Below, in pieces: positions 1 through 64,000 of a DNA stretch of 64,000 nt; position 1 is the stretch's first letter; each line of letters begins with the position of its first letter. The notes below the pieces were generated by a model, which was not told where the DNA came from, searched no databases, and saw only the letters and a list, made by a program, of their open reading frames with translations. Source of the stretch: Phaeodactylum tricornutum CCAP 1055/1. Lineage: Eukaryota > Bacillariophyta > Bacillariophyceae > Surirellales > Neidiaceae. A program made the translations under genes and the position numbers. The stretch spans positions 124,001 to 188,000 of the forward strand of contig NC_011689.1 in the NCBI RefSeq assembly GCF_000150955.2, written 5' to 3'.

Positions 1-636
1 TCCTTTTGGCTGCCGCCTCCAAACCAAGACATTTTGTGTGTGTGTGTGTGTGTGATCGACGGGTGCCAAGTGACGCTGTTGGGTCTACTCTGATTTGAGC
101 AGGTAACAGCAAAATGGCTGTAGGATTTTTGTGGAATGGATTGGCGTCGGTAACTCTCACGACGGTAGCCTCTTGTCGCTTTAGTCTGCGCTACCAGTAG
201 TAGCAACCAACGTGGAGGAAGAGGATGGAATGTCGACCAGCTCCATCGTCCGTCGGACGCCTTCCATCCGAATCAAGGGGTAGGGGAAGGAATGCAGGAC
301 GGACGGAAAAGTAGGGTCATTGTACATTAAGCCTCTCTTCAAGTGCCTCTTGGCGCGGAGATTTGGATTGTCAAGGAAATAGTTACATTCACACGCTGGA
401 AAATATAAAAATGTGGGTAGCGCGTCGGTCAATGCGGAGAGGATGGGACAATCGAGAGACTCCTGGACTTGGACCCTTTCAATTCTTAGCGTCTTGCCAA
501 AAAACAAACACCCAAAATAGAAACCGAGGGATTTTCCCACAAGGCTCTCCAATGTGGATCGTGTGTCTCTCGAGTTTCCTCTCGTGAGCTCCTCTCATAC
601 ACACACTCTGTCTTTTCCACCCTCCACCGTCCCATC
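1..636. other. Non-coding 5' flank of first gene
   Basis: I see no supportable gene here. The stretch holds a TG dinucleotide repeat near its start and a pyrimidine-rich run just before the first ATG at 637, as expected of a promoter and 5' untranslated region. A 123-codon minus-strand reading frame at 181-552 has no family resemblance and I do not call it. Confidence 0.5.
35..54. repeat. (TG)10 microsatellite
   Basis: Ten perfect TG units. A simple repeat, likely polymorphic between strains. Confidence 0.9.
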
Positions 637-1719
637 ATGCCTTCGGTTCAGGTCGAATTCAATACGGAATACCAAAATGCGCACCGCTTTCCGGCGTGGA
701 TGGCCTTGTCGGTCTTTTCGATCGTCTGCCTCGCCGCGATCGGCGCCGAATCGACCCGGGACGAGCGCGACGCGGCCATTAAATGGTCGCTCGCCGTAGC
801 CTCCATGAGTATGATCGTATCTTTCCTGGCCGTTGTGGCTTACTTAATGGCGCGCGGCGTCTTTGTTGGACAAACTCCCGAAACAGCTTTGGTACGTATG
901 CTCCGCGAGGTTCGCCGTACATATTCCGGGCGAGTGTCATCGTGTGCGGGAATGCCGGCTGCGATTGTGTGACTCACTCGTTTTCTTTCTTCTCAAACTG
1001 CCGTCCCGTATCAGGTTGTTTTCGTCCTCGCGTTTTGGGGAGCCGGTTTACCGGTCATTATGAACCCTTCCAACGGAATCGCCGTACGCGACGACACCGT
1101 CACGAACGCCAACTTGTACTTCTTTTCCTGGCTAAGTCTTGCCGCAACTCTCTTTCTGGGTGCCAGTCTCGCGCAAGAAAGGACCGGAATGAACGTTCAC
1201 GAAATGGCAACGGCATCTCCCAAGACTACCCGTTGGTTTGGACTCGCCGCGTCGTCACTCGTCGTCATGGGCGCCGCGGTGCGCATCTTCCGCGAGGTTT
1301 GTGAAGATGCGTTGCCCGTGGTGCAGGAGGGAGCATTTTGTAAACGCAGCAAGCTGGCCATTTCTGTAGGCGTCGTCTCTTTTGTTCTCTCCTCCGCAGT
1401 TGCGTACCTGTCCAGTCAGCGCAGCAATGCCGTTATGCCCATCCTGGCGGAAACGGGCCTCACTACGCTGCTGCTCATCATGTGGTGCTTTGCGGTTGGA
1501 TACGTGACCTTTGGATTGACTTCGCCTGGATCCAAAATCGGCAATCTCTACTTTGCTACCTGGATTAGCTTTATTCTCGCCGTCTTTTTATTCGGACAGG
1601 CCTTTCGAGACTACGTGTCGGGACGCATGAACGCAAACTCCGCGAGCGACGGTCCTACTGCCGAAGATCATCAAATGCACGAATCGACTCCAGAAATTCC
1701 GGATGATGATCAAATTTAG
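637..1719 (+). CDS. Eight-helix membrane protein of unknown function, internally duplicated
   Basis: Two exons, 637-891 and 1015-1719, joined at a codon boundary (GTACGT donor, TATCAG acceptor), give 319 residues. I do not recognise the family. About eight hydrophobic segments are visible. They fall into two four-helix halves that resemble each other: the fourth helix of each half starts with the same motif, NLYFFSW near residue 118 and NLYFATW near residue 262, each followed by a Leu/Ala-rich helix ending in a Phe/Leu-Gly stretch. This suggests an internal 4+4 duplication. The C-terminal 35 residues are acidic and polar, probably a cytosolic tail. No signal peptide is evident. The ATG is preceded by a pyrimidine-rich 5' region. 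Its job cannot be told from sequence; a transporter-like or structural membrane role is inference only. Confidence 0.8.
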
Positions 1720-2448
1720 AAAACGGTCATAGACCGCGTGTCGCTTTCTCTTTTTGGAAGAAATTGTCGTTTCTCGTTGGGCAGGTAATCGTATGTGGAG
1801 ACTGCTCATTCTCTGTGCCCTTGTTTTTGACGGCAAACGGAATATGTGTTCACAGTCAATAACAGTAGTAGCCGTCACCGTATAGCTATTTGCAAAAATT
1901 CCCGATAACTCGACTCGTCTATGGAGTAACCGTCCACAGCTGTTGGTTGTTATCGGCGAACTGTCCTTTTGTTGCCCAGATATTAGTTGGTTATTGGACG
2001 AAAAGTGACATCTTATGCGAGCTGTTCTCTGTGTTTAAAAATACGAACGGCGTGTCGCATAGAGCACGTTCGTCTTTCGCATTCCACGCTAGAGATCGAG
2101 ATTTTTATTGGTATTTGCAATGTGTAAGCATAGCATTTTCAAATTCCCCCAAAATTCACATTAAGTTTGATACCCGATACGCTAATTTCGACCAATTGAA
2201 GCATTCCGGTTTGTTAACGGGAATGAATAGCTGTCACCAGATGCAGACGATCTTTGGATCGTTGTGGTTTTTCGCTAGCGCGTGATACTGGGAAAGATTC
2301 GGAACGCTGCACTTCTGGCTATTCCTGACCCAAAGCATCCTGCTCGGTCTCATTGAAATCAAAGGCAGGACTCACGGCATTTCACTGTTTACGCTTTTCG
2401 ATTACTATACTGTCCCGTTGCCGTTTTTCTGCATATTTGTGAAAGACC
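1720..2448. other. Intergenic region
   Basis: It holds the 3' end of the upstream gene and the promoter of the next. A 131-codon frame at 1890-2285 lacks recognisable domains and sits in AT-rich DNA, so I do not call it. A TCACTGTTTAC sequence near 2388 resembles the motif found upstream of many genes in this window. Confidence 0.45.
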
Positions 2449-3245
2449 ATGGTCTCCGTTCAAGTGTGGAAGGATATGCAAGCCATTTCCGGACTATCAT
2501 TTGGCGTGTTTCTTTGCATGCATCTTTTTTCCCATTACAGTCTTCGCTTGTCGTTCGAAACTGCGAATAGCCATCTGCTCAGATTCCGAACAATTTATCA
2601 GCATCCTGTATTTGAGATTTCCTTGCTTTTGTCTTTGCTATTGCACATGACGAGCAACGTTCAGCTTTACCTCCTGCGTCGGAAAGTAGCCAAAGGAGTC
2701 AAAGGGAAAACCAACGGCAAAGACGCCCAGGGAACGACAGAGGGTGCGGCGGAGCTCAGCGCTCACAGATATGCTGGATACTTTTTGGGTCTGTCTCTAT
2801 TCGGTCATGTCGGAGCAACCCGGCTGGCTCCTTATATGTTCCTCGACGATCCCTCGGAATACGACTATGGATTTATCAAAGCAGTGAACGACAAAGTTCC
2901 GTACAATCTTTTTGCTGGGTATCTTTGTATTCTTGGCATGGCAGGAGGGTGGCATCTAATATATGGGAGCCTTAGCGCAGTATCGCATTTGCTGGGTTCG
3001 CCACTGCTGGGCAAGCCGTTTCCAACATCCGTGAAATATTTTGCCATGGCCAGTCATGTTTTTATGATTAATGGAATCGTTGCGCTTTGTGGGTGAGTTA
3101 GTCGTCTTGGCGAAAACCTTCGTCACAAGCGTATAAATCCGCGTCTTCTCAACAAGCTTCTGTTCTCCCCAGATACCATTACGCCATCGACAATGATGCG
3201 AAAGCAGATTTACACAAGAAACTGATCAAAGCGATGGGAGTGTAG
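2449..3245 (+). CDS. Mcp1/succinate-dehydrogenase-type membrane protein
   Basis: Two exons, 2449-3092 and 3173-3245 (GTGAGT donor, CCCCAG acceptor, the junction splitting a Gly codon), give 238 residues. Around five hydrophobic helices are visible. The N-terminus reads WKDMQAISGLSFGVFLCMHL and a second set begins with SAHRYAGYFLGLSLFGHV; both resemble the repeated helix-His pattern of the fungal Mcp1 transmembrane domain and of the membrane anchors of succinate dehydrogenase and fumarate reductase. Histidines sit inside the helices (MHLFSHY, LLHMTS, LFGHV), as in haem-b or quinone-binding anchors. Mcp1 is a mitochondrial outer-membrane protein linked to lipid homeostasis in yeast. The family call is from remembered patterns; haem binding is inference. 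Confidence 0.7.
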
Positions 3246-3742
3246 ACCAAATGCTTGCTCCCAAAAATCGTGGAAAGCGTCCAAAGGAGCCTCCTCGAGA
3301 AACGCTGAGACCAGAGAGGAATGTATGGGATAACTAATAGTCGCAATAGGTAGTGAGGTGTGAGGTTTGGTTGCATTTTCGTTGATGCCAACGCAAATGG
3401 AACTTCTCACTAGCTTGAGTGGACTTCTCATGTTGAATGTAAAAAAAGTAAGCTCTGCTGTTCGCATGTCTTCCGAAAAATTGTATTCTCCCATTTTTCT
3501 TTTCGTTCTAGAAACGGAACCTGCCGGCGATTAGGTAATTTTCGCTCCGTAATTCAACGGTAAGAAGAAAACAAGCCATGCAGGTTGCTCCTCTGAACAT
3601 GACAACAATTAAACTCACGAACGTGTCGCGAAATCAGTTAATAAGTCTTTTTGTGAGTTTGGTAGCGCTTGCCAATACTTTTTGATAATTCAAAAAAGTG
3701 ATTACGGTACCTGAAGGTGCAAAAACCACCTTGCAGCATAGG
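3246..3742. other. Intergenic region
   Basis: AT-rich, no supportable gene. A GTG-initiated extension of the next frame begins at 3698, but the first ATG is at 3743 and is followed directly by a signal peptide, so the ATG is preferred. Confidence 0.45.
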
Positions 3743-4720
3743 ATGAGTTCTTCGCGCAAAGCTCTGTTTATATTCTATTTTGCTGCGATGATCGAGTACG
3801 TTTTGGCGTATACTCATCAGAAAAGTGGCTTTGGTAGCCGACGCCTCGACCGCAGCATCGACCGGATTGGCAGTCCGTATATGAAGGACTCAACGTTTTT
3901 TCCGCGTCGAGCCTTGTGGAATAGGCTTCTGTTGCCTTTTGCACTTACCACAACGTGTTCCACGAAACTCTTGGACCCACAAAGTGCTTGGGCGGCTGCA
4001 CCCTCACGCGTAGAGGGAATTGGAGGGGGCTTTGACGTGAGACAGCCTCCACTTTCGGCAATAAAAATTCCCGACGTTATATATCCGGCGTCTATGGAGG
4101 GATTATGGAGCTGCGAAAGGCGGATCATCAGTGTCGAGGGAAACTCTGAGCAAGCGCGGGAAGCTTGGACTGCCCTTGGCGGTAGCAAGCCAAAATTATT
4201 TGGCCCCGACCAGTTTGAAGAATACTTGACACGCTTTTTTATACCTCCTTTTAATCACCCTCAGACTTATACGTATAATGATAGCGAAGCCGCTGGGGTC
4301 GCACGAGATCGTGGCTTCGAGATTCTCTCGCGAGCTAGCTCGTCTCGAAGTGTACAGTGGGAAGTGGCACACCCAAACTTGCTTCGATACTCTCAAGATG
4401 GCACGAATCAACAAAATCGCTACGTAGAACTTCTGGTTGTACAAAGGAAAAGCGAAATTCCCACTTCTTCGGGCTTTGGGTTTGACGAGCTTATTCGAAT
4501 AACTTCAGCTGCTGGGGGATTTATACCCGGAGGCATTGAAAAAGTAGCGCGCGTTCAACGAAAATATAGGCGGGCCTTGAATAATGCTACTGGGGCTAGA
4601 ATTGTCGAGGGCATTGAACTTGTGAAGACCTTCCGAGTTTTGGATGGTGTAGCTGGTATTGAGATGCCAACAAGTACGACCAAGTCAATGCTACGAATGA
4701 GTCGTCCGAACACCGCTTGA
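3743..4720 (+). CDS. Plastid, probably thylakoid-lumen, protein (DUF6816-like)
   Basis: A single exon of 325 residues starting at the first ATG. The N-terminus has three targeting layers: a signal peptide (KALFIFYFAAMIEYVLA), a basic Ser/Arg-rich transit peptide, then a second hydrophobic stretch (LWNRLLLPFALTTTCSTKLL) ending in QSAWA-A, a typical lumenal processing site. The mature part carries FDVRQPPL, a central VIYPASMEGLWSCERR block and a later VEGIELVKTFRVLDG strand. That arrangement matches the cyanobacterial and plastid DUF6816 family, whose function is not established. The routing through ER and plastid to the lumen is inferred from the leader. The family call rests on the Pro-x-x-hydrophobic-GxWxCxR core and is moderately sure. 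Confidence 0.75.
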   Translation: MSSSRKALFIFYFAAMIEYVLAYTHQKSGFGSRRLDRSIDRIGSPYMKDSTFFPRRALWNRLLLPFALTTTCSTKLLDPQSAWAAAPSRVEGIGGGFDVRQPPLSAIKIPDVIYPASMEGLWSCERRIISVEGNSEQAREAWTALGGSKPKLFGPDQFEEYLTRFFIPPFNHPQTYTYNDSEAAGVARDRGFEILSRASSSRSVQWEVAHPNLLRYSQDGTNQQNRYVELLVVQRKSEIPTSSGFGFDELIRITSAAGGFIPGGIEKVARVQRKYRRALNNATGARIVEGIELVKTFRVLDGVAGIEMPTSTTKSMLRMSRPNTA

Positions 4721-5995
4721 CAATGATACAATGCGTACAACCTGGACAAACAGAATACTTTAAAATGCTCGATTGTCGACCTGTTCTTTCTTTCATGTCA
4801 TTAACGTTGAACTGCAAATGGCCACATATTCTTTCGTTTATTTTTGAAGTAGTCAAAAACCTCCCAGAATTGTGTACAGCTTCAATTGGTGCATGTTTTC
4901 AATAATTCCTTGCATTTCTTTCCCACTGGAGTCTGTTGCGACGCCATGAGTTGAACGTACTGTAGCATTGCTTCCTCTTTCGATAAATCCTTTTCTGCTA
5001 GGTGTGCTGCGTGTTTCAAGCGAACGGTGGGGTTCAGCGAATAGCACATCGAATTTGGACATGGACCTGATGTCGCATGTTTTTAAAGGCCATAGAGGCG
5101 AAGTTTCTCGTCTTGTGACATTCGGTTTGGCGGGTCGTCCGGTGTTTCGCCGACCAGCTTTGCCGTAGTTTGGAAAACTTGAAGTATAGAAGAGTTCGGT
5201 AGCGATGGCTCCATAATAGACTGTTTTTGCGTCCTGTGCAGCGTATAATTGTGAGCAAGATTGAGATTTACGAGAAGTAATATACGTGTCTTTTGTGTCT
5301 AATCGAACGACCTGTGATACGGACGGCACAATCGTGCTTTTTTTGTCGGGGACCTATCGTAAAACACGGCTGCACATTCTCATGTCATTCACGTTGATTT
5401 GACAACGTGACTTAAATTCGAACCAGGACTACTGGTCCAAGGAATGATTAAAGTAGTACGAAGAGCAAAAGGGTTTGACAGTGACTGTAAGGTAGGGTGC
5501 CGGAACTGCTATCGATCGTCACACCGTCGTTATTGTAAAAGACTTCACTGCCAAGCGAGGCAGCTGTCCATCCGCCAAGTAGTATTTCACCTATTTATCT
5601 TGTCTCATGGTCCGCCCACAAGCTAGCCCTCCGTACTCGAATGAGTTTATTTTGGGCATGACAATCAGAGTAGTCCTAAAGTTATTTTATACCGAAGGGC
5701 GATGATTAGTGTGCATGGCCGGAATTTGCCCTATATGACTCACCAAGCCCTATCCTGATATCACATAACTGCGGTTCCTGACTTGTCACAAGGCGGCCGT
5801 CCTTCAGAGATAATTTAGACGGGTACAAGGGGAATGGGGCCCTCCCCGTAAACTACATGTCAAAAGGCCTGATAAGATGACTGTCCACAGAAATTGCAGC
5901 TGTCTAATATTACTTTACTCTTTTTCGCTTGACTTTCAAATGTCACTAAGAACGTTGGTGCTGTCTTCGTTAAGCATCTTCCACCACTGTCTTCG
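4721..5995. other. Gene-poor intergenic region
   Basis: It lies between the end of the plus-strand lumen protein and the end of the minus-strand armadillo gene. A minus-strand open frame at 4853-5329 (158 codons) has protein-like composition but no ATG near its 5' end, and no upstream exon that I could place, so I leave it uncalled. A TGACAGTGACTGTAA sequence near 5477 contains the recurrent ACTGT motif. A 21-bp near-repeat (TGTCTTCGTTAA...CATCTTCCA) sits just beyond the armadillo stop, around 5958-6010. Confidence 0.4.
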
Positions 5996-8900
5996 TTAAA
6001 CATCTTCCAACAAATCCGCCAGCGCTCGACTTGCTTCCTTTCGTACTTCCATATTTTCCCAATGGAGTTGTAGGGCATCCGCCATGGCGCTAAAGCCGCC
6101 CGCTTGCGCCAACGCCGTTAAACGATCTTCGTGATCCAGACATAAATTGGCGAAGGTCCCGCACGCGCTCGCTTGTACTCGTGGCTCGGTAGAATGCGTT
6201 CGCATTGCAGAGACCAACGAGACCATGCCACCCGTAGTGTCAATTGTCATGGCCCCCTGGGCGTTCCCACATGTTAAATTTTGCAGGGCCGACCAGGCCG
6301 CCTCCTGAACTGATACGTTGTTCAAATGACCCATCATGGCCGCTAGAATTGCTTCAACTCCGCCAACATCGCTGATGGCGCGTTCGTTCTCGATATCCAA
6401 TGCAAGCTTTTCTAAAGCCTGGCAAGCAGCTTTTTGAATCGGTGCGTGCGAAGAATGCGTCTCCATAGCCCGCACAATGGCCAGCAGGCCACCGGTCCGA
6501 GCAATTGTATCCCGGGCTCCTTCGTCGTGGAAGGCTTCGATTGTAATCCATTGAAGTGCTTCAAACACAACACCGGTTTCCGAACTCCATAAATCCTTGC
6601 GAATAACCTGAGATATTGACGGAGGCTTGAACTGCTTGGTGGATAAAAGCGTGGACAAACCCGATGCTAATGTAGCAGCCACTGTATCGGACTTGGGGGG
6701 CGATATGGTTTCTGATACGATTGGGGTGTTGATAGCGCTTGCAATTGTTTGAGAGGGTGTCAATCCTCCATTTTGTGGATACGAATGAGTATCGGATGGC
6801 GGGGTTTGCATGAGAGATGGTTTTACGGAGTCTGAAGCGGGAGAAGTTCCTTGGGACCCGCTCCTTTCCTGGCATGTCACACTCTGCAATGGACTCGATG
6901 GTGTTTCTCTGTCTGATGAAGATCGTTCCGGTTCTTTCGGAGAAGACAACTCGTCTGTTGATGCCGTGAGGATAACCGTCGGTTTTAGGGACGTTTCTCC
7001 AGTTAAGGTGGTGGCTTCCGATTCTACTGGACACACTACCGGCCTCTCATTGATTGCCCCTCCATGGGGCGTTTCCGATACAGGTATTATTGGTGGGGAT
7101 CTAGAGGGCGTGTCTTCGGATGATTTTGGAGATTCCGGCATTACTGGCGCAGGCGCAGATGCATCATGCGTTTCCGGTACTCCTATCGACGACTCTGCCG
7201 GAAAAGTGAGGATTTCTCCTGCTACTATGGCTGTTTCCGGTACTTTCAAGGGTATTGCAGCACCTTTTAGAGTTTCGGAGGCCGCCACTAGGGATTCCAC
7301 TGGGCAAGAAGCCGCTGCTCCGGCTGAATTGGCTGTTTTCGGAAGAGGCGATGACGATTTTGCCATCGGTGTTTCCGCGTCCGACGTTGACGACTCGGCT
7401 GGACTCAAAGGCAATTTCACTACTAACGGAGTGCTTTCTCGTAATGTTTCCAACGGCCGAACAAGTACGTTGGGCGTTGCCTCACACCCCATTAGGGATA
7501 CCAAGGGTGTCACCCCGACGGATACGGTAATTTCTGGTGCGGGTTTCGAAGGCGGTACATCTATGCTGGGCGTTTTTGAGTCTTTTTCGGGCGACTCTAA
7601 CGGACTCGAGCATGAATTACCTGATGATGGGCTAGTTTCCAGAATCGTCAAAGGCGCTGCCAATACACTGGTCGGCTCCGACTCCGCCACAGGTCTCGAA
7701 GGTCTTTCTTCTGTAAATGTGGATGCTTGCAGGACTATTTGTGCAGCCGATTGGCTAACTCCGTCCGACAAGGCTGTCGAGGACTTTGCTGCCGGACTCG
7801 ACAGCAGCTCTCCCACTGATGTATTTGTCTCTGATTCTGTCGACAATGGCACTGAAGATGAGTCGGTCGTTTCCGGTACCGCTTTTGGAGACGATTCCGG
7901 AGTCGAGAATGTTTCTTCGGCTGCTGCGGAGATGGTGGCTGCGTCCGGCACCGTCAGTAGCTGTTTGGGTACGGGAAGTCTTTCCGGAGCAGGAGATAGT
8001 TCTTCAGCCGTGTCCGAGCCGGTCGTGGTGGTCGTTGTTGGGCTGCACGGTGTGTCGTCCGAGGATGTCGTTGCTGCCGGTGAGACGGGTGGCCGTGGGG
8101 ACGAATCGGGCGTATCCGGTACCGTTTGGAAAGATTCTGCCGGGCTCTGGGGTGCTTCTTCAGCCAACAAGGTGGCGGTTGTTTGTGTCGGGAACGGCGG
8201 TCTAGGCACGCTTGACGATTCCGGGGATACTGTTAAAGACGCTTCTGGACTCGAGGAAGGTCCGCTGGCTTCGGTGGCGACTCCGGCAGCGGTGTTCGGT
8301 ACCGCCGGTGACGATTCGGGGAGATCATGGGATTCCGATACGCAAGAGTGCGTCGTTGTTGGGCTGCACGGTGTGTCGTCCGAGGATGTCGTTGCTGTCG
8401 GTGATACGGGTGTCCGTGGGGACGAATCGGGCGTCTCCGGTACCGTTCGGGAAGATTCTGCCGGACTCGAATCTGTTTCCACGGCGAGGGGGGAGGCTTG
8501 CACGGGCGTTTCCGGGGTCAACGAGGGTTCCGACACGTGGGAGGTTGTCGTCGACATGGCCTCGGTGGGGGTGCTGGGTCGCGGGGGCGATTCGCTGGGT
8601 CGCGACGATTCCGTAGCGAGAATGTATTCCGGCATGCGGTTGGTGTTTCGCAATCGCTTCAGCAGATCGGTATGCAGGTCCAACTGGAGCTTCGTCCGCA
8701 AGGGCCCGCTTGGTTGTCGGGCTGGAAGACCCCCGTGGGGAACTTCCGAGACGTCGCCGAGATCGGATACGGCGGTTTCGACGGCGGGAATGTCCGTGGT
8801 GGATCCACCGGGCGTGAACGTCCGGAACAGACGGGGTTCCGAGTCGCTGCTGTCGATGCGATGGGGAGTTGTGTGGAGTGCGGTGTGTGGATTGTCGAGC

Positions 8901-9982
8901 AGAGCTGAGGAGGGTTCGAGGATGACGGAGCTGTTCGTGCTGCTTGTGTTTTCTTCTGGTGTGGCAACGTGACGCTGAATGGGAGAGTGGGCTGGGTTCG
9001 TCGTGGAGGAACTGTCGTCGCGGATACCAAGGATACTATTGTCGTCCTCTCCCGGCTCGTTGTTGTCATTGTCGTCGTCGTCTTCGGTGGTGGTGGTGGT
9101 GACGCGTTCGGTAGTTTCTTCTCGCCGTTTGGGTGAATTGTCGATCCTGTCGTGATTGTGAATAGAAATGATACTGCTGTCGTCGTCGTTGCTGTTGCTG
9201 TGGTCGTTGTGGTTGCTATGAGTGTCGTCATGGTGATCGCGTTGTTCGTCGGATGACACGGGAGACGACGGTTCGCTGTTCTTGTTCTGGTTGTTGTTGT
9301 TGTTGTTACTGTCGTTCGGGTGCGTACCGGAGTTACCATTGTTGTGGTTGGTGCCGTTGCTTGGACTGGTACTGCCGCCATCCTTCTCCTTCTTACTATC
9401 CTCAGTGTGTTGAGGTTGACTAGTGTCGTGGTTGCGAGGCAGCGGGTTTTCCTTGGCGACGACAGAATCGGCACGCGGAGATCCGACACTACTTTTGGAC
9501 GTGAATGGTTCCAAGACGGCCTTGACGGCCGGTCGAAAGCTGGACGTGTCGGCCGGAGCCGTTTCCACCGCCGCGGCGGCCGCGGCAGCGGCGCGAGACT
9601 TTTTGGAAGCGAAAAAGTTCATGCCCTTGCGACGCCGACGACCCATTCGCGGACTCGTCGTCGTACCGTTGCTACTGTCGTCGTCGTGTTCGTCGTTGCT
9701 ACTGCTATTGTCGTTGCGGAAGTGTGGAACGTTCCCGTACGGGTATTCGTGCGATGCGTCGTCCCCAAGTTGGTCGTCGGCTGCGCATTCCCTGTTGCGG
9801 TCAATGTCGGTAGTCCCGTCACGGTCGCTAGTATTGCTAGTGCTAACGTTGATGCTGTTGTTGTAGTTGTTGTCGAAGGACGTGTTGGGGTACTCGTACA
9901 AGAACTGGGTGGATTGTTTGGGGGGAGAGTCCAGGAGCGGTGCGAAACAACCACACGCCGTGGTAACAACGACCGGAAGCAT
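5996..9982 (-). CDS. Giant Ser/Pro/Thr-rich protein with C-terminal armadillo repeats
   Basis: A single exon of 1328 residues starting at the ATG at 9982. The first 1,080 residues are low-complexity and probably disordered: an Asn/Asp/His-rich part near the N-terminus (runs of N, D and T, plus an Ala run after KKSRAAAA), then a very long Ser/Pro/Thr/Glu section built of degenerate units such as VPETPDSSPR and TTSSDDTPCSP. The last about 220 residues form four armadillo-type units (GGVEAILAAM, QEAAWSALQNLTCG, GGMVSLVSAM, QASACGTFANLCLD). ARM repeats bind protein partners; the long arm could be a phosphorylated tether. The C-terminal part resembles the ARM proteins expanded in diatoms. There is no catalytic motif. 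The function is unknown, and the opposite strand is open for 720 codons, which I treat as a compositional shadow. Confidence 0.85.
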   Translation of the reverse strand: MLPVVVTTACGCFAPLLDSPPKQSTQFLYEYPNTSFDNNYNNSINVSTSNTSDRDGTTDIDRNRECAADDQLGDDASHEYPYGNVPHFRNDNSSSNDEHDDDSSNGTTTSPRMGRRRRKGMNFFASKKSRAAAAAAAAVETAPADTSSFRPAVKAVLEPFTSKSSVGSPRADSVVAKENPLPRNHDTSQPQHTEDSKKEKDGGSTSPSNGTNHNNGNSGTHPNDSNNNNNNQNKNSEPSSPVSSDEQRDHHDDTHSNHNDHSNSNDDDSSIISIHNHDRIDNSPKRREETTERVTTTTTEDDDDNDNNEPGEDDNSILGIRDDSSSTTNPAHSPIQRHVATPEENTSSTNSSVILEPSSALLDNPHTALHTTPHRIDSSDSEPRLFRTFTPGGSTTDIPAVETAVSDLGDVSEVPHGGLPARQPSGPLRTKLQLDLHTDLLKRLRNTNRMPEYILATESSRPSESPPRPSTPTEAMSTTTSHVSEPSLTPETPVQASPLAVETDSSPAESSRTVPETPDSSPRTPVSPTATTSSDDTPCSPTTTHSCVSESHDLPESSPAVPNTAAGVATEASGPSSSPEASLTVSPESSSVPRPPFPTQTTATLLAEEAPQSPAESFQTVPDTPDSSPRPPVSPAATTSSDDTPCSPTTTTTTGSDTAEELSPAPERLPVPKQLLTVPDAATISAAAEETFSTPESSPKAVPETTDSSSVPLSTESETNTSVGELLSSPAAKSSTALSDGVSQSAAQIVLQASTFTEERPSRPVAESEPTSVLAAPLTILETSPSSGNSCSSPLESPEKDSKTPSIDVPPSKPAPEITVSVGVTPLVSLMGCEATPNVLVRPLETLRESTPLVVKLPLSPAESSTSDAETPMAKSSSPLPKTANSAGAAASCPVESLVAASETLKGAAIPLKVPETAIVAGEILTFPAESSIGVPETHDASAPAPVMPESPKSSEDTPSRSPPIIPVSETPHGGAINERPVVCPVESEATTLTGETSLKPTVILTASTDELSSPKEPERSSSDRETPSSPLQSVTCQERSGSQGTSPASDSVKPSLMQTPPSDTHSYPQNGGLTPSQTIASAINTPIVSETISPPKSDTVAATLASGLSTLLSTKQFKPPSISQVIRKDLWSSETGVVFEALQWITIEAFHDEGARDTIARTGGLLAIVRAMETHSSHAPIQKAACQALEKLALDIENERAISDVGGVEAILAAMMGHLNNVSVQEAAWSALQNLTCGNAQGAMTIDTTGGMVSLVSAMRTHSTEPRVQASACGTFANLCLDHEDRLTALAQAGGFSAMADALQLHWENMEVRKEASRALADLLEDV
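8041..8472. repeat. In-frame direct repeat inside the Ser/Pro/Thr-rich region
   Basis: A stretch of about 110 bp beginning GGCTGCACGGTGTGTCGTCC at 8041 recurs with few changes from 8362. The offset of 321 bp is exactly 107 codons, so the duplication keeps the reading frame and shows how the arm grows. Confidence 0.8.
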
Positions 9983-10055
9983 ATACTACTACTACTACCA
10001 CTACTACTATCGTATCCGCGCGATTGGGGCGAGAGTCGTTCGGTAGGAGTGCGAA

Positions 10056-10068
10056 GGGGGGGGGGGGG
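10056..10068. repeat. Poly-G tract (13 G)
   Basis: A homopolymer of 13 G on the plus strand, within the divergent promoter region. It could form a quadruplex only together with nearby G runs; length error in assembly is possible. Confidence 0.8.
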
Positions 10069-10256
10069 TCTCCTCCTACCCTACACCTGTTTGGTTCGTG
10101 TGTACGGAAGAACCCTAGCTAGTAGGAGCAGCAGCAGTAGAAAGTAGGAGTGCGTACTCTAGCTAGTAGGAATAGGAATAGGATAGGTACCCTCTCCCCT
10201 CCCTACCGACTCACTATATAACCACGCCTCACGCACTGACTACCTCTCAACCAACC

Positions 10257-10280
10257 TATGTATGTATGTATGTATGTATG
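10257..10280. repeat. (TATG)6 microsatellite
   Basis: Six perfect tetranucleotide units in the divergent intergenic region. Confidence 0.85.
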
Positions 10281-11055
10281 GCCTCGATCGATCGTTCCGG
10301 TACTGTGATTTCCTCAACGACTCTAGAAATTGCGCCGGACGGGCTTGGCTCTCTCCATCGACTGAAACGTTTGGGAACGGCACGAGTATTTAAGACGATG
10401 GATTCGCTAGCGTCCCACAACGTGCCGTTACCCTACCTCCCTCTAGTTACAGACATGGGCACGCAGGCTGGCTACTGGCGAGGCTGTCGGCGAAACGGGA
10501 AATCACGCACGAATGTCCGGTCGTTGGTCGAACGAGACATTTCGATCGTGGTTGGTTGGGAGGGGGCGGTGGAATGGAATGGATCGTACGGGACCCCCCT
10601 CCCCACCCGCGGGACGGTGCCACCCCTAGAGGGACCAACACGTGTGTCGTCCTACGTCACAGGACACGCAACAACGACACATTCCCTCGAAACGAATGAC
10701 CGGACCGTGCGGCGCCCGGTTCACTACCCAAACTCGTTCGCTCGCTCGGACGGACTCGAACGATTCCCAAACGGTGCTTCCAGTTACGGTACTCGTGTGG
10801 GTAAGCGTATTTGTATGTTTGTAAGTGTGTATAGAGATAGGTACGTGTGTGTGTAAGAGTGTGGGTGTGTATGTACATTACCCACCATCGGATGGATCGA
10901 TCCGTCCATCCCCACTCCCTACACACGTTCCTTCCGCACACACTAGTAGTTCACCAAACCCTCCCTTCCTCTGTTCTCTCCGTTGGGTCTCTGTCTCGAG
11001 TTGTTGGTAATCCAGTACTCGTGTGTGGTCGCTGGTAGTAAGTAGGGACTCCAAA

Positions 11056-14000
11056 ATGTCGGGTTCCCCCACGTCCCGGACTCCGGGACGCACCGGAGCC
11101 GGAGCCGGCGTCCGACAGCGATCCAACCACAACCACAATAATAACAATAACGGTAACAGTCAACCGGGACGATCCTCACGCAACCACAACGACACGCGTC
11201 GAAACGCGTCCCGATCCAACAACAACAACAACAACAGTAGCCGACACCGCCACAAAGGGTCATCCAACCCATCTTCCGACGGGACGCAGTTGCTGCGTGA
11301 CGAGGTACGTCGCGTGGACCAGCCACGAGTGTCAAAGGACACGGTAGGCACACACATATACACTCACACACACACACACACCCAACAACAACAACCACAA
11401 TAATCCATTGCAGGATGTTCTCATTGCCTTTATGCCGTACCTCAAAGACAGTCATTCGGAAGCGGCACGAATACACCAAGCGTACCAGTCGGGCAGTGAT
11501 CAGCGGGCCTTTCTGCAAGCGGCACGGGCCTTTTTGGAACGACAACGTCGCACTGCTCCGTCCGTAGCACCACCAGCGGCAACACCGGAACCAGCACCAG
11601 CACCCACCACGTTGCCGGCGACCAGTGCCGACGCTACGCTCTTCCCTCATCCGCCCCTTCTCCAACCGACCCCCTCGGCAATGGACCAGTCTCCATCCGA
11701 TGTCCACACCATGCTGTTTGGACCCACCAGTGTGTCGCAGCATTCTCTCTTTTCCCCGTTACACCCGACGCAAACCGAATACCGTCCCGAAGCCCTCGAA
11801 GCGCGAGGACTCGATGAAGCCTCCCGTAGCCAACGTCTACCACCGCCCGTGCCCACCAATCGTCCCAACCCTCCACACACGCACCACCACCTCAACAACA
11901 ACAATAATACACTCTCCATGCGCTCTTTAGAACAAGGACTGCACGACCTTTTGAATGATGAGCCCGTGGCGTCTCTACCCGTACAGGGAGCATCCATCTG
12001 GGGTGCCACTCCGGTGGACAGAATACCCCACGGTCCTCCGCCTCCGGTGACTCCGCCCCGAACAGACCCGCTCCCGTCCCACGCGTACCCCTATAACACG
12101 GTGCAGTCGACTGCGACTCCCTGGTCCAGTCCCTCCCGTACCCCAATCCCACCGGGATTGGCTCCGGTCTTCTTGGCTCCCACTCCGTCCCCGGCGGTAC
12201 CGCAAACCGCTGCCGATCCCCCCAGACAACAAACACCGAAACTGTCCGAAGTCCCACCCAAGACCGCCAAAAAGGAAGCGCCCCCTCCGAAACGCTGCTG
12301 GACGTATTTTCACGAGCAGCCCGGTCGTTTGAACGTGGACGGAACATCCGGAGAAGACTCGAGCGTCGTTTTGCCTCTGGCTCCCCGCTCGGAATTGACG
12401 GCCCACTGGACGTTGCCCTTGACCTACTTGCGCCAGTACGCACTAGAACATTTGGGTCCCCGCGTAGGCTTGGAAAAAGTCCTGGCCGGACTCTCTGTGG
12501 GTCTCTTTCGACGGGGCTGCACCGAAAACGGCTCCCAGGCGTCAATCATTTCCAAATGCGTCCTCGGTGAGAACAACCGCACCTACAAATTCTGGAAGGA
12601 CGCCGCATCCGAGTCCGTCCACGGAAAAGTCCCCTTTTACTCTCCCCGGACGCCCGGTCACGTCATACTCCGTATGTACTGGGACAAGAATCCCCTCTAC
12701 ACATTGGCCATGGGGCCCACGCTGCTGGTCCGGGTCACCGAAAACGAATTTGACGGCAGCGTCCGCTTTATCCTCAGCAACTTCAAGGCCAAAAAATCGA
12801 ATCCGACGTCTTTGTCCTCGCTCCACTCGTTGGCGTCGGTACTGGAGACGCCTTTGAGTCGACCGAACGAGTCGGCGGCTCGCGCAACGTGGGGTTGCGT
12901 GCAAGAGGCCCGCAAAGTCCTGGACGCTTGCGCGGCGGAATACGCCAAAACCAGTGCCAAACTCTCCACGTTGGAAGAGACCGTGGACGAACTCAAGAAG
13001 CGTGTGGAGGCCGAGGAAACTTCCTCGCCGAGTGATCGTTCTCTTACGGACGGCGAAAGCCGCGACGGGGCGGATCCGCAGCTCGACTCGGATCTTACTT
13101 TGGACTTGCGGGAAAAGACCAAGACCTTGATGGGTGGACGGGCCTCCTGTGAACGCAAATGGAGAGATTCCCAATTGGCCTTTGCCAGTATCCTCCGCGC
13201 CGTCGTGAGCAATTCCACCCTGTCCGTACTACTGCGTCGGGACTTGATTACGAAAATGCGGATCGAATACGAACTCTGGTGTCCCCTGTCGGAAGAATTT
13301 GCCATTCCCAGTGACACGGCCAAAATGTGGTACGAGCCACTGAAGGATCTGCCACACACCATCACAGCGGACGATTTTCGTTTCTACGCGCAAGTACGCA
13401 CGAAAATGCAAATGCGGACTCTGGGGTTCGACCCCAATCTCGTTTCCCTCGAAGATATTCTTTTCCCGCCCATTCGCGGCAAGACCAAGCAGAGAGTCAT
13501 GGATGCGGGCGCGGTTGGCGTTTTCAACAACGTGTCCGCGGCCATGGGTCAATACTTTCAAAATCTCTACATGGACGAGGACCGTATCGTGCGTCAAAGA
13601 CAGATGATACAAGAACGTACCCAGCACTGTGTTGAGGAGTGCGCCGCCTTCCCGCTGGGGACCAAGGTAGTCATCTTTGGTTCGTCGGCGAACGGTTTCG
13701 GATCTCCCAAATCAGACCTGGACATGTGCTTACAACTTCCCGAGGGCTCCAGATTGAACCACGAAGCAGGTGGGGAAGCCATGGCAAAATTGGCGCAGTA
13801 CTTGGACACTTTTGGCATGAAGAGTGTGGATACGGCTCGTCTTACCGCTCGTATTCCCATCGTCATGTTTCAATGTCCCAACCCCATGTCCACAGGAAAC
13901 GGTGAGGACGATCTAATTGAGTGCGATCTGTCCATGCACAATACTCTGGCCGTTCTGAATACGGCACTCTTGCGGACCTATGCGGAAATTACTCCCGTCA

Positions 14001-14806
14001 CTCGTGTTTTGGCTGCCATTATCAAGCGATGGGCGAAAGCCCGCGACATCAACAATCCAGCTCGACACACTTTGAGTAGCTATGGCTACATCATAATGCT
14101 TCTACACTTTCTTTCCTATCATAAACGCAACGGCAATGGCCTCGTTTCGGCGGTCGCTCCGCCGGAAGGAAACGCGAGCTCGCGGAAGGAGTCCGACCCG
14201 TCGTCGACTCCGCTGCTACCCAACCTACAGTGGATGGATCCCGCGTGGCCCAACTTTCCTAAAGGAACGCCTTACAAAGAGCTTCGCTCGCTACCGAAAG
14301 ACATAAAGGAACATCCACTTGAAGAGAAGAAGACCATTAATGCCTACTTTTACAAGCCCAGTACACCCAACGATAAGGCTCTTTTGCAAATGCTTTTTCC
14401 CGGTCAGGATCTTTCTCTTGCCATTCTGTTGGCCTCCTTTTTCCGATACTATGCATACGAATTCGACTACAAACGACAAGTTGTAAGTCTACACTCAACG
14501 GCCTCCCGTGGTGTTTTGGAACGCGAGGTCAAGGCCGAATTGGATGGGTGGAGAAACTACAGTGCCGCCTTGACTATCGAAGATCCGTTCGAGACCTTTT
14601 ACGACGTGGCGCACGTTTTGCGCGGTGGATACTACCACCGCATTCGGCGCGAATTTACCGTGGCGTATTCCAAAATTGCCGACGCCTCTGCTGGACGTAC
14701 AGGCAACTGGAATAAGGGAGATTTGCGATCAATGAGTGGGGAAGAGCTGGTTGACTGGATATGTGAACCCGTGTCGAGTGAATCCAACGATACCAATGCC
14801 CCTTGA
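11056..14806 (+). CDS. Terminal nucleotidyltransferase (TUTase / non-canonical poly(A) polymerase)
   Basis: Two exons. Exon 1 starts at the ATG at 11056. Two in-frame donors are possible, GTACGT at 11305 or GTAGGC at 11344; exon 2 runs 11414-14806. The product is 1213 or 1226 residues. The N-terminal third is Asn/Ser/Pro-rich. A middle part (around residues 380-560) looks like a beta-sandwich (KVPFYSPRTPGHVILRMYW), then comes a short coiled coil. The catalytic core is clear: FGSSANGFGSPKSDLD near 850-866 gives the GS motif and two metal-binding Asp, and ECDLSMHN near 932 gives the third. A PAP-associated domain follows, ending in the hallmark IEDPFETFYDVAHVL. Such enzymes add U or A to RNA 3' ends. 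Substrate and nucleotide choice cannot be told. The intron carries a CA repeat. Confidence 0.88.
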
Positions 14807-14942
14807 ATATAAAAAATATACATTTGTAAGCGAGTGTGTCGGGCCCAGTCGGATCAGCTTTCCCGAGTACCCAAAATAGATGTTAAAAATTGCGCAATCT
14901 TCCTACAGTTAATGTATCTCCTTGTCGTAAAAGTATAGCGTT

Positions 14943-16484
14943 TTATGAAGAAGCGCCGTGCACGTGGTTGGCGTGATCCGCAAATTTGGCAATGTATCCC
15001 ATGGGGGAATCTTTCATTCGCGGCAAGTGCTGTTCGTTCCAATTTTCTACGTCCAAGCCGAGTTGGAGTAGATCGTTCACTTCGATCAATTCCTTGAACC
15101 AAAGAAGACTGGGCCACAACGGAGTTGGTAACTTTTCCCACCGGTCCAGTCCCTCATGCGCCAACACGAACGCCCTCGGCAGCATCCCTTGCCAAGGTTT
15201 GGAGGAACCGCTAAAGTGCATAAAATCACGGTAGGGAGGCACGCACTCGTAGGCAGTATTTTGAACGAGACAGGACGACTTCTTTGCCCTGGCTTCGTCC
15301 GTTGTGTAATTGTTGAACGGAGTGGTGAGATTGGCCGCCATTTGGGGTTGGCCGTCGACTGTCCCCGGCACCCAGTTTTCCACCCGTTCGCCAATGACCA
15401 GAGTTACGTCCTGTTGGGCGTACTTCAAAAAGTAGTACAGCAATCCTTGGTCGGAGTGACCGGCGTGGAAGCGCCAGGCTTGACCGTTGCGCAGGACTGC
15501 GCGCCATTCGTCTCCTGCCTTTTGAAAGTTGTGACCCCAGCCGTTCCGCCAGTCAAAGTGAGGATAAGGCAAGGTTTTGGCTTCCTCGTGGTGCCGGGCC
15601 ACAATGCCTTGCAGCCGTTGCCAGGCCTTTTCGTGGGGCTCGACCATGAAAAACCCCGCGTTACAGGGCTCGCCTCGAGTAGCAATAATGAGATTGGGTC
15701 GGATGAGGGATGCTTCGCCCTGGTCCGATAGATGGAATAGGTAGTCGAGATTGGCAAGGGGGATAAGGTCGGCGTCGAGAAAAAGAACGCGTCGGTATTC
15801 GGTCATCCGGAAGACGAGGAATTTGTTGTACACGAATTCGGCGAACGAGTCGGACTCGGATTGGGGCAGCATTTTCACGCGAACGCCCAATGTATGGAGA
15901 GCGCGCATGTCTTCCGCGGGAAGCTCGGTCAGATTCGAATCGGGGGCGAGCTGTGCGAGGACCCAGAAATCGGCTTGCGAGCCGAGTTTTTGCAAGGAAT
16001 GAAAGGATACGAGAATGTCGTAGATGAATCCCTTGTAGGCGGGTCGATCTTCGTGAATGGCTCCAATAACAAAAGTGTAGGCGTACGGTGACGATGGTGC
16101 TCGGGGCTGGGACGAGCCAGTGGCTAGCCAGGAAGTAGCGGCAGCGGCAGGGGTACTCGTAGTGGGTATGAACACCGGAATCGACACGGATTGATTTTGG
16201 TGCCGTCTCCTTACATTCCGCTCGTCCGGCACCAACGATTCCGGATCTCGATCGGCCGGAGATTGCAGTACGAACAGAAAGGAGGAGAAGTGGAGCGCAA
16301 CAATGGCAAACATCAAAAGGTTGCGCGCGCACAGACACGTACGCACCCACGCACTGCGTGGCGGCAACGAGGCCGACCCCGACTGGTTTGGTACTGATGG
16401 GTCTGTCCCGGTTGTGCCACTGACCACAGTGTGCCGCGATGACCAAAGGTGGATGTTGGGGGTCGAAACGGACGTGGCCTTCAT
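14943..16484 (-). CDS. Glycogenin-like (GT8) glycosyltransferase, type II membrane protein
   Basis: A single exon of 513 residues from the ATG at 16484; an in-frame GTG lies further upstream. A signal anchor (LLMFAIVALHFSSFLFVL, about residues 55-73) is followed by a Pro/Ser/Thr stem and a GT8-like fold: YDILVSFHSLQKLG, then YRRVLFLDADLIPLANLDYL with the metal-binding DxD at D237/D239, then PCNAGFFMVEP and HFDWRNGWGHNFQKAG. The HAGHSDQGLLYYFLKY segment matches the D-Q-x-x-L step of the family. It should act in the Golgi or ER lumen on a nucleotide-sugar donor; the sugar and acceptor are unknown. It is divergent from another glycosyltransferase at 17682 and its stop lies 136 bp from the nucleotidyltransferase stop (convergent). 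Confidence 0.88.
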   Translation of the reverse strand: MKATSVSTPNIHLWSSRHTVVSGTTGTDPSVPNQSGSASLPPRSAWVRTCLCARNLLMFAIVALHFSSFLFVLQSPADRDPESLVPDERNVRRRHQNQSVSIPVFIPTTSTPAAAATSWLATGSSQPRAPSSPYAYTFVIGAIHEDRPAYKGFIYDILVSFHSLQKLGSQADFWVLAQLAPDSNLTELPAEDMRALHTLGVRVKMLPQSESDSFAEFVYNKFLVFRMTEYRRVLFLDADLIPLANLDYLFHLSDQGEASLIRPNLIIATRGEPCNAGFFMVEPHEKAWQRLQGIVARHHEEAKTLPYPHFDWRNGWGHNFQKAGDEWRAVLRNGQAWRFHAGHSDQGLLYYFLKYAQQDVTLVIGERVENWVPGTVDGQPQMAANLTTPFNNYTTDEARAKKSSCLVQNTAYECVPPYRDFMHFSGSSKPWQGMLPRAFVLAHEGLDRWEKLPTPLWPSLLWFKELIEVNDLLQLGLDVENWNEQHLPRMKDSPMGYIAKFADHANHVHGASS

Positions 16485-17681
16485 GACGGGAAGACACCTA
16501 CCTATCTGTACAATAGAGCCGAAACCGGACCGTTTGTGTTCGTCACTTTGAACGCGCGACGTTAGCACTAATCGATGGTGGTAAGGTAGTGAAGTCGAGA
16601 TGTTAGGCGCGGTTGATTGATTGATTAGTGGTGATTTGGGACTACGAGGCACCACAAGTACTAATTGTGAGGCATTTTCATTTTGTGTTTTGGTGTTGAT
16701 AATTCCATTGGGCCTACTTAGTCTTTCCCAATCCGTTGTGACAAGATTGATATTCTCCTAATCCGCTGTGACAAGATGGATGGTCACCAAGAACCTATCA
16801 GGGTTACATACAGACCTTTAACGTCTTACGAACGTTCTGGTCTTCCCGTTTAGATTTCAAACAAGTCATCGCCATATGAAAGAGTCATTGGCGATTTCGC
16901 TGCATCATACAAACACAATCACGATTCTCAAACTAGTCATAGATCTTATTAGTTCATCGATTTCCATCCTTCGCGTTCTTGCGTTTGTAGCGCTCATCAA
17001 CATTTGCCCCGAGTCCACGCCGGGAATACGGATACGTTCGGCTGAGGGCACACGAGAAGTACACACGAGCCAGTCAGCCTAGTTTCCTTTTGCAGGGATC
17101 TAAATGGATTTTTCGAATCATGGGTAGGCCAACTGACTTTCACTGGGAGCGATGCAATTGACAAAAAGAGCGAGTCATACCAAACGTATTTTCGGGAATG
17201 ACTTTTTGTGAATTCGTTCGAACCTAGAATCGAGGGGACTTACGGTTTGATTTATGCGCGCCGACGCTCGTCGCCTACGGCAATGTGAGTAGCTTGGGCT
17301 TGTTCGGTCCTCGCTAGCACAGCCCACCCATAAGCGTACCATCAAAGGGAAGGCCACATCTGCGAGTTTTCTATATTTGTTAGTGTTCTCTTAGGAAGAA
17401 GACTAACGCCAGACATCAGAGTATCTACGGTGTCTACCTGCTACCCTACCCTCTATACTCCAGTAGGATAGGTTCCTACTGGTCGGTGTGCTCGGCCCCG
17501 AAATCAATTGGGAAAGTTGTCGAGACTGTGCGGCATCGTTCTGCGATTCCTGTCGTCATGCGTCCTGTTTGGGAAAATCTTCCACAGCTCGCTCCTTTGC
17601 ACCGTTTAGGATTTTTGGGTGAACACTTTTGTTCGTGTTTTGTGTCCCGTGTGTAGTCGTGCCTCGCGTCACGTCACCGTG
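16485..17681. promoter_or_regulatory. Shared divergent promoter of two glycosyltransferase genes
   Basis: 1.2 kb between two outward-facing glycosyltransferase genes. It contains an imperfect tandem repeat, AATCCGTTGTGACAAGAT at 16730 and a near copy at 16760 (period 30). No supportable gene is present. Confidence 0.5.
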
Positions 17682-19142
17682 ATGTTCCGCACGAGTATCC
17701 TGTCACGGCGTCGCGGAGTGGTCCCGAGAACGTCGTCGAAGTTTGCCGGTCTCGCGGGGTACGCCTTGGTCACGCTGTTGGTGTTGTGGTGTGCGAGCCA
17801 AGAGACCGTCGACGATCTCCGAGGATACCGCGTCCCCGACGTGCCTCACGACCCCAACACACTATCGTCGACGGACACACCGCCGCTGTCGTCCTTCACG
17901 GACCATTCCGAGAGGACGATTCCCACGGTAGCCTACGCCGTTTCCTTAATCAAATGTGGCGATCGCCACAACAACGCCGACGGATTGTCGGACGCCGCCG
18001 CTGTCCTACGGCACTCGATCCATCGACATTCCGTACGGGACTCGGCCAGTGCCAGTAGGTACGACTACAAAATGTACGCCATTGTGCACGAGCAAGCGAC
18101 CGAGTGCGCGGACCCATTCCACCAGTTGGGTTTTGAGGTTTTGGTCCGCGCGCCTCCCGTACAGACCCACGAAATTCGGAACGAATACTTGCGCACACAC
18201 ATACACCGCGAGGTGTGCTGCGGTGCCGACGAATTCGTCAAACTGTACGCGTACCAAATTACCGAGCACCCCGTCGTGGTCCACGTCGATATCGATTTCG
18301 TCCTCCACCGACCCTTGGATGATTTGTTTGACGTCTTGATTAACAACGACTCGGCTGCCCAGGCGCGGGTGGACCGGGAGTTTCCGGATACACCCTGGCC
18401 CGCCCGCACGGACGCCTTTATGACGCGCGATTGGTCGCAAGTTATACCGGGACGCAAGCCGGGATATCAAGCGGGATTTATTGCACACAAACCCGACCCA
18501 GTAGTGTTTGAGGAACTCGTGCACGTTATCAAGACGGCTAATTACACGGAAGGATTCGGAAGGGGCAATGGTTGGGGTGGTCTGGGCTACGGAACTTTTG
18601 TCGGAGCCATGGCCATGCAAGGACTGTTGGCTTACTACTACGACATCAAGCATCCTGATCGCTGGGTTGAACTCAACCAATGCAGGCACAACCACATGGG
18701 TATGGATATTCGCTTCCGGGGTCCACCGGGATTTCGAGCCAACCATCCAAATAAAGGAAAATGTCGAAACAATCGAGAAACATGTGAAGATTGTATGTAC
18801 ACTGATCCGGACGAAATCTACAGTATTCACTTTTCACCGTGTCGGAAGCCTTGGAATTGCGTGGGGGAGTCGGCACGGCGAGGAAGCGGCTTTTTACCGG
18901 AAGGCGTAGTGGATCCCCCGCACTGTCGCCAACTCTTGCGTATTTGGCACGACTTACGAACGGACTTGGAGCAGAAGCTTCACACATTGACGGCGGACGA
19001 AACGATTCGACGGGGTCAAACTGGTACATTCATGCCGGACACTTTTATGGGACACTGCAATGGCCATGGACCTGAGCATTACTTGAGCTTGTCGGGAACT
19101 CCCGAAACCTTGGTCCAAATTCCCAATCTTTACCAAAAGTAA
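17682..19142 (+). CDS. Glycosyltransferase with nucleotide-diphospho-sugar fold, type II membrane protein
   Basis: A single exon of 486 residues from the first ATG at 17682; a GTG lies 63 nt upstream in frame. A signal anchor (AGLAGYALVTLLVLWCAS, residues 22-39) is followed by a catalytic domain with HPVVVHVDIDFVLHRPLDDL (DxD at D203/D205), RKPGYQAGFIAHKPD and GRGNGWGGLGYGTF. These resemble GT8/GT32-like transferases. Six or more Cys follow in a DIRFRGPPG...CMYTDPDEIYSIHF region, likely disulfide-bonded in a lumenal domain; the core DPDEIYSIHFSPC block probably closes the active site. It shares an intergenic region with the GT8-like gene on the other strand, which hints at co-regulated glycan work, though the two proteins are only distantly alike. 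Confidence 0.82.
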   Translation: MFRTSILSRRRGVVPRTSSKFAGLAGYALVTLLVLWCASQETVDDLRGYRVPDVPHDPNTLSSTDTPPLSSFTDHSERTIPTVAYAVSLIKCGDRHNNADGLSDAAAVLRHSIHRHSVRDSASASRYDYKMYAIVHEQATECADPFHQLGFEVLVRAPPVQTHEIRNEYLRTHIHREVCCGADEFVKLYAYQITEHPVVVHVDIDFVLHRPLDDLFDVLINNDSAAQARVDREFPDTPWPARTDAFMTRDWSQVIPGRKPGYQAGFIAHKPDPVVFEELVHVIKTANYTEGFGRGNGWGGLGYGTFVGAMAMQGLLAYYYDIKHPDRWVELNQCRHNHMGMDIRFRGPPGFRANHPNKGKCRNNRETCEDCMYTDPDEIYSIHFSPCRKPWNCVGESARRGSGFLPEGVVDPPHCRQLLRIWHDLRTDLEQKLHTLTADETIRRGQTGTFMPDTFMGHCNGHGPEHYLSLSGTPETLVQIPNLYQK

Positions 19143-19431
19143 AGTATCCTTCCATAGCGAATTCACAGTCAAAAATATCCAAATTTGTTCAAATGCAGGG
19201 TCTGCAATCCAGGAAGCAAACGTCCACTCCTGGCTCCTAATTTACTGATCTGAACAGAAATGCCTCAGCCTATGGAAGTTCCACCACATACAAGTGCCCG
19301 ACCAAGAAATAATGTATGGATTGACCTACTCATTTAAGTAAGAACCTTACATTTACTTACAGTTGGTGACAACCTGGTCGAACACGGAACACCGCAAACT
19401 AAAGACAAGGCAACACTCAAGAGAAAAGACT

Positions 19432-22252
19432 TCAGAAATCATTGAATCGAGTTCCAACTGTTTTGAAGAGACAGTTCATTGAGAAGTCGGGAGCGCAGGT
19501 GGAGATACGGCGGTCCAACTCATCACCGTGTTCGTGGCTGCTCGCCAAATGCTCGAGTTGACGGTCGGTGAGGTCGGGTACGACCTCCTTGAGATGACGC
19601 TTGCGATCATCCATATCGGCATATCCGGCTTCCAGGCGACGGCTCACCGTCTGGGCCGACGCGACCCACTGGTTAATGGAGACGAAGCTACCAACGGAAG
19701 CATCAAGATCGGCGCAGACAATTTTGGCGCGACGAGCCATTTCTTCGTAGACTGTAATGTCACGGTAGAGCTGAAGGCGAGTAAAATCGGCCTCCGTATA
19801 CCCAGATCCATAGAAAGAGACAATGTTTTCCGCACCAGCTCCACGGAATCCAAAGTTGTAGGTAGTGGTACGAATACCAAGAACATCGCGAAAGAAGGAC
19901 GAAACGAACCCTTCCTGAATGCCGAGATAGGGAGCTTTGTACTGTAACCAGGCGTAAGCGCCAGCTTTCGCGTTGGTGACGTCAAGGACCGGGCAATTCT
20001 CGAACCCTGAAATAACTGCGTTCCACTTTTCGTCCATGATTTCAGTGTAAGCTCCAACCCAGGACGTGGGGTCGGAGATGGGTCGGGACATAATCATCTC
20101 CCAGAGTTGCATCTGGCCGTACCAGCTCCATTCAGAATAGAGACCATTGGTCATGCTGTGCAAGGATTCAAAAGCGTTCACAACGGCATCATGGCTTGTC
20201 ACTGGCTCTTCCTTATATACGACAAACCCAGCGCGGACGCTGGCAGAGTATCCCTTAGTGATCGAGAAAGACCACGACGCACAGTCTGGACGGTCTCCCG
20301 TGGGTACTTCATATCCCTGTGGTTGACAAAAAAGAAGCGTAAGCCAAGCACCAATCATAGCAACGACAAGAGAGTCCAATCCACGTACAGTCATTCCAAA
20401 ATACATTGGCCAGACGTAGACACCGTCACAAACACGGCGGTTGGAGTCGGCAATCTGAGGGGTCTTCAATTTCCCAGTTGGGTTTTCGGGCCAAACCATG
20501 CTTTCGAACCAGGGCGAGTTGGGGGAGTCGGAGTTTGCAGGGTACATAACGCCGTCCGCTCCCATCTCCTCGGGGAATGGAGTCAACGGAAGCCAGCCAC
20601 GAACAGTAATAGTGATGGTTTTGTCATTGCAAGTAGTCGCGTTTGCGTTGAAGCAAGCACACTCTTCGCCGTTGTAGAACGTGTCAGAGAACTGGTTGGC
20701 AATGGCTGCTGAGTCGCTGGGAGCGTATGAGTAGGCAGGGACTTCCTGCAGAACGTAAATATCACGAGTACAAGTGGTGCGAGCAATCTCGAGCGCCTGA
20801 TTTTTAACGAAATCAAGGTCAGTGAAAGGATCTTTGAGAAGAATGCACCCAAAAAGCGACCAGACTTACCTTGGCAGCCCAAAGACCGACCATTCCAGAT
20901 TCGGCCCCTTCTGTCATGGTAGTATCATAGTCCACCAGTTCGCCCTCTGTAAAAGCACCCAAGTAGGCCAAGAAGTCTTTAGCCATGGCGCGAGCATCAG
21001 CACTGTCATCAAATGCATCTTCGACGTCCACGCCGACGTCGTATGCTGGATACGGTCCGCGGTTGAAGGGGAAGGAAACGACGGGATTCAGTCTGTTTCA
21101 GAAAAGCGTGTGGATGTTATCGTTAGACAACTGAATTCGGCTACGTTTATAGACCGATTTGGGCAATCGGCAAAGACTTTTGGAACTTACCCGGTTCGCT
21201 TGTTGAGTTCAAATTTGTCCAACGGATCTCCCCAAAGAATCCAATAGGTACGGTTTTCGGTAGAAAAACCTGTTTCAACACAGGAAGTTCCGTCCCAAGC
21301 CAAGGGGTACTGGGCGGCCAAGGCACCTTCTTCATCCAACATACCCTGAGAGTCTTGGGCACATGGGAAGTATCCCTTTTCTCCGACACAACCTTCGTAG
21401 CCCCCGTAAACACTGGGATGATGCTTCCAGTAGAGGGACTCGGGAGGGCAAGTTTCAAAATCTCCGGACTGAGATTCACGCATGACGATTTCGTCGGATG
21501 TGGCGTCAGTGTAGATTTCGACTTCAATGGGAACCAGTTCACACTCGGCCGTAGTATCCTGAGCAGTTGCGGTGGGGGCGTTAGCCAAGAATCCACCCAG
21601 AGCGGAAGCCGCCGCCACGGTGGTGGCGGGTAGGCCGGCTCCCATACCGAACATGACGGGCAAAGCAAATCCAAGCGTCGAGGTCATGTAAGACGCGGCG
21701 GAACCTTCGGCGTCGGTTGGGGCGGGGGCGGGAACCGCAGGGTCACCACCACTACCAGAGTCACCACAGAGTTCTCCAGCCGTGACGGTGAGAACACCAT
21801 CCTGCTCTTCCACAAGTGGAGCACGCCCGTAACTCTTGAAGACTACCTTATTACCTTGGGTAGAGTCGCTTACACTGCATCGTGAGAGGTACATTCGAGT
21901 GAGATTTACTGTTACTTGCTTTTCATTGTCAGAGAATAGATCCAATGGGGATGGGACAGATTTGGGAAATACTAAACAGACGTTTCCACCACGCTCGCAG
22001 TTCTGCTCACACTGTCAAACGCCAAAAGGCTGTGAAGCCAACCCTCGCATCCAAAGATTCATTCAACCGATTCATTCGTTCAAAGAAAAACAAGACAACG
22101 CAATGGCTAACTTACCGAGTGACGGTGGGAATGAACCCACTGAAAGCCAAACGAGTGTTGGCTCCAATGTCCATCTCCATCATATCGGTACACTGAGCCT
22201 GTGCGCCCCAGGCCATGGTCGCCGCCAGGAAGGCGGAAGCGGAAATCTTCAT
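19432..22252 (-). CDS. Secreted alliinase/TAA1-like PLP aminotransferase with a novel N-terminal module
   Basis: Five exons by my reading: 22252-22116, 21874-21191, 21092-20870, 20796-20389 and 20316-19432, all with GTAAGT or GTACGT donors and CAG acceptors, giving 778 residues. A signal peptide (MKISASAFLAATMAWGAQA) opens the protein. Residues 21-88 form a beta-rich module also found in the divergent neighbour, then come a Pro-rich linker, an Ala/Gly-rich hydrophobic stretch (105-145) and TATAQD. The enzyme part matches the alliinase / tryptophan aminotransferase family: WGDPL, TEGAESGMVGL, WPENPTGK, CDGVYVWPMYFG, and SITKGYSASVRAG with the PLP lysine at K505 and a conserved Arg seven residues on; KAGAYAWLQYK stands at the usual C-terminal substrate site. 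These enzymes transaminate or lyse amino acids. The substrate is unknown. The last intron is 72 nt, in frame and stop-free, so an intron-retaining isoform is conceivable. Confidence 0.85.
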
Positions 22253-23313
22253 GAGAATGTTGGAGTGAAAATATATCTTTTTTTCCGTGCCAGACAAAAG
22301 CGTTACCGGAAAAAGAAAATTATGAGACGAAAACGTGGAATTCGGGGACGTGGAAATCTTTTTGGTGTCAAAGGTACATATTCTACACATGCCTACCTGG
22401 CGGTGAGATACTTACAGGGATTCCGCCGGATCAGAGAGCTGATGCCCGGATGGAGGAGCGAAAACATGAATTGTCGCCATAGCGGCGGATAGTGTGCCGC
22501 TACAGTCAACGAAAAAGGTTGTGTGCACCGAGAATTGTAGCGTATGCCAATGCGAGGGGGATCAAATGCCGCACCGTATCTGGGAATTCGGAGGCAGAAT
22601 TGTTCCACACTTCCCTCACCGGTTTGGGAAGATTTGTACGAATATGAAGTTCGGAGGAAACGTAAACGACGAGTACGAAGGTTGGACTTCTATGTGATCA
22701 TTTCTATTTATGGGGCTATGATCGATATATTTTTTTCTTTCTGTCATATTAATGTCTTTCATACATCTTTGTCGATAGTACCAACTCGAGAGCGAACAAT
22801 TTCAGATCCTGACTGTTCCCAGTATGTGTTCCACGACGTTCCCAAAAAAATGCCTGGTCCATATTTCCTCATGATATCCAACTTTTTCTTCTGTAAAAGG
22901 ATGAGGAAGTTGAATTGGACTAGAGAAAGGGGACCTTGTTGGATGCAACAACTTCCTCCTTCCAAGTTGGCATTTGATGGAACATGTAGCTTTTCCGTAC
23001 ATTGCTACACGCTAGGAGCTAGCTTATTGACACCATCGGATTTATAAATAGGTACAAGCTTTGATCCAGACAGAATTCTAGAAGCCGTTTCTCTGGTAGT
23101 GCAGCTGCTCGGGTTGGCGATGACAGCGTAGAAAGCAAGGAGCAACCAGCTCAGTTCGGTTTCGGAATCTTCAACCGATCTTGTGAAGTGCGACGCGCAC
23201 CAAGAAAAACTTTCTCTGATCCGTTCATAGTTTCGCAACTGTCAAATCTGGTGGACCGTTGCCGCTCAAACACCTCGACACGCATCCATACTTTCCTACC
23301 AACTCACAGTACC
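22253..23313. promoter_or_regulatory. Shared divergent promoter of the aminotransferase / amine oxidase pair
   Basis: 1.06 kb between the two starts, with no supportable gene. It contains CTACAGTCAACG near 22499 and ACTCACAGTACC immediately before the amine oxidase ATG, both related to the motif seen upstream of other genes, and an AT-rich TTTATAAATAGG near 23040. Co-regulation of the pair is inference. Confidence 0.55.
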
Positions 23314-26114
23314 ATGAAGTTCAGCCTCGCCACTCTTTCTTCCTTGACTTTACTGGTGGCTCCTTGGGCAGTAGCTGCCGCCAGTGCAGCTTGTCCCTAC
23401 CTCGAAGCCGCCGCTCCGGTGGAGTACGAGTTGCCCGCTTCGGCGTTGACGAATCCGTTGGTGGATCTTCCCGTCAAGTTTGTGGGTGTCAAGTCCGTGA
23501 TAACGCGCAGTCAGGTTCCGTTCGGATCCAAGCCTCGAGTCGTTGTCCAGCGTTATTCCTCCAAGCCAACCATTGCCTACGATCCCACGGATGGTTCCGT
23601 GACCATTTCTTCGGCCGCCTGCAGCGGAGGTGTATCATCGGAGGAGGGCTCGGGTGCAACTTCGTCCACCAAGAACAGTCTGATGACCATGGCCTCCACC
23701 TTGGCCATGTACGCCCTGGGTGGAGAGATCGGGGCCGGACTCGCCTTGGCGGGTGCCGCTCTCACTAACTTGCCGACGGCCCATGCGCAAGACGAATCCT
23801 GCATGCCTTCGGTGGAAGTGATGGTGGAAGCCCCAGCGGCATACCGTGGTGCGGTGGAGACTTGTTTGGCCGAAGTTACCGATCAGTCTCAGTGTCCCCT
23901 ACCCTTTCCGACCTTCCCCACGTGCTCCACACCGTCCCCAACGTGTGGGGTCGCGGTAGTGGGTGCCGGTGCCGGTGGTTTGTACACGGCGTTGCGGTAC
24001 GTTCATCGATGCCCTAAAAATGCTCCGTGATATAATTTAAAGGCCGTCCAATCGCTAACGCTCTTTTTCCTCCAAAATTGGCACAGAATGGTGGATGAAA
24101 GGGCCATTGAAGCGTCCGATGTCTGCATCTTTGAAACGACCGAGCGCGTGGGAGGACGTTTGTTCAGTCTCCGTGGGCTCGGTCCGGACAACGATCTTTC
24201 CGTAGATGCCGGTGGTTACCGAACGGTACGTAGTAGCATGGGAACGCGCTGACGCCCGCGTCAGGGTTTTTGGTTCACGGTTCTGACAACACGATTCCTA
24301 ATTATTTGTGTTCTTTTCGTCGCTTGTGCTTTTCCACAGTGGCCCGAGTTCACCCCAACCCTACACGCCCTCATTACCGAGTATCTCAACATTCCCATGG
24401 ACTGCTACGATCCCTCCGAAGTCCCGTGCCAGAAGTTCAACATTGTGGACGAAAACGGGAATAAAGCTGGCTTTGCCACCTTTGTGGAAGAAATGATGCG
24501 CCGTCTGACGGATGCAGGAGCCTGTTTTTACCCCTTCCACGAAGTCCGCTCCTTGGCCAAGATCGAGGCGCCTTCCGATACCGCCACGGCCCGCAATGCC
24601 GACGGGACGGCCACGGAGCTCCACTTTACCAATGGCGCCACAGCCGTGGCTACCTTCACTACAATCCTGGGTGTCCCGCAACGCCCGCTGTTGAACATTC
24701 TTCGTAACTCCAACTTTGCCAACTCGATCATGACCGCCGCCAAGTGGGACGCTGTGCATTCCGTGCAAACCGTCATTGCCTCCAAGCTTTACCTCTACTA
24801 CCCGCGTGGACAAGTGTTCTGGCGCAAATTGAACCTCGGCGCGGGAGACTTTGAATTGGACGGTGATGCCCGTAATATGCTGTTGGCCGGTCGTTATCAC
24901 GGTGCGTGTGGCAAATCGTGCCTGAGCTGTGCCAAAGATTATTGGTCTCACCGTCTCACACCCTAACCTTGTGGCGCATTTCTCTAGATGGACACGTCGA
25001 GTGCGAAGATGAAAACGATCCGGATACATGTCGCGGGTTCTTGCTCGCAGTCTACGCGAACGACTTGTCCGGTAACAAGGCTCAGTTCTTCCGTCGTTAC
25101 CAACGTGACCGCCCCGAGCCGGTAACCATTCTCAGCAACTCGGATTTGGAAAGTGCGGAATTCCTCAAACACGCCCACGCCCAGCTCGAGCAATATCACT
25201 TGTACGAAAATCCAGGGGCCAACTACACCGGTTCTGAAGCACTGGCGGCTTTCCGCAATGTCAATCCTCCAGAGTTTGCCGTCCTGAGCACCTGGAATGA
25301 AGCTGTACCGTGGGCGGGTGGTGCCTGGCACGCCTGGACCGACATCGACAACATTGATTTGGCCCAGAAACCACTGGCGGACTCCAACATCTTTGTCGTC
25401 AATGAAGCTTTCTCCCTTCTTCATGGCTGGGCAGAGGGTTCCATCAAACTTGCCGATTCCATCCTCGAGGACTACTTTAATATTGCACGTCCCTGGAACT
25501 TTGAAGTTAGTGATTTCGTCCAGTTCGTCCAACAGACCAACTCTCGCGAATGTGTCGAAGGTGAGGGTGGAAGTAGTGGAGGAGGTACAGATGGCGGTTC
25601 TTCCGGAGGCGGTGGAGGAGACACTTCTGGTGGAGGAGGTGGGGCTAGTAATCCAGCTCTTTGTTTCACCGAAGACGCGCTTGTGACCATGGCCGACGGT
25701 TCCCTGAAACGCATTGTTGATGTACAACTAGGTGACCGCGTTGTCACCGGAACGGGCAAAGGCAATGGCTTGGTCACCGAAAAATTGATTCATCCCGTTA
25801 AAAAGACTGTCCCTGTGGCGATCCTTGCTACCAAGGACGGCGACTTGACTGGAACCCCTGAGCATCCTATCTACCATCAAGGTGAATGGATTGAGATGGG
25901 CGACCTCACGAGTGACCTGCTGACTCTGACCGAGGCTCACGTGGAGGCGTTCTACAACCTTGAAATTGATGGCGATCAAGCTGGCACAAGCTCGCATTCG
26001 TATGTTGTGAACGGTATTGTCGCTTCCGGTTTGGGAGACAACGAAGACTTGAACAAGCTCTCTCCACGACAGAAGATCTGGAAGGATGAGGTGATTGATG
26101 TGATCTCTCAGTAA
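23314..26114 (+). CDS. Secreted flavin amine oxidase with a C-terminal Hedgehog-type Hint domain
   Basis: Four exons (23314-23996, 24087-24225, 24340-24901, 24988-26114) give 836 residues. A signal peptide ends near ASA-A at 26. Residues 27-110 match the beta module of the divergent aminotransferase; an Ala/Gly-rich hydrophobic stretch and TAHAQD (155-160) follow. The oxidase starts with the FAD-binding VVGAGAGG (217-222) and ERVGGRLFSLRG and closes with NIFVVNEAFSLLHGWAEG, as in L-amino-acid and polyamine oxidases. A Gly/Ser linker (about 654-684) leads to a Hint domain: CFTEDALVTMADG with the nucleophile C687, LGDRVV, TPEHPIY with H754, and HSYVVNGIVASG near 798-809. All key Hint residues are present, so self-cleavage of the C-terminus is likely. 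There is no sterol-recognition extension after it. The substrate is unknown. Confidence 0.87.
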
Positions 26115-26246
26115 AAACGCAAGACCCAAAATAGTTTGCAGTCAAGTTGGTAATACTTTCTTAACTGTGGTTCCCCATTCATTTACACTCAGCCTCTTTC
26201 GCACGAAGCAAAGCACAACTTGTTTAGACATCATCTTTGTAAAAAA

Positions 26247-27812
26247 TTACTCAAAAACGGCTCTGAACCTGGTATTGACAGCATCTCCAAACATTTGCGT
26301 AGGTCGCAGTACAACCTCCCCGGATGCGTCGTGTTCCACTTGCATGCGACTGACTGGTAAACCCAAGTCACGTAGTGCAGCGTAAACTTCATCCTGGCAC
26401 GAAGCATGTTTTGCAGCAATGGTTCGCAATACAACTTCTGCCTCGGTCTGTAGTACATTAGGACGCAACTCGGGAGATCGGCTCACGAGGTTACGTAACG
26501 CCAGAGCTGCCTGACGCTGAAGTACTGACCGTTGTGGGTGATTTCGCATTGCTCGGACAATCCATGTGTGGGCGTCATGACCTACCAAATACTCAGCATT
26601 CTTGGGCTCACGTAGTGCCATGGCGGCCAGCGTACCGCAAGCATGTTCCTGTAAGCTTGCTGCTGAAGGGTACTTTTCCATTGCTTGCAGTAGATTGCCA
26701 AGTACAGATTGATTTCCAATACAAAGCGTTGTCTTGATTTCGTCATTGGCGGATAGATTGCGAAAGAGCCCGATGATCGCCGTCAGCATCTGCAGTGTCT
26801 CTTCAGAGTCCGCTACAAGATTGACATTCTTTTTGAACATAGCTTTAGTCATCTCCAGAATTCCGACGGCCACCATGCTCTGCACGATCCCGTCCTGTAC
26901 GGCTAGTGCTCTCAGACAAAGGATTCCGGCAGAATCGTTGTTTCGTTGAAGATAGAGGTGGAGCTTCGGTACTATTTGACGTGCGGCGAAGGCTTGTACG
27001 TTAGCATGGGTTGATGCTATGGTCGGTGCGGCGATGCTACTTTTGTTCGGACTTTGGAAGTCATCAAAGGTACACAGGCTCGTTACAAATCGACACAGAT
27101 TGTGCCCGACGTCCTGACTCCAGGTGTCGTTGTCTCCAATAAGACAGCTATCCATCGTTTCCATGAGGATCTGTAGAAAGTCTGCGCCTTCGTTTTTGAG
27201 CTGCATCCAAGTCTTTTTATTGACCTCACATTGCTTCGTCGACCATGTCATGATACGAAGCAAATTCACCAAGGTTTCACTTCTGTTCCCATTCTGTAGA
27301 AGACAATGATGCACTCCTAAAAGGTAGGGCATGACTTCCGGCATTGCTAGTTGGAAAGCTTGAATAGAGCTTTTGTCCGGCTTCGGTCCTGCTATAAGTT
27401 GAAGTATATTTTGCAGCCATACGTCAAAAAGCTCGAGATCGCTTGCCGCAATGCCGAGAGACGATTCTACGAGGGCTTCCACTCCTTGGTGATGAAGAAA
27501 CATGTCTAGTTGATGCGTTCTTCCGCTATCGAGTATTACCTTCACTTCTCGCAAAGCCTTATCAAGATGATTCCTTGAAACATTCAAGTCCTCAATCAAA
27601 GTCAAGACACGTGAGCGCTCATCGCGAGCTTCAAGGCCTTCTTTTGAGGTCGGAAAGGTCAGCGACAAATGATCCAGTGAACCCTGTACCCGTAGCTGGT
27701 CGATCGTTTCTTGCAGGGCGTCCACCTCATTCAGCTCAAATATACCAGCATTGTCAAGGCATACCTCGTCAAAGTACTCTTGAGAAATAGAAATTAAAGG
27801 TTTCTTATCCAT
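26247..27812 (-). CDS. Armadillo repeat protein, ARMC6-like
   Basis: A single exon of 521 residues from an ATG at 27812. The whole second half consists of armadillo-type helical repeats (LCLRALAVQDG, GLFRNLSANDEIK, HACGTLAAMALREPKNAEY, QRQAALALRNLVSRSPE). The order, length and C-terminal VYAALRDLGLPV ending match animal and plant ARMC6, a soluble protein of about 500 residues whose role is poorly known. The ARM fold implies protein-protein contacts. It shares no close resemblance with the giant ARM protein at 5996. Its stop lies 132 bp beyond the convergent amine oxidase stop. Confidence 0.85.
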   Translation of the reverse strand: MDKKPLISISQEYFDEVCLDNAGIFELNEVDALQETIDQLRVQGSLDHLSLTFPTSKEGLEARDERSRVLTLIEDLNVSRNHLDKALREVKVILDSGRTHQLDMFLHHQGVEALVESSLGIAASDLELFDVWLQNILQLIAGPKPDKSSIQAFQLAMPEVMPYLLGVHHCLLQNGNRSETLVNLLRIMTWSTKQCEVNKKTWMQLKNEGADFLQILMETMDSCLIGDNDTWSQDVGHNLCRFVTSLCTFDDFQSPNKSSIAAPTIASTHANVQAFAARQIVPKLHLYLQRNNDSAGILCLRALAVQDGIVQSMVAVGILEMTKAMFKKNVNLVADSEETLQMLTAIIGLFRNLSANDEIKTTLCIGNQSVLGNLLQAMEKYPSAASLQEHACGTLAAMALREPKNAEYLVGHDAHTWIVRAMRNHPQRSVLQRQAALALRNLVSRSPELRPNVLQTEAEVVLRTIAAKHASCQDEVYAALRDLGLPVSRMQVEHDASGEVVLRPTQMFGDAVNTRFRAVFE

Positions 27813-28447
27813 TGTGAATTGTCTGTTATGATTCGAGTCGGATCAACGCCACTTTGGTTCGACTAACCGAAAACGTTCATGCTCCCGCCACTCTGTTTGT
27901 CTTGCCTGCTACTAGACACACATTCAAATACGACGCTGGACCCGAGAGCAAGAAATGCGATCATCTTTCTGCTGTTTACTGTGTTTCAGTTCCTATCGGG
28001 CGACAGACAGACCGTACAGTGATGTTGTTCCTAAAAAATGAACCATGTTAGGTAGCTATCTTATCTTAAACCTCCACAGTATCTGACTGTCAGAATCTTT
28101 ACAAAAGCAATTCAAAGCTGTTTCCAGAAGAAAAGCGAGCGAAATCTCACCGCGATAGGAAATTTCAACTAATATTCAAGGCCTTTTTGACTTATTGCAA
28201 ATCCGGCTGCCATTGATTTGGTTCCGGTAGCAACAGAATACCAAGGTCTCTACTTACTCTAAGTCGTTGGTGAACCATGGCATTGACCAAAGCAAGAGCA
28301 ACCTTGCTGCAATTGAAAACCGTAAAAAGTCAATAGGTGGACTGTGAACAAATGCAAAGAGATTTAATTGTTTTTGAACGACATTCTACAAGCAAGCTAG
28401 CTCTCGTGAGTTCAAAAAAGGCTCTTGCGTCCTTGTACATGCAAGCA
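27813..28447. other. Intergenic region
   Basis: It holds the promoter of the ARMC6-like gene and the 3' end of the DUF1823 gene. TCTGACTGTCAG near 28083 and GGACTGTGAAC near 28338 match the recurring motif. No gene seen. Confidence 0.45.
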
Positions 28448-29245
28448 TCAGAAGACCTCTCTAACTGGTGGTTTCCATTCGTCCCCTTGTCCTTCTCCTG
28501 CTTCCTTCTTAGCTTGTCGACGCTTCCTTAATTCTTCTACTGTGAAACCGAAAAGCTCCTCTCGAAAGTACAAAAGCCAGTTGGCACATTGGGCGCGACG
28601 TGTTTTGTTTGGAGTCAGCTCTGCAAACTGGTATCCCGTGAATCCGTAGGGTTTCAAATGGGTCTTGAGAGACTGTTTGTTGTCGACGGGGATCGATCGC
28701 ACGATAGCCTGATTGGCGCGAAGACTTGGCTTGTCAATCTCCGGAGAATAGATACGCTGCATACCGATAAGGTCTGGTGGGGTTGGGTATTTTTCTTTCC
28801 ATTTCGGAAAACACTTGTCGTTGTTCCACAGGTTAGCGTGAGGGTCAAACCGATAGCCCAGGCATTTCCATACCAACGTATTTACTTCTAGGTCCGAGCA
28901 TTCGACACGTAGAATTCGCAGCAAATTCTCGTTGGACAATTCAAGCTCCTTTGGCTCTCCATCCCGACTCAATATAAAATCATTCTCCCCAACGGGACCC
29001 TCATTCATGTAATTGGGGTCTGCGGCTGGTAGGAATGGCTTCAAAATATCAGGTTTAACGGCTTTTTTCAGTTGTCTTTCTGGGGACTCTTCTTCGCTAC
29101 TTAGTGAGTACAACTGAAAGCAATTGCAAGCAGACTTTGACTGCTTTCTTGAAAGAACAAAAGCTTCACCCACCGATAAGGAAGAAATCAATAGAGAGAT
29201 TCCAATCCCCGAGTAGAATATCATCGCCCGGCCAGAGGATCGCAT
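28448..29245 (-). CDS. Plastid-targeted DUF1823 protein
   Basis: A single exon of 265 residues from the ATG at 29245 (a second ATG at 29224 is equally usable). The leader has a signal peptide (MIFYSGIGISLLISSLSVG) followed at once by EAF, where Phe just after the cleavage site is the usual mark of diatom plastid import. The mature protein contains the DUF1823 core: LSNENLLRIL, TLVWKCLGYRFD, YPTPPDLIGMQRIYSPEID, RANQAIVRSIP and ELTPNKTRRAQCANWLLYFRE. The family is shared by cyanobacteria and plastids; its function is not known to me. The end of the protein is Lys/Arg/Glu-rich. Confidence 0.85.
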   Translation of the reverse strand: MRSSGRAMIFYSGIGISLLISSLSVGEAFVLSRKQSKSACNCFQLYSLSSEEESPERQLKKAVKPDILKPFLPAADPNYMNEGPVGENDFILSRDGEPKELELSNENLLRILRVECSDLEVNTLVWKCLGYRFDPHANLWNNDKCFPKWKEKYPTPPDLIGMQRIYSPEIDKPSLRANQAIVRSIPVDNKQSLKTHLKPYGFTGYQFAELTPNKTRRAQCANWLLYFREELFGFTVEELRKRRQAKKEAGEGQGDEWKPPVREVF

Positions 29246-30174
29246 ACTTTTCGTCGCAATAATCAAGCTTCCGTTGCCTTGGAAGGAGCGTAGCTGTGTA
29301 ACGTAGCCGGGCAAGAAAAAACTTTTCAGTCAGCATTCAATAAACGTTCTTAGTTACGCATCCACACGTCTCCCGTCGCGTGCCATCGTTCTATGAATGG
29401 ATTGCTTAGTAGGTTGCGGGGCAAAACCGAACTTTCCGCGGACGTTCACTGTAGGTACGTCACTTACGACAGTTAGCTTTGGCATGATAGCATCCGAGTG
29501 TCCTGTTGTCGATTTCAAGCACAAGCGCCCATTTGATATTCCAACTTACCTCTACTAGAGCTAGGTTTTTTTACAGAAGTTTCATTCGGAAAGCTCTCGC
29601 AAGAATATACTAACTATAAGGTACATGGAACAAGAAAAGCTGACAGATTGGGGTTCCTTTTATCTATGCGTTGTTGCCTTGTGATCCGTCATCCATGAAT
29701 TCAATATCGTGTACAGTCAATTGACTGTGACACCATTGCAACATTCTTTCTGTGGCTTGGCTCGAGAACCTACTGGCTTTCGGCAGGGGTCCCTCCCAAG
29801 GAAGTTAAGAAAGATACGTACAGCTTGTTTTTTACAGTTGGATGTCAAGTATTCTTTCAGGACCTCCAGTCAGATAGCATGTATCTGAACATAAAGAGAA
29901 GCTTAGTTGACGACAACTGTTTCAGCCACAAGTTACACTTCTCTATTCTTTCCAAAAGCACTTGGATCTGTTTTGGATACAAATTGCTTACAATGGAAAA
30001 TACAGCTATCCGTTTCTTGCATCTGGCCATCCACCAAAAGCAAAGAGATTTTTATATTCCACTACGGCTTTCTGAAGCAGCTTATTACTTGCACAGCTCA
30101 GATTACGGCCTGATTTGAAAGTTTCTAACACTAAAGCGGTGTTTTGCACAGAAAAGACCGTCTTCGTAAAGGAT
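29246..30174. other. Intergenic region, start of a gene desert
   Basis: No supportable gene. A 97-codon frame at 29825-30118 lacks family signals. GTTCACTGTAGG near 29444, about 200 bp upstream of the DUF1823 start, resembles the recurring motif. Confidence 0.4.
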
Positions 30175-30777
30175 GGAGAAAATTCGCTAAATGGGTGCTA
30201 AGACCCTGCCAAATCCACTAAATGGGTGCTTAACCGCTGCATGTGCCATCTTTGCTAAATGGATCTTTTTTCTTACAAACAAAATTTCAATGGAAAATCG
30301 TACCATGTTTAAAAGCTATGCCTGTGAAATTGAGATAATAGCTCAAGAGCATTAAACCAGGCTGGCTGGGTTGTTCATTGTCAGATTCAAAGTCAAGCAA
30401 GGCTGACCAATTGCATTCTCAGAAACTTGATATTGGCTGACTGCAATATTGCTCTGACCTCAAAGTGAATTGCTACCATACTAGGAAGGTTTAACTGGTG
30501 TCCGCTTGGATGACACACCTAAATTTGGTCAACTGCTTGACAGTGAGGGACTTGTGATGCTATAATAAAGTCCTTTCACTGGCACTCCTCTGTCATTGGA
30601 AGTGCTTTCTTGGATATTACCCAATTTACGCATCTTCAAAATTGTGCAAAATACTTAAATGAGTGATATAGCAGTCAACGGACAAATGCTTTGTAAGTAT
30701 TTAGAATTACTTAGGGTCCTACCCATTTAGTGGATTTGACATGGTCTGAGCACCCACTTAGCGGATTTCCTTTAAAT
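30175..30777. mobile_element. Small non-autonomous DNA transposon (Mutator-like MITE)
   Basis: 603 bp flanked by a perfect 9-bp direct repeat, GTAAAGGAT, at 30166-30174 and 30778-30786. The ends are inverted repeats of about 57 bp at roughly 85% identity: the left reads CGCTAAATGGGTGCTAAGAC and the right, reverse-complemented, CGCTAAGTGGGTGCTCAGAC, and both go on to CAAATCCACTAAATGGG. There is no coding capacity. A 9-bp target duplication fits Mutator-like elements best. The divergence of the ends suggests it is older than the larger element next door. Confidence 0.8.
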
Positions 30778-30975
30778 GTAAAGGATACCTGACCGAAAAT
30801 TGCCTGGAAACCAACTCTTCTCTCCCTTCATCGGCATGCATTTCCAATCCAGCAGCAACGTGTTATTGAAGGCTCAAATCAAATGTCGAATAATTCTTTT
30901 TGCCTCCTCGCATAAAGCAGAAAATACCAGCTAGAATAGCCTTCCGCTCCCTCAGATGACAGCAGCAAATAACTA

Positions 30976-31203
30976 GAGGAAAACCGCTATTCCGGTCTGA
31001 AAAACTTGAAAAAATCGCTATTTCGGTCAGATTTGAAAATTGCTAAGTACTTTTACGTGAGCGGGAAACGGCCTATAAGTAAAATTAACAATTAGAAAAT
31101 AATCCATTGCGTGGTGTATGCTCTGAATATGATATAGCGGAGGTATCGCGCTGGCAGTGATGAGCTGCTTCCAACCCATGACCTATGCATTCCAGCCACG
31201 CCC
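30976..31203 (+). repeat. Left terminal inverted repeat of the Mutator-like element
   Basis: It matches the reverse complement of 32544-32771 over its full length, with roughly 90% identity and single-base indels near the inner end. It includes ATTTCGGTCAGATTTGAAAA. Confidence 0.9.
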
Positions 31204-32543
31204 CGCCTCAGCCTTGACCGTCTCCGAGCACCTTGTCTTTACCCTACAATCAAACGTATCCGTTCGTCAATGTGTTCTACCAACACGGAACTGCAGCTTC
31301 TAAAGCCGGCCACGACGCTCTGTTGGGTGCTCCGGATTCTCGATTTGCACCAAAGTCCGTAGGGGACCAATTCGATGGCTACCGATTTGGAGGAAGCGTT
31401 CCACCAAATCGACAAACAATTTCTGCTGCAACTCTTTCAACCCGAGTTTGCCCGTTGAACGGGCACCACGACTCCACCATTGGAGGCCATTCTGCGCCGG
31501 ATACTGCACCAGCTCGTTTCCCAATATTGCGACCCAGTGGGCAAATGCGGTACGGAACGGAGGGTGCTGCTGGCTTTGCACTAATGGCGGGCGGGTCCAG
31601 CAACAAAATCGTAACCTTTGGTTGGCCATGATACCCGTTTAGCACCGTCACGAGTACGGCCACCTTACATCTCCCGGCACTACCCTATACCAACATATCC
31701 CTGTACATTTCCCTCTTGCAACTTGAGGATGACAAGGATCTGGAATTAGACAGTGCCATGGACGGATAAATGATTGAAGAGGACAAAGACAAATGTGAGC
31801 CAGCTGAACTCGACAAAAAGTCACAGATGAAAGCTCACAAAGAACGCTGGCGACAATTCCTGTAGATCATGTGGGAAGAAGTCTACATGATGCGCTTGCC
31901 GGTAGCAATGGGTCTAGTTAGTTGCAGTACCAACCTTGGTATCTTGGTACGCCCAACGGCAATTTCCGTACTTGTGCAGCACGGCGACGGCCCACCACTG
32001 GGTACCACTGTGACTCCACTACTTTTTAGGTGAATTCCACAAGAAAGATGTGCAATATCCTGGAACTGCTGCACTGCACCAAGGCTTTTTTTCTGTTGGG
32101 AAGGTATCCAGCAAGAGGTGGTGAAATGCTATCTAGGAGAGAGTATTTGTACTGACGCTGTTGCTTGTTTTGATTGTTTGAGCAAGTGTGTACGCCATTG
32201 AAGGTTATAATTCTCCATTCCCCAGTAAGGATTTTATTCTTGCTTTGAACAGGTCGTGCATATATGTGGCTCTGGCAAATTGAGTCGACATTTTTTCCAC
32301 TTGCTTTTAGGTGCTGAAGAGCAGTTAACTCTAAAGCATGTAGAAAGCTTTTTATCCAAAACTCTGTATTGCTTGTCAAGTACCTGGTTATGGTTGAACC
32401 ATGTAGAATTGAGAGCACTGAAGGAAGCAAAGATTGCTTCGGCAGCAAGGCTCATGCTGGTTGACATTCTTGTGTCATAATGACGATGTTCATTCCTTGG
32501 GCTGTTTAGTCTTTGGGACTGCGCTTGGACCACAACAAGAAAA

Positions 32544-32771
32544 GGCGTGGCTGGAATGCAGTAGGTCATGGGTTGGAAGCAGCTCATCCCTGCCAGCACG
32601 ATACCTCCGCTATATTATATACAGAGCATACACCGAGCAATGAATTATTTTCTAACTGTTAATTTTACTTAAAGGCCGTTTCCCGCTCACGTAAAAGTAC
32701 TTAGCAATTTTCAAATCTGACCGAAATAGCGATTTTTTCAAGTTTTTCAGACCGGAATAGCGGTTTTCCTC
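32544..32771 (-). repeat. Right terminal inverted repeat of the Mutator-like element
   Basis: Reverse-complement partner of the left end. It begins GGCGTGGCTGGAATGCA and ends GCGGTTTTCCTC. Confidence 0.9.
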
Positions 32772-32780
32772 AAATAACTA

Positions 32781-35470
32781 CTCGAAAATCCTCACCAAAA
32801 ACGCTACCAATAACTGCAGTTGAACCGATACTCTACAATTCTCGAAGGATTCAAAGCAGTATCACAGAAACTGACAGGTGATGCATTTTAGAACTTGAAT
32901 CGCTCATTTTAGAGAAAAAGGATGGAAGTTCTTCAAAAATAACACAGATTTTGAAATGAGCCATGAACATGGATTTTGATCTAATGTAGCAAAACCTGAG
33001 CTTTATATAAATAGGACATTTGATGAATGTTATTGCTTTTGCAATATATTCATTGCATTAATTGTTTAACGAATTATGGCATCCAATTCTTTGCAGGTTT
33101 TCGGCCAGATTAGGTGGCAGTTGGTAATATGACCCGATGCTAAACATTTCATATGACTCTTCTCTGGCTTTGCTGTTCATCTGTAGACAAATTCTAGTGT
33201 TTACATTTGAGAAACTTTTTGTTTGATAAACCAAATTGAAAGAGATCTAAGTATAAGCCCTTGCGAACGCATCCCAAAATCTCCGAATATGAAATTGATT
33301 GAGCTTGAACATATTTTATGTTAATCAGCAATCGAAGCGATTTTCATTTCCATCGAATTATTACGGAAACAGATCACACTTTATGTGAAAAAATATTTCG
33401 CAGAATTTAAATTCTTCAAATAGTGAATACTCGGGACCAAACGTTTTGCGGAAAAGTTTTTGTAACGAATCTGAAAAATATTGAAAATCTTACATTGTTT
33501 CAATATTTTTGCATTAAAACGAGCAAAAGCCACGATAATGTTTGTGTAATCTCGCCGACTTTGCAGCCATATTGAGATCGAATAATAGATTCTCTCAAAA
33601 AGTCTCTAATAGAGACTTGAGTTTTCTAAACAAACGGGCAAGAGACACGATGATTGTGTCTAGTTGTTTTTAGTCGGTTTTTACGTTCCAATCGACGGCG
33701 ACAGAACATTCACAAAACTAGCTATTTGCCTTTGTTTTTCTTTTAAAACCAACTGACTTTCCACTTATTTACTTGACGGTTTACATTTAGTTTTTTGATT
33801 ATTTACGTCAATGCAAATTCGATTAGGAGAGTTTGCTTTTGTTGGCAACATCCTTTAAATTGGCTCAACACTCTGAAGCGAAATTTGTAAGCAAGAAACA
33901 ATGTAGCATTAGATAGCTTTTGAATAATTAAAGCAATAGATTCTTTTGCTTTTGTTTCACGTAGCAGTGCTTATGCCTGTCTTGCTAATGATGGAATGCG
34001 GTGCCTTTATTCACAAAATTATCATCATCATCACCACGATTTCCCCAAAGACCACATTACCCACGCGGCAACACATTAGGATTTAATAATTCCCACTTGC
34101 TTTGATTAATTTTTATTTTAATTAAGTAAAGAAATTTCATATGTCCACAGCAAATTATTCATATTTAGCGTAATTCGTATTATTCTCCCAGGAGTCGATA
34201 TGAGAATCATACTGATCGTGATCATGACTTGATGATTAAAATGCTTTATACATCTGTTTATTTTTGAAGGACAACAAAATTCTTACCGCCTTTGGCTGAC
34301 GCATGCTATCATACGTTATTGATTTATCTTGTACATTGCAGCTTTTTCCGATCGTTTTGAAAGGTTCAACTAGTCCTTTTGAATACTGACTTCATCCGCC
34401 GATTCCGAGAGACTTTGGAACTCCGCAGACATAATAGAGAATGGGACAGAGAAGGTCGATACTAACAGCAAGCTACAACCTAAGGAGAGTACCGGTGAAT
34501 CATTGATCCCCAAAAACAGATCAAAACAAAGAAATATACTCGGCTTTGCTTTTAAACAAAAGCGAAAAATGAAGGGCTTACTCACAGTCAACGAGTATAT
34601 TTTAAAAGATATTTATAGAGCGTCGTCCTACCTCTTTATAGTTTCTTATGAATCTTATCTTGTTTTAGAGGAGGACAATTGAAGTGCACTTAACTGACAG
34701 TGAATGCAAATACGTATAATGCTTTGTCAAGAAATCACGAAGTTACAAAATCGTGGAAGGATTTGTTTACCTATTGGAGCCTGTACTACCGCTAAAGCAG
34801 GCTCTGCATAGGGTTAATTTTCAGCTGTTTGCTAACGCTCTTGTGCCAACTGTTTGGTGATGAAATCGAAAGTGCTGTGAAAGTAACGAGCCATCTGTTT
34901 GATACATTGATCCAACATCTAGCAACCAAGCTCGCGATCGACCAACACCTGCGTTAATGCAAGCTACCGTTGTCATCTTCAATATTGTGAAAGCTATTCG
35001 TATTGTCCGACACGTGCAGAACAAATTTTTGCGAGGGCGGTGGTAGCTACTAACAGTAATGGATGGTATCTGATCTACATTGTCAGAATGTGGTTTTACT
35101 TCTCGTCGGCTTGCGACAACGCTGGCCACGCCGAGAGTAGTTTGATTGGCTAACCATAAATCTTCACGACTCGTCTGCACCAATCATATTGTACACGTTT
35201 TTAGACACGTTTTCAGCAAGCATAAACCGATAAAGCAGCCACCTCCACTTTCGGCTCCAATAGACCTGCCCGGCCCTGTAGGCAAAACCATCGCGATTGG
35301 AACGCTGGTTGTGGCTACCGGTTGCATCTCCTCCAAAATCGACTTACATGAGCCAGTGACAATCATTCAGGGGTGTTTCGTAGAATTACCTCTGGCATTA
35401 CTTTTTAGTTGTCTACCAGCTTGGGTTTGATTGTCTTTGTGTTAGACGCATATCCGAGAAAACTGAAGCT
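32781..35470. other. AT-rich gene desert
   Basis: 2.7 kb with no supportable gene. It is markedly more AT-rich than the gene-bearing parts. A small perfect hairpin with 8-bp arms (AAGTCTCT-AAT-AGAGACTT) lies at 33600-33618. Short frames at 34370-34591, 34821-35183 and 35146-35430 have no family signals. TGACAGTGAA at 34695 and a TTGACTGTGA on the minus strand near 34584 match the recurring motif. I see no repeats at its ends that would define another transposon. Confidence 0.45.
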
Positions 35471-36964
35471 ATGTCGTCTGACGGATCCCTTTCGCGATCA
35501 ACGTCCAAAGCCTGCCCCAATTGTGGGGTGGACATGGATGCGGCTTTGAAGCACGTAGACACAGCACGTCGGAGGCTGCAACTACTCCAGGAAAAGTTGG
35601 AAGTAGAACAGGAACTGCTAAAACAGGACAAACGGAATTTTAGACGACGGCTCCAAGCCGCCAAAGCATCAGCATCCAAAAGTCGCAAAGAGACAGAGGC
35701 TCGTGTAGAAGAATCCAAGCAGGCTCTAGAACTTGCGTCCCGCAGACAACGTGAATACGAACAAGAAATTGAAGGTTCAAAGGAGAAAACCAGCAGTCTA
35801 CAGACAACACACCAGTTGGAAATTAAGAAATTGAAAGACCGAATGAAGACTCTCGAGTCACTACAGGAAGCCAAAGAAACGGACCGCCGAACTTCGCAGG
35901 ACGAGCTGCAAAATCGGTTGGAAGAAAGTCAATTGAAGATCCAGAAACTACAAGAGAAGTTAGACCAGAAGCAATCGGCATTGGATGCTTTTGAGATGCA
36001 GTTGTTGGAAATGGAGCGGGAACGGGATATGGGAAAAATCAGCGACTCTTGCAGCTCTTGTGTTCGGTTGGATAGACAAGTTGAAGAACAGCGCACAAAA
36101 ATATTCAATTTCGAAAAGGAAGAAACAGGATCGCGGCAAAAAATTGCTGATGGAAAACGCCTGATACAAAATCTGGAGAAAGAATTGGAGAAGAGAGACG
36201 CAGCCATGGTGAAAGCAAACGAGGAGATTGAAGTGTTGACTTCAAAAGTAGACATGCTGCATTTGAATTGTGTAGAGCTGGCGCAAAAGAGTGAAGAAGC
36301 TACCGGAAAAATTCTTGACTCAGATAAAGTGAATCAATTGCTGCAGGCGCAACTAAAAGAAGTTTCCGCAAAACCGGCGACCAGCCCTGTTTCGCATTCA
36401 TCAATTCGTCCTAAATGGGAACCGACATCATCTCACAGATTGGTAATGGAGTTTGAATGGTTCGGACAGGATTTATCCGGTGTTTACACCGGATGGATCA
36501 ATGAAGAAAAGAATCCAGATGGAATCGGAACGTTGCGTGTCGATGATGGGGCTGTTTACGATGGGAGTTGGAAAGGTGGAGAAAGGCACGGAGAAGGTGT
36601 TTACGCTACAATCGAGGGGGATATCTTCCGTGGTGGCTGGTACGAAGACAAGCATCACGGTCCGAATTGTGTCTTTGTTTGGTCGGATGGACGTGTCTAT
36701 CAAGGAGCCTATTCACACGGCGATCGGCATGGTGAAGCCATCATGACTTGGCCACACGGAGCAACATTTCGTGGGACGTTTTCGAACGACAAACGTAACG
36801 GTCAGGGTACTTATGTATACTCAGATGGTCGGTGCTATAACGGAAACTATCGAGACGAGCGGCCCCACGGATATGGTGTTTTGAAGGCAGCCGATGGTGA
36901 AACAATTATATACGAAGGTCAATGGGAGTTTGGAGAGTTTATCGGACCGGCAGAGATGAAGTAG
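35471..36964 (+). CDS. Coiled-coil protein with C-terminal MORN repeats
   Basis: A single exon of 497 residues. A short CPNCG knuckle (Cys15 and Cys18) is followed by about 280 residues of near-continuous coiled coil (heptads rich in Lys, Glu, Gln and Leu) and then, from about residue 330, six to seven MORN repeats such as YDGSWKGGERHGEGVY, YQGAYSHGDRHGEAIM and YNGNYRDERPHGYGVL. MORN repeats commonly mediate protein-protein contacts and are often found near membranes or the cytoskeleton; here they are joined to a long rod. No catalytic domain is attached, so a scaffold role is likely but inferred. Confidence 0.85.
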   Translation: MSSDGSLSRSTSKACPNCGVDMDAALKHVDTARRRLQLLQEKLEVEQELLKQDKRNFRRRLQAAKASASKSRKETEARVEESKQALELASRRQREYEQEIEGSKEKTSSLQTTHQLEIKKLKDRMKTLESLQEAKETDRRTSQDELQNRLEESQLKIQKLQEKLDQKQSALDAFEMQLLEMERERDMGKISDSCSSCVRLDRQVEEQRTKIFNFEKEETGSRQKIADGKRLIQNLEKELEKRDAAMVKANEEIEVLTSKVDMLHLNCVELAQKSEEATGKILDSDKVNQLLQAQLKEVSAKPATSPVSHSSIRPKWEPTSSHRLVMEFEWFGQDLSGVYTGWINEEKNPDGIGTLRVDDGAVYDGSWKGGERHGEGVYATIEGDIFRGGWYEDKHHGPNCVFVWSDGRVYQGAYSHGDRHGEAIMTWPHGATFRGTFSNDKRNGQGTYVYSDGRCYNGNYRDERPHGYGVLKAADGETIIYEGQWEFGEFIGPAEMK

Positions 36965-37032
36965 AACATGTACGCAAACAATATGTTGAACCTAATATGC
37001 TGTTCACCAGTCTATTGCCCTTGAACTACAGT

Positions 37033-37914
37033 TCAAACTGTTTTTGCCTGTCTTTTGTCGTTGTTCCTTCGTCTACGTTCTGGTGTGTACCAGCCTCGAG
37101 AATATAGTAATTGAGTTAGCCATAGCACGGCTCTATTCCACCAACTTGGGCGAAAATTCGGGCTACCGAGTGGGGCTTCGTCCAACTCGTCGGATTGGTG
37201 AAATTGTGGAATTGTAGAAGCGCTCGATGAAACATGGTCCGGTATATCTTGATACAATTTTTGCCTTCGATACATCTGTGCTTTAAACCAGCCGGGATTA
37301 GCTGCATAAAAGCAGGCGAAAACTGTAAGAAAATAAGCGAATGCTGCTCTGTAGGCTGATTGGGCGGATGGCAATCGTTCGTGTGGGGGTTGAGGAATTA
37401 GATATTGAAGAGCAGGCTTGCTGTTGTCGTCGGTTTGAATCATTTGCTGTGGAAGGACTCCCTTGATGAATAATGGCTGAGTGTCGAGCAAAATGCCGAT
37501 AAAGAAGAGAAACAGGCAAGCCACGACTGAAAACCCTGCACACGTATGGGCGCAGCAAGTCTTTGTAACCGTGGAAATTTGTCGTTTTCTCCGAGTGCTC
37601 AATCCCAAAATGTATTCCTCGTAGCGGTTGTCTGGTACATGATGAGCATTCCTGAATAGTGTGTGGAACGTTCCGAGGTCAGGCTTTGTCAAGACTGAAG
37701 ATCGGTTGTTGTCCCGCCCCGCTGCCTCATTTTGGTATTGCAGGTGCTGAGGGTACTTTCTCAATTCATCGGAACTTCTTCCACTTAGAGTTGAATCTGG
37801 CATATCGGCCTTTTCGGATGTGATCTCCCAGCTCCTTGCAGGCTCTCTCCCCGTCAATCGCCGTTGGTGCACGTGTCCCTTTCCTCGAGCTGGTGGATGC
37901 GCTCGTTGGCGCAT
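37033..37914 (-). CDS. Unknown protein with two membrane helices
   Basis: A single exon of 293 residues from the ATG at 37914; a second in-frame ATG at 37803 would give a shorter N-terminus. I do not recognise the family. Two hydrophobic helices are visible, near residues 124-143 (AGFSVVACLFLFFIGILL) and 187-205 (YRAAFAYFLTVFACFYAANP), separated by about 45 polar residues. The N-terminal 110 residues are basic and polar, with TKPDLGTFHTLFRNAH. The C-terminus is Arg-rich (RRRRNNDKR). The stop is 69 bp from the convergent MORN gene. Confidence 0.6.
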   Translation of the reverse strand: MRQRAHPPARGKGHVHQRRLTGREPARSWEITSEKADMPDSTLSGRSSDELRKYPQHLQYQNEAAGRDNNRSSVLTKPDLGTFHTLFRNAHHVPDNRYEEYILGLSTRRKRQISTVTKTCCAHTCAGFSVVACLFLFFIGILLDTQPLFIKGVLPQQMIQTDDNSKPALQYLIPQPPHERLPSAQSAYRAAFAYFLTVFACFYAANPGWFKAQMYRRQKLYQDIPDHVSSSASTIPQFHQSDELDEAPLGSPNFRPSWWNRAVLWLTQLLYSRGWYTPERRRRNNDKRQAKTV

Positions 37915-38555
37915 ACTAGTTGCAATTTTGGATCAGACCAAGACGGAAGAGTTGGAGTTTTTTATGTCTTCCTCCAACAAAAATTGGTTACTGATTACTT
38001 TCGAATGCTGACCGTGCTCATATCAATATACCAAACGCATTTCTTAGAAGTGTTTATACCTGAGTTTGCGGTCATCCTTATCTTGGTCGAATTTCAACGT
38101 GTTTGTACACTCCTGTGCGATGCTGTCTTGCCTTGGTTTGCCTTGCCGCTCTTGTGGTAGGCGAACGTGACTTATGTCACAATCAAGCTAACTGTGAAAT
38201 GGGTGACGAACATTGTGTGAAACCAGGAGTACATACTTCAGTCCCAAAATCTGAAACGAGTCATGGGTATAACCCTAACCAACCTGACAGTGTCTGCAGC
38301 TTCCAACCGTTCCTTTCCTTGTCACAGTCAAGAAAGATTACTGTCCGCGTGAGGACACACATCTTACGGTACTCGCTCCGCCTAGACGCAGCAAAGGGGA
38401 TTTTCGATCTGCCCAAGGTCTCAAATTTTTTGCGGTATACGTCTGCGTGAGATCAGCAACAAAGCCGGATTTGATCACTGACGAGTAAGTGCGCTGCTGA
38501 CAGTGAAACCATTCGCAATTCTTTACATTCTTCAAGCAAAATAAAACGAGAAACC
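37915..38555. promoter_or_regulatory. Divergent intergenic region upstream of the SmE gene
   Basis: It contains TCACAGTCAAG near 38323 and TGACAGTGAA at 38498-38507, the latter 58 bp upstream of the SmE ATG. No gene is supported. Confidence 0.45.
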
Positions 38556-38953
38556 ATGCCGCCCAAACGAGTAAAAAAAGTGATGACGTTGCCGATCAAT
38601 GTCATCTTTTCACATCTTCAGGTATGTGGCTCGTTGGCTTCAGATGTTCGTGTTGCTCCGGCAACGATCCGGAGAACCTCGACGAGCAATCTCAACAAAA
38701 TCCTTCTCTTTTGCAGAAAAAAAGTCGAGTGCGCTTGTGGCTATACGAAGATTCACGGCTCCAAATCGAAGGGCAGATTATCGGCTTTGATGAGTATATG
38801 AACATGGTCATGGACGACGCCGTTGAAATTGACTCTAAAAAGAATGTACGGCAAGAAGTGGGCCGTATTTTACTCAAAGGTGATGCTGTTACGATGATAC
38901 AGGAGGCACAACCCGTGCGGCCGGCTGAAGTGCAGCCATCCGGGGAACAATAA
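38556..38953 (+). CDS. SNRPE: Small nuclear ribonucleoprotein E
   Basis: Two exons, 38556-38621 and 38717-38953, joined in frame after a Gln codon, give 100 residues. The Sm fold is complete: KVMTLPINVIFSHLQ, then RVRLWLYEDSRLQIEGQIIGFDEYMNMVMDDA (Sm1) and GRILLKGDAVTMIQ (Sm2), closely matching human SmE in length and sequence. SmE is part of the heptameric ring of the spliceosomal U1, U2, U4 and U5 snRNPs. The 95-nt intron has a GTATGT donor and TTTGCAG acceptor, and removing it restores the Sm1 motif without a gap. It is convergent with the TMCO1 gene, 92 bp apart. Confidence 0.97.
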
Positions 38954-39045
38954 ATACATGTTGAAATTTTGTTTGAAATGGTAAATTGATTTAGAACATT
39001 AATCTCGCTAAAGAGACTTCTCTGCTCGTATGCCATTATTTGCGC

Positions 39046-39729
39046 TCAATCCATCTTTAGTTCATCCGGATCAATGCCAGCCGATCGCAATATCTTTTGA
39101 CCCATGGGACTTTGGGCAATCGCCATTAAGCCCTCAGCACCGTGGGGCGGCTGAGTGCCAAAGAAATGCGAAATGTAGTATTTTACACTCATGGTGCACA
39201 GAAAGTAGATGAACATGAATGCACATGCCTGGCTCACATCCGTCACTTTCTCGTCATCTGATTCGAATTGCGATGTGGTAAACGCCAAGCTGCGCGAAGT
39301 CACTCGGCTCAGAACCGAGAATGGAGCGAACGGCAGCACTCCAACAATATTTCCCTTATATTCTAAGCCCAAAATTCGCAGCATGACAATAAACAAGAAT
39401 GAAGTAAAAAAACCGGGTAGGGTGTGTCTTCGGGCGACATTCGCCTTAGCATTGCCATAGTCGTCCTCCGCTCGCTGCAATTTCTTGGCTTGTCGATCCG
39501 ATTTACTCGCTTTCTTGTTGCTCGACGCAGCTGCACCTCCCGAGCCTTCTTTTTCTAGCTGCACCGACTCCTCGGATGCTTTGTCACGCTTCCACTTGGC
39601 TCGAGACAGGGCATCGACAGCGCGCTCATACGGATCTTTGCTATAGATTCGCCAATACGCGAGCAAATCGCAAAAGAGCTGCACCGTCCCCACGGTTATA
39701 GCAATCCGAGATATATCCGCGGCTGTCAT
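39046..39729 (-). CDS. TMCO1: TMCO1-like ER calcium channel / translocon accessory protein
   Basis: A single exon of 227 residues from the ATG at 39729. It has the EMC3/TMCO1 (DUF106) architecture: an N-terminal helix (IAITVGTVQLFCDLLAYWRIY), a charged coiled-coil stretch enlarged here by an Ala/Ser/Lys-rich insert (residues 60-85), then two more helices, with GVLPFAPFSVLSRVTSR and FIYFLCTMSVKYYISHF matching the human LPFTP and LYILCTMS blocks. The family works in the ER membrane as a calcium-load-activated channel and as part of a ribosome-associated translocon for multi-pass proteins. It is longer than human TMCO1 (188 residues) mainly because of the insert. Confidence 0.92.
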   Translation of the reverse strand: MTAADISRIAITVGTVQLFCDLLAYWRIYSKDPYERAVDALSRAKWKRDKASEESVQLEKEGSGGAAASSNKKASKSDRQAKKLQRAEDDYGNAKANVARRHTLPGFFTSFLFIVMLRILGLEYKGNIVGVLPFAPFSVLSRVTSRSLAFTTSQFESDDEKVTDVSQACAFMFIYFLCTMSVKYYISHFFGTQPPHGAEGLMAIAQSPMGQKILRSAGIDPDELKMD

Positions 39730-39921
39730 AATGGAAAACTTTTGCTCAATACTGCAAAGTACTTTCGGAACGTGGTGAATGCCACAAGTGATGTGTGCCT
39801 GCGAGTATCTTCAATCCGAGCTTGGTTGCTCCTGAATTTTACGCGAAGACATGGCATGCATGATTTACAGCAGTTTAACCACGCACTGTTACTGTCAGTC
39901 AGAATATTGCGAGCATTCACT

Positions 39922-39932
39922 TTCACTGTCAA
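39922..39932. promoter_or_regulatory. Recurrent TTCACTGTCAA motif upstream of TMCO1
   Basis: It lies about 190 bp upstream of the TMCO1 ATG. One of at least ten related copies in intergenic parts of the window. Confidence 0.35.
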
Positions 39933-41287
39933 TTGAGACTTACAAAGTCTCTTTTCCTTCCCTAAGGTTTCTCTTGACTGTGATGTGAGGATAAATTCCC
40001 AATTCGGGCTTCGTTCACTGTCAGGTCGCAATTGCCCTATACCGGCCAAATCAGAGATTCCTAGTTGTTAGTGAATAGCCAGTTTTGAGCGGGTTGTATA
40101 CCCTAACAAACGAAAGTAGTATGATTAGGAGTCAGTATACATATCGATAGTCATGTAGGCGAAATTAAAGATCTATGGTCAACAGAATTTGGGTAGAATA
40201 AATGGACGCAAATAAGGCTCCATAGAAAGATTTGCGTCTGCAGTGGAGAAAGACTTCACTTTTCCCTTTTACGGCCAAACAAAAAACAGCGTTCTCTGTA
40301 GCCAAATTATGACACGACTATAGACGCCTACCGCTGTAGTTCGAAATTGTGGTCATTGCTGCAGCATTGGGCGCTAGAGAGGAGATCCGAAGCTTCGACG
40401 TTTCTTTACAGCTAATTGTTGTCATTGTCAATCGATCTTTAATTTCGGTTTCTTGATTATCGACATGAGTATTGACTTTCAGTTTTATTCCTTTTGTTAC
40501 TTAGGGTGACCTTCCCTCTCGAAATTTTTAACTTGCATTATCAAAACTTTGATTTGGCCGAAATCGGGGAAGTGTGGTCTAGCCGTCAGCGAAGACCAAA
40601 TAGGAAGTTTCCTCTTTTTGCTTGATTGTGAGAAAGGTCATAAGTTGGGATAAGCAGGGGTGAAATTGGGAGACCATGGGGACCAGACGTCAGCAGCTAC
40701 GATCCGACCATCTAGCGTCGATCATGGAGAGCGCTAAAAAAGCTTCCTCTCTAGCATTTGTATGCCCTGTCTGCTTTGGAGGCTGAAACTTTTAATAGGT
40801 GTAAAGGGTTTCGCCCACGGGTTCAAAGCCCGAGAACTAACATTTTGGCACAGGTCAAAAGTGCCCCTTTAAGCGTTGGAGAAGGGCGCGGAATCAAACC
40901 TACAGTCGGCAAAAATGTGTACTGCAGTTAATAAGCCGTTCCATCGCTTTCTACGTGGTGTTCCAGAGCTCTGTGAGTTGTGGTCAGCCAGTCAAGATCA
41001 TGTAAAGTTTTTTGGTGGAATCTTGTTTACCCTCATATTTCTGACACATCTTGCTGCTCTCGTTGTGTGTTCAATCATGGTTGTGGCAGTGTGCGTCCAA
41101 TTCTCGGAAGTCGTAGGTCAGCACTTTCTACTCTGAAGCAAAATAGCATTACTTGCAACTTCGAAGAACCAACTTTTAAAACTCTCATTCTTTCCTTCAG
41201 CGCCGGCTCTCTCGCAATTTGAGCGATGAAGTACAATAAGGTGGCTCAAGAGGAGAAGTAGTATACGTGCTTCTACATGCGTTGGGC

Positions 41288-41305
41288 TTTTTTTTTTTTT
41301 TTTTT
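41288..41305. repeat. Poly-T tract (18 T)
   Basis: A homopolymer that could be the A-tail of a retroposed sequence on the minus strand, but no matching body or target duplication is evident. Confidence 0.7.
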
Positions 41306-41723
41306 GGCATAAAACCGAGATCTAGGAGAGCTAGCAGCAGTAGATAGATAGTCCAACATATCATGCTAATGACTAGCTGTAAGTCAATTATCTACTTTGC
41401 AGTATCAAATCATAGCATCGCGTGGGGAAATTATATCACTTTCTGTCCCCGAGCCAAAAACTTCCGAGAGCCTTGGACGATCAAAGTGATTGTGGATCTT
41501 CTCGAGCGCAGCGAATGCTGAATGTCTTTCTTATACGATCGTTGCCGAGAGTCGTGACGATAAACAAGGCCATGGCGAAGACCAGTATTTGCGACCGTGA
41601 AAGTTGTAGGACCAAATTCTGCCTCGAAACGGAAGCTACCTGCATCCATGAGAAAAATGCAGGTAATACAACCGTCATGCTAATTTTATCAAACATGTGT
41701 AAGCTTTCCAAGTCGTCGCTTTT

Positions 41724-42266
41724 CTAAGGGGAAAGTCCCATCACAATCAATAAGACAAGCAACACCGACAGACCCGCTACTATGAGCTGGAGGCGCCACA
41801 CACTTTGGTCCTCACGCAGTCGAGCAGCTCTTCGAGTCTCGTCTTCCAAGCCAGCATGAGCCTCGTCTAAGTTTGTTTCCATACCATTCAGCAAGTTGAC
41901 GTGAAGTCTGGCTTCGTCGTGAATGTTAACCGTTTGATTTTTGAGGCGACCAACACCTACCGCAAGCTCATCGATCATAGCATCTTGCTGCTGCATAGCC
42001 ATCGACATTTGTGACTGCTGCTGACCTCCACTTCCTGAATTTTTTCCATTAGGAAGGCTCGTCTGTTGTAGATGCTGAACCAAGCGCTTGCGTCGCTGAA
42101 TTTCACCCGCGGCTAACGGTAGATTATCCAAACTCACTTCCAATCGTTGCAAACCGGATTGCAACGTTCGGGCATCGCTGGCAGAGATTGCGATGCCTTT
42201 GGTCCGCATTTGGCTTGCCGACCGAGCCAAGCGAGCGTATTCGTTGTCCCATTCCGCAATGGACAT
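41724..42266 (-). CDS. Qc-SNARE (syntaxin-8/SYP5-like) with His at the zero layer
   Basis: A single exon of 180 residues. A helical N-terminal part is followed by a Gln/Met-rich linker, a SNARE motif (about 91-150: QQDAMIDELAVGVGRLKNQ, then IHDEARLHVNLLNGM) and a C-terminal anchor (LIVAGLSVLLVLLIVMGL). Aligned with plant SYP51 the ends match residue for residue (EELDRQVPLMDEID against DEARLHVNLLNGME), which places His122 where the zero-layer Gln normally sits. SNAREs of this group drive fusion at late endosomes and vacuoles. The substitution is real in the translation; its effect is unknown. Start is the ATG at 42266. Confidence 0.85.
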   Translation of the reverse strand: MSIAEWDNEYARLARSASQMRTKGIAISASDARTLQSGLQRLEVSLDNLPLAAGEIQRRKRLVQHLQQTSLPNGKNSGSGGQQQSQMSMAMQQQDAMIDELAVGVGRLKNQTVNIHDEARLHVNLLNGMETNLDEAHAGLEDETRRAARLREDQSVWRLQLIVAGLSVLLVLLIVMGLSP

Positions 42267-42298
42267 GATTGCTCTCGGGGTCTTGAAGATTACACGGG

Positions 42299-42309
42299 TT
42301 CACTGTCAA
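42299..42309. promoter_or_regulatory. Recurrent TTCACTGTCAA motif upstream of the SNARE gene
   Basis: It lies about 33 bp upstream of the minus-strand ATG at 42266, where a transcription start or 5' untranslated region is expected. A possible core-promoter or initiator element. Confidence 0.4.
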
Positions 42310-42664
42310 ACAATGAGGACCCTTCTCTGTGTTTCGTGTATTTTGCGTAGTCGCCCGAAAAACGTGCGACCGCGGCTGCTATTGCGGTAGTTGGTGTGGT
42401 GTGAGAAATAAGCCCTAAGCCTAATCAGTAAGATTTTCGGTTGAATCAACACGCCTTTTCCTGCCCTCTGCGTGTTGCATACGACGAGGATCAATACCAT
42501 CTGTTGTCGGAGACAATTAGATCGAAACGCTCAAGAACGTAAATAAATACAGGACGCATTGCCTAAAAGGGTACACCAAACGAAACACTTGCCACAAGCT
42601 CCCTTGTTTTGTGAATGTAAAGTCTCGATCGTTTTTGCTATTTCGATTACACGCGAATAACGGC

Positions 42665-43309
42665 ATGTCCGAAGACGAAGATAAACATGTCTTGGCACCT
42701 TTTTTAACGTCGCGTCTACCACAGCTCGGCTTGGATTACGAAACTTACGGGCCTTACGTCTTACCACTCCTAACCGACGAAGAAGTGGACGAAGACGAAT
42801 GGGAAAGTGTGGTGGAACTGTTACAGGCTAGCTCCGAGAGTCATGGTGACGACGAACAGGCCTGGAAAGACTTGCGTGTACAGATCGAAGAGGCTTGGCG
42901 AAACCATAAATTGGCGTTGGACGAGCAAGAAGCCGAGTTTAAGCAAAATCAAGCGACGAGGCTGCAGGAAGAAATTGAACGCGAACGGGAGATTGCGGTG
43001 GAAGCTGCCTTGATGGAGAAAGATCGGAAGGAGAAGCCGGCTGTAGTCGAGCAAGATGCTGCACGAAAAGCGTTGGTGGCGCGATTTGCTTACGATATTC
43101 CTGACGAAGATGATGCGGACAATGAAGGCGTTCTCAGCAACAAAGAAGTGGCGGCTCAAGCTAAATTGGAGCAGACTCAAGGGCTGCGGCAGCAAAAGGT
43201 TACGACTAAAAGAGAGGAACAGCAGAAGACTGCGAAAGCAAGAGTTGACAAGGCCAACGCCAAAGAAGAGCGTAGGGCACGAGCGACCAAAGGAGAGCGG
43301 AAAAGATGA
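42665..43309 (+). CDS. CCDC43-like coiled-coil protein
   Basis: A single exon of 214 residues from the ATG at 42665 (a GTG lies upstream in frame). The N-terminal about 80 residues form a small helical domain (LPQLGLDYETYGPYVLPLL then EEVDEDEWESVVELLQA) that resembles the N-terminal region of animal CCDC43. The rest is a charged coiled coil with an RFAYDIPDEDD stretch and a very basic Lys/Arg/Glu-rich tail. CCDC43 has no well-defined function. Family assignment rests on the domain order and the GxYxxxLL-acidic pattern. Confidence 0.75.
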   Translation: MSEDEDKHVLAPFLTSRLPQLGLDYETYGPYVLPLLTDEEVDEDEWESVVELLQASSESHGDDEQAWKDLRVQIEEAWRNHKLALDEQEAEFKQNQATRLQEEIEREREIAVEAALMEKDRKEKPAVVEQDAARKALVARFAYDIPDEDDADNEGVLSNKEVAAQAKLEQTQGLRQQKVTTKREEQQKTAKARVDKANAKEERRARATKGERKR

Positions 43310-43588
43310 CTTTTTGATAGTGAAATTTGAACCTTAGAAATTGTAGAGTGAGAAAAGACTTTGCCATTTCAATTTTGAAGAGTTCCGACAAAAGAACCAA
43401 CAGCAGCTGCAAATTTGAACGTCCATGGCTTGACAGTGAGCTTATTTACTTCCTTTAGTCTAATGGCTGTACCGCTTTTTCATCTATGTCAATGAACTGC
43501 AGGGGTACTGCACTTTATAAAAGTTCATTGCACGGGGGATTCGGTACGAATCATGATGAGATATGGACCACTCTGCTGAACACTAACT

Positions 43589-43638
43589 NNNNNNNNNNNN
43601 NNNNNNNNNNNNNNNNNNNNNNNNNNNNNNNNNNNNNN
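43589..43638. other. Assembly gap (50 N)
   Basis: Exactly 50 N, a placeholder rather than a measured length. Confidence 0.99.
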
Positions 43639-43908
43639 GGGAGGCGAACACCTGGGTCATTTCCCAGTATCTTACAGTTAGTTATTTATGGCTATATATT
43701 CGCCAAGGAGGCTCAAGTCACGTCTGTGCACACCCCCGCACATTCGAACTGGAACAGCTCATTCGTATCCGCATCTGTGTCGTATATTGACAAAGAGTGT
43801 CGTCGATCTTTCCCAAAGGTCAGTGATGAACTCGACCAGGCCCGCCATTTGGAAGTTGCGAATTGACTGTGATAGGGGCCGCGCTTAAGTAAGCGAAATT
43901 TCGTAGAT

Positions 43909-44060
43909 ATGAAAAACTTACCTATACATTGACTCAAAGTCCATATCAACAACCCTTACGGGTTAGTCGGCGAGTTTCAAGGATGAAAAACTTACCTATA
44001 CATTGACTCAAAGTCCATATCAACAACCCTTACGGGTTAGTCGGCGAGTTTCAAGGATGA
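43909..44060. repeat. 74-bp tandem duplication
   Basis: Two identical copies (43909-43982 and 43983-44056), each beginning ATGAAAAACTTACCTATACA and ending GTTTCAAGG, plus the first four bases of a third. They are perfect at the base level, so recent. Not CRISPR: there are no spacers. Confidence 0.95.
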
Positions 44061-44186
44061 ATCAACGGAAGGTCATTTCGTTCGTGCAACTCCACTTTTT
44101 CCAGACGGGCGGTCGGTCCGCGTGATGTCGACAATCGACGAGCCATCACGATTTGTTTTGGAAATGGTAGCCGGTTCCTTCATATC

Positions 44187-44195
44187 TCACAGTCA
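44187..44195. promoter_or_regulatory. Recurrent TCACAGTCA motif upstream of the next gene
   Basis: 85-93 bp upstream of the ATG at 44280. Confidence 0.4.
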
Positions 44196-44279
44196 GCATC
44201 CACCGCATCATCCTTGAGTTCCTCGAATATTGCGGACGTTCTTCTTGCTAACTGTACATTTCACACCTGTATCGCCACA

Positions 44280-45401
44280 ATGAGTCAAAAATCCACTTTC
44301 GGATACAGACCTAAGCTGGTGTTAGCTTCACTGCTAGTTTCGGTGTCCCTTGTGGAAGGCTTTGCCAATCAAGTACAGCGGTCTCCCTTTGGAAGACTCG
44401 AGAACGGTCTACCGTTCGATCGACGTCCATCCAGACTTTGCTTAGAGTCTACGCGCTCTTCCAAAGCTGTTGAACGCTTCACGTCACCACTCGCTACATC
44501 AACAATGGCATTGCCAGTATTTCTAGCCTCAACCGTACCTCTAGCTGGAAGTCTAGAAGCCCCATCGACGGCATTTGCTGCCTTCATTGCAGTTCTCCCC
44601 GCCATCGACCCCTCTGTGGAAGCGGAAGTTCTAAATGATATGGCCCACGTGGCTTTGGATCTGACTACATTTTTCGGTCCAACAAAGATTCTGATTCGGT
44701 GTTTCATGGTCATTGGTCGGCTGTTCGCCATGGGTGCGGACTATCTTCCGGATCATTCCATGCATCCGGAAGAGCTCGTCTTTCAGCTGTTTATGCTCTG
44801 CGTTGCATGGTGCGGTTTGTTGAAAGCAGCGCTCCCCATGGCTTTGGCCACTTTTGCTTCCAAGATCAGCTTACGGGATGGCAAATCTTACAACTCGCTT
44901 TTCGAACCGGCAGGAATGACATGGTCTCAGTACAAGGCCATGTCGGCTTTCGCCCTGGACTGGATTGAAGTGGGACCAGGCGAAATCATTACTTCTGACG
45001 AAGACGCCAAAGAAGACCAATATTTTTACTGGTTGTATTGCGGGGATGCCACTGTTGAGAGCAATGGGAATCTTCTCTACACGGTGGAGCGCCCCAAGTC
45101 CAGTGGCTTCATCGCCGGTTGCAGCGACGACGCAGGTCTAGGTTTATTTGGCGAAACCCGCCTTTTGCGGTTAATGGATGCCTCTAAACGGAACAACAAC
45201 AAGTTGAAGAAGTCTTCATCTAAGAAAGCATATCTGCGCACCACGGTGGAAGCAGGTCCATCCGGCGCTACCTTGATGCGCGTAAAGATTTCAAACCTGA
45301 ATCGCCTGATGGCATTTGATCAAGATCTGGCCCAAACAATCCGCAACCTATTATTTCAGACGATGCAAGACAAGCTTGCCGCGCAATGCCAGTCTTTGTG
45401 A
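44280..45401 (+). CDS. Plastid-targeted protein with possible cyclic-nucleotide-binding-like fold
   Basis: A single exon of 373 residues from the ATG at 44280. A signal peptide (LVLASLLVSVSLVEG) followed by FA is compatible with plastid import. The mid part has hydrophobic helices (AFIAVLPAID, FQLFMLCVAWCGLLKAALPMALATF). The C-terminal half (from about 235) reads as a helix followed by beta strands with PGEIITSDEDAKEDQYFYWLYCGDATV and GLFGETRLL, resembling the jelly-roll of Popeye/cyclic-nucleotide-binding domains. No phosphate-binding cassette is evident, so nucleotide binding is not claimed. Function unknown. Confidence 0.7.
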   Translation: MSQKSTFGYRPKLVLASLLVSVSLVEGFANQVQRSPFGRLENGLPFDRRPSRLCLESTRSSKAVERFTSPLATSTMALPVFLASTVPLAGSLEAPSTAFAAFIAVLPAIDPSVEAEVLNDMAHVALDLTTFFGPTKILIRCFMVIGRLFAMGADYLPDHSMHPEELVFQLFMLCVAWCGLLKAALPMALATFASKISLRDGKSYNSLFEPAGMTWSQYKAMSAFALDWIEVGPGEIITSDEDAKEDQYFYWLYCGDATVESNGNLLYTVERPKSSGFIAGCSDDAGLGLFGETRLLRLMDASKRNNNKLKKSSSKKAYLRTTVEAGPSGATLMRVKISNLNRLMAFDQDLAQTIRNLLFQTMQDKLAAQCQSL

Positions 45402-45742
45402 GACGCTTTTAGACAACACACGAATATTGGAACTCGTCGAGCTCTTGGCCTCCACCCAGTACCTCTACTTGGTCAGCAACTTCTCTGCCCATACCTATTT
45501 CATGCGTGCCGACCCCACTGGTCCCAATCCTTTAGAATGCAATAGAACTTACAAAAACATGCAAATAAATAGATCATAGATAAATAAAGAGTCATAAATT
45601 AAATGTTGAAACAACATGTTTGCACGGTAGCTACCAGAGCCAGCTAATATAATGTTTCCGCTTGTACATCGAAAGTCCTGAAGTCTTCGTTGATCGTATC
45701 CCCTACGGAAGATTCACAATTTCCTGATTCATAGAAAAGCTA
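45402..45742. other. Convergent intergenic region
   Basis: 3' ends of the flanking genes; AT-rich, with an AATAAA-like string near 45571. No gene. Confidence 0.5.
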
Positions 45743-46303
45743 TCAAGAAATCTTCTTTGACGCAATAATTTTGATGCTTGACACGATACCAACCGCAAAA
45801 TTAACGAGGAGACCATACCACATATAGGGCGCGAGCTTGGAAGAATAACGCTTGCTGACATCGCCTTCCGAGTTGGCGTAGCCGTTGGAAAAGGCTACAC
45901 GTCCAGCTACATACACCAATGTAGATAAGGCGGCCGTAATGGGAAAATTGAGGGCGCCCACCATTGCTGAGAGCGCGAGCTGGGGAAAGGTTTCGAATAT
46001 GTGCTGGTGCGATCGCTGAATAGCGTTAAACGCCCGGGCATGTTTTGAGATCCCTTGCACGTACAGGTTCGGCAATGCATAGCGATGTTCCACGTCCTCT
46101 TCGCCGTCTTTCGTGGCGAGTTCCATGTATTTGGAGCGAGCTTTGCCGACCTTCATTCCGTGCAGTACAGACCAAAGACCGGTTCCGATAAGCAAAACAG
46201 TCGTTGCACCAAACAAATTTTCCGGATCCTTTGGGCCGTACAATTTCTCAACGTAAGTTGCACCGAGAGCAACTCCAGCACTTTTAAATAGGAAAGAAGC
46301 CAT
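45743..46303 (-). CDS. MAPEG protein, microsomal glutathione S-transferase 3-like
   Basis: A single exon of 186 residues from the ATG at 46303. Four hydrophobic helices are visible. FNAIQRSHQHIFETFPQLAL matches the FNCxQRxHQNxLE signature of the MGST3/FLAP group of membrane-associated eicosanoid and glutathione proteins, and VAGRVAFSNGYANSEGDVSKR matches the following loop. GKARSKY lies ahead of it, also typical. Such enzymes conjugate or reduce lipid peroxides with glutathione in the ER or plastid envelope. It is not known which activity this one has. A 34-residue upstream extension without ATG exists and is ignored. Confidence 0.85.
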   Translation of the reverse strand: MASFLFKSAGVALGATYVEKLYGPKDPENLFGATTVLLIGTGLWSVLHGMKVGKARSKYMELATKDGEEDVEHRYALPNLYVQGISKHARAFNAIQRSHQHIFETFPQLALSAMVGALNFPITAALSTLVYVAGRVAFSNGYANSEGDVSKRYSSKLAPYMWYGLLVNFAVGIVSSIKIIASKKIS

Positions 46304-46565
46304 CGTACGAGAAATTGAAGATGGAAAGAGAAACGGAGATATGCCGGAGCTCGAGAACGTAGCGAAAAACGTAATTACTTTCACCTTCACACGCCCTCCC
46401 ACCATCGATGGAGTGCGTGTCGAAAACTGCGAGAGCGGCTCCAGAGCACCAACTGATAGTGAAGAAAATCAGGGTGTCTGTCAGCCCTTTCTATTCTCGC
46501 CTTTGCTTAGTGATGTGACATGAAAAATGACAAATTTTGCGACAAGCTTTGGTTTGTGACTTTAG

Positions 46566-46966
46566 GATCGCTGCAAACCAAGGATTGCAGACAAACATCT
46601 GTCATGGGTCGCTGTGGTGTAACTGTGTTTTTTTTCAAGCGAATATAAAATAGAGTTACGGTGAAGAATCTATGAAAAAGTTCACGTTGTGGCCTTTTAT
46701 CGCTTCAACCCAAGGATTTCGGACGAAATCATTGTCATGGAACTCTGGTCGGTTTGGTTTGTCTGTTTTTTTTTCTGTGGGTCAGGCGAATATAATGTAA
46801 AGTAGTGTACTGGTAAAGGATCTGTGGAGAAACTCACGTTGTGGCTTTTCATTGCTTCATACCAAGGATTTCGGACAAAATCTGTCATGGAGCTCTATTC
46901 GGTGTACTGGTGTTTTTTTCTCTGTCAGGCGACAACAAACAACTTGGAGTGCTGGTGAAGTATCGA
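46566..46966. repeat. Three-copy degenerate tandem repeat
   Basis: Units of about 130-150 bp that each contain CCAAGGATT, then CTGTCATGG-like, a T run, CAGGCGA or AAGCGAATATAA, and the end CACGTTGTGGC. The CCAAGG anchors lie at 46578, 46710 and 46862. The copies have diverged, so the array is old. Confidence 0.75.
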
Positions 46967-47192
46967 TTTTCAAGTCATGTTCTATGCTTACTACGGGGAG
47001 GGAACTATATATATGGATTTTCATGTGTATATATATACACTGTTAGCGAACACGACTTGCATCTTTGGGAGCTTTGGACTGGTGGTCTCCTAAGAACATG
47101 TGAAGAATTAGATCGACGGAGTATTTCAAGGTTTTATGTTGATGTATAAGCCCGACGGATTAAGCATGAAGGAAAACCAAACAAGGACAAGC

Positions 47193-47203
47193 TTGACTGT
47201 GAA
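47193..47203. promoter_or_regulatory. Recurrent TTGACTGTGAA motif upstream of the next gene
   Basis: 65-75 bp upstream of the ATG at 47268; reverse orientation of the motif. Confidence 0.4.
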
Positions 47204-47267
47204 CCCGATGTTGATTTTATAATTTTACGAGAGGACGTGATTTGCAGTTTGTTCCAACGAACTCGCC

Positions 47268-48440
47268 ATGACAAAAGTTTTCACGAAGCTCCCATCGAAT
47301 CGCCTATGCCTGGTGTACGAGTTTGATATCCCTGAGCTCGTCGTAAGTCCTTCTGAATCAGAGCACGATGTCGCCGTTCAAAAGGCCGCCACCGCAACTG
47401 GGAAAGTAGCGGCTACGAGTGTCCGGGCTACCGCGTATAGCAGGAGTAACCCGTCGATATCGAGTGTCCAGCACGAACCTTTCGATCCTACATTTCATGT
47501 TGCCAATGGAGGACCCGCGGCTCGATTTGAGTTTGTCTACGATGATAAACATCCCAAAATGTTTGTTCGAATTGTGACTTCGCTCGGCGATACCGCTGAA
47601 ATGATAATTGATGGCGTTTTGGCAACTCGTATTGCCTTGCACACCATGGAGCTTTTGGAAGGGAACGAAATGTCAAAAAGCATCTTCCCCGAAGCAACAC
47701 CGCTACATTATTCCTGGCGTCACCGTGTTAATTTTTTCCAAGAAATCTTTGGTACAAAAGCTCGAGTAATCTTCGCAGAAATACATATGTGGATTGCGAA
47801 AAGATGCTCCTTCTTCATGGATTCGACGCTTAGTCCCAGTAGAGACGTGACGGAGGTAAACGATGCCGTATCGCTTTTCCAATTTTACGAAAGCATGTAC
47901 GCGGATCAACCTGCATCATACAAGCTCTATCGCCCAGAACTGATCGGATTCAAAGGATTTGTGGGTCTATTGGAAGAATGGCGTCGCGAGCAAGATATGT
48001 GGGGCTTTTTTTATCTCATTAATTTTTCTCCGAAGGTCGCGGCTGGGTCGTCATCCCGAGTACAGGATATTACTTCCCTCTCGGCTCGTTACCGTGGTGC
48101 TTTCGTCCCGCCAGGTGCCGGACCTCCTCCCTTTCTCTGGGAACTTGAAAACCCACGGCTATCACGCCAAATATTCGTCAATAACTACGGTCGTCATCAA
48201 CATAACTTCCAAGCTAAGCCGGTTGCTTACGTGTGGGATTGGTTGGAAATGGCGGCACCTTTAAAAGGATGTGGGTGTATTACAATCAATGGCGTCTTTC
48301 TTTGCTGGAACCGTGGCATGCCGTCGGCCTTGGACGAGTCCAAAAATCCATTTACACGAGAATGCGGCGAGCCCATTGCAACGACTCAGAATCAAGAGTG
48401 GTTCTCAAAAATGGGTCCGTGGAAACCCCAAGGGCAATAG
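47268..48440 (+). CDS. Unknown conserved-looking soluble protein
   Basis: A single exon of 390 residues. I do not recognise the family. The first part has a Ser/Ala/Thr-rich segment (30-75), then FEFVYDDKHPKMFVRIVTSLGD, an Ile/Leu-rich strand and helix region, and a C-terminal half with aromatic clusters (GFFYLINFSPKV, PPPFLWELENPRLSRQIFVNNYGRHQHNF, YVWDWLEM). No signal peptide, membrane helix or catalytic motif is visible. Its coding potential is supported by a clean full-length frame and natural composition. Its stop lies 57 bp from the convergent TBC gene. Confidence 0.7.
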   Translation: MTKVFTKLPSNRLCLVYEFDIPELVVSPSESEHDVAVQKAATATGKVAATSVRATAYSRSNPSISSVQHEPFDPTFHVANGGPAARFEFVYDDKHPKMFVRIVTSLGDTAEMIIDGVLATRIALHTMELLEGNEMSKSIFPEATPLHYSWRHRVNFFQEIFGTKARVIFAEIHMWIAKRCSFFMDSTLSPSRDVTEVNDAVSLFQFYESMYADQPASYKLYRPELIGFKGFVGLLEEWRREQDMWGFFYLINFSPKVAAGSSSRVQDITSLSARYRGAFVPPGAGPPPFLWELENPRLSRQIFVNNYGRHQHNFQAKPVAYVWDWLEMAAPLKGCGCITINGVFLCWNRGMPSALDESKNPFTRECGEPIATTQNQEWFSKMGPWKPQGQ

Positions 48441-48496
48441 TCCAAAAATGAAACACCTATGCCAGATCTAACTTCATTGGTTATTCTGTATGCCAA

Positions 48497-50428
48497 TTAC
48501 GCGTTTAAAATAGCACTCAAGTATACGTCTTCATCTTCGGATTGAGGTGGAAGGGTTGGTTCATCTGATAATTTACAGCTGACCAAGGCATCGCTAGAAT
48601 CACTTTTGGAAACAGGGCGGCTAGAATCCGAATCGGCTCCATCGTCTACCGATTGTGAGCGTCTTTGACTGCTGTTATTAGCATAGCGATCACTGTACTT
48701 TCGATACAATCGATTGGCTCGGCCCAACCAACCATGCGCGGACGCCGCCATGGCAGTGGTGATCTCTTCTACCTTTGCTGCCGCCTTTTCACCGGCTTCT
48801 TCCAATTGTTCAGTCCTTGACTTGGGTGCCACACCATTCCGCAGGCCGAAACCCATGATGATGCCAGGAGGTGGGTAAATTGTATTTAGTGCCTGGTGCA
48901 AGCCAATCCCAGCCTTGTGACATGCCAAAGTTATCTGGGATTCGTAAATCCACAGCGATTTACTGGATTCAAGTAAATTGTCCATATGACATGGTGGATA
49001 GGATTGTAAGAGTCGTAAACAAGCCGAAAAATCTCCCTTGAGGAGATCGTCGCGGATAAGCATAACCATGGTTACACAAACATACCGCAAAAAGTTGTCC
49101 TTACGTGTCGACGCAAACATACTATCCCAAAGACGGATTGTATCGGGCAACAAAAACTCTCGACTCAGCAAGGTGGTCCACCACCGAATTGCGTAAAAGC
49201 TCGCATCAATTCCCAATTCCTGTAAATGCTCCTGAACTTCGGGGTCATGTCGAGTCAACAGTGCGTGTAAGTTGGCCATGCGTCCCTGAATACCAGTATC
49301 GGCGTCGTCCAAGTCTGCAACAAAGACATCCTGCATTTCCATAAAAAGAGTATTCATAATCCAGTACGTGTCGGCTTCTGCCGCTGCTGACCAAATCTCA
49401 TTCGTGTCATTTGCCAACACATAGTACATGGCCGACACCAATTCATTCATTCCTTGCACGTAGCGGACACCCTGGTTGTACTTGGCCCAGACGAAAAGGA
49501 TACGCTCCAAGGCGGCGTAACGACGATCTCCGATATTCTGATCGGGATCCAAAAAGAAAGACAGATCGGGATGCGTACGAACGACATCTTTGTGGATTTC
49601 ATCTAGAAGAGTGGCACTCTCGATAAAGTCCTTCCAGTCCGGCTTGTCGAGATCGTTACTTTTTAAATTTGGTTCCGATACCTTCAACGCGTTCCAACCT
49701 TTGGTCAGACTTTCCAATACGTGCAAATCCTTACCTTGCTGTTTCCATTGGACTAGAAGTGAGTCTGGTAAAAACACTGCTTCGGGTGGATCGGGAGAGG
49801 GCGGGACGATGGTACGGGCATAGGATGGGACCGATACTACACGACCCCGTCTCCGTTGTCGCTTGCGACAACGCAAGGCATCGCCCGTGCGGACATCGTG
49901 TGTTTGCACGAAATAATCGGCACAGTATGAGTGGTATAGCTGTCGCTTCTCCTGCAGAAGTCCCTCCCATTGGGACAGCTCCAGCGGCAGATAACCGAGC
50001 AATACTCTCCAAACGACACCTCGATGACTTCCTTCGTCCGGTATACCGAGAGAGGATAGTTTTCGAAGTTGCACGAGATTAATAACATGGTCTTGCGTGC
50101 GGTAATCCGGGACCTCTATCTCAGTATCATCTTCATCGTCATCCGCATTGAGCTCTGGAATTGGCATTTTCAAATCGGCGGGAAGCTCGGACGCCAATGC
50201 ATCGTGCTCTCGTGGACAGACTTCTTCCGGTACCGCACCACCGTACGTGCAATCAACGAGTAGCGAGACTTGCTGGTGATGGGGCACATGGTTGCTATTG
50301 CTCGATGCGTTGCTCATCGCCCGTTGCATGGCAGTCACCCGTGCCGGGGCCGATGTCGTTCGGACCGAACCACGATTCGGTACATTCGCGGTAGCACTCG
50401 GAGTGAGTGCCGTAATTGATTCCCCCAT
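48497..50428 (-). CDS. TBC-domain Rab GTPase-activating protein (TBC1D13-like)
   Basis: A single exon of 643 residues from the ATG at 50428. A disordered N-terminus precedes a TBC domain (about 130-500). GIPDEGSHRGVVWRVLLGYL opens it; the dual-finger residues are both present, Arg284 in IHKDVVRTHPD and Gln325 in RYVQGMNEL, so it should be catalytically competent. An insert of about 120 residues between GVVWRVLLGYL and the Arg finger is Lys/Arg/Pro-rich. Later motifs include ASFYAIRWWTTLLSREF and LWDSMF. TBC proteins speed GTP hydrolysis by Rabs in vesicle traffic; which Rab is unknown. The C-terminus is Ser/Asp-rich. Confidence 0.92.
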   Translation of the reverse strand: MGESITALTPSATANVPNRGSVRTTSAPARVTAMQRAMSNASSNSNHVPHHQQVSLLVDCTYGGAVPEEVCPREHDALASELPADLKMPIPELNADDDEDDTEIEVPDYRTQDHVINLVQLRKLSSLGIPDEGSHRGVVWRVLLGYLPLELSQWEGLLQEKRQLYHSYCADYFVQTHDVRTGDALRCRKRQRRRGRVVSVPSYARTIVPPSPDPPEAVFLPDSLLVQWKQQGKDLHVLESLTKGWNALKVSEPNLKSNDLDKPDWKDFIESATLLDEIHKDVVRTHPDLSFFLDPDQNIGDRRYAALERILFVWAKYNQGVRYVQGMNELVSAMYYVLANDTNEIWSAAAEADTYWIMNTLFMEMQDVFVADLDDADTGIQGRMANLHALLTRHDPEVQEHLQELGIDASFYAIRWWTTLLSREFLLPDTIRLWDSMFASTRKDNFLRYVCVTMVMLIRDDLLKGDFSACLRLLQSYPPCHMDNLLESSKSLWIYESQITLACHKAGIGLHQALNTIYPPPGIIMGFGLRNGVAPKSRTEQLEEAGEKAAAKVEEITTAMAASAHGWLGRANRLYRKYSDRYANNSSQRRSQSVDDGADSDSSRPVSKSDSSDALVSCKLSDEPTLPPQSEDEDVYLSAILNA

Positions 50429-51147
50429 GCTCGACACGGGTTTGTTTGGAACGGCTGGACCCGGTTCGATGCTTTCCGGACTCTACCAATCGGTGAGCGT
50501 TTTCCCGGTCAGCACTGGGAAAACGACGGTGGTCTTCCGTTATAGTTTTCGCAGCCTTTCTTTACGGTCACACTAACTGTAAATAAATTGTACCCGGTCT
50601 CGAATTTCGCAACGGACGCTGGCAATCAATGCCGGAATGATAGGGGTAGGGTAAGTATTAGGGGCGAAAAAGAGTGCCAAAGTAAGCAATCGGCTACTAC
50701 CTCGACATCTCTTTTCTCTGCGCGACGCCTACAAGACCATCGTAAGTGACTGACATGAATTGGCTCTTCCATCCGAAGTAAGTTGAGGAATGGGCGGAAT
50801 ACCAAATTTTAAACGTTGTCAATATCTTACAGTTAGCTCTTTTTTTGGATGAAGGTAGGTTTTCTGTCCATTCTTACATGAGTCAAACAGTTCTGGGCTG
50901 CTTCGCTGAAACTGTCGCGTAGTGCTTACTTAACACAGTTCGATTTATTTAGCTTATTAAAGTGAGGACTCGTTCTCAATTCTTCCTGCTTCCTGTTTTT
51001 CACAGAACGGTAGCTAGCCAATCTCGGGGGCAACCAATCTCGAGAGATCTTCAGACTCCGTCGTCGCTAGTCGAAGTTTGGTTCGTCCGGAAATCTGCCT
51101 CGTTGTGTTTCGATCTGATCCAACAGGTTGTTTCCCAAAACTCCACC
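50429..51147. promoter_or_regulatory. Divergent intergenic region, TBC gene and V-ATPase H
   Basis: The promoter region of both outward-facing genes. CTAACTGTAAA near 50573 and CTTACAGTTAGC near 50827 resemble the recurring motif. A long GTG-free frame reaches back to 50962 ahead of V-ATPase H, but the family start is the ATG at 51148. Confidence 0.45.
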
Positions 51148-52728
51148 ATGAGCCTTACTTTGAAATCCCCGGTTTCTCCGGCCTTCACCAACATTCAATG
51201 GGATTCGTTGGGTAGTCTCAAGCTGACGGCGCAGGAAACCGCCTTGTTGCGAATGGCGGAAACGAACCCCATGGACTATACCTTGGCAGATTCGCGAGAC
51301 GCCAGTATGTACGCACGCGTCTTACTCAAGCTTTTGGCAGAAGCAACCGCTGCCGGGGCCGGCAGTGGATACGTGTCGAATATGACGGAGGCTCCGGAAG
51401 ATAGTAAAGAGGAAGCTATGAAAGCGCTGGGAGAAGATCCGCTCGGTGTGGTGGCGCACTACGCTCTCACCAAGGTTTTGGAGATTCTCAACACTCTTGC
51501 CAATGGCAGTAAGAGTGTCAAAGGTGTTACTATTTCCAGTGTCTTTTACGTAGGAAAGGAAGGAATTTTGGTGGATCAGTGGAAGGCCTTGTTGCGTGTT
51601 TTGAACAAGGACGGCAAAGGCGATGTCTTCGCTCAGAAGGTTGCCTCTCTCTGTCTCGCCAAGATTCTGATTACCGCTTGTCCGAGTCAGCGCAGTGTTG
51701 AAAAGAGCATAGATAAGGAAGGAAATCCACTTAAAACCCGCCCGGTGCAGTACGCCTCGGCGATTGAACCTTTGGAAGCAATTACGGCTTGGATTGTTAG
51801 TCAACTCAAGAACTCGTCCGGAACTCTGGTCGCCATCTGCACGCCCGCGCTCAAAACTCTTATGGACGCACCCGAAACGCGGATGCTCTTTTGTAAATCC
51901 GGTGGCATTAAGTACATGTCCCGGCAGCTTCGTGGAGGTAGCAGAGCCAAGAACGCGACCGGTGCGGAAAACCAGAAGTTTGGCCAAGCATCGGTTCAGC
52001 AGTTGTACGAAATTGCTTTCTGCATGTGGATCTTAACCTACGAGCTCGCAAGTTCCTACCCAATTCGTCAAGATTTTTCCAAAGACAGCGTCGCTGTCTC
52101 GGCGTTGGTTGATCTTGTCTCTGTTGCTCCGCGCGAAAAGGTTGTCCGGGTCGCTTTGTCGAGTCTCCGCAACCTGGCCACGTGCGAGGGAGATATCCAG
52201 GCCGCGGGAGAAACCGCGATTACCGGCAAGTTTTTTCTTTCCGAAATGATTGCGTGTGGTCTCATGAAGGCAATTGATCACTTGCGTGACCGACAATTTA
52301 CTGACCCCGATCTTGTAGCGGACGTTGACTTGTTACACAAGCTTTTGCACGAAAATTACAAGGAGATGACCCGCTGGGAAGTCTACAAGAACGAAGTTGA
52401 ATCCGGTCACTTACAGTGGGGATCAACCCATACGGAAGCGTTTTTCAAGGAGAATGCTCGAATGATAGAAGGTAGCGATGGCGATTTCCACCTGCTCAAG
52501 GTTTTGATCGCTTTGCTCAGCAACCACGACGAAGAAGTCGCCGCCGTTGCTTGCTACGATATTGGTGAGTTCGTACGCCACTATCCCAACGGCCGAGCAA
52601 TTGCCAAACGTCTAGGAGCCAAGGATGTCGTCATGCCGTTGATTGAACACGAAAATGTGGAACTCCAGCGTCACGCCTTGCAATGCGTGTCCAAAATTAT
52701 GGTGAACAACTGGGAGTACGTAAAATAA
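51148..52728 (+). CDS. VMA13: V-type proton ATPase subunit H
   Basis: A single exon of 526 residues from the ATG at 51148. The subunit H two-domain architecture is visible: an N-terminal HEAT/ARM-like domain (to about residue 390), then the C-terminal domain with WEVYKNEVESGHLQWG, THTEAFFKENA, LLSNHDEEVAAVACYDIGEF and GAKDVVMPLIEHENVELQRHAL, very like yeast and animal subunit H. It links the V1 sector to the stator and inhibits ATPase activity when V1 is free. It acts on the cytosolic face of vacuoles, endosomes and, in diatoms, probably the silica deposition and plastid-surrounding membranes (inference). Confidence 0.97.
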   Translation: MSLTLKSPVSPAFTNIQWDSLGSLKLTAQETALLRMAETNPMDYTLADSRDASMYARVLLKLLAEATAAGAGSGYVSNMTEAPEDSKEEAMKALGEDPLGVVAHYALTKVLEILNTLANGSKSVKGVTISSVFYVGKEGILVDQWKALLRVLNKDGKGDVFAQKVASLCLAKILITACPSQRSVEKSIDKEGNPLKTRPVQYASAIEPLEAITAWIVSQLKNSSGTLVAICTPALKTLMDAPETRMLFCKSGGIKYMSRQLRGGSRAKNATGAENQKFGQASVQQLYEIAFCMWILTYELASSYPIRQDFSKDSVAVSALVDLVSVAPREKVVRVALSSLRNLATCEGDIQAAGETAITGKFFLSEMIACGLMKAIDHLRDRQFTDPDLVADVDLLHKLLHENYKEMTRWEVYKNEVESGHLQWGSTHTEAFFKENARMIEGSDGDFHLLKVLIALLSNHDEEVAAVACYDIGEFVRHYPNGRAIAKRLGAKDVVMPLIEHENVELQRHALQCVSKIMVNNWEYVK

Positions 52729-52876
52729 TCGATCTTCCTTCCTACCGGCACCCCGGCCGTTCAGATTTTCTCTCTTTTTGTTAAAGCAGTAGTCAACTAT
52801 TTCACATAACAATGTAAAAAGCTGGTACGTTCCGTTTAAGGTGGCTAGGACGAGAGAGCAATTTGTTTTTGAATGC

Positions 52877-54073
52877 CTAATTATTTCGTTTGACGAAGGC
52901 GTCCGCCATTTGCCGTCGCAACATGTCGTTATCGATGTTGTCACAAGGTACATCCGGAAGAAATCCGTAGTTTAGCAAAAGTTCGGTATCACTTTTGCGA
53001 CCGTACGAAATGTACAGCTGCTGCTGACCATCGGCTTCCTCTTTTATACAATTCGGTCCGATGCTCAATTCGAAGGCATTGGCCAATACGTTAAAGTCAA
53101 TAGTGGAGTCAGCGGACTCGAAGTGGTTGGCGGAGTCGATCAAGGGTAGCAACACAGCCGCCCTGGATGATGGACGCAAAATTCCAACGAACGTTGGTGC
53201 AATAGCAATGGTGGCCAATAGTGCCAAGACACCGTACGATGCGTTGACTTGGGATGATGTGTAGAGGTACCCGGCATAGGAAGCCACAAGGGGAGCCACA
53301 ATGGACGGCAGCAGGCTCACGGTACCGCTCGTCGAAACGCCGCAAAAGGCTCGGCTATGCACAACTTCCATACACCACCGAAACTGCTCCCATGTCGGCA
53401 CGCTGCTATCGACGCTAGAGTCGCCTAGTTTACTATACTTTTCCTTCCATTTTGCTTCTTGTGATTGTGACAAGTCTAGAACCCGCTGCCCCGCATTGCA
53501 CGTTTGGAGATGCTCTCGTTGCGCTACGGTCCAGTGCCTCACTGCGTTAAGCGCCGTACTTGCCGGTACTTCCGATCCGGAAATGGCTGGCACGTTGTCC
53601 CCTTGTGTCAAGAGGCTCACGTATCCGGCCACGCGACTGTCCGATCCTTTCCTTACTTCGTGCCACAAGCGACAAGCCAGATCGGCATCCCATGTATCCA
53701 CGTTGTAATCAGACTTCAGCACGGCTGAGCTCGGAATCGTGGCTAAAAGGGTTTTTGCTATCGGTACAGGCGTACCAGGGCTGGTCGTACTTTTCCATGC
53801 CAAACCGCGCAAAGCTCCTCTTCCGAATGTGGAATGAACTACTGAGGTACAGCAAGTTGCTCCGGAAAGTTTCTGAAACCAGCTTTCAAAGGTTGCAACG
53901 CCTGGTAGTACTGGGGAGGTAGTGTCCACGGTCGACGATGCGTGTTGGACAGAAGCCAACCGTGTCGATCGCCAATCCTGGCGGTAATGGTGAGTGGCTT
54001 GATTGTTGGAATAGGCTGAGGCCAAGACCAGAGTCGAGAAGTGAACAACGACAGCGAGACCAGTGGAGACCAT
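52877..54073 (-). CDS. SET-domain protein (RuBisCO LSMT-like) with a hydrophobic insert
   Basis: A single exon of 398 residues from the ATG at 54073; an in-frame TTG extension is ignored. A signal peptide (VVVHFSTLVLASA) precedes TyrSer, compatible with plastid targeting. The SET-like blocks typical of the LSMT family are visible: STFGRGALRG near 82, IPSSAVL near 114, WEQFRWCMEVVHSRAF near 228, LLPLIDSANH near 310 (N and H conserved), and SDTELLLNYGF. Between the fourth and the fifth block, about residues 250-299, sits a stretch with two membrane-type helices (LLPSIVAPLVASYAGYLY and ASYGVLALLATIAIAPTFVGI) not usual in the family. These proteins methylate lysines of plastid or cytosolic substrates; whether this one still does so is unknown. 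Confidence 0.82.
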   Translation of the reverse strand: MVSTGLAVVVHFSTLVLASAYSNNQATHHYRQDWRSTRLASVQHASSTVDTTSPVLPGVATFESWFQKLSGATCCTSVVHSTFGRGALRGLAWKSTTSPGTPVPIAKTLLATIPSSAVLKSDYNVDTWDADLACRLWHEVRKGSDSRVAGYVSLLTQGDNVPAISGSEVPASTALNAVRHWTVAQREHLQTCNAGQRVLDLSQSQEAKWKEKYSKLGDSSVDSSVPTWEQFRWCMEVVHSRAFCGVSTSGTVSLLPSIVAPLVASYAGYLYTSSQVNASYGVLALLATIAIAPTFVGILRPSSRAAVLLPLIDSANHFESADSTIDFNVLANAFELSIGPNCIKEEADGQQQLYISYGRKSDTELLLNYGFLPDVPCDNIDNDMLRRQMADAFVKRNN

Positions 54074-54878
54074 TGTCAGAGCAAACAAATCAATATGCAA
54101 GCAAAGGATTAGTGTTACAAACAAGTATGTGAGACAGCCGATGCTTGTGTTTGATGGTGACTTTGAATTCAATGTCAATCCAAGGAAGGTGATGTTTTGC
54201 TTTTATAGGTAGTCGCGTCAACGCCTTGTCGATGACGATAGTCTTCGCCGCTTCCGCCATGCGAAAATGTAACGCGTGTGACATGAGGATAAATTCAAAT
54301 TTGAGAGTTTTATGAGGCAAGCTACCAGGACTATGAGTGACGACTATTTTTGTTGGAATTAGGTTTGACTGTGACTATCGAGTACTCTATTCATTCAAGT
54401 AGCTTGCCTAGTTTTCAAACATGCGGCGGTTACTTAAGTAGTTGCGCTCTACTGTCATCTTCACATTGCTCACTTTTGACCAGTTTGACAGGAGAAGCAA
54501 ATCCGGTTCTAGTAGACGAGACCAATGAAGTGCCAGTCAGGAATATCACAAATGACAACTACTGCTCCACAAGTTGACAAGGAGGAACCACACGTGCCAA
54601 GAAAGACTTTTAATTCTTTTGCAGCCCTCTCATACTAAACCCTTGGAGATCTTTTAAGATATAAATTGTTATGGCTTCTACTTGCACTCTTTCTTTGTTC
54701 CGCGAGCCCAACTTAAGAGACCGTCTACACCAAATGGACGTTACAGGCCGTCGCTGCATTGCAAACGAAAGGTTGAAACATGGACGACCCCAACGTGCTG
54801 ATGCTCTGGGGCCAACCCACAGCACACATGAACTCCCCGTGTTGGTGGTAGACAAGAAATTCCGATCCATCCGTACAG
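54074..54878. other. Intergenic region between SET and GT31 genes
   Basis: No gene supported. TTGACTGTGA lies at 54365-54374, about 290 bp upstream of the SET gene start. A short frame at 54350-54577 lacks an ATG at its start. Confidence 0.45.
54365..54374. promoter_or_regulatory. Recurrent TTGACTGTGA motif upstream of the SET gene
   Basis: Farther from the start than most copies, so weaker as a promoter candidate. Confidence 0.3.
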
Positions 54879-56111
54879 CTACCGCGCTATTTGTCCGCGG
54901 TACACTTTTTCGAAAGTCGAGTCTTTGCTGAATTTCCGCCCTTCAAATGGAACTCCATCCGTGCGTGCCTTTTCGCGAGCCCAAATTCGCTTCCATCGAG
55001 GTTCGCCTTTAACCGGGTGTTCCCAAAAGCGATGCGAGCGGCCAATGACGGTCAATTTGACAGGTGTTGTGCTATGAAAGGCCATGGCGGAGATATCGTG
55101 ATCTTCATGACCTTCGCAGTAGGAACATTTGCTGGTCAAGGCTTCCTTTCCGACAAATTTAGCCAAATCTGTGCTCATTATGTACATTTGACCAGCCACA
55201 TACAGGTGAACCCCTTCGTAGGTGTTACCGAAAAAAGACTCGAAACGTATCCGTTCCTCTTCGGTCGTATGTGTCGGCCAGTAGGCCTTGTCTCGGAGGG
55301 CACCAACGTACATGTGTTTATTGTATGGCGCGGGCGGCAAGTTGTTGTAGGCGAACTGGAAAAACTCATGCAAATGTAACAAAGAGTCGGCGTCGCACTT
55401 TGTCACATAATCCAAGTCGTACTCCTCCGCAATCTCGGCGGCATATTTCAGCCAGGTTTGCGACTTGCCTTCATTCATGTTTTCACGAATATTGAGGAGG
55501 GTCATGTCTGGTTCGTTCAGATCTGGGCAAACACCGGTCACTGGGCGGGCAACTTCCATTGGACGTGAATTATCCACGAGTTCCGGAGAGGCGTGGGGAT
55601 TGGCTCCAATGACAAATGTGTAAATGATTTCACACTCGTAGCGTTCTTCAATTGGCTTGGCTTTAAATTCTGGAAGGGAGCAAACTCGAGAATCGTTCCA
55701 GAGCTTGAAGAGTTCGCGATGACGCTTGCGGTAAGTGTGATCGTTCCGGAAATCTGCAGTCAGAATGCCAAATAGGATACGGAGACGGCGACTGTGCGGT
55801 GGTGCTCCAAGTTGGCGATGTACGGGAAGCTGGGAAGTGGTTTCATCAGCAGGTGCGGACATATGCTGGGCCGATGTTGCGACATCGATCGGAACTAGTC
55901 CACGAATTCGCGGGGAGGAGTCTAATACATTAGCAGGGCCGAGACCCCGTCTGGACGTACCGTTACTGCCGAGAGCGCGTGAGCTATTCCACGAAATGAC
56001 GGAACCAAAGAGCTGGAGTGAAAAGCTGGCAATGCAGGTGAGGAGAAAGATACTCTTTAGGTTGCTCACGATTGAACTCCCATTTCCGGAAGGTCGCTTG
56101 TCAGCCTTCAT
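54879..56111 (-). CDS. GT31-like glycosyltransferase, type II membrane protein
   Basis: A single exon. The ATG at 56111 gives 410 residues with a signal anchor near 20-39 (SIFLLTCIASFSLQLFGSVI); an upstream ATG at 56261 would add 50 residues, so either start is possible. After a stem come LRILFGILTADFRNDHTYRK, TFVIGAN, a DYVTKCDADSLLHL block with DxD at D240/D242, GQMYIMSTDLAKFVG and HEDHDISAMAF, the last corresponding to the Glu-Asp motif of beta-1,3-galactosyltransferases. It likely elongates glycans in the Golgi; donor and acceptor are unknown. It is oriented head-to-head with eS26. Confidence 0.85.
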   Translation of the reverse strand: MKADKRPSGNGSSIVSNLKSIFLLTCIASFSLQLFGSVISWNSSRALGSNGTSRRGLGPANVLDSSPRIRGLVPIDVATSAQHMSAPADETTSQLPVHRQLGAPPHSRRLRILFGILTADFRNDHTYRKRHRELFKLWNDSRVCSLPEFKAKPIEERYECEIIYTFVIGANPHASPELVDNSRPMEVARPVTGVCPDLNEPDMTLLNIRENMNEGKSQTWLKYAAEIAEEYDLDYVTKCDADSLLHLHEFFQFAYNNLPPAPYNKHMYVGALRDKAYWPTHTTEEERIRFESFFGNTYEGVHLYVAGQMYIMSTDLAKFVGKEALTSKCSYCEGHEDHDISAMAFHSTTPVKLTVIGRSHRFWEHPVKGEPRWKRIWAREKARTDGVPFEGRKFSKDSTFEKVYRGQIAR

Positions 56112-56261
56112 TTCCGTGAAAGGTAAATAGTGACGCTCGGAAAAGGGCGTAATACTCGCCGTTGTTGCTCCGTCGCTCGAGACGAAGCGACAACGTCTAA
56201 CTTTGTGAACACTGCAAGAAAAAACGAAAAAGTGGTTCCGCACCGACGCCGGCGCTTCCAT

Positions 56262-56925
56262 TCCAGCCGAAGGTAACGGAAATCGATCCCAAAAATGTTC
56301 ATGTGTTAGAGAAATATTAAATAGTCACAACCGGCCGTACATGTCTCCGTGACATATAAGCTACTAAATATATGTTCTCCATATACACCTCGAACTACTC
56401 GCTGACCAATTCCAACACGCGTACCTCCCTTTTCCAACAGAGCCCTCCAGCCAATTGCTGATGTGAAACGCAAAACTTCCTACCGAGAAGATGAGTCCTG
56501 GCATAATTTTGAATCACTCATGGAAAGTTCCTCAACTTACCGCCCTACTAGAACATGAACAACTCGTAGCAAATAGTGCAGCTCCCACCCCCAACAGGAC
56601 TATTGCGATCAAGAAGAGGTATGTGTGTCAGGAGTCTGATTGCGTTAGAAAGCCTTTTTGGCTACCGTTAGAAAGACTTTTTGGCTACCGCTGTTAGAAA
56701 ATAAGGAGAACCTTCGCTGTAGGTAGTTGAGTCAAGAAAAGTGAGAGCTCCACGAAGAGCCTTTTTGTCCTGCGGCCCGGTGCTTCGCTGACCGATACCA
56801 CGAGCTGTTGCTGTACACCAACGGATGATGTACCAGGACGGCCATTATTCATCAGTATGTATGCGCATGTGATTCTTTAGCTGACTCTTTTTGCTTTTGC
56901 TGCAAACAGATTACAATTTGCCAGA
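56262..56925. promoter_or_regulatory. Divergent intergenic region, GT31 and eS26
   Basis: It includes a 23-bp tandem repeat at 56644-56689 (GTTAGAAAGCCTTTTTGGCTACC, second copy with one change). A 68-codon frame at 56491-56697 runs through the repeat and is not called. An intron in the eS26 5' untranslated region is possible but not provable here. Confidence 0.45.
56644..56689. repeat. 23-bp tandem repeat, two copies
   Basis: The two copies differ by one base (C to A). Confidence 0.85.
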
Positions 56926-57240
56926 ATGACTGTCAAACGACGCAACCACGGAAGAAACAAGCACGGCCGAGGCCACGTCAAGCGCGTGCGGTGCGTGTCC
57001 ACCGGCAAGGCCATCCCGAAAGACAAGGCCATCAAGCGCTTTATTGTGCGCAATATTGTCGACGCGAGCTCACTTCGAGATATCAAAGAAGCCAGTGCGT
57101 ACCAAGAATACCAGCTGCCCAAGTTGTACCTGAAAATGTACTACTGTGTGGAAGCAGCCGTCCATCAGCGCATTGTCCGTGGTCGCTCTCGTGAAAATCG
57201 TCGCATTCGAACCCCGCCGCCCCGTTTCCAGCGTAAATAG
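56926..57240 (+). CDS. RPS26: 40S ribosomal protein eS26, zinc-binding cysteines partly lost
   Basis: A single exon of 104 residues. Sequence matches eS26 throughout: [69 protein letters not shown]. It lies at the mRNA exit of the small subunit. In animals and yeast four cysteines (23, 26, 74 and 77) hold zinc. Here Cys23 and Cys74 remain, but position 26 is Thr and 77 is Ala; position 29 (Cys in humans) is Ala. The zinc site therefore looks lost. The C-terminus is shorter than the human protein. Stop lies 72 bp from the convergent CHMP2 gene. Confidence 0.95.
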
Positions 57241-57312
57241 GAACTAGAAACATCCTTTTTCTTGAAAACAAGATAACGCTATTATTGGGTTTAGATTCGA
57301 TTTCTTTGAACC

Positions 57313-58150
57313 TCATAAAGCGTTCAACCGTGCCTTCAAGTCAGGCAAGACATCCTCCAAGGCAGCTTGCTCTTCCGAAGACAGTTGTTCGCCTTGCGGT
57401 TTGCTCATTGGTGCATTTAATCCAACCATTTGACTATCCAGCTCTATGCCCAACTCTGCCAGTACTTGATTCGTCACTTGATCGGCCTCTTCCTCTATAC
57501 CTTCGGAATCAAACGCATCCATCAACACATCATCCATCATTTCCTCCTTGACCTTCAGCGACTCTGTTTCTTTCTGAAATTGTGCCATAATCTTAGTCGT
57601 CTCCTTGATATTCATTTGTTGATTCGCAACCTTCATACTGTCCGTAACGGATCCAATTGCGGAAACGGCGGCAATTTGCGAGGCCGTCACGGTGGCATGC
57701 ATACCCATCGCACCCAGTTGAGCCTTCGCGGAATGCAGTTTTACTCGTTGTTGTCGCACCTGTACGAGCTGCTTAGCCAATGTTTTCAGGGTCGAGTCGT
57801 TGCTGCCCGACGCCTGTTTCGCACGTTGCTTAATTTCCATCATTAGCGTTTTTTCCTGACGATCGAGTTCACGGACTTCACGCTCCAAGTCCCGTTGGTT
57901 GCTCTGCGAGAAGCATACGAAAATTGGGATCGTCAGAAAAGAAAAATACCCGTTGGAAGAAGCGATTTTCGAAAACAGACTCCATATACGCTACCCCATG
58001 CAGAGGCATCAATGGTCTCGTCGCACGCACGGAAGCAGTGGCGGTCGTGTCGTGTCAGTATCCAGCACTTACCCGTACTTCGCGCTTGGCTTCCCGTTTG
58101 GCCTTCATTGCCGCTTCTTTCGGTGTCTCACGTTTGAACCAGGAACTCAT
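57313..58150 (-). CDS. CHMP2A: ESCRT-III subunit CHMP2/VPS2
   Basis: Two exons, 58150-58073 and 57903-57313, with a GTAAGT donor and GCAG acceptor (169-nt intron), give 222 residues, exactly the length of human CHMP2A. The basic N-terminal helix starts MSSWFKRETPKEAAMKAKRE, then EVRELDRQEKTLMMEIKQRAK, the Met/Gln-rich middle, KEEMMDDVLMDAFDSEGIEEEADQVTNQVLAELG and a C-terminal LEDVLPDLKARLNAL helix, the last being the MIM1-type motif that binds the Vps4 MIT domain. ESCRT-III remodels membranes in endosomal sorting, abscission and nuclear-envelope repair. The first exon was found by splicing out the intron. Confidence 0.94.
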
Positions 58151-59015
58151 GGTCGGGTGGCGTTGTAAATGTCAATGTATTGAATCAGAAAATGGAAACG
58201 GCAGCCTGAGCACCACAACGAAGATGTTGTGGGAGGACAAAATGCTTTGGCAGTCGGTACAGTAACTAGAAAAATTGTTGAAGCTGCAGCAAGCCGAAAG
58301 TACTTGTAGGTACAAGAAAGGTCGCACTAGGCTTTTCGAGTGTGTGTCTCTGTCGTTACCAAAAGAAAAGCTTTACAATCTGGGAGAAAGCGAAGAACGA
58401 CTGGGACTTTTGTCCCGGAACAATCGGCCCCACGGAATTCGAGAGGGCTGTGTAGCGACCGGGGAATGCAACATTTGCGAGTCAAATCAAAACGCAACGG
58501 TCCACGCCACACCACGATACGGTGTCCGGTAGCGGGAATGGAATCTTGTGCGACTCGATGATATTCAAAAAGTCACTCGAGTCCTATATCGTCATATTAG
58601 TGAATCAATATCAATTTACGATTCAACATTTCGCATCACTCACTCATATATGGTAGGTATGCCCCGAAATAGCCCATCATTCACAGTCGACAATGCATTG
58701 GTCGATACCCCGGTATATTGTTAAACTCGATTCGCTAGAGCAGACTACATTTTCTTGTGTTTATGTCACGTTATTGCCAACCAACTTTACTGCCGCAATT
58801 GAAGTCGTATTCTTTCCTAGAATTCACTGTAAGCAGAAGCTCTGGTTCCTGCAATAGTCGAGATGTGCTAGAGACTAGCAAAGAACGAAATTGAGTACAG
58901 ACTAGAGTACTAAATAATTATGAAAGACAACATTGTTTGTAGAAACAAATGCAAACATGGCTGAACCCATGTTGGGGCTACGGAGCGAGCGAAGGACTGC
59001 AAGAGCCTTGGTCGG
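58151..59015. other. Intergenic region
   Basis: No supportable gene. TTCACAGTC near 58680 and TTCACTGTAAG near 58823 match the recurring motif. The AT-rich centre has short frames only. Confidence 0.45.
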
Positions 59016-59642
59016 CTAGGGACGCGATTGTCCTCGGGGATTCCAAGTCGGAGTACACAGACGTTTTGCTTGTGGTCGAAGGACGGCCTCTGGTGGCTCG
59101 TCCTGTACAGGGACCGGGGAGACACCACTGCGATGAGGGTGATCACTTTCGTGCGTTGGTTCTTGTTCCGAATTCCCACGGTGCCAGTGGTCTTCGAGTG
59201 TCCACGCCACGGGGTTAGTACAGCCTCCGGCACGATCATTGCCAGGCCTGGGACTGCGAACCAGAAGGGCTTGATGCAACTCGCGTAAACTCATACTTTC
59301 GTCATCTTCCCCAGTCGGCGACCGCAACTGGCTGGTGACTGGTGAAGTGACTGCTTCTCTCGTTCCATCCACGCGGCATCGCCGTGAGGCTGCTGTAGAT
59401 CGCAAGAGTTCTTTGGACGGAGTTTTGTTGGTTCCGTCAACCCCGACGCGACCAGTGCCGTTTCCAGCAATCGGATGCGGAGATTTGGGAAGCCGCCCCG
59501 GACCCGACTGCAACAGACCCTTTTTGTGCTGACTGGATACCTCCAAATGCTGTCGTAGGACTTGCGAAGGTGACGTCGGATGGAGAGCGGTGCGGGTGGA
59601 AGCACCGGATGCCAAAGTCGTGCCGTGGCGAGAAACTCGCAT
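59016..59642 (-). CDS. Uncertain Ser/Pro/Arg-rich hypothetical protein
   Basis: An open frame of 208 residues from the ATG at 59642. It is Ser, Thr, Pro and Arg rich (TPSKELLRSTAASR, MSLRELHQALLVRSPRPG) and probably disordered. In-frame sequence upstream of the ATG carries KENHQGSQTPT, a KEN-box-like string, so the gene might have an upstream exon joined through a CCACAG acceptor near 59692, but no matching first exon could be fixed. The C-terminal 70 residues have less natural composition and could be read-through of an intron. I include it with low confidence and propose no function. Confidence 0.35.
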   Translation of the reverse strand: MRVSRHGTTLASGASTRTALHPTSPSQVLRQHLEVSSQHKKGLLQSGPGRLPKSPHPIAGNGTGRVGVDGTNKTPSKELLRSTAASRRCRVDGTREAVTSPVTSQLRSPTGEDDESMSLRELHQALLVRSPRPGNDRAGGCTNPVAWTLEDHWHRGNSEQEPTHESDHPHRSGVSPVPVQDEPPEAVLRPQAKRLCTPTWNPRGQSRP

Positions 59643-60507
59643 GGTGGGAGTCTGTGAGCCTTGGTGATTCTCTTTGTCCACCGAGAAATGGCTGTGGCTA
59701 GGATTGTGTCTAGTAGAGGTGCAACAAGTGAGAAAATGTGTGGGTTGCGGAAGCGGTACGAGGGAACAGCGAGACAATGCCGAGTTCTGTCAAACCTCTT
59801 TCGGCTTTTTGGAACCACAAGACTCCAACGAACAGAATATGCGATCTGTCATGTTTGGTGAACTTACCCATGAGGTGAGGGGAATATACTTTTCCCAGTC
59901 GTTGAGGGCGCGTCGTCCATGGTTTCGTACTAATGAGACCAAGAAAAAGGTAAGGTGCAAGTGATGCGATAATATAGTCAAAAAACTCTTCCAAAGAACC
60001 GCGTGAAAACCCAATCTTTCCCCTTTCTCCACGGAACCCTCTCTAGACCAAAAACAGATACTCCTTTGCGGATACGAGAAAAATATCGTAAGCACTACAC
60101 AGGCTTTGCCGTTCCACGATCTCTTGTCAGTTGTTGTCGCTTTCTTTGGCGGCGAGAGAAATCGCCATGGCCATTCGTGTTGGGCGAACGGGAGAGCGGA
60201 AAGGGTACGATTTTTGTTAGGGGCAACCTATGCGTTTAACAGATTGAGTACCGTTTTGCCAACGGCTATACACACCGAAGCAAAAGTCACGAAGGTTGAG
60301 CGTGAGTCGTATGTGACATAAAGTTGACCCGTGAGATGCACCCGGGAATAGGTAAAGTTCCGTGACACAAGGATTGGAAAACCTCAGGGTCAAACGAATC
60401 CGTGCACATCACAGTCAAACCATCAACTGACTGTCGGTATCCCAGCAACCTGCCAATCGATCCTGATACGACTAGTGGCGAGGAGAGCAGCCTCGGGACG
60501 CTGGACG
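59643..60507. other. Intergenic region before the triple-fusion gene
   Basis: No firm gene. It holds TCACAGTCA at 60409-60417 and the related GACTGTCGG just after it. Confidence 0.4.
60409..60417. promoter_or_regulatory. Recurrent TCACAGTCA motif upstream of the fusion gene
   Basis: About 95 bp upstream of the ATG at 60508. Confidence 0.4.
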
Positions 60508-62067
60508 ATGCGCGGCGTACTCTTCTGTCTCATTCTTACGGTCTCTGTCTTCGTCAAAATTTGTAGTAGTTACGTTACACGTTCGGCCTCGGTAAGCCGA
60601 AGGCTTCGTCGACGGGTACGATCGGTTGTGGTGGACGGTGAGGATACCAGCCCCCGTGCCACCTTTTCATTGCGTGATCTCGACGCTGTTGAACGCTTTC
60701 CCAAACTCATCGTATTTGATCTCGACAATACGCTTTGGACTCCTGATCTTTACCAGATACGACAAAGACAGGCTCCCGTGCCGAACAAGGATATTCGTCT
60801 GTTCCCCGATGCCGCCTTGATTCTCGCATATCTCGCACAACGAGAACTGAGAGTACCCGCTAGCAACGTGCAACTCGCCTTGGCGTCACGCACGAGCAAG
60901 TCATCGTGGGCCTACCAGCTACTCGACGGATTCGTTGTTCAAGGGCGTCCTCTGCGAGAACTGTTTGCGTTCGTCGAGATTTACACCGGCAGCAAGCGCA
61001 AGCATTTCGAAAGCCTCCGGGCTTCTTGCAGTAACGTCGCCTACCACAATATGCTCTTCTTCGATGACGACGCTCGTCTCAACCTTGGAGAAGTCAGCAG
61101 CATGGGTGTCTTGTGTTGCCACACCCCGCACGGCATCACCATTGATCACTTTGTCGCGTCCGTACTCGCATTCCAGCAACGCAAATCGGCGCACGCCGAC
61201 GGCCACTGGATGGGCGACGTTCTGAACGCGGAGTCTTTGAATTTGGTTACGTCCGTGGATCCACAACATTCAAAAAGCAACGTCCACACGGGTCGCGTCT
61301 TGACCGGGACCGTCAAGTTTTATTCCGCGCCGAAACGGTTCGGCTTTGTCCGCGACGGCGAATCCAGCCACGAATACTTTTTTCACGAATCCAAAATTCC
61401 GGCTGGCTCAGTAGTACAGAAAGGTGACACGGTGGTCTTCGAATCGGCGGTGGACGGCCAAGGACGCGCGTCGGCTGTTCTTCTTTCGATGAATGGTGTC
61501 ACCCAGACGGAGGCGATGGGGGTCGATAGCCGTACTCCGATTGCATCCAACAATGTTTCGGACGACATGCTTTCCATGCCATGCTTTTCCATGAGCCAAC
61601 CGTTCGCGTCACTCTTGTTGAATGGCGTGAAAACGGTGGAAAGTCGGAACAACAACATGTTTGCCAAACTGGCTCCCGGCACACAGGTTTTGCTTCACTG
61701 CGGACGACGGGATTGGCCGGACCAAACAAGCTTTCGAAAGATTCTGATGGAGCATAGGGACAACAACGATCATACCGAGATTGATCGACTCTGTCGCTTG
61801 CCGGAGGGATTCGGCAAAGGCCACGTGGTGGGTGTGGTGACGGTCGGTGCCACCTATCGTCGGGATACGCACTCGGTCGTGCCCACGACTCTGGAACGAC
61901 ACGTATTGGCTCCCGGGGACGCCGTGGGAAGGTTTTGTACGCCTATTGCCAAAGCCGCCTGGTTGTCCCATTCGGTGCCACTGGTCCGGGGCGGTCCCGG
62001 TATTTTCACCGTGGAAATACCAAAGACGTGTCTGCCGGAGGATTGCGAACACACCAATGCATTCTAG
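60508..62067 (+). CDS. MDP-1 phosphatase - cold-shock domain - ASCH domain fusion
   Basis: A single exon of 519 residues from the ATG at 60508; a GTG 33 nt upstream is in frame. An N-terminal hydrophobic stretch (MRGVLFCLILTVSVFV) looks like a signal peptide. Residues 65-220 form a HAD phosphatase of the magnesium-dependent phosphatase-1 type: LIVFDLDNTLWTP (Asp71, Asp73), LALASRTS, GSKRKHF with Lys, and MLFFDDDARLN. Residues 265-326 form a cold-shock domain: GTVKFYSAPKRFGFVRDG and EYFFHESKIPAGSVVQKGD match RNP1 and RNP2. Residues 358-510 read as an ASCH domain (SMSQPFASLLLNGVKTVESR, LLHCGRRDW, HVVGVVTVG). MDP-1 acts on protein tyrosine or sugar phosphates; CSD and ASCH domains bind nucleic acid. 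The combined role is unknown. Confidence 0.88.
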   Translation: MRGVLFCLILTVSVFVKICSSYVTRSASVSRRLRRRVRSVVVDGEDTSPRATFSLRDLDAVERFPKLIVFDLDNTLWTPDLYQIRQRQAPVPNKDIRLFPDAALILAYLAQRELRVPASNVQLALASRTSKSSWAYQLLDGFVVQGRPLRELFAFVEIYTGSKRKHFESLRASCSNVAYHNMLFFDDDARLNLGEVSSMGVLCCHTPHGITIDHFVASVLAFQQRKSAHADGHWMGDVLNAESLNLVTSVDPQHSKSNVHTGRVLTGTVKFYSAPKRFGFVRDGESSHEYFFHESKIPAGSVVQKGDTVVFESAVDGQGRASAVLLSMNGVTQTEAMGVDSRTPIASNNVSDDMLSMPCFSMSQPFASLLLNGVKTVESRNNNMFAKLAPGTQVLLHCGRRDWPDQTSFRKILMEHRDNNDHTEIDRLCRLPEGFGKGHVVGVVTVGATYRRDTHSVVPTTLERHVLAPGDAVGRFCTPIAKAAWLSHSVPLVRGGPGIFTVEIPKTCLPEDCEHTNAF

Positions 62068-62630
62068 TTTTGCTAGATGTGCATGCTATCGGTGACAGTG
62101 TGCGTCTATAGTGAGATCAAGTACATGTAAGTGAGCGGTCAACGTTCGTCGTTCGTCTCTCTAGTTTCGAAATGATGATGGGTAGCGAAATGGCAGGAGT
62201 ATCAAACTATATAACAGTAACTGTAAACTGGAATCATGCTTTTTGTGTCGCCTAGAGTTGCTGCAAACTGCTACAATCTTGGCATTCCTGATTCCGGATT
62301 GGGGTATCCTCACAGTCAATCCTGCATTCGTATCCTCACGTTTTTCTCATCGATCAATTGCATTCCAGTAAACAGTAACATAACATGAACTGCAAACCCA
62401 TTCGTAGTCCGGGACGAATTTGGTACGCATTCTTCGTTGAAGGAAGAGGTATGTCATAAATCTACTCCACGATGAAGAACCCAATCTTGTACACACGTTG
62501 AAACAGTAAGAGTGCTTAAGGAGCTGTTTTAACAGTCAATCGGATCAACAAGTCCTTTCAGGTTTTCAGCGCCTCTCGATCGCGAGAAAAAAAAGAGCGT
62601 CAACCACGAGCACTACCGCTACAACGAGGA
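62068..62630. promoter_or_regulatory. Intergenic region upstream of the TrhO-like gene
   Basis: It contains TCACAGTCA at 62310-62318 and AACAGTCAATC near 62531. No gene is supported. Confidence 0.45.
62310..62318. promoter_or_regulatory. Recurrent TCACAGTCA motif upstream of the TrhO-like gene
   Basis: About 310 bp upstream of the ATG at 62631; a second copy lies about 100 bp from it. Confidence 0.3.
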
Positions 62631-64000
62631 ATGCAAGTGCCCATGCCAGTCTCCGCATCCGGGGGATCGACTGCGGGTATCGCCGCAGAGCAAAGAGTCC
62701 GTCGCGAACACGCTCGATCCGTTGCTCGGTGTCCCCTTCCTCCGGCACCGCCGCCCTCGTCCGCGGGGACCGCAGTCACCGGCGCCGAAGGGAGTCTGGT
62801 ACTCTTCTACCAGTACCGGGAACCCCCGTGGACAGAATCGGAGCACAAAAAGGCTCTAAAAGAAGTCTTGCGTCTCGCCAGTCTCCACAACGTCCGAGGC
62901 CGGGGCCGAGTCGCTCCGGAAGGAGTGAATTGCACACTTTCCTGTGCCAGTCCCCAATCCCTGCGCGACTTTTGTCGAGCACTCCGCGATTGGGACGATC
63001 TCTTTCAAGAGACCGATTTCAAATTCACCGACCACGTGCCGCGGAGACAACTCTTCAAATCATTGTCCATCCGCAAAACCACCGAACTCGTCGCCTACGG
63101 ACTCGACCACGTGCACAAGGCTCCTTGCCTGTCCCGCTTTGCCGGACAGCACCTGGACGCCGACGCCTACCACGAGCTGTTGCAAGATCCGGATTCCGTC
63201 GTTATCGATGTCCGCAACGCCTACGAGACGGCGCTGGGACGGATGAACCCTCCACCCGACGGAGCCACCCTGCTGGATCCGCAAATGCGCAATTCCAGCG
63301 AATGGAGCGCTTGGTTGGCCGACCGCGACACGCAACAACGCTTGCACGGCAAAAAGGTACTCATGTACTGTACTGGAGGAATTCGATGTGAACGCGCCAC
63401 GGCCCTGTTGAACGAAATGTCCACCGTCAATACCGCCAACGACAATAAAGACAGCGGCAGCCCGATCGTGAAACCGCAAGGCGTGTACGAACTGCAGGGA
63501 GGTATTGAACGCTATTTGCAAACCTACCCGCAGGGTGGTTACTGGAAGGGTAAAAATTACCTCTTTGATCGTCGAATGGAACAGGTACCGGCAGAAAAAC
63601 CAATCGAACAGGTGGAAGCCGAAACCGATTCCTTGTGTTGCCAATGTCGACAGAAATGGACGCGGTACCGTGGACAGTACAAATGCGGTGTCGCTTGGTG
63701 TGCCGTACCAGTCATTGTCTGCGACGACTGTCAACAACAACACAAGCGATTTCCTAACGATGCGTCGTTGTTGGCGTCTTTGCGGTGCGAACTGTGCCGG
63801 ATTGGGTATCGCCCCCCATCGGTCAAGCCAGATTTGGTCCAACTCAAACAACGTGCCGAAGAAGCCTTACAAAGAAAACGCAACCACGACGATACCGAAT
63901 CTTGGACGGAACCTACAAAAAAAGCCAAGCCAAGCGCACACTCTTCTACGAAACCCAGTGGGATGCCTGCCACTGTAATTCCGAACCGTTTGTTCCTTTC
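62631..64000 (+). CDS. TrhO/TSTD2-like rhodanese protein, 3' end cut by the window
   Basis: The frame from the ATG at 62631 stays open to the window end (456 complete codons plus two bases), so it is truncated only by the window. The first about 55 residues are Ala/Pro-rich. Then come the TrhO hallmarks: LVLFYQYREPP, GRVAPEGVNCTLS, VVIDVRNAYE, and the active-site loop MYCTGGIRCERA with the catalytic Cys247; GGYWKGKNYLFDRRM follows. In bacteria TrhO (YceA) hydroxylates uridine 34 of tRNA; the animal relative is TSTD2. The C-terminal part has seven or more Cys in CxxC-like pairs (LCCQCR, KCGVAWC, VCDDC, RCELC), probably metal-binding. The stop codon lies beyond 64000. Another ATG at 62643 could be the start. 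Confidence 0.85.
   Translation, partial: MQVPMPVSASGGSTAGIAAEQRVRREHARSVARCPLPPAPPPSSAGTAVTGAEGSLVLFYQYREPPWTESEHKKALKEVLRLASLHNVRGRGRVAPEGVNCTLSCASPQSLRDFCRALRDWDDLFQETDFKFTDHVPRRQLFKSLSIRKTTELVAYGLDHVHKAPCLSRFAGQHLDADAYHELLQDPDSVVIDVRNAYETALGRMNPPPDGATLLDPQMRNSSEWSAWLADRDTQQRLHGKKVLMYCTGGIRCERATALLNEMSTVNTANDNKDSGSPIVKPQGVYELQGGIERYLQTYPQGGYWKGKNYLFDRRMEQVPAEKPIEQVEAETDSLCCQCRQKWTRYRGQYKCGVAWCAVPVIVCDDCQQQHKRFPNDASLLASLRCELCRIGYRPPSVKPDLVQLKQRAEEALQRKRNHDDTESWTEPTKKAKPSAHSSTKPSGMPATVIPNRLFL

Follow-up and report, generated by a model that had tools for sequence, protein, structure and literature searches.

The analysed window comprises 64,000 nucleotides (bases 124001-188000 of contig C21 of the 27,450,724-base, 88-contig genome of Phaeodactylum tricornutum) and contains two divergent genes, which code for an oxidase (OX) and a protein that we refer to as the transferase (AT). 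OX is located on the plus strand in four exons (23314-23996, 24087-24225, 24340-24901 and 24988-26114; 836 amino acids) and AT on the minus strand in five (22252-22116, 21874-21191, 21092-20870, 20796-20389 and 20316-19432; 778 amino acids). The last intron of AT is in frame, and a reading of 802 amino acids, 24 residues longer, is open as well. In the public protein P0001, introns 1 and 2 of OX are spliced identically and intron 3 is read through. These exon models confirm the coordinates and the head-to-head arrangement of the original prediction. In OX, exon 1 extends from the N-terminal module into the first part of the enzyme; in AT the Cys domain is split by an intron, and exon 2 continues without interruption from this domain into the enzyme part. 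Since module and enzyme start are joined within single exons, the shared N-terminus is part of both enzymes, as had been assumed. The features of both genes are summarized in Table 1.

Table 1. Features of the oxidase (OX) and transferase (AT) genes, with positions in the window.
Feature	Position	Strand	Basis
OX SP1, the first signal peptide (residues 1-25), predicted to end in ASA	23314..23388	+	translation, by eye
OX two-Cys module, C27 to C103	23392..23622	+	alignment and profile tests
OX pair of hydrophobic stretches joined by loop GGE, end AHA; inner signal-peptide-like segment	23677..23787	+	module alignment
OX predicted inner cleavage	between 23787 and 23788	+	AxA alignment, hydropathy
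OX invariant Cys and VEVMVEAP strand, directly past the inner site	23800..23835	+	Cys in 24/24 modules
OX core of FAD amine/L-amino-acid oxidase type, with three introns; borders approximate	23944..25499	+	Pfam, solved structures
OX C-terminal Hint (Vint) domain, to the stop; T-P-E-H motif	25662..26114	+	PF14623, 7.1e-9
OX presumed catalytic Cys codon of the Hint domain	25662-25664	+	conserved Cys
Shared region between the divergent OX and AT start codons	22253..23313	.	1,061 bp, from gene coordinates
AT first signal peptide (SP1), MKISASAFLAATMAWGAQA	22196..22252	-	translation, by eye
AT two-Cys module, C21 to C82, intron 21875-22115 inside	21766..22195	-	profile 24.4 bits, 0/500 shuffles
AT hydrophobic, inner signal-peptide-like segment, end PTATA; predicted cleavage after 21562	21562..21693	-	module alignment
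AT invariant Cys and PIEVEIY strand	21511..21543	-	alignment
AT alliinase/TAA1-like PLP enzyme core (likely), last two exons	19432..20796	-	PF04864, 5e-4, below cut-off; motifs by eye
AT putative PLP Lys in SFSITKGYSASVRAGF	20256-20254	-	motif by eye

Some further properties of the window were recorded on the way. The adjoining open reading frame at 17619-19142 on the plus strand (507 amino acids) has a hydrophobic stretch near its start and resembles a Golgi-type glycosyltransferase by eye only. A 74-base unit is repeated in 2.1 copies with 100% identity at 43909-44061, and the interval 8001-10000 shows a strong strand bias (GC skew 0.219, AT skew -0.287), the signs of which flip in 10001-12000.

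The catalytic core of OX matches the Pfam families NAD_binding_8 (4.3e-6) and Amino_oxidase (1.3e-6), and its best solved relatives are an amine oxidoreductase (8jt7, 6.5e-19), an L-lysine oxidase (7eii, 1.5e-16) and an ancestral L-amino acid oxidase (7c4k, 1.1e-7); the FAD motifs were read by eye. By sequence, OX is an L-amino-acid-oxidase-like FAD enzyme, with the activity predicted accordingly from its relatives. The original assignment as a FAD amine oxidase stands as far as the FAD oxidase is concerned, but has to be corrected in that the closest relatives are L-amino-acid and L-lysine oxidases and in that the protein ends in a Vint/Hint domain. This domain, which sits behind a Gly-rich linker, reaches 36.1 bits against Vint (PF14623, cut-off 27) and is the sole Vint match of the genome at E 0.1; the hedgehog Hint family PF01079 remains at 21.2 bits, below its cut-off of 29.7. 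When the covering rows among 60 listed OX homologs are counted, the Cys is present in 55/55, the His in 53/53 and the Thr in 47/53, and Vint was also found in OX homologs of diatoms and pelagophytes. An excerpt of the Pleurosigma genome paper gives Hint domains in over 290 genes, and 112 for Seminavis robusta (PMC12803021). Going by these two counts, genes fused to Hint domains may be frequent in certain diatoms.

The enzyme part of AT is less clear. It matches Alliinase_C (PF04864) at 5e-4 with 19.5 bits, below the cut-off of 22, and an NPTG motif as well as the Lys motif can be recognized by eye; the comparison with solved structures in the PDB gave no meaningful match. The predicted membership in the alliinase/TAA1 group of PLP enzymes is likely from this Pfam match and the motifs. 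Alliinase itself is a C-S lyase. AT would act on a C-N bond if it is an aminotransferase and would not if it is a C-S lyase, and the latter case would break the nitrogen theme discussed below.

The signal peptide, the Cys-containing stretch, the hydrophobic segment and the AxA site that had been described for both proteins are present, and secretion is predicted for both. A genome search with the front of OX led to two amidases that begin alike, AM1 on contig C29 and AM2 on C6. In addition, a consensus query that returned four carriers and missed AT pointed weakly (E 0.113) to an acetamidase/formamidase (FMD) on C14, which has the module layout on reading. In contig coordinates, AT occupies 143432-146252 and OX 147314-150114 of C21, AM1 occupies 253483-256290 of C29, AM2 runs upward from 254282 on C6, and FMD runs downward from about 501429 on C14. 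The direct alignment of the OX and AT N-termini was upheld in part: compared over the whole N-terminus, the two reach 11.8 bits (best shuffle 10.0, score reached by 0/497), whereas the Cys domain alone is marginal with 2.4 bits, a score reached by 5/467 reported shuffles out of 500 made. The Cys domains of OX and AM2 are also only weakly similar in this pairwise comparison (5.9 bits; 2/466 shuffles reach the score). Profiles give a clearer picture. In leave-one-out profiles OX scored 47.8, AT 27.4, AM1 58.1 and AM2 62.5 bits, all above every reported shuffle; for AT, where the profile included the two amidase modules, 0/497 reported shuffles reached the score and the best had 9.5 bits. The strongest test is a profile built from 19 OX homologs of other origin, because none of the five carriers is contained in it. 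It gave 135.2 bits for OX, 52.9 for AM1, 49.8 for AM2, 31.5 for FMD and 24.4 for AT, and none of 500 shuffles per carrier came up to these values (best overall 8.5, best for AT 7.2). The shared N-terminal module thus holds and extends to five carriers. The idea that it belongs to no described family is in line with the Pfam searches, in which no family overlapped the module in OX, AT, P0002, P0003, P0014, P0025 or P0028, and the literature search found nothing on it. A protein search with the OX module alone returned one protein, the OX copy, among the matches listed, and a search with the AM1 module alone returned one protein, AM1's own copy.

The enzymes behind the three additional modules were assigned by family. 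AM1 and AM2 match the amidase signature family (PF01425) with 1.7e-30 and 2.7e-32, and the best solved relative of AM1 is GatA. K378, S450/S451 and S474, which we take to be the Lys, cis-Ser and nucleophile Ser of the amidase triad, are invariant in AM1, AM2, GatA and a FAAH-like protein. For AM1 we adopted a start Met at which a public copy also begins; the open frame extends a further 45 residues upstream. FMD has two matches to PF03069 on C14 (65.9 and 27.8 bits, cut-off 27). Its module scores 19.0 bits after removal of a predicted intron and 13.9 bits when this intron is retained; the best of 1,000 shuffles reached 8.7 and 9.3 bits, respectively. No in-frame ATG was found for FMD, and all that is visible of its SP1 is a hydrophobic region ahead of the first Cys. 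By eye, the intron positions of AT and FMD differ. Altogether the genome has four PF01425 loci and three FmdA-family loci; of the latter, one is a strong match and the other two are distant ones. The module-free paralogs found in both amide families are the FAAH-like amidase, GatA, an acetamidase with a plain signal peptide and an FmdA without one; the plain signal peptide of the acetamidase ends in VSA followed by QT, at the point where FMD reads VHS followed by QT. One amidase query of viral contigs found no relative.

The five carriers therefore represent four unrelated enzyme families: OX, AT, AM1 together with AM2, and FMD. A two-enzyme system restricted to the head-to-head pair, as first envisaged, does not agree with the same module being present on three more enzymes on contigs C29, C6 and C14. 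The underlying theme of amino-acid nitrogen fared better, as OX, AM1, AM2 and FMD would all act on C-N bonds according to their families, and the fifth carrier, AT, may do so. We also considered that this theme is accidental and that the module is a general secretory or wall-targeting leader of diatoms, of which the five carriers are merely the detectable ones. The way the genome was searched leaves room for this, because single sequences were used as queries and diverged carriers may have been missed; AT and FMD themselves were missed or barely found by several queries, and five carriers is a lower bound for the same reason. The AT module alone found only AT, and AT was not among the matches of the OX module. 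Further consensus queries returned all five carriers in one case and four, with AT missed, in another, and nothing else below E 1. On the other hand, four of the five carriers belong to families that act on C-N bonds, the fifth may do so, and eight module queries of the genome produced no accepted sixth carrier; we regard an accidental theme as unlikely. Three weak matches were rejected as carriers: L004 on C1 (E 0.372) and L018 on C3 (E 1.37), whose listed ORFs are without the module layout, and L017 on C19 (E 0.199), which in addition has one stop inside. L038 on C22 (E 1.41) was left out of the carrier set with its ORFs unread.

The upstream regions of the five carriers were compared by k-mers. 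Their common words exceed a first-order shuffle control, and one 9-mer occurs in 4/5 regions (control 0). These words are purine/pyrimidine runs, with the exception of ACTTCCTCA, which is found in 3/5 regions. As a signal of co-regulation the common words were set aside, since they are above the first-order control but mostly of low complexity.

A protein search with the OX core yielded at least 64 proteins, including OX's own copy. The listed relatives include sequences from Nitzschia, Seminavis, Cylindrotheca, Pseudo-nitzschia and Ditylum as well as from the pelagophytes Chrysophaeum and Aureoumbra. A profile of four modules matches 19/63 of the other listed relatives at E <=1.7e-10, with the next match at 0.088, and many of the remaining ones are fragments. 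For the alignment (A4), 60 rows were kept, with P0060, P0063, P0064 and P0065 left out of the 64, and the tree was calculated from 57 cores with at least 300 core residues, in which P0001 was replaced by the window protein. Rows were labelled as module-less by a length rule (14 rows, among them P0027, which looks truncated), and 25 rows stayed ungrouped. One clade of 39 rows (support 99/93) combines 17 module rows and 21 ungrouped rows with P0027 as the one apparent exception. Outside this clade are 13 module-less rows and the module row P0028, and the labels need three changes on the tree. As the module carrier P0028 branches apart from the clade of diatom oxidases, the module may have been gained more than once. 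P0028 is a module-bearing oxidase-Hint protein with an amidase-like strand, CDAVMEVEIH, past the inner site. In P0034, P0040 and P0041, which share a tree clade with the pelagophyte sequences, Cys-rich repeats replace the module; they look ShKT-like by eye, and Pfam gave no such match.

The most conserved parts of the module are its cysteines and the inner AxA site. The first Cys is present in 23/23 covering rows, the Cys closing the domain in 16/24 in its own column and in 24/24 within about two columns, and the Cys past AxA in all 24 modules. Two conserved Cys residues and an identical position ahead of several unrelated catalytic domains would also fit a classical pro-domain, an inhibitor or folding helper that is removed by any protease and followed by a hydrophobic segment that serves as a buried linker outside the membrane. 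It is hard to see how a pro-domain adapted to a single fold could serve four different ones, and the segment itself has the layout of a signal peptide, equivalent to the signal peptides of two relatives described below, which makes this explanation quite improbable. A strict [AV]xA is found in 22/23 modules, 2-8 residues ahead of the invariant Cys, compared with a shuffle expectation of 6.3, in rows that are related and not independent. This count is without P0027 and P0028 (which has AQA); P0028 is included in the 24 modules used for hydropathy and Cys counts. FMD has VxS (VHS) at the inner site in place of [AV]xA. The residues on either side of the predicted inner cut are AHA and QDES in OX, ATA and QDTT in AT, VEA and QLD in AM1, AFA and HGDS in AM2, and VHS and QTND in FMD. 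The second cleavage that had been suspected at AxA is likely on this basis, as a prediction.

Aligned at AxA, the 24 modules show on average two hydrophobic stretches, at -7..-18 and -25..-36, which are separated by a polar dip at -19..-24 with 17 K/R and 8 D/E over the 24 rows. K/R occurs in the dip in 13/24 rows and is missing in 11/24, including OX, AT, AM1 and AM2. Each stretch has on average only about 12 strongly hydrophobic positions, and together with the 11 rows without a K/R in the loop this means that a hairpin is not certain. The stretch nearer to AxA, at -7..-18, together with small residues at -3/-1 has the layout of a signal peptide and thereby of a predicted signal-peptidase substrate site. 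Furthermore, P0044 and P0054, two oxidase relatives without the module, start with plain signal peptides ending by eye in ARA before QSC and AYA before QQC, and the same strand follows. The long hydrophobic start of P0044 is perhaps a hairpin cut short, similar to P0027. The equivalence of the inner segment to a signal peptide is weaker for that reason, as only two such relatives are available and one is perhaps truncated.

The two stretches of the averaged profile could likewise belong to a segment that is never cleaved and serves as a membrane anchor. The carriers would then be ectoenzymes tethered to the plasma membrane, and the Cys domain would face outward as a spacer or wall contact. This reading has to explain why AxA is kept in 22/23 modules while the remaining segment varies, and why the position of AxA matches the plain signal peptides of P0054 and of the possibly truncated P0044; we consider an uncleaved anchor somewhat doubtful. 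Of the features described so far, the Hint domain, the likeness to L-amino acid oxidases, the layout with two stretches and an internal signal peptide, and the module on oxidase homologs of other diatoms were absent from the original prediction.

The shared front on five enzymes suggests an export unit for organic-nitrogen scavenging. In detail, we assume with a probability of roughly one half that the module is a portable diatom export unit of nitrogen-releasing ectoenzymes, in which an inner cleavage would free the enzyme. The precursors would then be built in the order SP1, extracytoplasmic two-Cys domain, helix A, short polar loop, helix B, AxA, Cys with the VEVE strand, and enzyme. Helix B and AxA would be the enzyme's own signal peptide, which is now internal; most simply, an enzyme that retained this peptide would have acquired SP1, Cys domain and helix A ahead of it. 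SP1 would take the Cys domain into the ER lumen and then be cut off, the domain would fold there, and helices A and B would form a hairpin in the membrane. Signal peptidase would cut at AxA and free the enzyme into the secretory pathway; without this cut the enzyme would remain tethered. The Cys domain would stay on the hairpin, where it might have a chaperone, sorting or anchoring function. The five enzymes are predicted to act outside the cell on organic nitrogen, mainly when nitrogen is short, and in OX a further Hint reaction at the Cys encoded by 25662-25664 might cut or modify the end of the oxidase.

A more far-reaching version can be put forward only tentatively. A two-signal export cassette might have evolved in diatoms, and gene fusions might have distributed it over at least four unrelated catalytic folds for the release of ammonium from organic nitrogen. 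The carriers would then be small polyproteins with two signal-peptidase cuts each, which yield a free enzyme and a Cys domain that remains in the membrane. In OX, a third reaction at the C-terminus, driven by the Hint domain, may either cleave the oxidase or attach it to a lipid or another nucleophile, so that a lipid-anchored ectoenzyme could result.

Diatoms use dissolved organic nitrogen. An extracellular L-amino acid oxidase of nitrogen-deprived P. tricornutum was reportedly described by Rees and Allison in 2006. Reports of L-amino acid oxidases on the surface of phytoplankton go back to at least 1990 (cited in PMC7780933), and an early increase in the transcript of a 'periplasmic L-amino acid oxidase' on nitrogen starvation is described in PMC8811913. 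The gene numbers of OX or AT were not found in the expression papers, and the literature search found no account of how surface L-amino acid oxidases are delivered or held. For FMD, the three FmdA-family loci of the genome imply that it should be one of the two that are strongly induced, if both counts are complete. In this context, OX is a candidate gene for this extracellular oxidase; with 29 further Amino_oxidase matches elsewhere in the genome, the activity may also belong to another gene. The shared leader can be used as a sequence tag for a candidate set of organic-nitrogen enzymes and provides a short list for knock-outs. Furthermore, the module offers a testable case of an internal signal peptide in ordinary cellular genes, and the fusion of oxidase and Hint domain, which homologs from diatoms and pelagophytes share, is another peculiarity that can be tested.

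Compared with known systems, OX resembles the extracellular L-amino acid oxidase of P. tricornutum in its core close to L-amino-acid and L-lysine oxidases, its predicted secretion and the nitrogen context. It differs in its fusion to the new module at the N-terminus and to a Hint domain at the C-terminus, and no link between gene and activity was found. The Hint domain of OX shares with the autoprocessing domains of the Hint/Vint type (PF14623, hedgehog PF01079) a Cys followed by Phe and a TxxH motif, with Cys and His invariant, but is attached to a FAD oxidase. The catalytic domains of AM1, AM2 and FMD are members of PF01425 and of the FmdA/AmdA family PF03069, from which the carriers differ by the module in front. 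For the module itself, a parallel in layout comes from viruses: in polyproteins of the flavivirus E-NS1 type, two-helix hairpins end in a signal-peptidase site. The order of lumenal domain, helix, short loop, helix, signal-peptidase site and lumenal domain is the same as that predicted here, a likeness of layout only. In contrast to the viral polyproteins, the carriers are cellular genes, and their second product would be an enzyme that apparently has its own ancestral signal peptide.
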